Origin: Owenia fusiformis
Taxonomy: Eukaryota; Annelida; Polychaeta; Sabellida; Oweniidae
DNA: 64,000 nucleotides
Assembly (NCBI GenBank): GCA_903813345.2
Contig: CAIIXF020000009.1
Span: forward strand, 21,043,759-21,107,758
Direction of reading: 5' to 3'
Positions 1 to 64,000 of this stretch are shown here, piece by piece. Position 1 is the first letter of the stretch. Every line of letters starts with the position of its first letter. Below the pieces are notes generated by a model, which ran no database searches, was not told the origin of the DNA, and saw only the letters and a program-made list of their open reading frames with translations. The translations under genes were made by a program, and so were the position numbers.

Positions 1-526
1 GGATCGCCTGCAACCGATCCATATCATCTCTAATTTGTTGTGTACTTCTACTCCCTGTCATTTGCTCTGCTATTCGAGTCATACTATGAGTTTGTCTTTG
101 TTGGGTCTCTCTAATATCATCCAACTGTGTCTGTCGTGCCTCTTCAATATTCCCAAAAACAGACAACTGATCTCGAGGCTGACCTTCCACCATAGTTAAC
201 TGTTTCACTATATCCTCTGATTGTCCCTTATTCAAAGGCTGATCAATCATGGTAGAAGTCATTGGACTCTGTCTTCTCACAGTAGGATTCATCTTATCCT
301 TATTGAAGGGATTCGCTTGAGTCTCTAAATTGGTCAGTCCTCCTCTAGACCAATACCCTGTACCTAAACTACTAGGAAATCCTCTCTCCTCAGCTTCTCT
401 CATTGGATCCTTAGCTCCAGGATTCCTTAATTCCCCAGAATATGTCTTCACATATACAGAAGTCTCCCCTTCAATATATACATAATCTCCACGCTTCAGA
501 TATGGGAGACTGGGCTCTGGATCCAT
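1..526 (-). CDS. Gag-like ORF of an LTR retrotransposon, 5' part only
   Basis: The reverse strand is open from an ATG at 526 to the left edge of the window, about 175 codons without a stop. The product starts MDPEPSLPYLKRGDYVYIEG and is hydrophilic and rich in Q, R, T and D, with no signal peptide or membrane segment. It lies 48 bases downstream of a primer-binding site and an LTR end, the position of gag in a Ty3/Gypsy-type element. I do not recognise a named domain, and no zinc knuckle is visible because the C-terminal part lies outside the window. The gag call rests on position. The element continues beyond base 1, so its pol region, polypurine tract and second LTR cannot be seen. Confidence 0.6.
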   Translation of the reverse strand, partial: MDPEPSLPYLKRGDYVYIEGETSVYVKTYSGELRNPGAKDPMREAEERGFPSSLGTGYWSRGGLTNLETQANPFNKDKMNPTVRRQSPMTSTMIDQPLNKGQSEDIVKQLTMVEGQPRDQLSVFGNIEEARQTQLDDIRETQQRQTHSMTRIAEQMTGSRSTQQIRDDMDRLQAI

Positions 527-573
527 CTTGAAACTGTATAATGCACCTCTGGTTTAAATCTTCAGACACAATC

Positions 574-592
574 AATCCCACCGCTGCCACCA
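574..592 (-). other. Primer-binding site, tRNA-Leu type
   Basis: On the plus strand these 19 bases equal the 3' end of animal tRNA-Leu(AAG/UAG), including the added CCA (aatcccaccgctgccacca). Read on the minus strand they form the tRNA-complementary primer-binding site that begins with TGG, one base inside the end of the LTR. The tRNA match is from general knowledge of the tRNA sequence. It fixes the orientation of the element and the inner LTR boundary. Confidence 0.85.
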
Positions 593-1034
593 GTGTAACA
601 GTTTGGCCTTTTTTGTGGATATGTGGTAGTGTGGCTAATAAAAAGACCACTGTTTAGTAAACGGTGTTTACTTGTGGATTGCACGGCACACGTTAAATGT
701 GCTTTGTCCCTAAAGAAATAAACAAAATATACAATTTTATATATATAATATAAAACAATATATTGTGGCGTTTATAAGCCCAAATAAGATGTACATGCAA
801 TTTCAAATGTAATGTAAGAATTTTACGGTGTTATTATTTCTCTCAAAACTCACAACTCAAAAGTCCATATGAGCTAATAATAATTATCACTGATAAAATA
901 ATATCCAGAGTCCATATAAATTGAAACTGATGATCACTATATAACACTGTTGTATCCCGAATATTCAAAGTTCATGTATATTGTACCACTTGTACGTCTT
1001 GTATTGTTATTGTATCTTGAACCTGGAATAGTAA

Positions 1035-2050
1035 TCTCCTGGATCCTCTTCTATGTAGTGTAGTATGATTCAAGTTTGATGATGTGAAATCATCCAAGTC
1101 AAACTATCAGCTCTCCTGGATCCTCGTCACTGTGTAATAGTATAATTCAACTTTGATTAAGCGAAATAATCTAAGTCAAACTATCGGCTCTGTAAATGGC
1201 TATCTCCTGGATCCTCCTCACTGTGTTGTAGTATAACTCAACTTTGATTATGCGGAATAATCTAAGTCAAACTATCGGCTCTGTAAATGGCTATCTCCTG
1301 GATCCTCCTCACTGTGTTGTAGTATAATTCAACTTTGATTATGTGAAATAATCTAAGTCAAACTATTGCTCTGTAAACGGCTATCTCCTGGATCCTCCTC
1401 ACTGTGTTGTAGTATAATTCAACTTTGATTATGTGAAATAATCTAAGTCAAACTATTGCTCTGTAAACGGCTATCTCCTGGATCCTCCTCACTGTGTTGT
1501 AGTATAATTCAACTTTGATTATGTGAAATAATCTAAGTCAAACTATCAAGTCTGGAAACGACTATCTCCTGAATCCTCCTCAATGTGTTGTAGTATAATT
1601 CAACTTTGATTATGTGAAATAATCTAAGTCAAACTATTACTCTGTAAACGGCTATCTCCTGGATCCTCTTCTCTGTGTTGTAGTATAATTCAACTTTGAT
1701 TATGCGAAATAATCTAAGTCAAACTATCGGCTCTGTAAATGGCTATCTCCTGGATCCTCCTCACTGTGTTGTAGTATAATTCAACTTTGATTATGCGAAA
1801 TAATCTAAGTCAAACTATCGGCTCTGTAAATGGCTATCTCCTGGATCCTCCTCAATGTGTTGTAGTATAATTCAACTTTGATTATGTGGAATAATCTAAG
1901 TCAAATTATCAAGTCTGGAAACGACTATCTCCTGGATCCTCCTCAATGTGTTGTAGTATAATTCAACTTTGATTATGTGAAATAATCTAAGTCAAATTAT
2001 CAAGTCTGGAAACGACTATCTCCTGGATCCTCCTCAATGTGTTGTAGTTA
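1035..2050. repeat. 90/91-bp minisatellite inside the LTR, about 12 units
   Basis: The landmark ctcctggatcctc recurs at 1035, 1113, 1204, 1295, 1385, 1475, 1566, 1656, 1747, 1838, 1929 and 2020, a regular 90 or 91 bases after the first interval. Units share the core caactttgattatg and differ by a few substitutions. The array lies downstream of the predicted LTR transcription start, so it would be part of the retrotransposon RNA leader. Confidence 0.95.
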
Positions 2051-2781
2051 AACTATCACAATCTTCCAACTACTAAGTCCAAAAACGTCTAATACATGGC
2101 ATCAACTGCTAAGTAGCCTACTTCCTTCACAATTAAATAATCAGGCTACCTACAAATATAGCATGCACACAACAACATAGGCAAAAATATTACAAGTCAA
2201 AATATGTGCCCTTGAAAATAACTAAGTTCAGTTGATGTTGAGTTATACTGATATTGAAATATTCTAAGTTCAATATTTATTCTCCAAGAACAAACAAAGT
2301 CCAAAATAATGTTTCTCCAAATATTGACTAAGTTCAATAATTTCTATCTCAAAAATACGCAAAGTCCAATTTCATGTGTTCATGAAATTGAACTGACAGA
2401 GCTCAGAAATATAGGCTTGATGCTGCCTCCAAACACGGTACTGAATATTCCTTCTTGAGGTATCCTCTACACAAATACACGGGTAGATGGCCAAGTTATC
2501 ATCTACAGAATCACGGTGTAGTAGTCTTCCCTCTCAGGTATCCTTCATCACAAGTAGATGTCCAAGTTATCATCCACTGAACTGAAGTGCAGCTATGTAT
2601 CTCCTATCTGCCTCGAGAAATATTCAAAGTCCCAACAACTTTCTACTGAAAGTTGTCAAAGTCCAAAAATATTTCCTTGAAAAACAACTAAGTCCAACTT
2701 CACATAAAAATATGAAATTGAACTGAGCTCTGCCCCGAACGAAAGCTAGCTGTAATCTGCCGAGTTTACATCGGCGAAATA

Positions 2782-2804
2782 CTTTTATAGGCTTCGTGAC
2801 GTCA
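2782..2804 (-). promoter_or_regulatory. LTR core promoter: CRE followed by TATA box
   Basis: On the minus strand a perfect palindromic CRE (TGACGTCA, 2797-2804) stands 7 bases upstream of TATAAAAG (2782-2789). This arrangement within an LTR predicts transcription starting near 2755 and running left through the minisatellite and primer site into gag. Recognition is by motif only. Confidence 0.55.
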
Positions 2805-3226
2805 TCACTTTTCGAACAAGATTTCAAAGTTAAATAACAAGTTATTGACGCCATATCCCGCTTTAATATTGCTTCTACAACAAGATAATAATTGGAACTC
2901 AACAAATCTAACATTAATTGATCGCTACTTACTCTAGTTTTACTTCGATTTGATAGAATCAAAACCAGGAAGTAAAATAATAAAGGTGTCATGTTAGACT
3001 ACCGATCAACTACAAATTAGACTGCCAGATAAGACTGCCCGATCAACAAAATCTTGATTAAATAAAATATGCGAACTATTTCACCTCTGTAACTTCAACT
3101 AAAGTAGTGCAAACATTACTGCAATTTAAGATCTTAATGATCTCACATGTGAACCTCAAATCAAGTGTAGTAAATGCACAACAACGAGCACACAGCACTA
3201 AATCAAAAATTCAAAATTTTGTTACA

Positions 3227-3640
3227 GTACATTCATGAAAAAGGATCCACTTTGGTCTTTTAACCGCCTAATTGAGTACATTGAACGTTAAATAAGCAAC
3301 CAACATATTGCAACAGAAAATGAAAAAATATAAACATATGTACAAGACGTAACTATTGTATATTAAAGATCGTGCAGTAAAGCTGTACCTATTTAGGGAG
3401 TTTCATCCATGTTATTATTTCGAAAATAACATGGAAGATCATCGAACTACGAAACAAACCAAAACAAAAGTTAGGCATTGTACAAAAGTTTCTATTTTTC
3501 AACTGTTTAAATGGTCATTTGATTCGTTGTGAATTAATAGATGGAAAAACTCTACTAGCCTCTCTTTACACTATGGTCCATCTTATCTTTTACAATAATT
3601 AGTAATACCACTCACTGACAAGATTTTCAAGTTACACATC
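3227..3640. other. Non-coding flank of the LTR
   Basis: AT-rich sequence between the LTR end and the next tandem array. I see no exon, RNA gene or clear repeat here. Confidence 0.5.
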
Positions 3641-4520
3641 GAAAAAAGTTTAAGTCCAAGAAAGTAACGGAAAAGGGCCAAAGTAACGCTTTTTGAAAAT
3701 GCCTACCTCACATGTAAAATTTACCAACGCTCGATGGAGGAAAACTTAAGAGTACAAGAAAGTGACGGAAATCGGCCAAAGTTACGCTTTTTAAAAATGC
3801 CAGGCTAAAATGTTCGACACTTGAAGGAATAAACTGGCCAAGTAACGTGTTTTAACAACTTGGCATGGGAACAGTTAGAGTCCACGCGAGTCCACGAAAG
3901 TAACGTTTTATCGGCAAAGTACTGTGTTTTGAAAATGCCTACCTAAAAATCATCCATTCTTCGAGGAGAAAAGTTAGAGTCCAATAAAGTAACGTTTTTA
4001 AAACAAAGTACTGTGTTTTGAAAATGCCTAATATAAAATCATCCATTCTTCGAGGAGAAAAGTTAAAGTCCAATAAAATAACGTTTTTAAGGCAAAGTAA
4101 CGTGTTTTAAGAATGCCTACATAAAAAATCATACATTCTTTGTGGGGAGAAGTTGAAGTCCGATAAAGTAACTTTATTGGCAAAGTACTGTGTTTTGAAA
4201 ATGCTTACCTAAAAATCATCCATTCTTCGAGGAGAAAAGTTAGAGACCAATAAAGTAACGTTTTTAAGGCAAAGTATCGTGTTTTAAGAATGCCTTCATA
4301 AAAAATCATACATTCCGGCTTTTGTGGGGAAAAGTTAAAGTCCAATAAAGTAACATTTTATTGGCAAAGTACTGTGTTTTGAAAATGCTTAATATAAAAT
4401 CATCCATTCTTCGAGCAGAAAAGTTAAAGTCCAATAAAGTAACGTTTTCAAGGCAAAGTAATGTGTTTTAAGAATGCCTACATAAATGCCTACAAAAATC
4501 ATCCATTCTTCGTAGAGTAT
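3640..4520. repeat. Tandem array of about 89-bp units
   Basis: The landmark cattcttcgaggag, or close variants, recurs near 3953, 4042, 4131, 4220, 4310, 4404 and 4503, first every 89 bases and then with slightly longer spacing at the right edge. Units carry gttaaagtccaataaagtaa and gtgttttgaaaatgccta. The array begins in degraded form near 3640. Its sequence is different from the 90-bp LTR array although the period is nearly the same. Confidence 0.9.
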
Positions 4521-4879
4521 GGTTAAGTATCATACATAAATGCCTACATAAAACATCATCTATAGTCATGTTTGACTTTCCATAATAACAAAACGAAAAA
4601 AACGGTACTTTTAAAATGTCAATATTTTCTGTCCCTATATCTTGACACTGTTGTAATAAGAGGAAACTCAATTGCAACATCACTCGACTTTTGTAATTAT
4701 CAGTGCTTAAAAATCACCTTTAGAAAGTGAATAGTGAAAGTGAAACTCTCTGAAAAAGTATAAGTATTGAAATTCAATTTGGAAGATGTAGATTAGGATT
4801 GTACTAGATGTGGATTTCTTTTCAGGTTATGATATTTTCAGAAAAAACAGTTTGTAGTTAGTCCATGATGTGCAAGTTA

Positions 4880-5093
4880 CAGGGTTGTCAAAAAATGGAA
4901 ACCCTGCATTTTCCTTATATCTTTGTCATTTCACAAAATTACTCCCTTCATTTCACACATTTGTACATCATTCAATTTTCTACCACCCTACAATATTTCA
5001 TGACCATCAGAATGATGGTCACAATTTTGCAGCACTTTGAATAACATGCTTCAGGTTTGGCCATCATCTCGCTGTAGGCAAACCTGCACAGTT
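4880..5093. mobile_element. Tc1/mariner-like element, one end only
   Basis: Starts directly after a TA dinucleotide (4878-4879) with cagggttgtcaaaaaatgga, the same terminal inverted repeat and subterminal sequence as the complete copy at 25704-26257, and follows it for about 210 bases before breaking off. The opposite end and the transposase region are missing. Confidence 0.75.
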
Positions 5094-8000
5094 GTGAACA
5101 CAACGAGAAACACTATATAATAAACATCAATACGACGAGATAATAGATTTATTATCCAAATTGAATAATAACTAATAAGATCAGTTACTGTTGAATAACA
5201 TTCTGTCCAGGATTTGTTATTAATCATATAGAAATGTCTTATCCGAACAGCTTACATGTACGTATTATCCGTTGCGGCCATTAACAATTTTACATATCTA
5301 ATTAGCTAAGTAAATAAACATGCGTCGACACAGTCGCAGTTGACTATGAAAAGCTCAATCATCAATCTTATTTTTATTTTCTTGATTTAAAGATTTATTA
5401 TGTTTAAAAAAGAAAATGTTTGATTTTTAAGTTCAACCTTTAATTCTTATTATCAAGAACGCGTATGCAAATTCGCCAACCATGTACATTGTTTGCAGTC
5501 TGAGCAATTTAATGTAAATCATTGTATATTTTTCGATATACTGTAATACTATTCATTATTTGTAAAATTGAACCGAATATAATCTAAAATTAATCAGCTT
5601 TAAATACATTATATGTCATGAATTTAAGTTGCCTTAAAACAATACAATTCGTGCGTTTGTACATGCTCTAAAGCCCCGCTAGTATATGAACGAATCCTAA
5701 ATAGAAATGAGTAAACTTCGTTCCCATTAGTGTGTACACGTTCTACACCGAGACTTCTCCTTTAAATCAAATCAGTCCACTAGTATGAGTTAAGAATGGA
5801 CAGAGGGACGGATGGCTTCATTCAATGGGATAATTAAGATATTTCAAAACCAGTGTCATTCTTCTATGCATACATCACTCCAATCATAGCATAAAACAAG
5901 CTGTTTATTTTAAAACTATAATCTTTACGAATCTATGATAAGTGTATAATGTTCAATCATACAAATCGCAGTCAGTGATTGTTCTCCACACTCACCCCTC
6001 CCCCTTCCTGACATGAACTATTTTGTAAAACCATTGACAGTGTGGAAAGGATTCTTACACTCGAGTGTCAAGTGGGGGGGGGGGGGCAGTTACAGAAATA
6101 TACAAGGCGATGGTTCTAATTGGACAATTTTCAAAACTGCTTAACATGGTGAAAACTTCACGTTTTTAAAGAATGCTTGCCCGGCGAGTGGTTTGCTCTG
6201 GATTGCGAGAGAACAAAAACTTTGAGTTAGGATTTTTCCTAATACTATCTATACTTAACAACTTTTTAAACCGTCTCTGACTACATATCATGCCAATTAA
6301 TACCATTATTGTGTTGACAGGATTAAATATGATATCTATGGAATTATAATTTAATGAACTCAATAGTCGAAATGATAATAAGTTCATAATTTAGTCTTGG
6401 CTGACTAGTCTTGCATCATCAGAGTTGGATTGCAAATACCTCCCTAAATCAAATATTTAAAATTTACAAATTTACTAGTGTACGGAGTGGGAAACAAGTC
6501 TCCATCCAACCACTAAAGTTTAAAAGGAAGACTATAGTGTCCCGTGAATTCATTATAATTATCTTAGACAATAGTGAAGCGGTACAATCATTGGAGTGTT
6601 AATTAATCGGAATGCAAGTTTGATTTAAAATAACTCCTTTGTTCGTTTCTGTGCCCCCCCCCCCTGTCCATGGCCAGTAAGTAATCTATGTGTATATTGG
6701 CTCCATCCCAAAGGTGGGAAAACCAGATGCAGGCATAGACATTGACAAGGTGTCTTTATCCTTCCACAATCGGCAGATAAGAGTGGCTCTGGCATACCAG
6801 AATGAGATGGCCTGTCCTTACCGTAATCAAGATATGGTACCTAACCGCAGTTATTTTGGTTTTATAACGGGGATATTGCTCGAGCTTGAATAACAAATAA
6901 AAGGCATGTTCTTATTTCTGTATTCTGACCTTTGATTGTGTATTAAGTTGAGCTGCACGCCAAACGTTAAGATTGTTAAAACGCTGAAAATAAAACTTTA
7001 TTCCTCTCAATTTACATAAAAATGAAACAGTTTAGATTCGAATCTCAGTCACACCAGCACCACTGGTCAAAGGAAGTACAAATATCTATATTAATCAAAT
7101 GTCTGAGAATTTGATAACTGTCTGGGATCCAATGTTAATTTTATTGAAGCAAACTAAGAAAAGATGAATTTTAAACGTTTACAGGGAAAAGTCAAATATG
7201 CATTGTAACCCTAAAAATAATTCATTAAAGTGTCGTACACATTTTATAACACTTATATAAATAAAACAAATAAAGCACAACCCTAATGCCCTATAATGAA
7301 TTCATATCGGCGCTAAACGGCCCTTGCAATAAAAACGCATCGAAGCAGGGAATGCTTGGAAAATTCTTCCGAGACTGACTTTTGTTATTTCAAATTGAAA
7401 TATGCCTAATTCCTATGAACACGCGATCTTTTTCCCTGGGTTTTACTCTATTTTAGATTTACTAGAAAAATGTTTATATGATGATTGCGTTTGCTTCTCA
7501 CGAGTTCATTGAAACGTTCAGTCGTAAAACTTTAGAGATCAAAAGACTAATTAGGCACCTGATTGCGAAAGTTTGATTGCATTTCGATCGCCGGGATTTT
7601 ACAAACGTATTGTTTAAGTAGCGATCGTGTTCTTGGGATCTTGATAACTTCCTATTTTAAGTTTTGGGTTGAAAGCAATGAGTATGTCGGACTTTCTCAA
7701 GTCAACATAATGAAACAATAGCCCTTTATATTAGTCCAATCGGAATTTGCATAAACATACCAGTTTTATATTGCAAAAAGAACTGTAATTAATAGCCTAC
7801 ATAAAAGCATCATGATAAATAAAACATTAAAGCATATATAAAGCCTATTGTTATCGCACCCATCGCACCCCCCCCCCCTCCTGGCTACGCCTATGGATAT
7901 TTTGCCCCCTAATAATTCTTTTGCCCCCTCTAAATATCAGACCCGTCAGGCGTTGAGGCATGGATCAGGATACCCTGACTCCCAAGCTGTGCGACTTCTG

Positions 8001-8650
8001 GCAACCGCTACACCTATATTCCCGGGGAAAACGCTTTTAGAAAAATTGTCAAATATGTTCGTGTGTGGGCAAACACAGAGGAGGAGGAGAGGGGTGCGTG
8101 CATTGTGTGCGACCCTTCATCAGTTGTGTACCTTATTTTTTGTATGAATTTCTTCCGAATAGTTATGCTAGAGGAGTTCTGATATTTATTTCTGTTTTCA
8201 AATGAAATAATTTCACCCTTGCCCGACTGACTTGTACGATAATGCACGAATCAAATAGCACATTCTGATACTCAGACCAAGGACGTCCTTGCTCAGACCA
8301 TCTCTGCTATGCACAATGTTATAGAAGGACACTGAGAGAAAGCCGTGATATCTCACGATGCAAATAGCATGGAGATCAGATAATCAGATTGATTCGTATT
8401 TTCGCAATCAGATGAATTAACTTATTAATGTTTTTGAAGCTACTTTTACAGGATTTGTAAATTCGCAATCAGACTAGCTTATTTTAATATTTAGTCAGTG
8501 CAAGAGGAGGGGACTATAATGTAGAAAATTGTTTTGATTTCGACACTAACTGAATAATTTATCACAATTGTTAAATAAGCAAACAGAAACAGGTTTAAAA
8601 ATGAGAATAGAGGCAAAAAGTCTATACATAAAATGTAATTAAAACCCGGG
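5094..8650. other. Gene-poor stretch with homopolymer runs and one unexplained ORF
   Basis: Mostly AT-rich single-copy-looking DNA. It contains C or G homopolymers (near 6080, 6655 and 7870) and, at about 7855-7895, a half copy of the MITE found complete at 11394-11644 (ctggctacgcctatg). An ORF at 6690-6893 on the plus strand encodes 67 residues (it contains KVSLSFHNRQIRVALAYQNE) and has visibly higher GC than its surroundings; I could not identify it and do not claim it as a gene. No exon is supported. Confidence 0.4.
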
Positions 8651-8830
8651 AATTAAAAGCAATTTTAGACTGTTAGATGATCTCTTCTGTAATCAAGGTG
8701 ATGTTGGTACACTTCCGCCGTTAGAAAAACAAAGACTAAGACAAAGACTATATAGCAATTAATCCTTTTGTAATCATTAAATGTTAGATTCTTATTATTT
8801 TGTTGGACAATGTTCAGACTTCTGACCAAG
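8651..8830. repeat. Dispersed direct repeat, copy 1
   Basis: About 175 bases starting aattaaaagcaattttagac recur with about 90% identity at 9519-9690, in the same orientation. No coding content is seen. The pair could flank a small element or reflect a local duplication; the sequence between them does not settle this. Confidence 0.8.
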
Positions 8831-9518
8831 ATTAAATCATTTATGTTTGTATTTAAAAATAGTATTTCAATCAGACAGACGTTCTAATGAGTTAGAAAAA
8901 TACATTTGTCCATTTCCTCTCAAGAAGTTTTCAAAGGTAATCAAGTCGATTTGTTTGAGTGTTTAGCATTGTTTTTCATAACTTGACGCTTCCATGAACA
9001 GAATGACTTTGAAATGAGTTTTTATAATTTTAGCTTTTATACGGACATGCTTATTGTATATTTCTATATGAACGTTGTAGTTATGTGATGTAACATCGTC
9101 CCCCCCCCTAATAACAGGTATACACATTTTTGTCGGAATGCATTAAAGGTGCAACAAGTAGTGCAGAGGGGCCATTCAACGATCATGGACCAGTGTCAAA
9201 ATATATTTAAGTTTGGATATTTCATCAAGACTAACATCTATTTTTATTTTTTACAAAGAAACCCCCAAGATAATCATTATTTCAGCTTATATTCCTCTTA
9301 GACATGGTGGATCTTAAAAATATAAAAGTGGACGTCCCCTTTTTGAAGCTTTGAACTGAATTTACACTTTTTAATGCCAAAATTGATAGTTTATCCAAAC
9401 ATTTTAAGAAAATAGGTATGTCGAAGAAGGTGTTAAGCCAACTGTTGCCTTGATAGCTAAGAAAAAGTTAAAATTTTCCTATTTTCTCTTTACAAGCCTT
9501 ATTGCCCCTTTAACTTGC

Positions 9519-9690
9519 AATTAAAAGCAATTTTAGACTGTTAGATGATCTCTTATGTAATCTAGGTGATGTTGGTACACTTCCGCATTTAAGAAAACAA
9601 AGACTAAAACAAAGAGAACTAAGAAATTAATCCTCTTGTTATCATTAAATGTTAGATTCTCATTTTTTATTGGACAATATTAAGACTTCT
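9519..9690. repeat. Dispersed direct repeat, copy 2
   Basis: Second copy of the repeat at 8651-8830, 868 bases further on and in the same orientation. The stretch between the copies (8831-9518) is AT-rich and holds no gene. Confidence 0.8.
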
Positions 9691-9972
9691 GTCTCCGATT
9701 GTTATGCAGGTATGTGTATAAAATCATGTGAACAACATTATCGTGGAAACTCCCATATTCATTCTCATAATGTCTTACAGCTATTTCGCAAATGACATAA
9801 TCCTAAACAACATATGGACATAATATTGCAGAACTGAGCGAAAAGAAAGGTGGAACAAATCAGATTAAGATATTTTATTTTTGAAATGCACAAAGGGCAA
9901 CAGTTGAAGAACAAAAGTAAAAGGCGTTGTGAAATAGATCGTGCTTTTATATGATCCCCTTCTATAGTACCC

Positions 9973-10052
9973 TACCCTTTGCATTTGTTCGACTTCACTT
10001 ATCGAGGGTTTCGTCTCCTCGTAGTTTATAATTAGACTCTGCACGCAGCGTA
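9973..10052. mobile_element. Short MITE, TACCCTTTGCATT family
   Basis: An 80-base internally deleted copy of the element at 13856-14234. It keeps the left end (tacccttttgcatt-like followed by gacttcactt) and the right end (agactctgcacgcag). Confidence 0.6.
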
Positions 10053-10106
10053 ATAGTGCCCCTATTATCCATGTTCATGTTCTCATTTGATTTTTCATCA
10101 GTTATG

Positions 10107-10240
10107 ACTTGGTAACATTTGCTCCGATTTTCATTACGGCACCCGGCCGATTGAGTATTTTGTTCAGAATTGAATACAATTTTGAACAAAATACTCATCG
10201 GCCGGGCGCCGGTGCTGAAAATCTGAGCAAATGTGACCAC
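10107..10240. repeat. Long hairpin, arms about 50 bp
   Basis: The left arm (from about 10112) contains acatttgctc, ggccgat and gagtattttgttca. The right arm contains tgaacaaaatactc, atcggccg and gagcaaatgt, the reverse complement with a few mismatches. The loop is about 20 bases (gaattgaatacaattt region). Two overlapping ORFs on opposite strands are a by-product of the symmetry and not genes. Confidence 0.8.
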
Positions 10241-10344
10241 GGCATTATAAAAGCATACTCTTTAATACACGAACAGATTCAAAATGAGACTTTATCTATC
10301 AGAGAACTAAAAATGGAAAATTTGTATTCTGAGAATATTAACTG

Positions 10345-11095
10345 ATGCATTGGTTAGTATTAAATATTAAGTTTTACAGTCGGAAACCTCAAGGGGCGGG
10401 AAATTTGATTAAACAAAACGCCGGATTAATATGTGGACAACTTGCAAATGAAATGTAAGTAACATGACGGAACGAGTATGTACGCCCTATAAATACTTTT
10501 ATAGTTTTAATGTGCATTCAAAGGACCCCGTTTGTAAAATTTATAGAAATGAATAGTTTTATTACCGGAAAAAACTGAGAAATATCTACCCGATTCGCCA
10601 GAATAGTCATCATCATATCAGTGCGAAAAATTAGCTATATTTATTTTCTATGCGATATACACCTGATATTGATAGCCTTCCACGATCATGGTCCGTTGAC
10701 ATCATCAACCTTGTGATTTGCCATAAGTGATTAACCAACATTTTTTAATTAAAAGTCGGGGTTGACGTTTCTTGACTTTTCACACTGACATCCAAACAAA
10801 ACATAATTTGAAGATAAAAGGCATAAAATGGCCATTAAAAGTACATTTTTGAACAAAAGTATCAACTTATATTACACTGCACGCAAAAACAAAGTGAAAA
10901 GAACGTCTTCCCGGAGATTGAAATACGGATCGGTAAGTCAACAAATCTAACTGTTAAATAAACAAGCTTAGCCTATGTCTGCGATTGTTTGTCTGAGTGG
11001 CCAGATGTTATCCGTTTCGGATAATAAATTTCTGAGAATACTACTGATATCTAGAATACATCTTCCGTGATATTTTTCATAAAACTACCCTTTGC
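10345..11095. other. Non-coding AT-rich stretch
   Basis: I see no exon, RNA gene or clear repeat here. Confidence 0.4.
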
Positions 11096-11158
11096 ATTCG
11101 TTTGACTTCACGAGAGCTTCGTCTTAGTGTACTTTAACTAGACTCTGCACGCAGGGTA
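11096..11158. mobile_element. Minimal MITE, TACCCTTTGCATT family
   Basis: A 63-base copy that joins the left end (taccctttgcattcgtttga) almost directly to the right end (ctctgcacgcagggta). It is an extreme internal-deletion derivative of the element at 13856-14234. Confidence 0.7.
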
Positions 11159-11393
11159 TCGTAAAACAGGCATCTTAGCTGCAATTTTGAATAATAGCGT
11201 AATTCATAGCACAATATAAATTAACCCGCCTCTGTTTAATTCAAATATGCATTACCCTTAAGAAGCATATACTTAGACACCTTTTCATTCTTGATTCGAA
11301 TTTTTATCTTGTCTTCATCTAAATTTGTGGATTAATAACAGTTTTTAGTATACAAATTGAACATACAAAATGTAGCGTATTGATTACACGTTA

Positions 11394-11644
11394 CAGTGGC
11401 GTAGCCAGCTTTCAGTCGGGGGGAGGGGGGGGGGGGGGGGTGCGATCGTGGCATAAAAAATGTTTTTGAAGATTTGTTTTGAATTTTACAAAAATTGGTG
11501 CAACTTCGTTCAAAATCGAGCTAGAAGCTTCAAATAAAAAGCATTTTAAGACTTTTTTCTTCTATCTAATGGTTCTATTTTCATTGGTTATGGAGGGGGG
11601 GGGAGTGCGATCGCACACATCGCATCCCCCTGGCTACGCCTATG
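11394..11644. mobile_element. MITE with GGCGTAGCCAG inverted ends
   Basis: Starts cagtggcgtagccagc and ends ctggctacgcctatg, inverted repeats of 15 bases with two mismatches. G-runs lie just inside both ends, with tgcgatcg nearby on each side. I find no convincing target duplication. A half copy lies near 7855-7895. Confidence 0.65.
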
Positions 11645-11894
11645 CGCTATATTAATATAACAAGGTTATCATATCATGCCAATAGTTATATGGTTAACTA
11701 ATATTAACACAAAATAATAATACACGATAATTAAAAAAATAAACCTCGGTATTCGGGCCTAAAATCCAAGGATACGTGTACCATTACTTAAGTGTAAGCT
11801 GCAATACCATATCGAATACCTGTACCATTACTCAATAATAACCACTAGTAAGACCATAATAACAACCTTAATAACTAGCTTATCCCAAATTATT

Positions 11895-12241
11895 TCATAC
11901 GATTTTGTCTTGTGGAATGACCTGAATGCATTCCTCAGCAGGTATAGCCTGAATGACACGGATGAGGTCACTTTTGAGATTTGCAATTGTCCTGAGGTCA
12001 TTCTCATACACTCTGCCATATCCCCAAAGGTAATGACATTTTGGACAATGAGTGCAGGTTTCCCAACAGCGCAATAGTGGCCACTGGAGCATGTTCTTTA
12101 AAGTGCTGTTTCATTGTGACTATCACTCTAATGGTCATGAAATAAAGTAGGCTGGTAGGAAATTGAATGATGTACAAATATGTAAAATATCAGGGAGTTC
12201 TTGAAATGACAAAGATATGAGGAAAATTTTTTGACCACCCT
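11895..12241 (-). pseudogene. Mariner-like transposase remnant with right end
   Basis: The minus strand encodes a degraded C-terminal transposase fragment (WGYGRVYENDLRTIANLKSD followed by a further LKSDLIRVIQAIPAEE-type stretch), typical of the end of Tc1/mariner DDE transposases. The DNA continues to ttttttgaccaccct, the right terminal repeat, which ends at 12241 just before a TA. The left end is absent. Compare the copy at 25704-26257. Confidence 0.7.
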
Positions 12242-12338
12242 TATTAGGCTTACAGGGATTTTTCCTTTTATTTTAGATATTAAAATTGTAAGAGTTTTAT
12301 AGTCTGTAGACATAAATTGGTTATTTTTCTCATGATTA

Positions 12339-12584
<246 letters not shown>

Positions 12585-12599
12585 CTAATAATTTTCAGG

Positions 12600-13750
12600 T
12601 ATCTTGAACGTTTGATCCACAATCAATTATAGTCAATACTATACGAGTATGTAATATACAAGTATTTCCAAAAATTAGTTGAGTTTAGATGAGTAATATC
12701 AATAACAGTTTTACAAGTATTAGTGCAGTAACTTCATTGACCCCCTCCCATCCTCAGTCTGTTTTAACTATAACAGTTTTACTTACTTAATAATACACCT
12801 TATCAACGAGAATGTCAGGAATAAAAGTCGCTAAGTTGTTGGAATGTTTAATCAAGTAATGTTATAAAATGTAGCATACTGATAGTTTCATTTCTCAGAA
12901 ACCTATCTAGCTTAAGCAGTTTGATTGGCTCAGATTATGACATCACAAGGACAAATGTCATATTAGGTCATGTCATCTGTATCATCTGTAAAGGTTGACT
13001 CTTAATCATTTATGATATCACATTCAATCACTTTTAAATAAATACTTTAAAAGGTCATCGTCAACTTTAGTAAGTTTAAGAATTTCAAGATCGATATCAA
13101 GAATCAACTCATTGATAAATATGAAAAATTACTGATAACTTCTTAGAACCATATCTTTTCAACAGGTCATATCATTTCTGGGAACCACAATTTTTAATCT
13201 TCACATATAAGAGTAATACAATATTGATTTGATAAAAACAAAGTGATGCTGTAGCTATGGTAAAAGGAAAAATATAGTCATGCAATTTTTTGTATTTTAT
13301 GAAGCATTATTGTTATTGATCATTAATTATCCCAACGAACCAAGTTCAGTTGGGATATAGTGAAGCCCTCCGTCCCTCCATCAGTCTGTCCGTCTCTCTG
13401 TGTATATATTTCACATTTATATCGTGTTTTTCACCCTGACCCCTAGGGGCCATAAATGGGGGGTTGGGGCAAAAGAAATTTGCTGTAATCTTGAGATGTG
13501 TTTGAAGTGATATCTTTTAAGTATGGTTACACGATTCCACTATGATCTCAAGTATTTATTGAAGGGAAGAGTAGATGGTAAATATTACATTGTGACTGTA
13601 CAGATTCATAATTTATATAGTGTTCATTGGGATTTGCTACTCTATGGACTTGCCGATTTCTAGTTCATTCTTCTGCATGTTTATCTATTTCCAGCTAGGT
13701 TTCAGTGATCTAATATAAAATTACTAGGAACTAGGGGACTCACAAGCTAT
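12600..13750. other. Non-coding stretch before the GH31 exon
   Basis: AT-rich, with no exon of the GH31 gene or of the zinc-finger gene visible. It contains a pearl-type terminus at 13322-13400. Confidence 0.4.
13322..13400 (-). repeat. Isolated pearl-type terminus
   Basis: Read on the minus strand, this holds a short ccgtcc-type tract, ctatatccc, a gaacttggttc stem and a terminal gttgggataat. This is the right-end signature of the two composite elements at 37343-38503 and 43070-44322. The rest of the element is missing or unrecognisable. Confidence 0.6.
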
Positions 13751-13751
13751 A

Positions 13752-14580
13752 AACATGACTTCATTAACGTTTCTCTATGTATATCCAGGATACCACACAT
13801 GTGAATGCCTACTTTCCCAGAGATACATGGCACTGTCTATACTCCGGGAAGAGGATACCCTTTGCATTCGTTTGACTTCACTTCTTAAAAGAGAGCTTCG
13901 TCTTCACTCTTTCAAACTAAAATAAACCTGTGAACTCACTGCGCCAATCAGTGTTGGTCAGCCAAATATGACCGACGTTCTATTTATGGTCATTCCTCCT
14001 GACGTCATCGTTGAACCCGGAATTGACCAATGACATGCGCATACTTAATTAGAACGCATTTGGCGTATGTTTCTTCAGGCTCGCTGATTGGTGGAAGAAA
14101 GGTCAGCGCGTAGGTCAAAAGTGATTTATTACTCAAACTGTCACCGGTACCCATCGTGGGGGCGGGGCTACTAAACTGTAATATGGTCTCTACTAGGCAG
14201 AGTGTAGTTTAACTAGACTCTGCACACAGGGTAAGAAGAGGAGAGATTCTCTGGGGGAATATTACAACCTTACAGCCCCAGTTGACATCATTAATGTTTC
14301 TCTTTGTATATTCAGGATACCACACATGTGAATGCCTACTTTCCAAGAGATACATGGTATTGTCTATACTCCGGGAAGAGAAGAGATTCTCTGGGGGAAT
14401 ATTACAATCTTACAGCCCCACTTGACTTCATTAATGTTTCTCTTCGTATATCCAGGATACCACACATGTGAATGCCTACTTTCCAAGAGATACGTGGTAC
14501 TGTCTATACTCCGGGAAGAGAAGAGATTCTCTGGGGGAATATTACAACCTAGCAGCCCCACTTGACATCATTAATTTACA
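13752..14580 (+). repeat. 140-bp unit in three copies spanning an intron-exon boundary
   Basis: Each unit contains the last bases of an intron with a good polypyrimidine tract and AG (acceptors just before 13789, 14316 and 14456), followed by the first 100 or so bases of the GH31 exon. Copies 2 and 3 are exactly 140 bases apart. Copy 1 is also 140 bases away once the 387 bases of the MITE and its target duplication are removed. Only the third acceptor leads into an uninterrupted exon; reading from the second acceptor meets a TGA inside copy 3. Confidence 0.9.
13856..14234. mobile_element. 379-bp MITE with 8-bp target duplication GAAGAGGA
   Basis: The element runs from taccctttgcattcg to gactctgcacacagggtaa and is flanked on both sides by GAAGAGGA (13848-13855 and 14235-14242). 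It carries no ORF. It sits inside the first copy of the triplicated exon segment. Eight-base duplications fit hAT or P superfamilies, but the termini do not let me choose. Shorter relatives are at 9973 and 11096. Confidence 0.8.
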
Positions 14581-14637
14581 TGTGAGAGCTGGTCATGTTA
14601 TACCACAGCAAGAACCAAGTCTCACTACTACAGAAAG
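14456..14637 (+). CDS. GAA: GH31 gene, visible exon A
   Basis: Encodes DTTHVNAYFPRDTWYCLYSG through LTTTE. The acceptor is tatccag at 14449-14455 and the donor GTCAGT follows 14637 (phase 2). It is the third, intact copy of the triplicated segment. Confidence 0.85.
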
Positions 14638-17600
14638 GTCAGTTCCTTTGCTTAGTATGAGTTTTATTTGGACAGATTATAGAATATAATGCAGAGTATT
14701 ATATGCATTATATTAAAGTCAGTAATCAGTAGTACATTTTAATATTCAAACACAGAAAATGAGAAAACTCATTCATTTTATTTTTATTCATGTCATCTGA
14801 AACAATTTAAAATTATGTTTAATCATTTACATCGGGATGTTGTATTTGATATGTTGTTTTTATTCCTCTTTGCTAGCAACCCTCCATATGGTACCTGCCA
14901 TATCACTCAACAAGTGGCACATTGGCAGCTAAAAAATACATAGTACTTTCTTTTACAATATGTGCATAATTCATTCATCTTTAAATGCAATGTTATTGGG
15001 TTTTTGTTATATTTAGTAAATGATGCTCATTAATGCTTCATTATTTGACATTTTTACACAAATTAGAGTCTTGACTTGACTTATTATTTTTTGATTACCT
15101 TTTTTGCAAATTCCAATTTTTTCAAGGTCACATTCAATATCATCCCATTTCCCATCATCTTCCCGTATTATCATACATTCCTGTTCAGGGCCTCCAATCC
15201 CTCCATTGTTTGGCTCACCTGGTGCCCAGTTAGTGTAACTCATACCAGTTCCATCCTGCCATCTGAAATTAACCATAACCATAAGTATCAAATACCATAT
15301 GTTCAGATCCCTAAAATAAATACAATGGACATTGTTGAAAATTCAAGGTGTGGAAGGTGTCAAAGAGAGTGTCCACTTTTTTAGAATTATATCAATTTGA
15401 GAATCAAGCTATTACCATCAAAGAAAGTCAAAACTACAATTTCAAGATAACATAATGTTCTTTTTATATATCAACTATAAAAACTACAATTTCAAGATAA
15501 CTTAATGTTCTTTTTTCAAAAATGAGTGCAGCAAAGAATACCGTGAGCAAAAAAGATAAAACCAAATTGTGACCTAAAGTCAGGATGTTCCCTGCCTATT
15601 CTGTTGCCACCAAGCCAAGCATTGCGGTCTCTGTTCTGACCTCCAAACATTGCCCAGACAAACTGATTCTCAGTGGCACTGAATATGGTAGCACCCACTG
15701 CATTGTACTCCTGTGTGCAGACCTACAATATGTAATTTATAACAGAGATTCATCACTCAAGTTATTCTAATTCATGTTGATATGACATGTATAAGTTTTA
15801 CTTTATCTGGCATTCTGACATTCCCTTAAATGTAAAGAATAATGTTATTGTCAGAAAATTGTATACATACTTTTCATAATGCCTAGATGACACTCGAGTC
15901 CTTTTCATCTTCAGTTTCCCGATTATGTAACCAGGATTATGTAATCCCGATTATGTAACCCATTGTAATATAGAAAACCTACCGCCCAGAATTGATTCCA
16001 AGTGTATGACCCAGTCAGCAGGGTATAACAGTTGTTTTCAAAATACAACCAGTTGCCATCTCCACACAAGCGAGGGTCGGCCAGCTTCGGGGCAGTCTCT
16101 AGCAATTGAATAAGAAATATTTCCTAAATTATTTCCAATTTTATTTAAATCAACACCAAAAAATCATTTTCAGTTGAACAGCCTTATGTGTAATTTGTGT
16201 ATATGTTATATAAGTTTTTACCTGCAAGTGAGACTCCAAGCAAAGTTGCTAAGACAACCACCAACGCCATCATTTTTGTTGCGTTTCCAGAGTCCAATAC
16301 TTCTCTGCTTCAACACTAATCAAACAGGTGTTAGTCAACACACCCATGTTATGAAAGGCAATGCATATTGTTATCAGTTACTGTAAAACAGCAGAATTCA
16401 TGCATGTACCTTTCTTTTCACCAAAGGCCTCGATTTTGATTTCTGTTCCATAGCATAACAGTACTGAATATACGGAGTAACCATACATGTCACATGTGTA
16501 CTTGTATGTATGCCAAAAGCAATGATTTGGAACATTTTAGAAGCTTCAAATGTGCTTTTAGGAAATATAAAATGGTTGTACATTAGTAAGTCTGAATTGA
16601 TAGATTTATAATAACACAATTTAAAATTGGTTTCATTTTTGAGATAATGTAATCTTTGACCATGATCAAGGTTTCTCATTGGGCATTTATCTTAAGTGCA
16701 GTGGCAGTGAATTTTGGCTTACAAGTTGGTCACCTTTTTTACATGTGTGTACACCTGGCAAATTCAAATACTTTCCAGTTTGAACGCTTTTTTGGTCCCA
16801 TTTTTCCCATTGACTCCCATGTTAAAAAAACTTGAAATGTGAACACCTCCAAATATGAAGTGAAAAGTTAAACTGCCTAATCTGAACATTTTTTAGAAAA
16901 TGTCAAATGTTCCATACAAAATTGCTTAAATATTTGAAAGTTAAACATTGATTTTCATGATATCAAAACTTTTGGAAAAACCTTGAATGGTTTCAATCAT
17001 AATAGAACTTTCCAGCGCGACTTTCATTTTTAATCTGATTTTCAAATTACCAGAATGCCATGCATGAAGCTATGTGGTAAAAAGACTATAAATATTCATT
17101 GTGTTCACATTTCTTCAAAACTTAGAATCTTGCGAATGCCAAAACGTCGAAATGTGAGACCTCCTTATTTGAACTCCAAGGGTCTTTGGATTAGACAGGT
17201 TTTACTGTAGAAATTTTAAAATTTGAAATCAAAATTATTTGTTTTATCAAGATGAGAAGCAATCAAGGTCTCAGCCTACCTTATGTTTTGCAACATCTAC
17301 ATGTAATATATAACACTGCCCCATTTATCTTAAACATGAGTAACCATGATAAACCATTTTGATTTACCAAACACCTTCTTATCTGCCATGTGGGTCATTT
17401 GGAATGTACAAGACAAAGTGACTTTGTGCATTGCAAATGGTATCCATAATTCTCATCCGTTAAGAGTAAATGCAATATGGTATTCCAGTCCATGTCATCA
17501 TTTTCCACATTTTCTCCTGGGGATATTAACTTGAAAAGATATATTGGTGTTTTTTGTTTTCATTAAAAAATCACATGCATCGATTTGAAAAGGATTACGT

Positions 17601-19632
17601 ACAGTACTTTATGAATTATTTGAAAAAAGATTTTGGTTTGATATTATTTAAAAAGATTATGCACATATAGAGTACTGTTTGGTGTTATTTAAAAAATATT
17701 ATATACACTTATTGTACAAAATGATAAAGTTATATTATATACATAAAATAAAGAGTATTTACATGTGGATAACTGTATGATATTATTTAAAAAACTATGT
17801 GTTCTCTCTCATGTTTTTCAGCCGCAAGAATCCATTCAAACTGCTAGTCACTCTTGATGAGTTTTCCCATTCCTCTGGGGAGTTGTATTGGGATGATGGG
17901 GAGTCATTGAGTAAGTACATAAAGCAGGAACACCTTTAGAAATGGAACACCTCTTTTAGTGGAAAAGTTCAGAGTTCCAACTGACCTTATATTAAATGAA
18001 CCTCAATAAGAAGTGGAACATCTCCCAAGTGGAACACATTTTAGAAGTACCAAAGGTGTTCCACGTAGACAGGTTTTACTGTATTTTATATTGTGTAACT
18101 TACACATATTCAGTTGTTCTGCGTGTCAAAATAGAGTCAGAACTTTTTCGAAAATAGAACTTAGTGTAGAACCCAGTTAGTTAAAAATATCAAGAACTGT
18201 CCCATTTCATCCAGTCAGCAATCAGCTCATTTGTAATGCCTTTTGTGGCAAATTTGAAAGTGGTCACCAGTCACATTTTACCAGCTGAAAATGAAATACT
18301 GTATCACTATTGGATGATACAATATATTCATTATATGAACTTGTTTTTTCAGATACTCATGACAGAAAGCTCTACACTTTAATCAGATTCAAGACCTTGA
18401 AAAATAAGGTACGTGTGAAATCCTACATTATCAAATTCTTAGTTTTTATTGTGGATATTTCTTTCACTTATGGTATATGTTCATCTTTAAGTATTACATG
18501 TGTGGTTGATGAAACAAAATGTTGAAGTGTGAAAGAAAAGTTCCTGTTACATTTGAAGGCCAAATAGTTTTAAAGAAACTGTCAACTTTTGAGAGTTCTG
18601 GAACAAAATATTATCAGACTACTTTGAAATAAACACAAATTAGTACAAGTGTTATAGAATCAACCTTCTTGAAAGCATCGTCTAACTTTATAATATTCTC
18701 CAGCTTTTTTGTTAATGGTGCTCGGTGGTCATTTGTAACAAATGGCAGGTAGTGACATTTTGCATGTTAATGCCGTGTATATCTAGTTATGTTGAAAAGT
18801 AGTGTAGGAGTAAACTACCTTGATTTTACTGTGTCTATATTTTCCCTGGGTTTTACTGTGTCTATATTTTCCCTGGGTTTTACTGTGTCTATATTTCCCC
18901 TGGGTTTTACTGTGTCTTTATTTTCCCTTGGTTTTACTGTGTCTTTATTTTCCCTTGGTTTTAAAGTGTCTTTATTTTCCCTGGGGTTTACAGTGTCTTT
19001 ATTTTCCCTTGGTTTTACTGTGTCTAAATTTTCATGCAGATCTACAGTAGGGTCGACATGCTGGGATACAAAGATGATTTACTTAAACTAGAGCAGATGA
19101 CAGTCTTTGGTATGGCACAGAAACCAAAACAAGTCAAAGTGAAATCCAACCTCCATGATGATTTTTACTATGATGATTCACACAATGTGAGTACAAATTT
19201 ACAATCTTGTTTCACTACATTTAAACAACATTTAGTAAACTTAAACATGTTCTTCAGGTTGGTTATTAAATCAAAAAAAACAGTTTCTTCTATTAGCACC
19301 ATTTATTATATGAAATCAGAGAATGTTCCAATCATTTCTGGATCCTTTATCAACTGTATTAAAACTGAATTGAAGCACTACAACTACAATGTGTGACTTC
19401 CACTGAATATTGCTTGTTACCTTTAGTCACATTTAGGATGTAGACCAATCAGAGAGTAAGGAATGTGACAGTCACATAATAATTTTACATATTTAACATT
19501 AAGCTCACTAGTTGTATTACTGAATACTTGCGTTCACATTTCCAGGTACTTTATGTGAACAAAATGAACATCACATTGTATGAAGCTTTCGTTGTCACCT
19601 GGACCTTTACAGAAATAAAGGATCTCTCATAG
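14456..19632 (+). CDS. GAA: GH31 lysosomal alpha-glucosidase-like gene, last five exons
   Basis: Five exons (14456-14637, 17822-17910, 18353-18408, 19040-19186, 19546-19632) join in frame with GT-AG borders into 186 residues and a TAG stop. They encode the C-terminal beta domains of a family 31 glycoside hydrolase: HVNAYFPRDTWY, LAAPLDIINLHVRAGHVIP, then LTTTESR, GELYWDDGESL and a terminal VVTWTF. These match lysosomal alpha-glucosidase (GAA), which releases glucose from alpha-1,4-linked chains in lysosomes; sucrase-isomaltase and maltase-glucoamylase are related alternatives. The catalytic domain exons (WxDMNE and the acid residue) would lie upstream and were not found in the 14 kb to the left, so this is either the tail of a gene with very long introns or a truncated copy. 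A complete lectin gene lies on the other strand inside the first visible intron. Confidence 0.85.
15013..15262 (-). CDS. C-type lectin exon 4, sugar-binding part
   Basis: Encodes WQDGTGMSYTNWAPGEPNNG, then QECMIIREDDGKWDDIEC and IGICKK, with the EPN motif. The acceptor is atttcag. The reading frame continues past a possible donor to a stop at 15013. Confidence 0.85.
15013..16273 (-). CDS. Secreted C-type lectin (single CRD), four exons, nested in a GH31 intron
   Basis: Exons 16222-16273, 15983-16098, 15574-15722 and 15013-15262 join in frame into 188 residues. Residues 1-17 (MMALVVVLATLLGVSLA) are a signal peptide. The rest is one C-type lectin-like domain: paired cysteines at CGDGNW and NNCYTL, a VCTQ cysteine, WLGG, then EPN (the triplet associated with mannose-type ligands), KWDDIEC in place of the usual WND, and a final IGICKK. 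Calcium-dependent sugar binding outside the cell is therefore likely, perhaps in immunity, though WDD for WND could change calcium binding. The whole gene lies within one intron of the opposite-strand alpha-glucosidase gene. An alternative donor (AAG then GTAATC, after 15099) directly follows IGICKK, so the last residues may come from another exon. Confidence 0.85.
15574..15722 (-). CDS. C-type lectin exon 3
   Basis: Encodes VCTQEYNAVGATIFSATENQ through WLGGNRIGREHPDF. The acceptor is attgtag and the donor GTCACA. Confidence 0.85.
15983..16098 (-). CDS. C-type lectin exon 2
   Basis: Encodes ETAPKLADPRLCGDGNWLYF and the second CRD cysteine (NNCYTL). The acceptor is ttgctag and the donor GTAGGT. 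Confidence 0.85.
16222..16273 (-). CDS. C-type lectin exon 1, signal peptide
   Basis: The start is ATG ATG at 16268-16273, with 17 hydrophobic codons plus one base. The donor is GTAAAAAC. Confidence 0.8.
16274..17821. other. Intron of the GH31 gene upstream of the lectin gene
   Basis: AT-rich. It presumably includes the lectin promoter next to 16273, but no clear TATA box is seen. The motif gatattatttaaaaa recurs about every 70 bases at about 17640-17790. Confidence 0.4.
17822..17910 (+). CDS. GAA: GH31 gene, visible exon B
   Basis: 89 nt encoding SRKNPFKLLVTLDEF and GELYWDDGESL, the most conserved C-terminal motif of the family. The acceptor is tttttcag and the donor GTAAGT. Confidence 0.9.
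18353..18408 (+). CDS. GAA: GH31 gene, visible exon C
   Basis: 56 nt encoding THDRKLYTLIRFKTLKNK. The acceptor is ttttttcag and the donor GTACGT. The phase joins both neighbours. Confidence 0.8.
18828..19030 (+). repeat. 27-bp minisatellite in the last GH31 introns, about 7 units
   Basis: The unit actgtgtctatattttccct recurs every 27 bases (18828, 18855, 18882 and on). Because 27 is a multiple of three, the array leaves an open frame encoding repeats of FTVSIFSLG. It ends directly against the acceptor of exon D. I take it as intronic. Confidence 0.9.
19040..19186 (+). CDS. GAA: GH31 gene, visible exon D
   Basis: 147 nt encoding IYSRVDMLGYKDDLLKLEQM and onward to FYYDDSHN, with GTGAGT as donor. 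The acceptor gcag lies right after a 27-bp minisatellite. It corresponds to the distal beta-sandwich region, which is weakly conserved. Confidence 0.8.
19546..19632 (+). CDS. GAA: GH31 gene, last exon
   Basis: Encodes VLYVNKMNITLYEAFVVTWT, then FTEIKDLS and stop (TAG at 19630). The VVTW ending matches the usual end of lysosomal alpha-glucosidase. An AATAAA lies inside the coding part (about 19614); a better placed polyadenylation signal is near 19906. Confidence 0.8.
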   Translation, partial: VLYVNKMNITLYEAFVVTWTFTEIKDLS

Positions 19633-19639
19633 GACACAA

Positions 19640-19775
19640 TATGTACAGTGTGACAGAATCTGTACAGTTTGACAGGAAATGTGCAATGTGACAGAATCTG
19701 TACAGTGTGACAGAACATGTACAGTGTGACAGAAACTGTACAGTCTAACAACATCTGTCAGTGTGACAGAATTTG
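19640..19775. repeat. Imperfect repeats of about 20 bp in the GH31 3' flank
   Basis: Variants of tgtacagtgtgacagaa recur about six times just downstream of the stop codon, probably in the 3' untranslated region. Confidence 0.8.
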
Positions 19776-19902
19776 TAATGTCCCATCCAATTAGAAAACT
19801 CCCCATGCTTATAATCTCAAGGGAGTTACTTTTTCACCATTTTAAATATTTCGTGTAACCTGACTCAAAATTTCAAAATTTTGGCCATGCTACAGAATGT
19901 GC

Positions 19903-19916
19903 ATATAAATAAAGAT
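19903..19916 (+). terminator. Candidate polyadenylation signal of the GH31 gene
   Basis: AATAAA within ataaataaagataa, about 275 bases after the stop. Motif only. Confidence 0.4.
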
Positions 19917-20146
19917 AAAAAAGTGTCACTGAGGAATGATCCAAAACTATGGATCCAAGGTTACAATATGTCTCACTTTGTAGGGTGTTACAAAATCTAG
20001 ATAGTATGACATATTTACAGCATGACATTATGTGTAAAGTATGACACATTGTGTCAGACACAAAATGTTCAGTGTGACATAACATATGTCATACTTTCAA
20101 GATTTCCTGAGTGATTTTACCAATATGATAATGATAAAAATGATAG

Positions 20147-20560
20147 TTACTCACCGGGAGGAATTTGATATGGAAAATATCCCAAGGATGATATCATTAT
20201 TGCCAGAGGGAACACAGTGACATAAAAAAAAAATATTGATATCATCCGAGGGATATTCCCCATATCAACCTGACAGGTGAATTCAATGGTTAAGAGCAAT
20301 ATCAACCTCTATAGCAATAATATCATTAGGTTGGATGAGAAAACAATACATAAATTTTTGAGGAGCAGGACAATAGAAATAAATAATCTTTTAGACTTTC
20401 TGGTATTGGTTTGATTTATCCATGTTAATAAATCCTGAAGGATTTCCCCAGGAATATATACCCGGGATGATATCAGAATTTGCAGGATGATATGGATATC
20501 AAACCCAATATCATCCTGCTTATTCCAATACCATCCCGATATCAGTCCTGATCCCAAAAG
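20147..20560. repeat. Foldback repeats with GGATGATATC motifs
   Basis: At 20147-20204 and 20230-20285 there are inverted arms of about 50 bases (tttgatatgg, atatccc, ggatgatatca). A second, more diverged set of similar words lies at 20330-20560. It is probably a small MITE and a decayed neighbour, with no coding content. Confidence 0.65.
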
Positions 20561-23300
20561 GAGATTTGTTACCTGGTTTTAAATACCTGATGTTGCTTTG
20601 ACCATGGTATGCATCAATTAACTTCCAACATATCGCATTGTATATTGCAATACTTTTGATGGTTAAAAGATTTTGCATTGTATTGTATGATAATGTACAT
20701 TATGTAATGTATTTCTTTGGCACCGTTTCTTCACATGTTCAACAAAATTATCATGACATGTATACATTGGAAATTACCTTCCAGTGTCATATGGTAAGAA
20801 AAAATGTTTTCTTATCAAAATATCAGACTTATATTTTTCCAGCATGAAAAACACTTTTAATTTTCATGTGGCAAATTGTGTAGTGTTGTGATTTGTGTAT
20901 GTTAACAGTTGATTTTATTGTTTGATGTGATTTATGTATGTTCTTAATGATTGTATGTGCAATATTCACAGCAAACTTAAGCTTGGGCATACACTAGGGT
21001 TCAGTGTTTCTCATATCTGTGTTGATGTATAGGGGACATTTCAATATTCCACATATTATTGTATTTTAAAGTTTTAAGTATTTTAAAGTTATTGTTTAAT
21101 GTTGAGAACATATCTCTGTATAAGCTGAAAGGGGGCAGTTCAACGATCAGTGGCAATATGCCAAATTGCGGCAATAATCCTTTACAGACTTATATGTTGT
21201 CTTAAGAATAGGGGAAACATTTAGTTCATATTTAAGCTTATGATGATGTTAAGTGAGGGAAAGATGAGTGATAAATAGTTTTAAAAAATTACATTCTGTT
21301 GAAAAAGTGTACAAAATGAATTGTTGATCATCTATACAATCCTGTGAGTCAGCAATCCAAACCTTTTGTGCTGCTTTCTTAGGAACATTCAAGGTTGCCT
21401 TGAACACAAAGTGGTGCTTTATGTTTATAAAATGAATAAGGAGAACCTAGGACAAACCAGACCATGAAGCAATATGGACAAATTCTAGTTGCCTCTCCAT
21501 GATATCATAGCAGGAATTGCTTGTAAATGAATGAAAAAAACATATTTTCAAACGTTGCATGGATTTAAATCGATAATGCAAATTTGAAGCTTTGAAAGGA
21601 AATAATTCTGTCACAAGGACTCTTACACAGTTTCAATTATAAAAATGTCTGAATTAGAAACTTGGTAAAAATTTGGTGAAGTGGTTGCCTCTGCATAGGT
21701 CTGAAATATTCTTGCTGGCTCATAAGGTAATACAGAGTTTAATCAAACAAAGGCTATGTGTGATTGAAAGAATGTTGAAAATATGAACCTGTTTATATGC
21801 CCTATACTGGTCATATAAATTACTGCCATCTTTATATCAGCCAACAAACTTTTATACAATTAGCCAGAATAGTTCATCAAATTAGTCTACATTTGTATAG
21901 AGCGACACATGGAATCTGTCCATCTTGGCATACAGTCTGTCTTCGTACTCTTTTACAACAGTTTTGGTTCTAAATATGAATTCTAAACCGAAGAAAAGGT
22001 TTAATTTTATTTGTTAATATTTATTATTCATTATTGCGCCGTTTTGTATGGCCAGTTTTATATGTTTTTACAAATAAAATAATTTATTTTTATTCTATAA
22101 AATAATTCTCATTGTTTTCTTATTGGTATTATACAAGATAAAAATGTGGTTATTCAAAGAAGTAGCAGTGGCAAGTGGGCGCTGCACTCGCTTGAGATTT
22201 TCAAAATAGGCTTGTACCCACCTAATAATCCATTTCCACACACTTGAAGACGGGGAAAAATCACTATTTATCCCGCTAAATTATAGACAAAGGTTTAAAT
22301 TCAAAAATTCAGAATTTTGCATCCAGTTGAACAAATTCCTGGGGAGAACACCGGAGAGCGTAAAATAGTGAGTGCAATATTTTCAAAAATCATGCCAGTG
22401 TTTCCCTTACAATCCTGGTTTTATTGTCTGAAATTGAGATATCAGATCAAATGTAGAAGTTATTAAAGATGCAGAAATGTGCAAATTCATGATCATTGAA
22501 AAAGGGGACATCCATTTTTTAAGTTCTAAAATATCATTCCTGAAATAGTCCGTTTTATTATATAACCTATATGTATTCTAGATGCTCATTGGTTTATTCA
22601 TGGTCACATGATATGAAATAAATGAACTAATTCCCAAGAAAACCCTAAATCCCTGCTAACAGGGAAGATGAAAAGTACTGATGACCAGTTATGTCATGTG
22701 ACCAGTCAACCATACTTTTTATCTTCCTTGCTAGTAGGGATTAACTGAGTTTGCATGGCAAAATGCATTTAAATACCAATAAGAAGCTGTCTCGTTAAAT
22801 GTTTTTTGTTTTTCTTCACAGAGTGCACATGGGGGAAATAAACAAACAAATAGTGACTACTGCATTCTTGGAAAATAGCGCAAACATTTTCCCTACAGCC
22901 TCAGGAACATGTCGGTGTTCTCTTTGGGGAAAATGATTTGCACTATTTCCCTCAAATGGCAGTCCCTATGTGTTTGTATACTGTTGGACTTTTAGACATG
23001 ATTTTTAAATGCTCTCAACTCATCTTTATCAATTAAGTTATTCCTTTAGTAAAGAAAAGCTAATGGTGAAAAATACAATTTAATTTCACATGTGTAACTA
23101 TTGCAAAATCAAAGCTTGTCTGCCCCCTATAAAAATTGGATAAACTTCGATATTGCATTAATTACACATGTTTCTTGGCCTGTAGGAACACTACATTCAA
23201 TCAAATACATGCTTATGTAGGAAATGATGTTTTAAAAAATCTGATATCCTTTGCATTGAAAAATAGAATAATCTAAAATGTCATTTGAGCTATCTTATTG
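20561..23300. other. Intergenic AT-rich DNA between the GH31 gene and FAM241B
   Basis: I find no supported exon or RNA gene. The short ORFs here do not resemble known proteins. Confidence 0.4.
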
Positions 23301-23305
23301 CAATG

Positions 23306-23707
23306 TTATCTCCCCAGCCTGTTTCCTCCACCTCCTGTCCCTGGTCGATTTCCAGGGGGGTTTCCTCCTCCCCCAGGCCTTGGTCCCTGGGGGGCAGCTC
23401 CTCCTCCACCCAACCAGTCCTGAACCCCTCCGCCTCCTCCACTTGTGCTCCATTTACAAACCATAAATAACACAGCACCAAATAATAATCCACGGAACCC
23501 GGCCATCATGAACAAGACCAGCAGTCCAACTGAGACTAGAGGCTCCACTACATATGGTCCAGCATTCCAGCGTGGAAATCCAGCATTTAAGAGTTTTTGG
23601 TTAAGAGTGTCAAACATTGAAGGCCCTTGAGCATAGCCCATCCCTCTTTGGCCACCACCTTGCCCCTGCATCATGGCATCTTCATTATCATTATGCTCTA
23701 TGTAACC
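23306..23707 (-). CDS. FAM241B: FAM241B exon 2
   Basis: Begins GYIEHNDNED after acceptor actttcag, contains the conserved FPRW and membrane region, and ends in a glycine-rich tail and TAA at 23306-23308. Confidence 0.88.
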   Translation of the reverse strand, partial: GYIEHNDNEDAMMQGQGGGQRGMGYAQGPSMFDTLNQKLLNAGFPRWNAGPYVVEPLVSVGLLVLFMMAGFRGLLFGAVLFMVCKWSTSGGGGGVQDWLGGGGAAPQGPRPGGGGNPPGNRPGTGGGGNRLGR

Positions 23708-24313
23708 CTGAAAGTAGAGTTTATGTACCATTCACAAGTATTACAAGACATGCATATTAAACATATAGTTGCCACTATTACATTTATACTAAGAATCATT
23801 TGAAAAAATGGAAATGGAGATAGTGTATTAGTATCTAAATTCTCATCTAGTATTATTTTATTAATTTTATTTTTCTACAAGCATATTTAAGTTGAATTTT
23901 GAATTTTCTATTCTCAAAATTTGCCAAATTATATGAGACAGATTGTATAAATAAAGTAATAACATGAGCACAGAGCATATGTGTTTTCTCGCCTCCATAC
24001 AACATACATATGTACATGTTTTCTTATTCAAACAGGGCATATGCCTCAAGCAATCATACGTGTCTGGTTATCCTACCCTATTATGGCATATGCATTATCT
24101 TACCCTCACAGAGCATATCTTACCCTAAGAGAGCATACGTGTACAATGTATGTGTCATGGTTACCTTATGGCATACGCATTAGCTTACCATCATAGCCAA
24201 AATGTATGCTATCTTACCCTTCTCTGTTGTTGAGATCCATTTGTATTTCCTCTTTGTTGAAGCCTAGGGTCATTATCTTGAACAATCTCGCCATTACTTA
24301 ATATGCGAACCAT
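23306..24313 (-). CDS. FAM241B: FAM241B-like small membrane protein, two exons
   Basis: Exon 1 (24218-24313, 32 codons) starts MVRILSNGEIVQDNDPRLQQ, the conserved N-terminus of the FAM241 (DUF4605) family. Exon 2 (23306-23707) continues in frame to a TAA, giving 165 residues. The core FDTLNQKLLNAGFPRW, then VVEPLVSVGLLVLFMMAGFR and a second hydrophobic run, forms the family's membrane region near the C-terminal half. The tail after it is unusually rich in glycine and proline (GGGG and PGGGG blocks). The splice sites are GTAAGA and tttcag, both phase 0. The molecular role of the family is poorly known; membrane association is expected. Confidence 0.88.
24218..24313 (-). CDS. FAM241B: FAM241B exon 1
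   Basis: The start codon is at 24311-24313, and 32 codons end in QQQRR with donor GTAAGA. Confidence 0.85.
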
Positions 24314-25703
24314 TTTGTCAAGTAGACTACCTAGTAGGTTGATGATTTCAGGGAGCTCACAATTTTGGCAGCACCACCACTGTGTTCAGTCACCTGCAAT
24401 TTAAGGCACTAAATCTAAGGCATGGAAAGGGCATTGTGTGTAAAGTCTATTTCACTGTTTTACTGCATCAGTAAAACCTAATAAAAAATAAGGGATCAAA
24501 AGACTATCTTAGATTGCTTGTGATTTGACTTGTAAAATATGTGGCCGCTTATATTTTGATGCTTCTCTGCCATGTTATTAACATGGCTGGTGTCCCTTAA
24601 GTTATAAGAGGTCACAGGCTTATTGTACAAAAAAACTAAATAATCTGAAATATACAAATGTCATTTGTATGAATATATTTTTCTATATATTATTGCAAAA
24701 TGGTCTTTTGATTTCTTATTTTTTAGTTTTACTTACACTGTGAAATATTTAGTATAAGGGAGAGCCAAGAATTCCCAAAATTTAATAAACTTTAAAATTA
24801 GATAAAATTCAACCATTTATGGCATACATATATGTAGCGTTACAGTCCCATTGGTATTTATAACAAGTGGGAATAACCTCCCATCACACCAGACATCCTC
24901 TTCATGTTATTGTAAAGGTGAATTTTAGAACACCCCTGCTTGGAATACAAAATGCTAGTTCCATAAGCAATTAATCCTTGGTGGAAGTGGAAAAGTTGTA
25001 AATGAGTGTAGACAATTCTCAGGCTTGAAGTTTAACCAGCTTTATAATGTCTTGAGAAACACGGAGGAAATTAGACGCATCATTTTTGTAGAAAATGTGT
25101 TTGTTCAATGTGGTTTGAATAACTAAATAGTCACGAAGCAAGAAAATGCAAAAGTATGTGATTTAGAAATAGAATAGTTTTAACTGGAATATCAGCAAAA
25201 TGAAAAGGCTTCCTGACTTTGGGTCATATCTTTCGGTTATTACCCCGGTTGAGAAACACAAGTCCCATACCTTAGAATCTGCATATAAAAGGTCATGGAT
25301 CGACTGTTATAGTAAAGGGCACGCGTTGCTCAGAGATCAGGTATGATCATATTTTCTTCGGTTTAACGAAACAACACGAAAAATAACTTGATCTTTTGAT
25401 CCCACCCCATGATAGAGAACAATGGACATCTTGTTATTTAATTTTAGTCCTTTTCATATGTCAACTTAGACTTTTAATTTAATCACTTGATGAATGTGTC
25501 ACCTCTGTGTCATTCATCATCTATTTGCTCAGTCATCACTCAAAAACTATTGAGAATTCTTGTTTTTGTAACCATTGGGCCTACGCTGCGTCATAAAGAA
25601 GAATGGAGCTTTTCTTGAACTATTTGTTCAAATGAAATACCATATAGCCAATTCAAGTTGACATGTCATGTCATCCCAAGTCAATTTAACCTGGAGTAAT
25701 ATA
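24314..25703. other. FAM241B upstream region
   Basis: Non-coding. It presumably includes the FAM241B promoter, but no motif is clear enough to mark. Confidence 0.4.
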
Positions 25704-26257
25704 CAGGGTGGTCAAAAAGAACGGAAACCCTGCATTTTCTTTATATCTTTGTCATTTTAAGGAATTACTTCCTGATATTTCACACATTTGTACATCATTC
25801 AATTTCCTACTACCCTACCATATTTCACAACCATCAGACTGATACTTTTACACAATTTTACAGCACTTTGAACAACATGCTTCAGATTCGCTGTAGGCAA
25901 ACCTGCAGTTGTCAATGATGCAAATGCATTCCTCAGCAGGTATGGCCTGAATGATACAGATGATCTCACTTTTGAGGTCTCCAATTGTCCTGAGGTCATT
26001 CTTATACACTCTATCTCTGCCATATCCTCATAAGTAGGGACATTTTGGACAACATGTGCGAGTTGGTCTCCAGCGCAATAGTGGCCACCAAGAATGTTCT
26101 TTAAAGTGCTGTAACACTGTGGCTATCAATCTGATGGTCATGAAATAAGGTAGGCAGGTAGGAAATTGAGTGATGTACAAATGTGCAAAGTTATTTCTTT
26201 AAATGACAAAGATATTAGGAAAATGGCATTAGGGTTTCCAGTTTTTTGACCACTCTG
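25704..26257 (-). mobile_element. Tc1/mariner-like deletion derivative, complete ends
   Basis: It is flanked by TA at 25702-25703 and 26258-26259. The ends are inverted repeats: cagggtggtcaaaaagaacg at the left, and at the right the complement of agggtttccagttttttgac, ending in cactctg. Inside, the minus strand keeps only the transposase C-terminus (RVYKNDLRTIGDLKSE, AIPAEEC) up to a TAA. The catalytic region is deleted, so it cannot move by itself. Confidence 0.85.
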
Positions 26258-26639
26258 TAATATATACATGAACTACCGCAGCAGAACTCAACCTATTTTA
26301 TTGACATACTTGTATTTGTATTCCATGATGTATTTATAAATGTTATATCTAATACATAATTCTGTGTCATTGCGAGTGTACTTTTTAACTTGAATAATCA
26401 ATAATATCTCATTCTCATATATTTACAATGTACTAGGGAATAATAATAGATAATCTACAAAATTTCAACATGGGATTTATACAATTACAGCAATTACAAG
26501 GCGACGATGTGCCTTTTTTAAATGATCTCATATCTTAGAAGCATATCAGTTCAAAAAAGCTTAGAAAACCAAGCATGTTTTACCATACCATGCATCTATT
26601 CATTTAGCAATTCAATAGTAAACTTCCTCTTGAAAAAAC

Positions 26640-26900
26640 ATCCTCCGATCACAGGGCTTCAAAATCCAGAATATCTTCTTTCTTTTTGCCCCCTGCGATA
26701 AGCAGTTAGCATTTCCCCGATTAAGAACTTGCAATTTGATTCGCTGTCGCATCACTGCGACAGCAATCATGTATATGTCATCGGCGCATAATTAGAACAC
26801 ATGATTCAGTTTAATCGGGCGCTTCCAAATTGCTTATAGCAGGGGGGAAGAGGGAGATACAGATTCTGGACACCTGCTTAGGATGTTGAAAAAATAAATC
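26640..26900. repeat. Foldback element, arms about 60 bp or more
   Basis: The left arm with ccccctgcgataagc and ccccgattaa is matched by right-arm complements ttaatcggg and gcttatagcagggggg. The similarity extends outwards (ccagaat and its complement). A smaller stem, gctgtcgca and tgcgacagc, sits near the centre. Confidence 0.7.
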
Positions 26901-29900
26901 TTCAAGAGATTTGTTGACTTCTTGCAGAAATCGCCGCATCCCCCCTCCATTCATTTTCTCTGATCAGCGTAATAAGAATATTTCATCAATTAGAATTGAA
27001 ACAAACACTGTCCTTTGTTAGAAATTCCATGCTTTCATCCAGGTTTCTTCTAAAATTAAAATCAACGGGTCTGCCATTTTTCAGACAGTTCCAATATGTC
27101 CATGTCTGACATAAAGAACTGTTTGTAAAGTCAAAATAGCAATCCAAAAGATTCACAAACTAATATAGCCTATTGATCACTTCTTGTCTGTTTTGAAATT
27201 GTTTATTAGGTAATTAAGACTCAAATCAGCAATTCAAAATCTGAAGTAAAAAAATGGAAGCTGTTTGTTTCATCAACGGCAGCAGAAAAATGCAGGGATA
27301 AAAATGCTCTAAAAAAGATTGAATAACAACTTCTAATCTAACCGGATATATGAATTAACACTACATACGAAGATCGATGAAGAATTGAAGACGGTATGTT
27401 GATTATATTTCAGTTCATGAATAGCAACTGTCTATAAGAGGTAGCGTAAAGAACATAAGTGATAGGGTAAAGAACAATAAAACGCATGACCAGCAAAGAA
27501 AGAAAGCATTAGGTCAGAACATAGTGTAGGCCTTAGAAGAAGGTAAGTAGAACCCAACTTCAGAAGTCATGGATATGGGCATGCAAGGTAGACTGATTTG
27601 CAGTGTATATAAAGACTTAAAACTGTAGCTTATATATAGTTAGATCTAGGCTAAGATGAGGAAGAAATTCTAATTAAATCAACAGTGTAAAACTTACAAG
27701 TGGCAGCACCATGTGAAAAACATGCACCAGAGACTAAACAAAGGCGGCATCAAAGCACCTAGTACAGATGAATATAAACAAACAAACAATTCTTAGATGA
27801 GGCTATCTTCAAGTAAAGGTGAAACTCTAATGGCTCCTCTTTACATAAAGATAGGCCAATCTATCTATGAATCATGGTATATCCCCCTCTTATCTAGATT
27901 ACAAATTCAAATTCTTACCTAAATTCAAATTGATTGGAAATAAAAAATAAATAAACCAGAACATTTACGAGTAATTTTACACCATTGCTGAACTGTTTTG
28001 AAAATGAAATATACCTTAATGCGTAAATATGAGACTTACTCTTGGTTATGTTTTTATATTGTAGTCATTGATGTCCTTCAACAGCATTAAATTCACTAAA
28101 CGATAATTTCTAAATTTTTATTTTCAGTGCAAGTCTACTTCCGGAAAAACAATCATGACACGCCAGCAACAAATAAGTGGAATTTCGTTCGGTGTACCAG
28201 TACCCGGGCTTCTGTAGAGTAGACAAATCTAACGTAGACGGTAAATGCATTGATGATGTGCAGTAGGTATGTAAGTATATGGACGATGTACAGCACATGC
28301 ACAGACAATGTACATTAGTTATCAAATGGAAAAAAATAAAAAAATATAGGCCTTAAAACAGAAAAATAAATTTGACTGAGAAGTCTCTATGTCAGTCATA
28401 TTCATAGATGCATAGCACCTGTAGGGTCTTTATTTATAAATCTGATATAGAAGGTGACGCTTTGATGTTAGTAAAAACTCCAATTGTCCAACTCATCAGA
28501 CCCGGGGCATCACCGTCTATCATCTGCAAAGCCCAGTTAAAGCAGATATATAATTGAACAGTGATAGAATTTAAATAGAATGCTTTGGTTTCAACTCATT
28601 TAAGATTGGATGGATAAAATACACCAGTGGCGACTGTCAGGCTGCTGCATTGACATTGCCACTGTCCACCAGTGGTGCAGACTTGTTGCTATGCACTTGG
28701 GACCCTTTACATTAAAATAAGTTGAAGGGAGAACAAGGGATAACAAATCCTGAAAATGAAAGGCCGAATGACCCCCTCCTATTTGCTCCTTAATCACATA
28801 AAGCAACATTTTCAATTATAAATTATAATCATTTATTTCATATAATTTTATGGATTTCTTCTGATAACCTGTTATTCTAGGTTGAATATTTACATATATA
28901 GATATAACAATATCATTTTATATTGCACAATAAATTGTATGGTAACTTTCAGTATTACTTCAGGGCAGACAATTAGATCATGCCTTTAGATCAAGCCATT
29001 TCAGAAATATTACTAGAGGCTGAATTTCGAAAAAAATCTGTTCTTTAAATCAAAAGAAAATTATTCAATATCTAGAAGAGTGATTTTTGAAAATTTGTGA
29101 AAAATTAATTCAGTCAAAGGCCTACCAAGATCTAACTGTCTTAGCCCTTAACAATAATATCACAATTTTAAGTCAGTCTGGGATACATTTTGGGACATAG
29201 CAACATGTAGAGATGAGGATGGAGAAGTATTCAAATCATTAAATCCATCTCTCGGATGGCATACTATAATTCTGTTTGCTTTTTCAAGATCATGTCCCTG
29301 ACATTACCAGAATATTCCCAACTGAAAAATCCGTATGATGTCATAGTAGAATGGATATAGGAATTCTTAAATTGGGAACCCTTCTGGTAATGTATACCCC
29401 TGGTTGCCATTGTACTTTTGGTTTAATGAAATTTTTAAATCAGAGGATAGTTATTCCCTTATGACCAGTAACTGCTAAGCACTCTTTTAATTGCCAACCC
29501 CACTTTAATTGACCCCTTATTAATATGATGGAATGAACTTTACTTGCATGGAATGTTGACATTAATATACAGAACTGATTTGACTACAAGTCAATTTTAA
29601 ACATAAATCATATTAAAGAAAAATAACGAAACCAACTAAAACAGGACCCTTAAGAGATTCTGAACCTTAATTCACATTTATATTCAGCTGTCAGATATAC
29701 AGTAAAACCCATCAAATGGAGCCCCATTCTTATAGTCGAACTGACTTTAAAATGTCTCATTCAACTTACATGTTAATGAGCACACATAAGACACAGCTCT
29801 CTGCATGAAACAATATATTAGTTTTCTTAAACAGGTTTTTATGACTTACAAATACCAATTCATGAGTATTTAAGCTTTCACAAAGTCAATTTTTATATGA

Positions 29901-30597
29901 AGTTGTTTTCAAAACTTCCTGAGAATCTTAACTTATCAGATCTGAGTCGATTGTGTGATTTGATTGTGATCAACTTCTCTTTTGTAAAGTTTTAATTTGG
30001 TTTCATATCAATAGCTTAACAATTTTACTTCCAAGTTTTTAAAACAACGATTATGCAGCTGATCCAGCAACATATCATAATTTGTCTGCTGCCTTTTGAC
30101 CAATGAATAAGTGCTATCTTTACACACAAAAAATTGCACTTTAATTATTGATTTTAGAAATGATAAAGAATGCATTGAAACAAACAGGAATTCCAAAAAC
30201 TGGCACCCATTTTAAATCGAGGAAATACTAGCTAGCCAAATCACCTAATAATCATCAGCTAAAATGTGAGCCAAATCAAAACTAACAATAAATGAATTTT
30301 AATTACAGTATGTTCATTGTCTAACTTTTGTGATTTCTCAATTAGAGTAGGTAGGCATTTCAGTATTTTTCTTTTGTATCTATCCATATCCATGTAATCT
30401 ACTAGACCTGGGCTTAACCTCTGATTAGTCTCAGAGATATGTCAAAAGTATGTGTACAGAAACCTGAAGTATGAGGGATTCAATGTAAAATAGTATCTCT
30501 TGCATCAAGTAACCATTCACCCCCGTTAATATTGTCCTCAATATACTGTATAATGCAGATGTGGTTGAACTCAAGAGACAGATCCAAGATTCAGAAC
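26901..30597. other. Intergenic DNA between FAM241B and PICK1
   Basis: AT-rich, with no exon supported on either strand. Short ORFs at 28110, 28600 and 30008 lack homology I can recognise. Confidence 0.4.
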
Positions 30598-30603
30598 TTT
30601 ATT
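30598..30603 (-). terminator. Candidate PICK1 polyadenylation signal
   Basis: AATAAA on the minus strand, 61 bases past the PICK1 stop codon. Motif and position only. Confidence 0.5.
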
Positions 30604-30663
30604 TCCAATCCAGAAATTTTCACTATATGCAACTGTACATCCATTGTAAAGTTAAACACAGTT

Positions 30664-30929
30664 TTAATCTCCAAGGAGATCAGTACTTATAAGTTCCTCC
30701 CCGGTTGTTCCCCCAGTTGCTCCTACTTCAGCACTAGTGTCCTCTTCCTCATCTCCTTCCTCATCCTCTTCATCATCAAACTGATTGGATTTGTCATATG
30801 TGAAGGTACTCTGGGATAGGTCTACCTCTATTGGGAACCAGTTGCCATTTTTCATACTCACATGGCATTCATTGTGGTAGTGAGACATTGCATTGACTAG
30901 TTTCTGTAGCTGGAATACTATATCTTGGA
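30664..30929 (-). CDS. PICK1: PICK1 exon 10, acidic C-terminus
   Basis: Encodes QDIVFQLQKLVNAMSHYHNE, NWFPIEVDLSQSTFTYDKS and the acidic tail, ending LLGD and TAA. Confidence 0.93.
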
Positions 30930-33900
30930 CTGGAAAATATGAAAATTGAGTTATTTATATTTTACTATAAGAACATCTGTCCATGAGGAATTTCAGTCAG
31001 TATGGAGAGTGTTCACTGTACACAGGTTTTATTGTGCTTGTACACATGATACAAGTTTGTGCTTGAAACAGAGATACACAAGTACATTCGGCATACACTT
31101 TCCTCAACAGAAATTCATTAATGCAATAAAAGCTATACTATAGTATATTCTTAAAATCCATAGTTCAATTTTAATGAGTCAAAATATCCTGAGCATGAAT
31201 TAATTGATGAATCAAGAAATATAATATGTAAAACATAGATTCTGCATATTTATTGGGGTTTTAGATTGATGAATGTAAGAGATGTGAATAAACTCACCAT
31301 GTTTCTGATCTAGAAGTTCTAGTTTTACTAAAACATCACTTCTCATTTTGGCAAATTTCACCCTGGCCATTTGGCGACACCTCAGCACCAATCTGAAGGT
31401 ACAATGTTGAATATTTATTTAAGTCATTTCTAATGACTACTTTAAACTAAGATATAAGCCATACTTTCAAATATTCAAATATACCATGCATTCACTGTCA
31501 GAATTTTCTCATATACTGAAATATTCTTTCCTGGAAATATAACTTAAAACCTATATTCATAGGCGCCAAACTTTACTCATCAAAGAAACTCACCTACATT
31601 GATGCTTGTCTCTACGAAAGAAACTCACCTATATTCATAATTGCCAGTCTCTACTCTATAAAGAAACTCACCTATATTCATAATTGCCAGTCTCTACTCT
31701 ATAAAGAAACTCACCTATATTCATAATTGCCAGTCTCTACTCTATAAAGAAACACACCTATATTCATAATTGCCAGTCTCTACTCTATAAAGAAACTCAC
31801 CTATATTCATAATTGCCAGTCTCTACTCTATAAAGAAACACACCTATATTCATAATTGCCAGTCTCTACTAAATAAAGAAACTCACCTATATTCATAATT
31901 GCCAGTCTCTACTCTATAAAGAAACTCACCTATATTCATAATTGCCAGTCTCTACTCTATAAAGAAACTCACCTATATTCATAATTGCCAGTCTCTACTC
32001 TATAAAGAAACTCACCTATATTCATAATTGCCAGTCTCTACTCTATAAAGAAACTCACCTATATTCATAATTGCCTGTCTCTACTCTATAAAGAAACTCA
32101 CCTATATTCATAATTGCCAGTCTCTACTCTATAAAGAAACACACCTATATTCATAATTGCCAGTCTCTACTCTATAAAGAAACTCACCTATATTCATAAT
32201 TGCCAGTCTCTACTCTATAAAGAAACACACCTATATTCATAATTGCCAGTCTCTACTCTATAAAGAAACTCACCTATATTCATAATTGCCAGTCTCTACT
32301 CTATAAAGGGGCTCTTGGAGGGCAGCATAGCTGTACTCTTCATCATCCATTTCTTTTACCTTCAGGCAGTATGACTAAAAGAAAAACAGACAAGGCATTT
32401 ACATGCAAAACGTCACCACCTACCATTTATTACAGACACCAACCGCCAAATGCCAAACACCAACCACCAAACACAGTCCACAAAAAATTTGGAGACTATG
32501 ACAATATGAGTACATGTATATCCTATGATTTATGAACCTTAAACATTGAATACCATGCCTGAACCATGAGATGATATCACACAATTCATGGTGGTTAAGA
32601 GGCATATTCTATTGTTGTTTTTGCATGATATCCTAATAAAGTTCCAATTGTAAACAACAGATTTTACTTGGTTTAGCTGCAATCGAAAGTTAATCAATAT
32701 TGATTGAAATTTGAAATTGAAATGATTGCAAAACATTCATGAAGAATGAGGCAATATAGGCTATCAGCTTCACCCCAAAATTTAGGTTATCGGTACCAAG
32801 TTAGGGGAATAATGCTCATAGTGATTTTTTGCAAGGTAAATACCTCCAGAGTAAGAAAATATGTGATAGCATTGTAGGAGTGGTAGCTTATGGGTGTTAT
32901 CGCCCATTTTTCAAAATGGCTGCTATTGCGCTTTTTACCAAATAAAAGAAATTAGGCCATCAGCTTCACCCCAAAATTTAGGTTATCGGTACCAAGTTAG
33001 GGGAATAATGCTCATAGTGATTTTTGCAAGGTAAATACCTCCAGAGTAAGAAAATATGTGATAGCATTGTAGGAGTGGTAGCTTATGGGTGTTATCGCCC
33101 ATTTTTCAAAATGGCTGCTATTGCGCTTTTTACCAAATAAAAGAAATCATATCTAAGTATAATGAGAGGCAAAAACAGTGATTTTGAAGTCTATATATGG
33201 GTTTTAGGGGTCAAGGATTTCATTTATGTCAAAATCTAAGTCATCAAAAAATTGCTTTATATGGAAATCCAAGATGGCCACCAAAATGGGTCTCAAAACA
33301 AATATGTTACTATTGATATAAGATAAAAAAAAAAGCTCAAAGAACGGTTAAAAAGTGACTTTGGAGACCATGAATAGGTTTTAGAGGCTGAGGATTTTAT
33401 TTGTGTCTAAATTTAAGTAATAATAGAAATCCTTTATATGAAATTCCAAGATGGCCACCAAAATGAGTGCCAAAATGAATATGTAAATTATTTATATCAA
33501 CTCAAAGAACAGTTAAAAAGTGCTTTTGCAGACCATGATAGGGTTTTAGAGGTTGATACAGATTCCATCCATGGATAAATCTAAGTGATTAAAAAATACC
33601 TTTATATAGAAATTTGAAAAGGCTGCCAAAATGGCCAAACATGTGGCTGCTAAAATGAATTTATACACACATAGAAAAGTTGGAAATGTAATGTACGTAA
33701 TAGATATCTGAAACTAGGTTTCAGGGGAAAATGGTTTCAATTTAGCCTTTACCAGAGTCATCTTAACCTTTCCTCATATTAAAATCCAAAATGGCTGCCA
33801 AAATGAATATTTACATGTACATACATGTATATCTTTAGCATTAACAGAGGATGTTGGCAAGTGATTGTGGTATCTTTGACTAGTTAACTCAAGGGCGTTA

Positions 33901-36900
33901 CAATACCCGGGAATTTATCGGTTCGTCCAGTACTTGTTTGTGATAGCGCCCTCTGTAGGTCACTGTGCTTGTAGCATACAGTAATACGGGGTAGGATATC
34001 GGGAATTCGGTCAGTTTCTATCCGTCGATTTCGCTATGAATTGAAGCAAGTGTGACCACTTTATCCACTTAAACAATTTGATAATTGATTAAATCTTTAA
34101 ACAAAATCGATAAACACGTTATACACTTCCTATCTCCTTAGAAATTAGCATGTATTTATGGATTGTGTTTTCGAACAAGGCTCGACCCACACCAATAGGG
34201 AAATCCTTATGCTAATTAGTATGACGTCATATTTTCCTGGGGAATCCTAGATTTCAAAGCCTCAGTCTGTTATTGTGTCAAATGTAAACGCTCTTGGGAC
34301 GCTCTTTTGCAGACAGAAAATTGACAGATTAGCTTTTAACTTTCAGCTTTGATGTTTAAATATTCTGTATTTCTACCGGAATTCTTGCTGAATATCATAT
34401 AATGTTATAACTTGATTTGGACCATTGCCTGATTGATCATTCTGAAATTTTGATTGTGATTCATGATTGATTGGCAAGAAAAATAATTCCTATTGTTTTC
34501 CAGCGAAGTCACAATGTTACAGCATGAGTTATAATGTCGAGTTTGCATCATGTTAAATTCTGCTAGTGATTAGAAGTCCATGCACAAGCATACACATAAG
34601 AGACAAACACACCCAGGCTCCAGGCCGTGGATGGAAATATAAAACTATTTAAGGCACAAACTGGTATTAATAGACCGATATGTAGTGTCTGCCATGTATT
34701 GAAGGTAAACCAATCTGTATTATTAATGTTTCTTCTATCAATACATGGATTGTGCAATAGAAAAGCAATGGCACAATCAAAAATGTGCATATCAATCGTG
34801 AATATCTCTCGGTTCAAAGCTTATTTCCAACAGAATCGTGTCAAAATATGTGTCTGAGTAACAGTTATACATTATAAGATCGCAAACTCTTACCAATTAT
34901 CAGCCGAATGGCTCATTTTCAACGAAATGTCCTTAAGACAACAGCCCTGGGTCGCGCCTGAGACCAAAAACTACTTCAAATAGCCCTCCCCTAATTATAT
35001 TGGATAATCACATTTATGCGTGCGCGCGCAGCTCATCCACTGAACGAAACGCCACTTCCCGCTGAAATCACCGGGTATTGATCTTTCCCTTGGTTAACTA
35101 GGATCTAGGGATTGAGGATTTCAGTTACAATTGAATTTATCTTTTTACTTTAATTGTTAAATTGTTGTCTTGATGAAAATCAAAGATGGCTGCCAAAATC
35201 GATTGCTGCCAAATTGGCTGTTGGTTAAGTTTTTTCCTATTTTCTAGCTTATTTCTCTCTTTATCTGTCAAAACCTCTATATTTTTCAGTGTTCTTTGTT
35301 GTTTTTATTTTTGTCTTTGTTTTTTGTTTTCTTTGCTGCCTTTCAATTTTCTTGTTTTATTTGTGTTTTCTCATTTGTGTTGTCTTGTGTCTTTTCATTT
35401 TCTTTGTTTTTTTCTTTTTCTTTTTTCTTGGAATTAGAGTCAATTAGAGCTTTCGGGATACACCAAAATTTAACTTGGTCCATTGTCAAGAGCTGATTCC
35501 CAGAGTGCTAAAATACTTATAACCTTTTTTGGGTGTGTGTTTGTTTGAGATTATTGGAACCAAAGTTGCCTATCTACTCCCAGGTAACCTTTGCAAGTCA
35601 CCCCTTCTTACTCTGTTGATGTTGCTCTTTATCCTCAGCCTATGTTGATGTAATGGAAGTTACATAGTTGGAAAAGTTACAGGAGAATAACACCAAACTG
35701 AAAGCATGAGACTTTGAACCAACTCCCTACATGGCTAAGGTCAATAGGTTTCATTCATTTTTCTAGTTCTCACAGATGATGTTGATATCTTGAAGAAACT
35801 CATCAAAATATTTCCCTAGATATTCAATTATCTCATCATGGATAGTATGAATAATTGCACATTAGCTGCCTTTGTATACCACTCAGCTGAAAAGATTCCT
35901 TGGATTGCACATGATACATGCCCAATTGGCCATCATCTCGAGGCAGCTTAGTTGTGCTCCAGCGAATGACTAGGTCATAACAGTGATAATGTCCATAAAG
36001 GCTTGCCAAGAAGGATGTTTTGTGTCATCATTCACTTTGAGACCTCTTTACTTGGACTCTTCTGCTTTTACAATCCAGTTCATTGCTGCGATGAAGAGGG
36101 TACAATTGAGATGGTACATCCCATCAGGGCCATCTTGGATATTCAAATAAATGTATTCCAAAATAACAATATTCTTTTGGCAGCCATTTTGGTTGCCATC
36201 CTGAATATCCAAATAAAAGAATTATTTGATGACTAAGTTTTAGACATACATGTAATTAAAGTTTTCAACCATTGAAACCTAGACATGGTCTCCAAAATCA
36301 CTTTAAACACATATTGATAGTAACATATTCATTTTGGCAGCCATCTTCGATTTCCACATCAAGTTATTCTTTGATGACTAAGACAATAAAATTATTGATC
36401 CCCTAACACTTTCATGGTCTACAAAATTAATTTTTATCTGTTCTTTGAGCTTATATCAATACATGTGGTTATATTTTCATTTTGGTGGCCATCTTGGATT
36501 TCCATATAAAGCAATTCTTTGCTGACTTAGACTTAAATGAGGCATAAATGAAATCCTTGACCCCTAAACCTTTTCATTGTCTACAAAATTGCTTTTTATC
36601 TGTTCCTTGAGCTTACATGTATATCAATTCAATACTGTAATGACATATTCGCTTTGGCACCTATTGTGCGGCCATCTTGGATTTCAATATAAAGTAATCC
36701 TTTGATGACATAGCTTTAGACATGAATAAAATCTTTAGACTCTAAAACCTCTTCTAAAACTCTTCAAAATCATGTTCAAACGTTTTTGAGCTTATATCAT
36801 TAGTACGAGGTTTTTGAACCAAATTTGGCGGCCATCTTGGATTTTCATATGAATTAATGTTTTGATGACTTGGATTTTGGCATAACTCAAATCATTGACC

Positions 36901-39900
36901 CCTAAAACCCAGAATTAGACCCTAAAATCACTGATTTTGCCTCTCAGAATGCTTAGATATAACTTCTTTTATTTGGTAGCAAGCGCACCGGCGGCCATTT
37001 TGAAAAATGGGTGATAACACCTATTAAGCTACCACTTCTGCAATGCTATCACATATTTTCTTTTTCTAGGGGTCTAGACCTTCCCAAAAATCACCATGGC
37101 CATTATTCCCCTGATTTGGTACCGACCAACCCCCCAGGCTGATCGCCTAATATGTGAGTATTAGTTATTTATTAAATGTTCCACACATACCAGATATTCA
37201 AACTTTGCATCAAGATATTTCTTCACTGTCAGCCTAGTATCAGGTACAGCTTTGTTTAGGTATGTGTTCAGATCACTTATCATCTGCAATACAAAATACA
37301 CATAAATAACACCAGAACAACGGCAACGCCAAAGCGTAGCGAATCCCATCGAACAGAAATGGCTGGCATTTTTACAAACGAAGCGCAAATATCATAAAAC
37401 AACACACCAGAAAGGCCACCATTTTCAAAATTGTTGCTCACTAGCCAAGTTGTCATCAGAAGAAATAATATGCTTTTAAGTAGCCACCTCTAAAATTTTT
37501 GAAAAATCGCACACGTACTTGTAAAATAACACACATAAAAATGGTGGCCATTTTTCAAAATGGCCGACTACTCCCCAAAGTTTTATTAGACAATGTGCCA
37601 TGCTTAAAGTATTCACATATCAAATATGAACAAAATCGCTCCACTACTTTTCGAGTTATAGTAAAATACGTTAAAATGGCGGCCATTTTTCAAGATGGCC
37701 ACCTTCTACCAAAAGCGTCATTAGAAATAGACGGTGTACCATGCTAAAAGTATTCACATACCAAACATGAACAAAATCGCTCCACTACTTTTCGAGTTAT
37801 AGTAAAATACGTTAAAATGGCGGCCATTTTTCAAAATTGTTTTCAAAATGGCCGCCTTCTACCAAAAGTGTCATAGGACAGTGTGCCATGCTTATACTAT
37901 TCACATACCAAATATGAACAAAATCGCTCCACTACTTTTCGAGTAATAGTAAAATACGTTAAAATGGCGGCCATTTTTCAAAATGGCCGCCTTCTACCAA
38001 AATTGTCTTTAGACAATGTGCAATGCTTATAGTATTCACACATCAAATATGAACAAAATCGCTCCACTATTTTTGAGTTACAGCAAAAATTGTAAAATGA
38101 CGAGTAAAGGCCGCCATTTTTCAAGATGGCTGCCATGTGCTTTTTTAATATCTACATTTGTAGCATTATTAATGTAGATTATTTATAATTTTTTTACATT
38201 TAAAACATATTGCTATTACAGTTTTACATATTGCACCTTAATTACTGTAAAATCGTCACTAAAATGGCCGCCATTTTGAAATGAGCGGCTATTTTGAAAA
38301 TCGGCTTTCGAGCAGAACTTCTACCCCCATAGGGTATATGTGTACAAAATATGAACAAAATCGGGCCAACGGTATTTGAGTTATTGCCCGGACGGACGGA
38401 CGGACGGACGGACGGACGGACGTACGGACGTACGGACGTACGTACGGACGGACGGACGGACGGAGCCGTTCCCTATATCCCTCCGAACTTCGTTCGATGG
38501 GATAATAATACAAAATACACACAATTGACATAATACAAAAACACACTTAATTAACATAAAACAAAATACACACAATTGACATAATACAAAATACACATAA
38601 ATAACATGATACAAAATACACGCAATTGACATAATACCAGCCATAATGTTTATCAGTTGATTTGAATGCTTCTATATTGTATAGTTTCAAATTCAAAATC
38701 TAGTGGTCTCAATAACAAAATGATACATAACAGGGATTATGAAATATATTTGGATTGACATTTTTTATTGTAACCCTATTACCCCAAAAAAGTTATTATA
38801 ACATTCTTACTGGTTTCACAGTCTTCAACATCTTGATGGCGAATTTCTCAATATTTCTATGTGCCTCACCAAACTCAGAGAATGCCTCACTGGCTGATTT
38901 CTGAGGCTCTCTCACCCCTATTGCACAGAAAACCTCACCAAATGCTGGAGAAAATAATGTTTCACTAGTTAGAAAAATATGAAGTTGATACATTTTTCCG
39001 AACATAATAATTACATTGAAGTATTACTGGTTCATCTAACACGGACATATTTGAAAAAATTTATGTAAAATATTTCGTCCTACATCCATAGGACTTCTTA
39101 AGTTACTGTGGCAGGAAATTTGAAAATTTAGAGGGATGTCTCAAAAGTTGGTGGTATATGGGGTCCAAATACACTCCTCTGTCTCTGTTCATAGATGGCG
39201 CTAAAATTTAATATTGTTCCAGTCTATATGTTTGTCACATTCCCATAGACTGGAACAATTTTTTGGAACAGTTAGATCTATCAGTTATACTTCAATATGA
39301 ACATTTCCAGACGGATAAACATTCATTCTCATATAATAATTACACTTATTACAATAAAACTAATTATTTCATTTTTCCAGATGGATAAACATTCATTCTC
39401 ATATAATAATTACACTTATTACAATAAAACTAATTATTTCTATTTTGAAACCTTGCAGTTAATCTATTGCAATGTAAATGAACTATTACAAATGATATTA
39501 TAAATATTGATTTTGAATTTCAACCAAAATATTGTTTAGATCAATGAAACAGGTGATAAACATGCAATTATCAAAATTCTAAAAAACTAATGAAATGAAT
39601 TGACAGTCTTGCATCAAGCCTCTGCAACCAACCCTTCCTAATATAAATTTCCAAGGCCTTATTAAAGCAAGAGAATGTGCATTGGACAACACAGAGGCTT
39701 GATCTAAGACTACATTTCCAGAATGATTGTAGGTAAAAGGATTATACATGCTAACTTTAACAAACATTTACAAGACATTAACATGCAAAATGTCACCACC
39801 TACCATTTGTTACAGATACCAACCTCCAAATACCAACCATCGACAAAAGATTGAGACTATAAAAGTGCCAACATAATAAAATGACAAGCTAAAAGCTTAC

Positions 39901-42900
39901 AACTATATAGTATACTTACCAGTTGCTTAGTTACGTCAATGTCATTATTTTCTTGTGCATAATAAATGTAGAAACCTTGACAAAAAGTCAGTAAAAAGGA
40001 AGAATAGAGAGCTTTATTCCTTGTCATCCCCACTCAGCAAACAAAGAATGTTAATGCAATGAAAGTTTAAGCTTATACAGCATGCTTCTGTATTCTGTAT
40101 TCCCGTAGCATCATCTAATTGCACTCATATTCAAGACTTAAGCAAAGTTTATGTTAAAATTATCAAAGTTATTCATTCAGAGAAAGGGAAACAAGAAATG
40201 AATGACCCAGTACCATGTTAATAGAATGAAAGGCAAATATATTAGCAGTCCTTCCAATGTATTACCAAAAATCACCCAACCATGAAAATGTCCTTAAAGT
40301 TACCTCTATGAGACTGGGCCAGATCGAAAAATGCTCTGAGGAGACGTTTAATGTGTGACACTAGGCCAGCATAAGTTCCCCCTGTCATTTCCAAGTCTTC
40401 TAACTTCTTAACTAAAATATCTAACAGAAAACACGGGCATTACAGCACATATCACAACTAACTGATAAATCATTATTCTCTGATATGTTAAGAAAGAGGC
40501 TCCTGTAGGCGATCATTCTGCGGATTAATATGAATAACAGAATGTACTGTCATATATTCTGGGATATACAAGTATAAAAGTTTTGATATGTACTGCGTGA
40601 TACAACATCAAAGCATCAACATGTCTACAATAATACAAATATCTACATTTATAAAGTGATTCATTACAAAGCAAATATAGGATGTGCATTATGTGTCTTC
40701 TGTTGCTCTTACTCATATTTGGGAACTATCTGTTCTGTTTGATAGGAACCCTAATATGAATAAGGCCTAATGAAACAGACAAACTGTTGAGGCATGTGAT
40801 TTTTAAATCTTATATAGGCCTATAGCCTATATCTGGCCTATTGAAAAAAGAAGAGAAATATGATCAATGTCTATAATATAACAAATTATGCATGACATAT
40901 TCTCATTTCAAAACTTAAAGTTGAATATTTCACCATCAACATTTAAGTTCCATTTTGAACATTTTTAGAAAATAACTGCTGCATGTTATCCATCTTTTAA
41001 AAGTCATCTGCCTCATAAGTTTCATATCCAGAATATATGGAACATAAAGATGCAACTATTCTTTGTCAATTTTATTAAATCATTCAGCTAGAACAGTTAA
41101 AATCTACAAAAGGCTGTGTTAAGGATGGTCTGGAATTATACGTGGCAGCAATCAATAAACGTCAAAACTATGAAATAACACTATGGATGAGAAATAAACA
41201 GAAATTCAGCGATCTCCTCAGTTTTATTTTCTCAGGAGTGTGCTAAATTCTATTTCACCCATTTTGGTCAAAATATGTCAATATTTCAGCTATTTGACAG
41301 AGTGCAAACATATTTTCAACAGGGTGTCACTAAATTTTATGAATAATCAACAGCTCTTTGTTGCTCTTATGCTTGGGAGATCACTGAATTACTACCTAAA
41401 AATAACTAATTATAACGATACAAAAAGTAAGAACATAAAACAATACAATATTGTGAATCAATTATGAATCAAACCTAGGATGAAGAAAAGTAATTTCTTA
41501 ATCCTAGAACAAACCAGGACCTGTTTAACTATATAACAAAAAGGTATCATATTTTGTTTTACTATGTATTTCCATATGTGGTAGACTGTTGGTGTTTCTA
41601 AGCCATAACAGTTACTAGTTCTCATACTTTAGGCCAAAAGATAAAATATCTGGTTATCATTCTGAAGGCTAGTAGAAAAACAAGTCTGGTTATCATACAA
41701 GAGACATGCATTTATGAACATATAAAATAAACATGGTTATGTATGTTCAGCATACTCTTATGTGCTTGAGAGAGATCAAAAAATGATCTTAAAACTTTCT
41801 TTGTGTGTGTCATCATCCCCTGATACATAATGGCAACTGCTTCCATCTCATTCATCTTCTTAACCATCCCATCTAGAAAAGTACAATTAAGGACTTTTAA
41901 TAAAAACATTGGCATATAAAATGTAACCCAGTGCAACCATTGGTACATTAAAATTGACACATTAAGTGAAATAAACAAATGCAGTAAAATTTATTGTCAT
42001 ACAATATAATAAACGTTAAGTGTAAATCATGTAAAGCAAATAACATTAGATAACGTAAGTAATACTTCATCATCTTTCATCATTAATACATGTTGGAATT
42101 TGATTATTATCTTGGTTCTTAGATATTTGATGAGACAATGATCATGAAGGATATGGTTCCTTTCCTTCCAGTCTACATTTCCAAACAAACTAAATAATTG
42201 AGTCACTGTACATGCTTATGTTTATGTAAAGAACTTAACATACCATTACATAGGATTGCTCTGCTAAGACCCAAGGCATCTGCTGTACTGGAACTCATTG
42301 ACTCAACTATGGAATGTTTCATCTTTTTAAGAACTAAAAAGATAATGAAGAGCAAGTTAGCAACTAAGTATATCCCACAGGGCAAAGTTCTTGATTGACA
42401 CAGTTCTAAGAAAGTACAGATTGCACTAATCCCTATAAAACATATGGATCACTATACTTATTTCTTAATCAATACTTTTACATAAATAATACAAAGAGAA
42501 GTACACAATTGGAAATCAAATAACAAAAATACCCATTATTGTCTAAATTCGATTTGGCTTATTAGTACTAAATAAAAATTTCAAAAAGGCGCTTTAATGT
42601 CCTGTTGAAGAACCCCTATTCTAACTTTCGAAAATGGATGCTAGCAATACTATCCAATCCAACAGGAATCTCTTTGTTGAGATTCGATCAACTTGAGTTC
42701 TTCTGAGAAAATGAGGATTTCAGCAAGGGTGCATTGACTTTACATGGTGACATACCTGATGGTATCCACACGCTAAGTCAATGGTCAATGGTATATCTCC
42801 CCATGTTGAGTCAACGCGCACTGGCTAAAATCCTCATTTTCTAAGAGGAACTCAAGTTGATCGAGTCTCGACAAGTAGATTCATGTGGGACAGTTTTGCT

Positions 42901-45900
42901 AGAATCCATTTTCAAAAGTAAGAATAGATGTTCTAAAACAGGACATAGGGCTTGCTTTTCGGAACTTTTAGTTGGTACTATTGGTTCCCATTGAAGACTT
43001 ATTCATACTATAGTTCAAATAAATCAGACTATATATAACTAGAAAAACAGCAACTCCACGGAGTAGCAAATCCCACCGAACAAAACATGTTTTGATAAAA
43101 AAAATTGAGGCAAATATACATCCACTGGTATTTGAATTATCAAAGATTATGTCTTTATGGTTGCCATTTTGAAATTCAGCCGTCATCTTTAGATTTCTTC
43201 TTTAGCAGAGAATGTCCGTCCAATGGTATCTGGGTTATCAAAGATTACTTTTTTAATGAAAAACGGCAGCCATTTTAAAATTCAGCTATCACCTTTGAAA
43301 TTTCTTCTGAAGCAGATCTCCTTTTTCCCTAAACATCAGCATATAAAATTGGAACCAAATCCATCCACTAGTATTTGATTTATCATTAATTACGTTTTTT
43401 TACGAAAAATGGCGGCCATTTTGAAATTCAGTGGTCATCTTGAAAATTTATTTTTGAGCAGATCTTCTTTGTCTCTAGGCATCAGCATATAGAATTTGAA
43501 CCAAATCCGTCAACTGGTATTTGAGTTATCAAATGAAAATCCCTTCTCGAGCAGAGCTCCTATGTCCCTAGGCATCATCATGTAAAATTTGAACCAAATC
43601 CATTCAATGGTAATTGAGTTATCAAAGATAATGTTTTTTAATGAAAAATGGCCGCCATTTTTTGAAATTTAGCTGCCATCTTGAAAATCCTTTCTTGAGC
43701 AGAGCTCCTATGTCCCTAGGCATCAGCATATAAAATTTAAACCAAATCCATTCAATGGTATTTGAGTTATCAAAGATAATGTTTTTTTACGAAAAATGGC
43801 CGCCATTTTGAAATTTAGCTGCCATCTTGAAAATCCTTTCTCGAACAGAGCTCCTATGTCCCTAGGCATCAGCATCTAAAATTTGAACCAAATCCATTCA
43901 ATGGTCTTTGAGTTATCAAAGATAACGTTTTTTTACGAAAAATGGCCGCCATTTTGAAATTTGGTGGCCATCTTGAAAATGTCTTCTTGAGCAAGGCTCC
44001 TTTGTACCAAGGCAACAGCATATAAAATTTGAACCAAATCCATCCACTAGTATTTGAGTTATTAAAGATTACATATTTTCCGAAAAATGGCCGCCATTTT
44101 GAATTAAGCGGCCATATTGAAAATTCCTTCTCGAGCAGAGGTCCTTCACCCATAAGGCATAAGCCTATAAAATTTGAATGAAATCCGTCAACCGGTATTT
44201 GAGGTATTGCCCGGACACACGAACGGACGGACGGACGAACGGACGGAAGAACGGACGGACGAACGGACGGACGGAAGACGGACGGCTTCTCTATATCCCC
44301 CTCGAACTTCGTTCGGTGGGATAATTATTCTCTCACTCCAAAATAGTTTTACTGTAACTACTATAGGATCTTACTTATATCTAAAGTTTTGCCTCTTTTC
44401 ACCTCAGCATGGAGTTTGTTGTAGTTAATAGTAACCTCAGTCTGAAATCAATCATTGACATAACCATCAATTATCTACATATATAGCATTCAGTACATTA
44501 AGGATTTAAAAGTAAGGTTTAAAGCATGATTGCCCAATGTAAGATAATGGCATTAAGTCACCTGGTTGATCCAATCAAATACCAAGGGTTGAAAATGATT
44601 GCTACTGGAAGTCAGGCAGAAGTTAGATTTGAACCCTGGGTAAATGTACATCAATAAGATGTATTTAGGAGGGCAAAGTGGGCTGAAGGGTTATCAGTTT
44701 AAATGACTTTGTGTAAAAAAAAAGAACCTTGAAATTTATTATGCCCGGTCAACCTTTAAGTTTTCAATTCTGGCCCATGCATTCTATCCTTATGTCCATT
44801 GCTGATTTTTTCGTTAATTTCAAATAAGTGCTTTCATTATATGTAGTCTAGATGTCATTTTAAGAATTGCAGTTGAACCGCAACATATACCCACTAGGGT
44901 GTCTAGCAGCTTGTTTTTATAGTGTATATTATATAAGAATTATGAAATAAATAAATTGAATTGAAAAAAAAAATTGTGGCATATTCAATAATTTATTAGT
45001 TGGATCTCCTTCACTTAACTATGAACAATCCATACATCACACTACATGTATCAATATTGATGTTTATTTGCAAAAGAGGAGCTCAAACAAATTGATTTAT
45101 ATGTTTAGCATGAATAAACTAAACGATCAAAGCACTTTAAGGGTTGAACTTTTGAACTCTACAAAGCTGTTTTAATGAATTCAGTTAACATGACAAAGAA
45201 TAGGCCAACTGTATAAATTTGAAAAGCGTTGCTGTTATTCCAATCAAAAATGATGGTACACATACTTAGTATGATGCAGTCTCAACAAGTGCCTCAGAAT
45301 ATCATATAATTTCATATAGAAAAATGAGCCAAAAAGCTATTTGGTCAATGTGTCTTGCAACTTTGAGCTAGACTGTATTTCAGTTATATTTACCTTTACA
45401 GCTTGAATCATACGTGCTACTTCCACTTTAGTCTTTCCTTTCACAGACTGTCCACTGACACCCACAATTTCATCACCAGAAGCAAGAGTGGCGTCTTTGG
45501 CAGCAGGTGTGTTGTCGAATATTTGCACGACATAAAGACATGGACACAGGGGGGCGCCACCTCCAATACTTATACCAATCAGGTTCTGGGAGTCTTTGAT
45601 TAGTGTCACACTCCCAGATGTCACTGTCATGCCCCTGAAACATATACAAATGTAATTGTATTATAAGCTGCATTTTCATACTTCTTACAATATTACGCAT
45701 TCTAAAAAATGATTCCCTATTTGCAATCCTTGGATAAATATAAAGAGATAAACTTGTTATTGTACATTTATATTATTATCAATTCATCACAGGTTTTCAA
45801 ATTTCCCGGCTATTATATTTCGGAAATCTTCCAAAACTTGCTAAAAGCGCGAAATATAGTAGCACGCGGAAATTACCAGGAGTAGTATCTGAATTCTGAA

Positions 45901-48900
45901 AGCAACATAAAACTGAATGTGCAAATGTAGCACATTGACAGTATACGGTCATGTAAGTTCCTTTGAGAATGAGGAATTAAAACCATTTGATTCCCTACAT
46001 GGTATCTTCATATCTGCTCCGAGTAGGCATACAAGCATCATGATCATCTGTTAATCCATCCATATCGAATGTAGGAATCAAATCATAGTCATACTCCCAG
46101 CCATACTGTCTTGAACTTTGATTCATTTTACTTCACACACACATATATAGCCTTATCTGAATACCTATTGTGCCTTTTCAATTCAACTAAGGATGTGCCT
46201 CTGCATTTTACTATTCAGCTGAAAAGCACATTTTGTTCACTCAATTGTGCTTTTTTGTACCTGTTTATTTTTTATGTTGTTGGATATAAATGTCAGTAAA
46301 TAAGATTCAATAATTTTACAATACGGCTGCAACATATTTGCTTAGTACAACTTTTGTTCCTTAAGTTGAATAATATTTTGTAAACATTCGAACTTTACAG
46401 ACGCCAGATAATCGCACTTTGTGTTTCCATATAAAATGTGCAGCTTAACTGCATCTGTATTTGTATATTTTGTATTATATCCAAAAAATGTCTAATATAT
46501 GTCTTATTTCCCTGTAAATTAGCCAAGTGTTTTATTAGTATAACAAGTGTATTGCTACAGACGGATATCATTACTGGATTCGGGATCAATACCATATGTT
46601 ACCATGCATTAGTAGATACTTATACTCATTTCATACAGAAAATTCAAACCAGCAGTTTCCAGAATATTTTTGCAATTACTATACAGTAAAACAACTGTTA
46701 AGTAACACTACAAGCATTGGCTAAACATGCTTATCTAGAGAGTCTTTAATAACATTGGAGTCAAAAATTGAACCGGAAATTATTCATGTTCAAGTTTTTG
46801 AATTTTTTTCACAAACATAGTTTTAAATATATGTATATTTGCAAATTATTGTATTACAGTACTTACCATTACTTTATAATCATTTCTTATTGTATTACTC
46901 ATGAAATAATTTACAGCATTTGTAATATGCATAAAGCCAGCATTTCAAATAAATTCATAACCATGATTAGAAAAATAACTAGATTTGTGAAATTGAACAA
47001 GTTCAATTTAAGACTCCAGATTTATTTGACCTAGATAGATCAGTAAAGAGCTGAGTAAGTAACTGAGTAATTAGCTGAGTAAGTACCTTAGTAGTAGTTG
47101 AGTGAGTAGCTGAGTAAGTAACTGAGTAAAAAGCTGAGTAGGTAGCTGAGTAAGTAGCTGAGTAAGTACCTGAGTTAGTAGCTGAGTAAGTTGCTAAGGA
47201 AGTAATAACTAATTAAGTAATTGAGTAAGTAGTCAAATAAGTAGCTGAGTAGGTAGAGAGGTAAAGTAGGGTATGCAGGAATTTTTGAAAGTATATTTGA
47301 TCAATCTGCATCGTGAATACTGGCAAGTGCGAATTTCAAACTTCAAAATGGCGTAGAATCTAAACCGGGGGTCGGATTGCAATTTTAATTTCAGATCCAG
47401 ATTTCTGAGGAAATTCTACCCCTAATTCATAACTTTCATACTTTAAAATTGGAGAACTTTTTATTTTGACCTACATTTCGGACACCATATCTCAAAAGTG
47501 GGTCAAAAAACTTATTGACGGCAAAATGTTAACATTATTAGCACACTCTTTGCTACAAGTTTACAAAATTTCGGAGAATATCATTGGAGTGTAGTGTCAG
47601 AATCGCAAAATAAAAAAAACTATGAAATTGACCTTGATTTTGAACTAGGTATTTTGGTGTCCAAACTTTGAAGGAAAGTAGCTTTTGAGGTCCCCTTCTT
47701 CTATGGGCTTTCATTATGTTTAACATTGGGCACCAAATTTAGCGATTTTTGAGATTTCAAAACGCCATAACTTCAGAACAAGTAGTCGGATCGAAATTTG
47801 GTTTGCAGATCTAGATTTCTGAGAAAATTCTACCCTTAATTCATAACTCATACGTTAAATTTGGAAAACTTTTAACTTTGGCCTACTTTTCGGACACCAT
47901 ATCTCAAAAGTGGGTCAAAATACTTTCTGACGGCAAAACGCTAACACTATTAGCATACTCTTTGCTACCTGTATACAAAATTTTAAAGCAAATCATTTAA
48001 ATATAGTGTCAGAATCGCAAAAATAAGGGAAAACTATAAATTTGACCTAGATTTTGACCTAGGCATTTTGGTGTCCAAATTTTGGAGCTAAGTAGCCTTC
48101 GAGGTCCCCTTCTTTAATAAACTTTGATTATATTAAGCTGTACTCAGTCTATATCTCGTATTTTACACTTCAAAAAAATCTTTTTTCCCATTGACATAAC
48201 ATGGGGCAGCAAATTTAGCGATTTTTGAGCTTTCAAAACACCATAACTTCCGAACAGGTCGAATCAAAATTTGATTTGCAGATTCGGATTCCTGATAAAA
48301 ATTATACCTCTTATTCATAACTCATACGTTACATTTATAATTTTTTTATTTTGACCTACTTTTGGGACACTATATCTCAAAAGTGGGTCAAAATACTTTT
48401 TGACGGCAAAAGGCTAACACTATTAGCACACTCTTGGCTACATGTATACACAATTTCGAAGAATATAATTAAAGTGTAGTGTCAGAATCGCAAAAATAAG
48501 GAAAAGCTTTGAATTTGACCTAGATTTTGACCTAGGCATTTTGTTGTCCAAATTTTCAAGATTAGAAGGTTTTGAGGTCCCCTTCTTTTATGGGCTTCCA
48601 TTATGTTTAGCTGTACTTAGTCTATATCTCGTATTTTACACTTCAAAAAAATATTTTTTCCCATTGACATAACATGGGGCACCAAATTTAGCGATTTTTG
48701 AGCTTTCAAAACGCCATAACTTCCAAACCGGAAGTCGGATCGAAATTTGGTTTGCAGATTTGGATTCCAGAGAAAATTCTATCCCTAATTCATAGCTCAT
48801 ACGTTAAATTTGGAAACTTTTTATTTTGACCTACTTTTCGGCCACGTCATAACTTCCAAACCGGAAGTCGGATCGAAATTTGGTTTGCAGATTCGGATTC

Positions 48901-51900
48901 CTGAGAAAATTCTATACTTAATTCATAACTCAAACGTCAAATTTTGAGAATTTTTTATTTTGACCTACTTTTCGGACACCATATCTCAAAAATGGGGCAA
49001 AATACTTTCTGACGGCATAAGGCTAACACTATTAGCAGACTCTTAGCTACATGTATACAAAATTTCGAAGAATATAATTAATCTGTTGTGTCAGAGTCGC
49101 AAAAATAAGGAAAAAGTTTGAATTTGACCTAGATTTTGACCTAGGCATTTTGGTGTCCAAATTTTGAAGCTAGATGGCTTATGAGGTCACCTTCTTTTAA
49201 AAGCTTTCATTATATTTAGCTGAACTCAGTCTATATTTCGTATTTTTCACTTCAAAAAAATCTTTTTTCCCATTGACTTAACATGGGCACCAAATTTAGC
49301 GATTTTTGAGCTTTCAAAACACCATAACTTCCGAACGGAAAGTCGGATCAAAATTTGGTTTGCAGATTCGGATTCCTGAGAAAATTCTACCCTTATTTCA
49401 TAGCTCATATGTTAAATTTGGGGAACTTTTTGGTTTTGACCTACTTTCAGGACGCCATATCTCAAAATTGCTAAGAGTAATCAAAAAACGGATGGCACAC
49501 TCTCGATTTGTTTTTTTCTAAGCTACATGTAGAAACTAAGATGAAGTAGTTACGACAAACAACAACGAAGATAATTGACAGAATGTTGATTTGACCTTGA
49601 TTTGACCTAGTTCTTGACCCTTGACCTAGATAAAAATTTGACCTAATTTCCCATCATCCCAGGTACTGCCCCTAGTTGATCATGTAAGCAGCTTAAAGTA
49701 AATTCTTTTAGTTGGTGAGAAATCTGGGAAGGAGGAAGATTCTGAAAGAATAATAATAACTAGACTTTGGAAATTGAACAAGTTCAATTTCAGACTCCAG
49801 ATTTAGACTTTTTAAGCTGAGTCATCCACAATAAGCCGAGTCATCCAGAATAAGCCAAGTCATCCAGAATAAGCTGAGTCAACCAGCATAAGCCGAGTCA
49901 ACCAGAATAAGCAGGTGGATGGCTGGACTGATGGATGAATGGATGGATTGATAGGAGGAAGGATAGGACAGAATAGGAAGGAAGGATAGGATAGAATAGG
50001 AAATAGGATAGGATAGTATAGGGTATGAAGGATAGAATAGGATACGATAGAATCTGAAGAAAGAATAAGATAGGACAGAATAGGAAGGATAGGATAGGAT
50101 AGGAAGGATAGGAAAGAAGGATAGGATTGGATAGGATAGGTGGGATGGATATAGCCAAGTATTCCAGAATAAGCCAAGTCATCCAGAATAAGCTGAGACA
50201 TCCAGAATAAGCCAAGTCATCCATAATAAGCAGATGGATGAATGGATTGATGGATGAATGGATGGATTGATAGGATAGGAAGGATAGGACAGAATAGGGA
50301 GGAAGGATAGGATAGAATAGGAAGGATAGGATAGTATAGGATAGGATAGGATAGGAAGGATGGAATAGTATACGATAGAATCCGAAGAAAGAATAAGATA
50401 GGACAGAATAGGAAGGGTAGGATAGGATAGGAAGGAAGGATAGGAAGGATAGGAAAGAAGGATAGAATTGGATGGGATAGGTGGGATGGATATTATAGTC
50501 GAGTCATCCAAAATAGCCAAGTCATCCAGAATAGGCTGAGTCATCCAGAATAAGCCGAGTCATCCAGAATAAGCCGATGGATGGATGGATTGATGGATGA
50601 ATGGATGAATTCATAGGATAGGACAGAATAGGAAGAAAGGATAGGATAGTATAGGATAGGATAGGAAGGATAGAATAGGATATGATAGAATCCGAAGAAA
50701 GAATAAGATAGGACAGAATAGGAAGGATGGGATAGGAAGGAAGGAAGGAAGGATAGATAGATAGATAGGAAGGATAGGAAAGAAGGATAGGATTGAATAG
50801 GATAGGTGGGATGGATATAGCCGAGTCGTCCAGAATAAACCAAGTCGTTCAGTCCTATCCCTCTTTCCTATCCTTCTTATCCTATCCTTCCTTCCAGAAT
50901 AGGAAGGAAAGGATAGAATAGGAAGAAACGATAGGATAGTATAGGATAGGAAGGAAGGATAGGATAGGAAGGATAGGAAAGAAGGATAGGATTGGATAGG
51001 ATATAGGATAGGATATAGAATAGGAAGGAAGGATAGGATAGGAAGGAAAGGATAGGAAGGAAGGATAGGATAGGAAGGATAGGAAAGAAGGATAGGATTG
51101 GATAGGATATAGGATAGGATATAGAATAGGAAGGAAGGATAGGATAGGAAGGAAAGGATAGGAAGGAAGGATAGATAGGAAAGATATGATCAGACAGGAT
51201 AGAAAGGAAGGAAATTTCAAAACGCCATAACTTTCGAACCGGAAATCGGATCGAAATTTGATTTGCAGATTCGGATTCCTGAGAAAATTCTACCCTTAAT
51301 TCATAACTCATATGTTAAATTTGGAGAACTTTTTATTGTGACCTACTTTCTGGACGCCATATTTCAAAATTGGTAAGCGTAATCAAAAATCTAATGTCAT
51401 ATCTTTGCTTTGGCTTTTTCTAAGCTACATGATGAAAAAAAGATTTAGGAGTTACGATAAACAACGACGAAGATAAATGACAGAATGTTGAAAATGTAAG
51501 AAATGACCTAGTTCTTGACCTTTGACCTAGATAAAAATTTGACCCAATTTCCGAGAAACTAGATCTAGGACCTAAATGGACCATATATAAGACTTGACTC
51601 AATATCTTCTAGTTAACGAGAAAACTGGGAAAGAATAATAATAAAGAATAACTAGATTTTGGAAATTGAACGAAGTTCAATTTCAGACTCCAGATCTAGA
51701 CTTTTTTTTAGCCGAGTCATCCAGAATAAGCCGAGTCATCCAAAATAAGCTGAGTCATCTAGAAAGAGATGGATAAATAAAATAGGAAGATAGGATAGGA
51801 TAGAATAGGAAAGAACGATAGGATAGAATAAGAAAGAAGGATAGGATAGAATAGAATAGGAAGAAAGGATAGGATAGGATAGGAAGGATAGGAAGGAAAA

Positions 51901-54900
51901 GATATGAAGGAAGGATGGATGATTTTTTCTATATTTTCTTCTCTACTCTTGACTTTCTATCAGGATACCATCAGATCGATTTTTCTCGAAATTTCAAAAC
52001 GCTATCACTTCCGAACCGGAAGTCGGATCGAAATTTGGTTTGCAGATTCGGATTCCTGACAAAATTCTACCCCTAATTCATAGCTCATACTTTAAATTTG
52101 GAGATTTTTTATTTTGACCTACTTTTCGGACACGCCATAACTTCCGAACCGGAAGTCGGATCGACATTTGGTTTGCAGATTCGGATTCCTGACAGAATTC
52201 TACCCTTAATTCATAACTCATATATTCAATTTGGAGAACCTTTTATTTAGACCTACTTTTCGGACACCATATCTCAAAAGTGGGTCAAAATACTTTCTGA
52301 CGGCAAAAGGCTAACACTATTAGCATATTCTTGGCTACATGTATACACAATTTCGAAGAATATAATTAAAGTGTAGTGTCAGAATCGAAAAAATAAGAAA
52401 AACCTATGAATTTGACCTAGATTTTGACCTAGGCATTTCGGTGTCAAAATTGTGAAGCTAGATGGCTTTTGAGGTCCCCTTCTTTTAAAGGCTTTGATTA
52501 TATGAAGCTGAACTCAGTCTATATTCCGTATTTTTCACTTCAAAAAAATATTTTTTCCCATTGACATAACATGGGGCACCAAATTTAGCAATTTTTGAGC
52601 TTTTAAAATGTCATAACTTCCGAACTGGTAGTCGGATCGAAATTTGGTTTGCAGATTTGGATTCCTGAGGAAATTCTATACTTAGTTCATAACTCACACG
52701 TTAAATTTGGAGAATTTTTTATTTTGACCTACTTTTCGGACACCATATCTCAAAAGTGGGGCAAAATACTTTCTGACGGCAAAAGGCTAACACTATTAAC
52801 ACACTCTTGGCTACATGTATACAAAATTTCAAAGAATATAATTAATCTGTAGTGTCAGAATAGCAAAAATAAGGAAAAACTTTGAATTTGACCTAGGCAT
52901 TTTGGTGTCCAAATTTAGAAGCTAGATGGCTTTTGAGTTCCCATTCTTTTAAAAGCTTTCATTATATTTAGCTGAACTCAGTCTATTTTTCGTATTTTTC
53001 ACTTCAAAAAAATATTTTTTCCCATTGACTTAACATAGGCACCAAATTTAGCGATTTTTGAGCTTTCAAAACGCCATAACTTCCGAACCGGAAGTCCGAT
53101 CCGAATTTGGTTTTCAGATTCGGAATCCTGAGAAAATATTCTATAAGACTTTTATCCTAGAAATTTGATTCGGAGAACTTTTTTTGGACCTCGTTTTCGG
53201 ACACTGATATCTCGAAATCGGTTTGAGATATCAAAAAACTAAATCGACCCTGGATTTCCTACTTTTTTATGAGGAACACAATGAAAAAAACCCGGATTGA
53301 AAATATTGAAGGACGACCGAGAAAATCGAAAAAAGTGACAAAGTACTGGATTTGACCTAGTTCTTGACCTTTGACCTAGATAAAAATTTGACCCAATTTC
53401 CGAGGAACTAGATTCTGGACCTAAATTGACCAAATGACTGACTTTACTGAAAACCTTATGGTTATTGAGAAAACTGGTTTAGAATAATAATAATAATAAG
53501 AATAATAAGAAGAATAAGAAAACTGACGAAAACAATAGACTCCAGATTTTCAATCTGGAGTCTAATAATAAAGAATACTGACGAAAACAATAGACTCCAG
53601 ATTTACATCTGGAGTCTAATAATAATAATAAAGAAAACTGACGAAAGCAATAGACTCCAGATTTTCATCTGGAGTCTAATTACAGCTTTGAAGACAATAA
53701 ATAATACTATATGTAAAAAATGTTTTGAGATCACTTTCAAATGTTAATTGATAATTCAAAGTATCATATTTTTATGTCATCATTTCATTAACTCTAAAGT
53801 GACATTAATCATGACACAGATAATCAATTAACATTTTCATTACAAATTTTAAAACTTCATTAAACATTTTTTTCTTAATGATTGACAGGACTGGCGAATT
53901 GTTCATTTAGAAATACATGTTTCCTTAAGAGGAAATGATGTCTTAATATTCTACAGGTAACTAAGTTAAAACAGGGGTATAAAAAATACATTCCTCTCAA
54001 TAAAAACTTATTTTTGATAAGAGAATGAAACATGGGTGATTTAACTGTAAATATATGAACATCAAAATTTTCTTATAGTGTTTACAAAAATATAGTTGGA
54101 ACTTTCAATCCAATTTGAAGAGTATACTTTAGTTTATGCACTTTAGTAGTTCATGCACTTAAGTAGTAGCTCATGCACTTTAGTAGTAGTTCATGTACTT
54201 TAGTAGTAGTTCATATACTTCAATAGTAGTTCATGCACTTTAGTAGTAGCTCATGCACTTTAGTAGTAGTTCATGTACTTTAGTAGTAGTTCATATACTT
54301 TAATAGTAGTTCATGCACTTTAGTAGTAGTTCATGTACTTTAGTAGTAGTTCATATACTTCAATAGTAGTTCATGCACTTTAGTAGTAGTTCATGTACTT
54401 TAGTAGTAGTTCATATACTTCAATAGTAGTTCATGCACTTTAGTAGTAGTTCATACACACATGATATGAAGTAATACTGTAGTAAGAGTGAACCAGGATT
54501 CGTTATTCCCAGGCTATATTAAGAATTGAATTTCATATCATTGCAGCTGATTAATTGTAAAAGTTGAATACAGTCAGTAATTACAAAAAGCCCTGGATAT
54601 TACTGTCAGAAGGCATAACAATGTACTTGAAGATGATTTCAAGATGGTGGACCTTGTTTCAATGTAAACAAACCATTTAAAAATTGTTGACCAACTGACA
54701 ACTTAGTAGTCAAATAAAAGCCCATGCAACGCACATGTAGGGCATGCATGACTACATTTAAACCAATTATATTATTTGATATTTCGCGCACATGAATTAG
54801 ATTCCCTCCTGGGTACTAACCATAAAGATTAAACCACAATTAACAAACCTTCGCTTTGCCCATACTTCATTTTATCGAAATGTGAACTCAAACTTGTGAG

Positions 54901-57429
54901 GAAGGCATTATGCATACGCTGAATTCAAACAATGAGGATACCTTTTTAATTTCTCGATTCTCACCTTTATTAGCTCATCTTGGTGACTAAAACTTGCATA
55001 GCTGTATCCAAATTCCTAGTATCCCATGATCTATAACCCGAAAATTATAAAGTAGAAGTGTTTTTCTTAGACTTATTTCATTGTTTTTGTCAACTGGTGA
55101 GTTTTGGCAGATGGATCACCCTTGATCGGACCTTGACATAGGGTGATCATGTCATGAATTTTATCTCAACTTTGATTGGTTAAAATTTTCTTTTTTTATA
55201 AATTTTGCCCTCAATTCTTTAATTGGACTAGTTCTCATCATCATTACCAGGATAGCAGGTACGCGAGGCCAAAGACGAGAATTGGTCACGTGACCTTCTA
55301 CCAAACCTTTGACTTCTTTTTCAGTTGGCCTGTTTATAATACATTTAGTCCAATTTAGGATACTATATTGTCTACTGACAAGCATCCTAGGCACATAAAT
55401 TGATGGAAATAGTGCTAAATTACCCTACATGAGTCAGCGATCTTGGATGCTGTTACAAATTTTTGTTTGAATTTAATGTCAACCAATTTTCAGAGGATCA
55501 AACAATGACTCCATGAGTTTGGGTCATCAAATGTTGAAATTCAAGAAAATGTACCACATACATGACTCCTTAGTTATTTTCCGTCAGCTCAGCACTTGAA
55601 ATAGTTCTCTGTTAGCGTTGCTTATAACCCTGTTTATTTTTTCGTGAAGCCACTCAGTAAAATTACGATTTCTCTGCACCCTGATGTCCAATCAAGATCA
55701 TTTGAGTATCTTTGTGTTCCTGACACGTTTGGACATCCGAGAATTAGTGTTGTAGCGATGTGCCATAATCGAACATCGATGCATCGGCAATTTTCAGTAG
55801 AAAACATCGATGCACATTGCGATGTACATCGAGAAAAGGGTTCTAGAAAAGTGCACTGAAATACCGAACGCTAATGCACTAAAATACCGAACAGAACAAA
55901 TTAATAAGAGTACGCTGTACATCCGGGAACTTCTAGTAACGGTGAAATGAAAGTAAAGTAAATTTTTTTAGATTTATGGTTCATTTCTAAAACAGTTAAA
56001 GCGAAACAATATCAGAAAACATTGGAAAATGAAATAAGACATGAAAAAAGGTAAGCAATTTGCGTCAAAATAAGATAAGAAAGGGCGATTTTTAGCAAAT
56101 TAATTTTAAAGACATCGATGTTTTGTTTCAGACATCGATGCATCGCCAGAACCAGCTTTGGCGATGTATATCGCGGTGTATCGATTAATCGCGACAACAC
56201 TACCGAGAATGACAATGTCTACACAGAGTTTGCACGCTATATTGATGCAATTTATGACTGAAATTGAGAAGACAAAACTTGAGATACACAAACAAAATTG
56301 CTTGTGAAGACTATTTACAAAAGTGTTCCATAGACTCTAATCTACTTGGCTAAGGTTTTATTTGAAGATACACTGCCTTATTAGCAGGTAGAGGGATATA
56401 CGGAACATGGAAGCAAATGCCATATTGAAAAGGTTCTATAATACATTTTGAACATGTTAGTACATGTCACGTAGGCCAGTGTTTTATATGGGGATTATAT
56501 GTACTTTACTTGTTTACACAAACGTAAAACATTGCATGAAAGCTGCAGTCCTCCCCCTCGATCGGAAATTAGAATAAATAAACAACAAGGTGTCGAATAC
56601 ATGTCAAAGTTACCCCAAAATGGTGTTGACGTTACACTTCGCCTAAGGAGAACTCATATAAACAAGATGGGAGACAGCATTTTGTCAACCTATTTTTTTA
56701 GATTCAACTGACCCAAAAAATGGATCCTCACTCTGATTGGTTGGAGTACATATTGCAGGCCTGTCAACTTGGGAACACCTAACATGAGTGACTTGGAAAT
56801 GTTGAACACCTCCCCTCAAAATGTGGACACCTTGGTCCAAATCTGAACACCTTGATCGAAATTTTGAGCACCTTGGTTTAAATTTTATTACATCGTGCCA
56901 AATTTTGAACACCTCAAATTTTTCGCGCTCGCTACGCTCGCATTTCAAAATCCAACAACGGGGGGGGGGGGAGGTACGGAAAATTTCAAACAGAATGCGT
57001 GACATATACGTAATTCGCATGAAAAGTCCGAACGAAATGCGTACGATTTTTTTCGGCATTCGTATTTTTGCTGTGTAGACGATCTTTTTTAGAAATTTTT
57101 CTACAGAAATATTTTTGCTTGACAAGTAGTACCAGGTAAAATGCGTATTTGCGTGACATTTTCTGTCACGCAAAAATAACTGGCGTGACTTCAAATTCTT
57201 CAGCAAATGCGTGACAAATACGCAAATTGCGGGACAGTTGACAGGCCTGATATTGTAGACTTCACTTACAGTTACACACTGACAGTGACACTCACTAAAA
57301 AAATTGTCAAAAATATAGACTAAGTGAACAATCTACATATTTTCAAGAATCACATCCTTGACTTGAAAACAAAAATACTTACATCTTATCTTCTTCCAAT
57401 TCATAATCATACAGCCCTCCATAATCCAT
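30664..57429 (-). CDS. PICK1: PICK1, PDZ and BAR domain scaffold, complete, with two alternative exons 5
   Basis: Exons 57383-57429, 45394-45634, 44375-44441, 42244-42333, 41756-41872 (5a) or 40304-40420 (5b), 38811-38944, 37191-37283, 32274-32374, 31298-31392 and 30664-30929 join in frame into 416 residues, against 415 in human PICK1. Residues 1-15 are acidic. The PDZ domain has the KD pair and the LIGISIGGG ligand loop, and keeps the CPC cysteines. The BAR/arfaptin-homology domain runs through ADALGLSRAILCN, IGVREPQ, LNTYLNKAVPDTRLT and LRCRQMARVKFAKM. The C-terminal tail is strongly acidic (DDEEDEEGDEEEDT). PICK1 binds C-terminal PDZ ligands of receptors, transporters and protein kinase C and senses curved membranes in vesicle traffic. 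The introns total about 25 kb and are packed with repeats. The start is the only ATG in frame at the conserved N-terminus. Confidence 0.95.
31298..31392 (-). CDS. PICK1: PICK1 exon 9
   Basis: 95 nt encoding LVLRCRQMARVKFAKMRSDV and LVKLELLDQKH. The acceptor is accttcag and the donor GTGAGT. Confidence 0.95.
31548..32273 (-). repeat. 43-bp minisatellite copying the exon 8 donor site, 15 extra copies
   Basis: The motif cacctatattcataattgcc recurs every 43 bases at 31626, 31669, 31712 and on to 32271, the last being the true exon 8 end. Each unit holds 35 exon bases and an intact 5' splice site, GTGAGT or the variant GTGTGT. Two decayed units precede 31626. The array fills most of intron 8. Reading past the true donor meets TGA at once. 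Confidence 0.95.
32274..32374 (-). CDS. PICK1: PICK1 exon 8
   Basis: 101 nt encoding SYCLKVKEMDDEEYSYAALQ and onward to TGNYEY. Its last 35 bases and the first 8 of the intron are the founder unit of the 43-bp array that follows. The donor is GTGAGT. Confidence 0.95.
32757..37152. mobile_element. Large foldback element in PICK1 intron 7, arms about 1 kb
   Basis: The left end (aggctatcagcttcacccc, ggttatcggtacca, ggggaataatg) returns as its reverse complement at the right end (cattattcccctgatttgg, accgac, gctgatcgcctaata). The outer left segment of about 190 bases is present twice in tandem (32757-32949 and 32955-33145). The inner parts of both arms consist of decayed repeats with ccaagatggccaccaaaatg. 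The centre (35200-36000) has a T-rich tract and no recognisable transposase. A second transposon lies inside at 33890-35092. Confidence 0.75.
33890..35092. mobile_element. Nested 1.2-kb DNA element with GTTAACT duplication
   Basis: The ends are caagggcgttacaatacccg and the complement of caagggaaagatcaataccc, flanked on each side by GTTAACT (33883-33889 and 35093-35099). It interrupts the left arm of the foldback element. Only short, unrecognised ORFs are inside, so it is probably non-autonomous. Confidence 0.65.
37191..37283 (-). CDS. PICK1: PICK1 exon 7
   Basis: 93 nt encoding MISDLNTYLNKAVPDTRLTV and KKYLDAKFEYL. The acceptor is attgcag and the donor GTATGT. Confidence 0.95.
37343..38503 (+). 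mobile_element. Pearl-like composite element 1 (PICK1 intron 6)
   Basis: The left end has a small stem (acgc, loop, gcgt) and ATCCCATCGAAC. The core has about six units of some 140 bp built on ggcggccatttttcaaaatg and atgaacaaaatcgctccac. A GGAC microsatellite lies at about 38392-38465. The right end is ctatatccctccgaacttcg, then GTTCGATGGGAT, the exact inverse of the left terminal 12-mer. The layout of core repeats plus an ACGG-type microsatellite matches bivalve pearl elements, which are classed as Helitron-like. It carries no ORF. Confidence 0.75.
38392..38465. repeat. GGAC/ACGG microsatellite
   Basis: About 18 tetranucleotide units with some cgta variants, part of pearl-like element 1. 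Confidence 0.95.
38811..38944 (-). CDS. PICK1: PICK1 exon 6
   Basis: 134 nt encoding FGEVFCAIGVREPQKSASEA and onward to MLKTVKP. The acceptor is tctccag and the donor GTAAGA. Confidence 0.93.
39211..39260. repeat. Perfect 15-bp hairpin
   Basis: attgttccagtctat and its exact complement atagactggaacaat are separated by a loop of about 17 bases, in PICK1 intron 5. Confidence 0.8.
39304..39440. repeat. 70-bp tandem duplication
   Basis: Two adjacent, nearly identical units start ttccagacggataaacattc and ttccagatggataaacattc. Confidence 0.9.
40304..40420 (-). CDS. PICK1: PICK1 exon 5b (alternative)
   Basis: 117 nt, phase 1 at both ends, encoding DILVKKLEDLEMTGGTYAGL and onward to AFFDLAQSHR. The acceptor is ctgttag and the donor GTAACT. 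It is identical to exon 5a at 17 of 39 codon positions, with conservative changes at many others. Confidence 0.9.
41756..41872 (-). CDS. PICK1: PICK1 exon 5a (alternative)
   Basis: 117 nt, phase 1 at both ends, encoding DGMVKKMNEMEAVAIMYQG and onward to SFFDLSQAHK. It has its own acceptor (tttctag) and donor (GTATGC) and aligns to the same BAR segment as exon 5b. Confidence 0.88.
42244..42333 (-). CDS. PICK1: PICK1 exon 4, start of BAR region
   Basis: 90 nt encoding LKKMKHSIVESMSSSTADAL and GLSRAILCN. It ends in phase 1, so the next codon is completed by either exon 5. Confidence 0.92.
42590..42960. mobile_element. Foldback MITE, arms about 155 bp (PICK1 intron 3)
   Basis: The left arm (tgtcctgtt, aaaatggat, gatcaacttgagttc, aaaatgaggatt) returns inverted in the right arm with scattered mismatches, around a centre of about 40 bases near 42760-42800. 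It has no ORF and no clear target duplication. Confidence 0.75.
43070..44322 (+). mobile_element. Pearl-like composite element 2 (PICK1 intron 3)
   Basis: Same plan as element 1: a stem (actc, loop, gagt) just left of ATCCCACCGAAC, about seven core units of some 145 bp with ggccgccattttgaaattta and caaatccattcaatggta, an ACGG microsatellite at about 44222-44284, then ctatatcccc and a right end GTTCGGTGGGAT, the exact inverse of its own left end. It differs from element 1 at the terminal C/T position on both ends together. Confidence 0.75.
44375..44441 (-). CDS. PICK1: PICK1 exon 3
   Basis: 67 nt encoding TEVTINYNKLHAEVKRGKTL and DI, the last PDZ strand and linker. The acceptor is gatttcag and the donor GTAAGA. 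Confidence 0.9.
44850..44978 (+). repeat. Probable retroposon 3' tail
   Basis: The sequence aaataaataaattgaattg is followed by a run of ten A, the form of a LINE or SINE 3' end. The body to the left is not recognisable. Confidence 0.35.
45394..45634 (-). CDS. PICK1: PICK1 exon 2, PDZ domain
   Basis: Carries most of the PDZ domain: VTLIKDSQNLIGISIGGG, CPCLYVVQIFDNTPAA, GDEIVGVSGQSVKGKTKVEV. The acceptor is tgtttcag and the donor GTAAAT. Confidence 0.95.
45635..46977. other. PICK1 intron 1, unique part
   Basis: AT-rich intron sequence next to the PDZ exon; nothing identifiable is seen. Confidence 0.4.
46978..49758 (+). mobile_element. Composite Helitron-like element, tandem copy 1
   Basis: Starts actagatttgtgaaattgaa with the palindrome aattgaacaagttcaatt and agactccaga. 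Then come a GAGTAAGTAACT-type simple array (47040-47270) and core units of about 475 bp (landmark cgccataacttc at 47763, 48240, 48712, 48845 and 49321; the 133-base spacing marks a shortened unit). It ends with repeats of ttgacctagttcttgacc and an ATAATAATA tail directly before the next copy. No protein is encoded. Confidence 0.7.
49759..51650 (+). mobile_element. Composite Helitron-like element, tandem copy 2
   Basis: Same left end (palindrome at 49772) and same tail (gaaaactgggaaagaataat). Between them are three units of about 330 bp made of gccgagtcatccagaataag and GGATA arrays, and a single 475-bp core unit from about 51210. The long open frames of SYPIL repeats on the minus strand are by-products of the pentamer. 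Confidence 0.7.
49930..51200. repeat. GGATA pentanucleotide arrays
   Basis: Long runs of ggata, ggaag and related pentamers are interrupted by gatggatggattgatgg and by gagtcatccagaataag blocks. Confidence 0.95.
51651..53690 (+). mobile_element. Composite Helitron-like element, tandem copy 3
   Basis: The left end has the palindrome at 51664, then a short GGATA array, core units with cataacttccgaac near 52004, 52137, 52613 and 53075, the ttgacctagttcttgacctt tail, and finally three hairpins (53537-53676). Confidence 0.7.
53537..53676. repeat. Three consecutive terminal hairpins
   Basis: At 53537-53563, 53592-53616 and 53652-53676: agactccagat, a 3 to 5 base loop, then atctggagtct, each followed by aataataat. 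The arm equals the agactccagat at the left end of every copy. Confidence 0.9.
54143..54460. repeat. 20-bp minisatellite, about 16 units
   Basis: Variants of ttcatgcactttagtagtag repeat every 20 bases, with atactt and gtactt variants arranged in a higher-order pattern of 60 to 80 bases. Confidence 0.95.
54461..55744. other. PICK1 intron 1, unique part
   Basis: No exon was identified. The ORF at 55161-55394 (minus) has no recognisable product. Confidence 0.4.
55745..56202. mobile_element. hAT-type MITE, 458 bp, 8-bp duplication CCGAGAAT
   Basis: Ends tagtgttgtagcgatg and, inverted, tagtgttgtcgcgatt, with many catcgatg words inside, as in hAT elements. It is flanked by CCGAGAAT at 55737-55744 and 56203-56210. 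It carries no transposase. Confidence 0.85.
56756..57249. mobile_element. MITE, 494 bp, 14-bp perfect inverted ends
   Basis: Begins caggcctgtcaact and ends agttgacaggcctg, exact inverses, with ATATTG directly on both sides (56750-56755 and 57250-57255). A 173-codon ORF on the minus strand spanning it has repeat-like content and no recognised domain, so I do not call it a gene. Confidence 0.8.
57383..57429 (-). CDS. PICK1: PICK1 exon 1
   Basis: Encodes MDYGGLYDYELEEDK plus two bases, matching the acidic start of PICK1 (EEDK). The donor is GTAAGTAT. Confidence 0.85.
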
Positions 57430-57480
57430 TTTATCTAGCTAAATTGAAGAAATATTGGTATTTTCAATAAAATATACAAA

Positions 57481-57504
57481 ACGGAAGTTATGATATGCGC
57501 ACGC
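57481..57504 (-). promoter_or_regulatory. Candidate PICK1 promoter motifs
   Basis: An ETS-type CGGAAGT (57482-57488) and an NRF1-like TGCGCACGC (57496-57504) lie 53 to 75 bases upstream of the PICK1 start codon. Such pairs are common in TATA-less promoters of broadly expressed genes. Motif only. Confidence 0.35.
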
Positions 57505-57928
57505 TCAGTGGGTCGAGAAGAGTATAAATTTCGGATAACTTTCTGGAGAAGCGGCCAGATAGATTTGGAATTTTGCACATGACTCCCATGATATGTAACT
57601 AATACTTACTATAGCATTCTATTGAAAGATCATACTATAGCATTATTACAGTCAGGATTTAAATGAAATTTTCAATGTCATCCACATCAAATGGGAGGTT
57701 TCTCTCAGGGGGGGGGGGGGGGGGGGGGTTAGGACTGATGCATGATGAAGGGTTCGTTTCTTTATCCCAGGTTACAGGACCAACGGATAAAGATAACCGG
57801 CCCTCAGAAATAATTCTAAGAAAAGAATCCCTTGATTTTGTGCCGCGCAGTTAACTTTTAAATTTATAAAAACAAAAAGCTGAAGTTCAAAATGTTGGAA
57901 CAATACAGTGATATTGAACATTGTAATA

Positions 57929-58116
57929 CACTGGCGAATCCAGAAGTTAACAGGGGTAGTCAAATTTTGAGTCAGCCAAAAATATGGGACTTAAAACCAA
58001 AAATTGGGCCCACATTTTGAAATTAATTAATATAATTTTAATAAGGCCCATTTTTGAGCCCCTACAAAAAAAGATTTCTAGGCCCACATGCCCCCCCCCC
58101 CCTGGATCCACCCGTG
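57929..58116. mobile_element. Short MITE with TA target
   Basis: cactggcgaatccag and, inverted, cacgggtggatccag form the ends, with TA on both sides. There is a C-run near the right end and no ORF. Confidence 0.55.
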
Positions 58117-58742
58117 TAATGTGACCATTTTTGACGTTGTACACTTATTTATCCGGTTTACCTTTTAATACACAGGTTTGTTCTTAATTCATACTATAAA
58201 TAATACTACAATGTTTGCTTTTCAATGATGTGCTTTATACTGTATTCTTATCTCTTCTTTGAACGGGTATGGTAATTCGGAATAATGGCCATAATAATGA
58301 AATTATTAATGAAACAAGCAAATTATAACTGAAAGAGCATAGAACTTTAACATAACGTGATCGCATAACTATTTAAATTCGAGAATCAAGACGTAGCAGG
58401 CAGGACTATATCGACAGTTTGAATTTTACTTATATCCTTCTTATACCTCATGGTACGCCTATATTCTGAACAGTTATCACGTTATTATGAAAATGATTAA
58501 TTCTGGTACCCAATCTTTCTTTTTTAAATATCAGAAAGCCTAGTACCTCGAAAAAGTCCTCACCTAGCCAGTAAGAATGATCACGTTCTAATTGTATCTA
58601 TTTAAGGAATAAACAACTGAAGGATCATTAGAAATACACCAACGGTTAGGAGGGCAGATCTGCCCCCCCCCCTATGATCTTGGAAACGGACATGAGAGTG
58701 TATTGGGTATCATTGGAAAGGTTATTCAATCCCCAGTATGTT

Positions 58743-58832
58743 GCATCGTCGGTTCCCACGCTCAATCACTACGTTCTATCCATTCCGTATCAGGATAGGT
58801 CCGAAGCTTGATGAAGCAAGATGAATATGTTG
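58743..58832. repeat. Direct repeat gcatcgtcggttcccacgct, copy 1
   Basis: About 80 bases recur at 59606-59682 in the same orientation with a 12-base difference in the middle. Confidence 0.8.
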
Positions 58833-59149
58833 AGCTTACTTATAACTATATTGAGCCATTATTAATGAAGAAATACATATTCTAAGAACATAGGGGTTTA
58901 TCATTTTCAATCAAAAAATGATTATTTTGATATTTTGATTACCAACTTTGAACAGCTCCAACTTTTCTCCTAGAGGTTAGAGTCACATTCAGGGTTTGAA
59001 TAAATATGTAAAATACCGACCAAAAGAAAAAAGTCTACCTGTTGTTAAAATCAAATTAAAAATTTGCGAAAAACATTGCGTTGACACGCAGTGTTATGAA
59101 ACCTTATTGCCATCTCCCTTGATTTAGGTGCCACGATATTCCTGATTAC

Positions 59150-59236
59150 GATAGTAATTATGTATCCAATGGAATGACGTTTGGAGGGATATAGAGAACG
59201 GCTCTGTCCGTACGTACGTCTGTCCGGGCAATAACT
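59150..59236 (-). repeat. Decayed pearl-type terminus
   Basis: On the minus strand it holds ttgcccggacagacgtacgt, then ccgttctctatatccctcc and a decayed end, as in the right ends of the pearl-like elements. Confidence 0.6.
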
Positions 59237-59605
59237 CAAATAGCGTTGTCCTAATATTGGTTACAGTATAAACAAGCCCCCTAGTAGAGAAAATTCACTT
59301 TTTCTGAGCTACCAGGGCAGCGTTTGGCTTAACATCTTTGTCAGGCCTATATTCTTAAAATGGATGGACATGGCTATCTAGGCTATTTCAGCATTTAGGA
59401 GTGTAAATTAAGTTTAAAGTTACCATAAGAGGAGCCTTATTTATATGTTTTTAGGATTTCAAGATTGTAACTGCAGGAATTTCAGCTTGTTGAACACGTA
59501 ACCGGAGTTCCCAGGCTTTGCCTTGTAAGTAATAAACAATTAAAGTAAAATTAGAGAATAGGGGAGAGGGCAAATCTTTAGTTTTCCGGGGAATGAAGTA
59601 CAAAG

Positions 59606-59682
59606 GCATCGTCGGTTCCCACGCTCAATCACTACGTTCTACGTTCTGAGGATAGGTCCGAAGCTTGATGAAGCAAGATGGT
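59606..59682. repeat. Direct repeat gcatcgtcggttcccacgct, copy 2
   Basis: 863 bases after copy 1. The DNA between the copies holds the decayed pearl-type terminus and no gene. Confidence 0.8.
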
Positions 59683-59689
59683 ACAAAGG

Positions 59690-60452
59690 TCCATTTGCAG
59701 TATGCAGGGCAAGTGATTTTAGACAGTCGTATCTTTCACCATGAGTAATTTCTGGCCATAAATACAGTGGTTTTTATAAGAATAATTTGTTTTCTTTCAA
59801 GTAAAGTGTCTATGATGATAAAAAATATTAATCAAACAATTCGAAAAATTATGAGTACTGCACATGGACCTTTCACGGACTTTTTCAGAAAACATATAAG
59901 CAGTGGCGTGAACGAATGTGCGGCAAAACTACATGCGCAGTTTTGAAAAGTGAGAAGAATTAGAAAAAGGCTTATTAATCGAGCACACTGAAGAAATTAG
60001 TAAAATATTGATAGTTACCTGGTTTCTAATACTGTAGAAAATGCAAAGTAATCATTATTGCTCTGTTTGGTAGATAATCAACAGATTGAATTCCCTTACC
60101 AACATGCTTTATTTCATTAAAATCGAGCAACTATCATATTGACTATCGTATCTTATGAATTTTTAAAAGTAAAATGCAGTTTCGTTTGAGTATTTGGAAT
60201 TACGTTAACGTTCTCTTCGCGAATTTGAGAGAAAAATGGGTTTTTTCAAAAACTACTTGATCAATACCTTTGCAATTTTCATTTTTACCGAAATTATATT
60301 CGAATAATAATAAGTCAGCATTTATCTATTTTCTTACTTGTTATATATGTATATTTCTTTATTGCGACCATAATTGATCATCATAATATACATTAATTTA
60401 TGTTAACATATATACAAACATTTAGGTGAACAATACAAGGTCGGGATGATAT
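59690..60452. other. Non-coding flank and probable LINE 3' untranslated region
   Basis: On the minus strand the LINE ORF is followed by about 100 bases and an AATAAA (about 60355). Beyond it the sequence is AT-rich without features. Confidence 0.45.
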
Positions 60453-63400
60453 TTACAAAATGGCGTTTGTTCGATGTTGATACATCACATACAAAGTGTT
60501 AACAATAAATATACAGTCATCCTGCTCATCTGGAGCGAAGATAAAGGGCAATACGCCATCCCCATATTTGTCAATAAGGGGTTTTAATAATAATCGACGA
60601 CTCTTAAGTTCAGTACAATCCTTTATAAAATGAATTAATGTTTCACACTCTCCACATAAAGGACACAATCTATTTTCTTTAGCTTCTGCATACCTCCCAA
60701 TGGCTTCCCCCACCAGCAGCCGTACCATAAACTTACATTTGAAAATGAGATCAGGCCTAAATTTACATAATTGGTACCATATTATTGGAACTCGATTATT
60801 GACGACATCTCTGTACGTCTTAATCTTAGTATACATCATACATTTTAGATGCCATCTATTTATGTAGTAATTGGATACAGCATTTTTAGAAATTTTCTTC
60901 CAATGATGTTTTTTGGGGAATATACCTTCGTCGATATAGCTCTTCATTCTATCTAAGAGATTAAACCTTGTACCAAGTTTGATTATTTCAGCTATAGGCG
61001 AAGACACTGACATCCCTACGATAAATATTTTAAAAAGTAGGATGTACCATCTAGCAATACTCACAGCTTTACATTGTCCAGCACAAGTGTTAAAAATATG
61101 CCAAAAGTACATGAGTTTCTTCATTGCAATAACTTCACTGATGTCACACCAGCCTATCTGTGACAAGGATGCACAATCTGTTGTATGTTTTGGTAAACCT
61201 TGAATATGTTTAGCTGTTTGAGTATGGAAACGTTCTAGTTTACCCAGGCTGGAGTCATTGTATTCAAGAACCTCTGCTCCATTAAGAACAGTGGGAATTG
61301 ACACTGCCCAGTACAGTTTGGAAGCTGATAGGGGGTTTACAGTACAATTTTCAGGAGTTATACAGTCGACTGTAGCATATAAATTCCTTCTACCTTTAGA
61401 AATACCATTCTCAATGTGGTAACCAATGTCTCTCTGTGTAACAGGTAGTCCTAAATGAACAAGTTCATTTACAATGGCAATGTTGTCTATACCGAAATTA
61501 AAAGGGAGTACGTCTTTATTCCTCCCTTTAACAAAATGAACTGCAGAGCATTTTTTGGGATGAATTTGAAAACGCCACCTATTGGCGTAGTTATAAACTA
61601 TATTTAACATTGATTGCATGGTATTTCTAAAAGACGAAATTAAAATGGTGTCATCTGCATAGGATGGAGCACAACATGACATCCCTCGTATAGCACAGCC
61701 TAGCCCAGAGTTAACGAGCTCTTCCAATAAGGGATTCATGAATCGTACATATAATTCCATTGATAAAACCCCTCCCTGATGAACGCCCTGACTTACAATG
61801 AATTTTTCACTACATTTACCCTTTACTCTGACACAACATTTATAACCTTCATAAGTTTCAAGGATCATCTTCCATAATTTGCCATTTATACCCTGGTTAT
61901 ACAAAATGTACATTAAGCCATTTAACCACACAGTATCAAAAGCTTTTTTCACATCAATAGCCAGAGCGTAAGCCTCAGACCCATTTTCTAATTGATTTGC
62001 AATAGTCTCCCTTAGTATTAACGACGTGTCAAGACAAGAAGCGCCAGACTGTGCAGCATACTGTAATTTGGATCGACAAAAATCACCACATAGTTTACTC
62101 CGTTCAAGTATTAATCTGTCTAGAATTTTGCTATACGAACACATGAGAGTAATACCCCTGTGGTTATCCTTGTCTAAGATATCCTTGTTATTACCCTTGT
62201 ATAACGTAATTATGACACCAATCTTTAAACTGCATGGGACATACTCAAGTTTAAACATACAATTAAAAATCATAGTAAGGACCTCGATAAGGGTCTCACC
62301 ACCATACCTTAGGTGCTCTGCTGAGATACCATCTATGCCACATGCTTTATTACAATTTAAGGATTTAATAGCCATGGCCAGATCATTCTCATCAAAACAT
62401 TCATTAAAAGAGCCATCATTATTCTCTGAATATCCACGCTTCATGAAGTCCATCATTGCATTAACATGTGCTTTAAAATCTATGTCAAAATTATCACATT
62501 CCTTTGGAGTAAAAAGCTGACTAAAATAATTAGACCATTCTTGCCTTACAGCATCTGGCTCTTGAAGTACTATACCGTGGTCATTTCTAATACAATTGGA
62601 ATTTTTCCCAGATTTCTTGTGCCTATTGGCCAAAAACCAGTAGTACCTTGCATCTATATCTTGACTTTCATCAATATCTTTCTGACAATTAATATTATAT
62701 TCTACCTCAGCCTGTCTCAAGGCACGTCTAAATGCTCTTTTGGCATCTTTGTATCTCAACCAAAAAACATTGTTACCACGATGCATACCACTTCTTTTCC
62801 ACTCTGACCACATTTTATTTTTTGCTTTCAAGAGGTCTTTAATGCTAGAATTCCAATAAGGTTTAAGTCTCTTGTTATATTTCCTTTTGGGAATTCTATC
62901 ATTGGAAACAGTTTTAAGGATATCCGTAACCCGGTTTAACACAGAATCTATATACTCTTTACTGACGTCACAATCTAAAATTTTATTCTCGAGGTTAATC
63001 TTAATTTCCGCAAGACCCTGACTAACACCCTTGGTAAATAATTCTTCAATGTCACATTTTGAAAGCTTATCCCATGCATTGCGGCAATTATTTCCAGGTG
63101 CACTATTACCAGCATTGAAATCATTTATATTTGATAAGTTTACATTTACAACTAAGGACAGATGATCTGATGTGTTGAGTAGTTCATCTTCATTTGTAAT
63201 CCCTCCATTAACATATCTGTAAAAAGTGCTTGATATAACACAATGATCAATGTAAGAGGTCCCCAAGTAATCCCTGCTAAAAGTGTAATTAGGCCCTTTC
63301 CACAAATCATTATACATGTCGATAGCCATCAGGCCATTCCTCTGCATAAATTCATGAAATTTAAAACCATTCCGCGAGGCACAGGTCTGCCCACGATCAC

Positions 63401-64000
63401 CACATAAGCCATCAATGCATGCATTTATATCACCAAATATAATAATATCGCTATCCGCCATTAAGGAGGACACACATGTATCCAGCTCATCAAGCACCTC
63501 AACATAATTAACCTTTTTACAATTCTGTTGTGGTAGATAAACACAAAATAGTATGACACGTGTGTTATTATTACATTGCATGCTAATCGCACAAATTCTA
63601 TCCTTGTATTTAACCTTAAGATTAACTTTAGATACCACTGCCTGCAAAGATTTATTAACCATAATGGCAATACCGCCATGACCAATTATGTGACCTTTAT
63701 TTAATGGACATAAGTCCGGACTAGATTCAAAGCATTCACAATAAAAATCCTGGTTAACGTTTTCCAAAATATGTTTTGAATGTTGATGTAACCAATGCTC
63801 CTGTAAGAGGATAATATCATTACTCTGCATTAACTTAGAAAGATATGGGATTGAAGTTCCAAGCCCATTGGCATTCCACGAGCATATATTTATCCCTGAT
63901 TCAAATTCAGATCCACTTATTTTGTTAAAAAAATATGAAGTACCGTTTGGTTTTTGAAAAGATACCAGTGCAATAATACAGACTATAAACAGGATCTTTA
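60453..64000 (-). CDS. Non-LTR retrotransposon endonuclease-reverse transcriptase, 5' end off the window
   Basis: The minus strand is open from the right edge to TAA at 60453, about 1180 codons. Numbered from the first internal Met (63830), the AP-endonuclease domain shows NICSWNANGLG just before it, LLQEHW (E11), GDIN (133-136), YIDH and SDHLSL (221-226). The reverse transcriptase shows KACGIDGISAEHLR, YRG-like HRGITL, DVKKAFDTVW (D626), QGVHQGGVLS and the catalytic YADD (724-727). A C-terminal zinc knuckle has C1056, C1059, H1067 and C1072. No stop or frameshift interrupts these domains, so the copy looks recent. The gene nicks target DNA and primes reverse transcription there. Clade is not assigned; CR1, L2, Jockey and I-like groups share this layout. 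The first ORF and true start lie outside the window. Confidence 0.92.
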   Translation of the reverse strand, partial: KILFIVCIIALVSFQKPNGTSYFFNKISGSEFESGINICSWNANGLGTSIPYLSKLMQSNDIILLQEHWLHQHSKHILENVNQDFYCECFESSPDLCPLNKGHIIGHGGIAIMVNKSLQAVVSKVNLKVKYKDRICAISMQCNNNTRVILFCVYLPQQNCKKVNYVEVLDELDTCVSSLMADSDIIIFGDINACIDGLCGDRGQTCASRNGFKFHEFMQRNGLMAIDMYNDLWKGPNYTFSRDYLGTSYIDHCVISSTFYRYVNGGITNEDELLNTSDHLSLVVNVNLSNINDFNAGNSAPGNNCRNAWDKLSKCDIEELFTKGVSQGLAEIKINLENKILDCDVSKEYIDSVLNRVTDILKTVSNDRIPKRKYNKRLKPYWNSSIKDLLKAKNKMWSEWKRSGMHRGNNVFWLRYKDAKRAFRRALRQAEVEYNINCQKDIDESQDIDARYYWFLANRHKKSGKNSNCIRNDHGIVLQEPDAVRQEWSNYFSQLFTPKECDNFDIDFKAHVNAMMDFMKRGYSENNDGSFNECFDENDLAMAIKSLNCNKACGIDGISAEHLRYGGETLIEVLTMIFNCMFKLEYVPCSLKIGVIITLYKGNNKDILDKDNHRGITLMCSYSKILDRLILERSKLCGDFCRSKLQYAAQSGASCLDTSLILRETIANQLENGSEAYALAIDVKKAFDTVWLNGLMYILYNQGINGKLWKMILETYEGYKCCVRVKGKCSEKFIVSQGVHQGGVLSMELYVRFMNPLLEELVNSGLGCAIRGMSCCAPSYADDTILISSFRNTMQSMLNIVYNYANRWRFQIHPKKCSAVHFVKGRNKDVLPFNFGIDNIAIVNELVHLGLPVTQRDIGYHIENGISKGRRNLYATVDCITPENCTVNPLSASKLYWAVSIPTVLNGAEVLEYNDSSLGKLERFHTQTAKHIQGLPKHTTDCASLSQIGWCDISEVIAMKKLMYFWHIFNTCAGQCKAVSIARWYILLFKIFIVGMSVSSPIAEIIKLGTRFNLLDRMKSYIDEGIFPKKHHWKKISKNAVSNYYINRWHLKCMMYTKIKTYRDVVNNRVPIIWYQLCKFRPDLIFKCKFMVRLLVGEAIGRYAEAKENRLCPLCGECETLIHFIKDCTELKSRRLLLKPLIDKYGDGVLPFIFAPDEQDDCIFIVNTLYVMYQHRTNAIL

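Follow-up and report, generated by a model that had tools for sequence, protein, structure and literature searches.

Two tandem versions of a BAR-helix exon in the PICK1 gene of Owenia fusiformis, probably used one at a time

The DNA analysed here, a stretch of 64,000 nt from Owenia fusiformis (the window), carries on its minus strand, from ~46.1 to 30.7 kb, a gene for PICK1. Between its PDZ domain and its stop lie 10 exons when exon 5, of which there are two copies termed 5a and 5b, is counted twice, and all have AG/GT borders and compatible phases. The features, in the order of transcription, are:

45394..45634, minus strand: exon 2, PDZ domain (homology; Pfam PF00595 in the assembled protein)
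44375..44441, minus strand: exon 3 (homology, splice borders)
42244..42333, minus strand: exon 4, 90 nt, the common upstream exon, ending ...ILCN + G (phase 1) (splice sites; 24/30 residues as in human PICK1)
41756..41872, minus strand: exon 5a, upstream of 5b, 117 nt, phase 1-1, with 39 codons for BAR helix 1 that are rich in Met (six) (open frame between AG and GT; positions 34-71 of the Arfaptin profile)
41705..41710, minus strand: TGCATG, a suggestive Rbfox-type motif 46 nt past the weak 5a donor (motif scan)
40421..41755, minus strand: intron between 5a and 5b, 1335 nt, with no third exon copy
40304..40420, minus strand: exon 5b, downstream of 5a, likewise 117 nt and phase 1-1, for the same BAR segment (open frame between AG and GT; positions 35-70 of the Arfaptin profile)
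38811..38944, minus strand: exon 6, 134 nt, the common downstream exon, starting CA/TTT, (T or A)FGEVF (splice sites, homology, Arfaptin profile)
37191..37283, minus strand: exon 7, BAR (homology, splice borders)
32274..32374, minus strand: exon 8, BAR (homology, splice borders)
31298..31392, minus strand: exon 9, BAR (homology, splice borders)
30664..30929, minus strand: exon 10, acidic C-terminal tail and stop (homology, splice borders)

A first coding exon is provisionally placed at 45999-46126 (MNQSSRQYGWEYDYDLIPTFDMDGL...); its donor, AT/gtaggg, is poor, and a stop follows immediately after. With one copy of exon 5 the provisional model has 443 residues, its first coding exon being uncertain. 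Whichever copy is used, the assembled protein matches PF00595 (PDZ) at 52-129 and then PF06456 (Arfaptin-like BAR) at 147-378, with E of 6e-73 or better, and so the order of PDZ followed by Arfaptin-like BAR by which PICK1 is recognized is present in one protein. The likeness to mammalian PICK1 comprises the same domain order, the acidic C-terminal tail and an ungapped alignment of 350 residues, with 51-88% identity per exon, to the human protein, the sequence of which was used as a guide only. In this guide sequence the arginines at 158, 185, 197 and 247 agree with published numbering (PMC8884907).

Exons 5a and 5b are where an earlier note on this DNA had placed them on the minus strand, and both have the length of 117 nt and the phase 1 at each end that it gave them; both are free of stops and flanked by AG and GT. 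The borders of 5a read ...cttttctag/ATGGGA...ATAAGA/gtatgc and those of 5b ...ttctgttag/ATATTT...ATAGAG/gtaact. Entry to either copy from exon 4 is from ...TGTAATG/gtatgt (phase 1) and exit is into exon 6 at ccag/CATTTG (phase 1), and neither the 4-5a-6 nor the 4-5b-6 splice, between the exon 4 end at 42244 and the exon 6 start at 38944, brings in a frameshift or a stop. Tandem exons are adjacent homologous exons of equal length and phase for the same protein segment, and 5a and 5b are such a pair. The splice sites of both had also been called good, but they are not equally so: the acceptors are alike in the two copies, the donors are not. By a simple consensus score the donor of 5a (AGA/gtatgc) is the weakest internal one of the gene, in the top 16% of GTs in the window, while that of 5b (GAG/gtaact) is in the top 1.5%.

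The peptides, each including the split first codon, are DGMVKKMNEMEAVAIMYQGMMTHTKKVLRSFFDLSQAHK for 5a and DILVKKLEDLEMTGGTYAGLVSHIKRLLRAFFDLAQSHR for 5b, and the identity at 17 of 39 residues claimed for them is exactly reproduced. Their ungapped BLOSUM62 score is 103, whereas 100,000 shuffles of 5b reached 35 at most, and among the 46 open 117-nt segments between AG and GT on both strands of the window only 5a and 5b are alike, the next best score being -7. Random sequence of 117 nt with the base composition of the introns would lack stops with P=0.04. At the DNA level 65 of 117 nt are identical, with 21/39, 29/39 and 15/39 at codon positions 1, 2 and 3 (Fisher test, position 2 versus 3, P=0.0014; positions 1 and 2 versus 3, P=0.007); dN is about 0.5 and dS is unmeasurable or over 1. 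Third positions look nearly saturated while the protein sequence is conserved, which argues that both copies have long been under selection. Neither has decayed, since 20 of the 39 residues of 5a and 22 of those of 5b are in common with the human guide sequence. The codon-position pattern, the freedom from stops and the retained splice sites bear out the suggestion in the earlier note that both copies stayed PICK1-like and that neither is dead; judged from their sequence, 5a and 5b are an old tandem exon duplication with both copies under long purifying selection.

In a search of the 498-Mb genome exactly two exon 5 copies and one PICK1 gene were found, and neither a further PICK1 gene nor a retrocopy recording a splice form; others may lie in stretches absent from the assembly as searched. 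The neighbouring introns hold no third copy of the exon, the flanks of 5a and 5b have no similarity beyond chance words that could be a scar of the duplication, and scans of viral and prokaryote collections gave, as expected, no animal relative. Maximum likelihood distances over the 39 sites are 0.88 between 5a and 5b, and 0.67 and 0.70 from the copies to the human guide sequence. The copies thus diverge more from each other than either does from human, as would be seen if the pair is very old and vertebrates lost it, or if the duplication was later and was followed by accelerated change. Human PICK1 presumably has a single version of the exon 5 segment, unlike that of Owenia fusiformis.

On the Arfaptin/BAR profile both copies align without gaps to one and the same stretch (positions ~34-71), in agreement with the earlier claim of one common segment. 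The register of the helix and its conserved residues are preserved in both, while other residues are altered. Either copy alone gives a full-length PICK1 with an intact domain, scoring 245.7 bits to Arfaptin with 5a and 252.8 with 5b, which is slightly closer to the family profile; with both copies skipped the score is 198.4 bits, a loss of ~50 bits. The segment was aligned to the arfaptin-2 structures 1i49 and 4dcn and to human residues 147-185 (numbering of the guide sequence), and the stretch of 1i49 and 4dcn to which it aligns we take to be the first helix of the arfaptin-2 BAR. At human positions 149, 153 and 156, 5a has Met where 5b and the human guide sequence have Leu, and in total there are six methionines in 5a versus one in 5b. 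Position 158 is Ala in 5a, Met in 5b and Arg in human, and position 185 is Lys, Arg and Arg respectively. The 17 positions identical between the copies are without clustering on a helical face, and for this reason one preserved helix face is not claimed. By the numbering of the human guide sequence, the sites of the substitutions R158Q and R185Q presumably fall within the exon 5 segment. In human PICK1 these substitutions alter membrane deformation and fission (PMC8884907). As they alter fission and map inside the segment, on that numbering, the segment can matter.

Tandem homologous exons that are spliced singly are a well-known and usually ancient class, with examples in Cacophony, muscle myosin heavy chain and, as flip/flop, the AMPA receptors. 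Mutually exclusive exons are typically matched in length and alike in sequence (PMC6071210), and the tandem exon pair of the voltage-gated calcium channel Cacophony has 16/39 identical positions (PMC9741552). The PICK1 pair resembles such exons in being adjacent, of the same length and phase, old and diverged to a comparable extent (17/39 versus 16/39), with one segment present in alternative versions. It differs in that exclusivity in the known cases was shown by transcripts and here is inferred from genomic sequence, and also in its carrier: membrane proteins, ion channels among them, are overrepresented among the known cases, and PICK1 is a BAR scaffold. PICK1 isoforms have been reported from pig testis (PMC11452158), with no mention found there of paired BAR exons in tandem. 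The exon-pair arrangement is of a known class, and PICK1 as its carrier is without report in the open-licence literature searched, where neither tandem nor mutually exclusive exons of PICK1 or of a BAR domain were found, in line with what the earlier note had supposed. Two other BAR genes of the same genome, one Arfaptin-like (C2:7763500-7769500) and one ICA1-like (C7:18703500-18709000), have Pfam Arfaptin matches. The names arfaptin and ICA1 were given to them by motif recognition and are presumptive. Both belong to the same BAR subfamily as PICK1, but in each the matched segment is single, with no tandem exon pair, and the exon borders differ from those of PICK1, the arfaptin gene having profile positions 4-118 in one exon.

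Because length, phase and profile position all match, the substitution of one copy for the other is the best-fitting reading, and we give a probability of about 0.72 to an old tandem duplication of exon 5 having led to two alternative exons of which each mRNA has one, in mutually exclusive fashion or nearly so. If instead 5a and 5b were usually or often included together, the product would have a 39-residue internal repeat in its first BAR helix. The frame would indeed be kept, as the earlier note had it, with 39 residues repeated within that helix in a 482-residue model; the splice sites of either copy can be used, and against Arfaptin a protein with both copies still reaches 257 bits, split over two stretches. 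However, one helix of an antiparallel, compactly packed dimer bundle would become longer by ~11 turns, or ~58 Angstrom as estimated from helix geometry, and both copies map to one profile segment with each alone giving an uninterrupted domain match, so that habitual joint inclusion is quite unlikely.

The inequality of the donors, together with the better profile fit of 5b, is what would be expected were 5b constitutive and 5a an optional or rare minor exon, without regulated exclusivity. This too is unlikely, as 5a retained PICK1-like residues and its frame while third positions neared saturation, and from this it can be reasoned that 5a has been used enough for selection. That either copy is the remnant of a dead exon, or an artefact of assembly or haplotypes, is very improbable and largely refuted by the protein-level constraint, the open frames and the splice sites in both, and by shuffles never reaching the observed similarity; the low nucleotide identity of the copies excludes haplotype duplication.

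With mutually exclusive use of 5a and 5b as what appears to be the best reading, 5b, with its strong donor, would be the default form and 5a, with its weak one, a regulated form dependent on some factor. Rbfox proteins at downstream sites promote inclusion of the preceding exon, and inclusion of 5a may perhaps be brought about via the candidate Rbfox-type site downstream of its donor; the density of TGCATG across the gene is 0.45/kb and a single site is within chance. A motif scan revealed no clear enrichment for Nova, MBNL, PTB, CELF, ELAV or STAR motifs. Exchange of the copies may alter helix packing or dimer stability and hence membrane bending or partner choice, the basis for this being that several leucines common to 5b and human PICK1 are methionines in 5a. 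Our preferred guess is that the 5a form has a softer helix core and altered dimer stability.

Neither double inclusion nor double skipping would be removed by frameshift or nonsense-mediated decay, as both exon lengths are multiples of 3. Several ways in which exclusivity might be achieved were considered. Steric exclusion is ruled out by the 1335-nt intron between the copies, a distant branch point is unsupported, the AG-free zones measuring 21 and 37 nt, and so is U2/U12 incompatibility, both copies being GT-AG. A G-rich element at 39779-39848 was considered for pairing, as a docking site with selectors, upstream of both exons. It was rejected because its pairing energies are about within the range of shuffles (8 per pair), it ranks 40 and 9 among 1698 windows and related copies are present elsewhere in the 64,000 nt. 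This dispersed G-rich repeat (GGTTGGT...GGTAGGTGGTGACATTTTGCATGT) is, at 91-94% similarity, found both at 39779-39848, in the intron after 5b, and at 32401-32456, just upstream of exon 8, and a further copy is at 18734-18769 on the opposite strand.

PICK1 drives AMPA-receptor endocytosis and the budding of hormone granules, and shapes synaptic and secretory vesicles. Owenia fusiformis can probably make two versions of it. A long-kept pair of interchangeable 39-residue versions of a BAR helix would be a natural experiment on how BAR sequence relates to membrane bending and dimer choice, and the pair sits in the segment that, on the numbering of the guide sequence, contains the fission-altering human R158Q and R185Q (PMC8884907). 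If the reading is true, mutually exclusive splicing, for which channels and muscle proteins are the familiar examples, would extend to a membrane-curvature scaffold. More tentatively, PICK1 in this lineage, and perhaps phylum-wide or from before the protostome-deuterostome split, might yield two BAR-helix isoforms through regulated mutually exclusive splicing, the choice between them setting dimer stability, or homodimers versus heterodimers with ICA1, and hence vesicle budding according to cell type.

Repeats are also present elsewhere in the gene. Introns contain, at 37538-38088 and 43226-44207, tandem arrays with periods of 135-146 bp, the units of which have AAAATGGC(G/C)GCCATTTT-like stretches. 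At the end of exon 8 there is a 43-bp minisatellite (31617-32308, minus strand; 16 copies, 97% identity), and its unit comprises the last ~29 nt of the exon plus the donor (GTGAGT or GTGTGT), so that the exon 8 splice donor is tandemly repeated more than a dozen times. As the 43-nt unit is not divisible by 3, splicing from donors further along the array would in most cases put the transcript out of frame.
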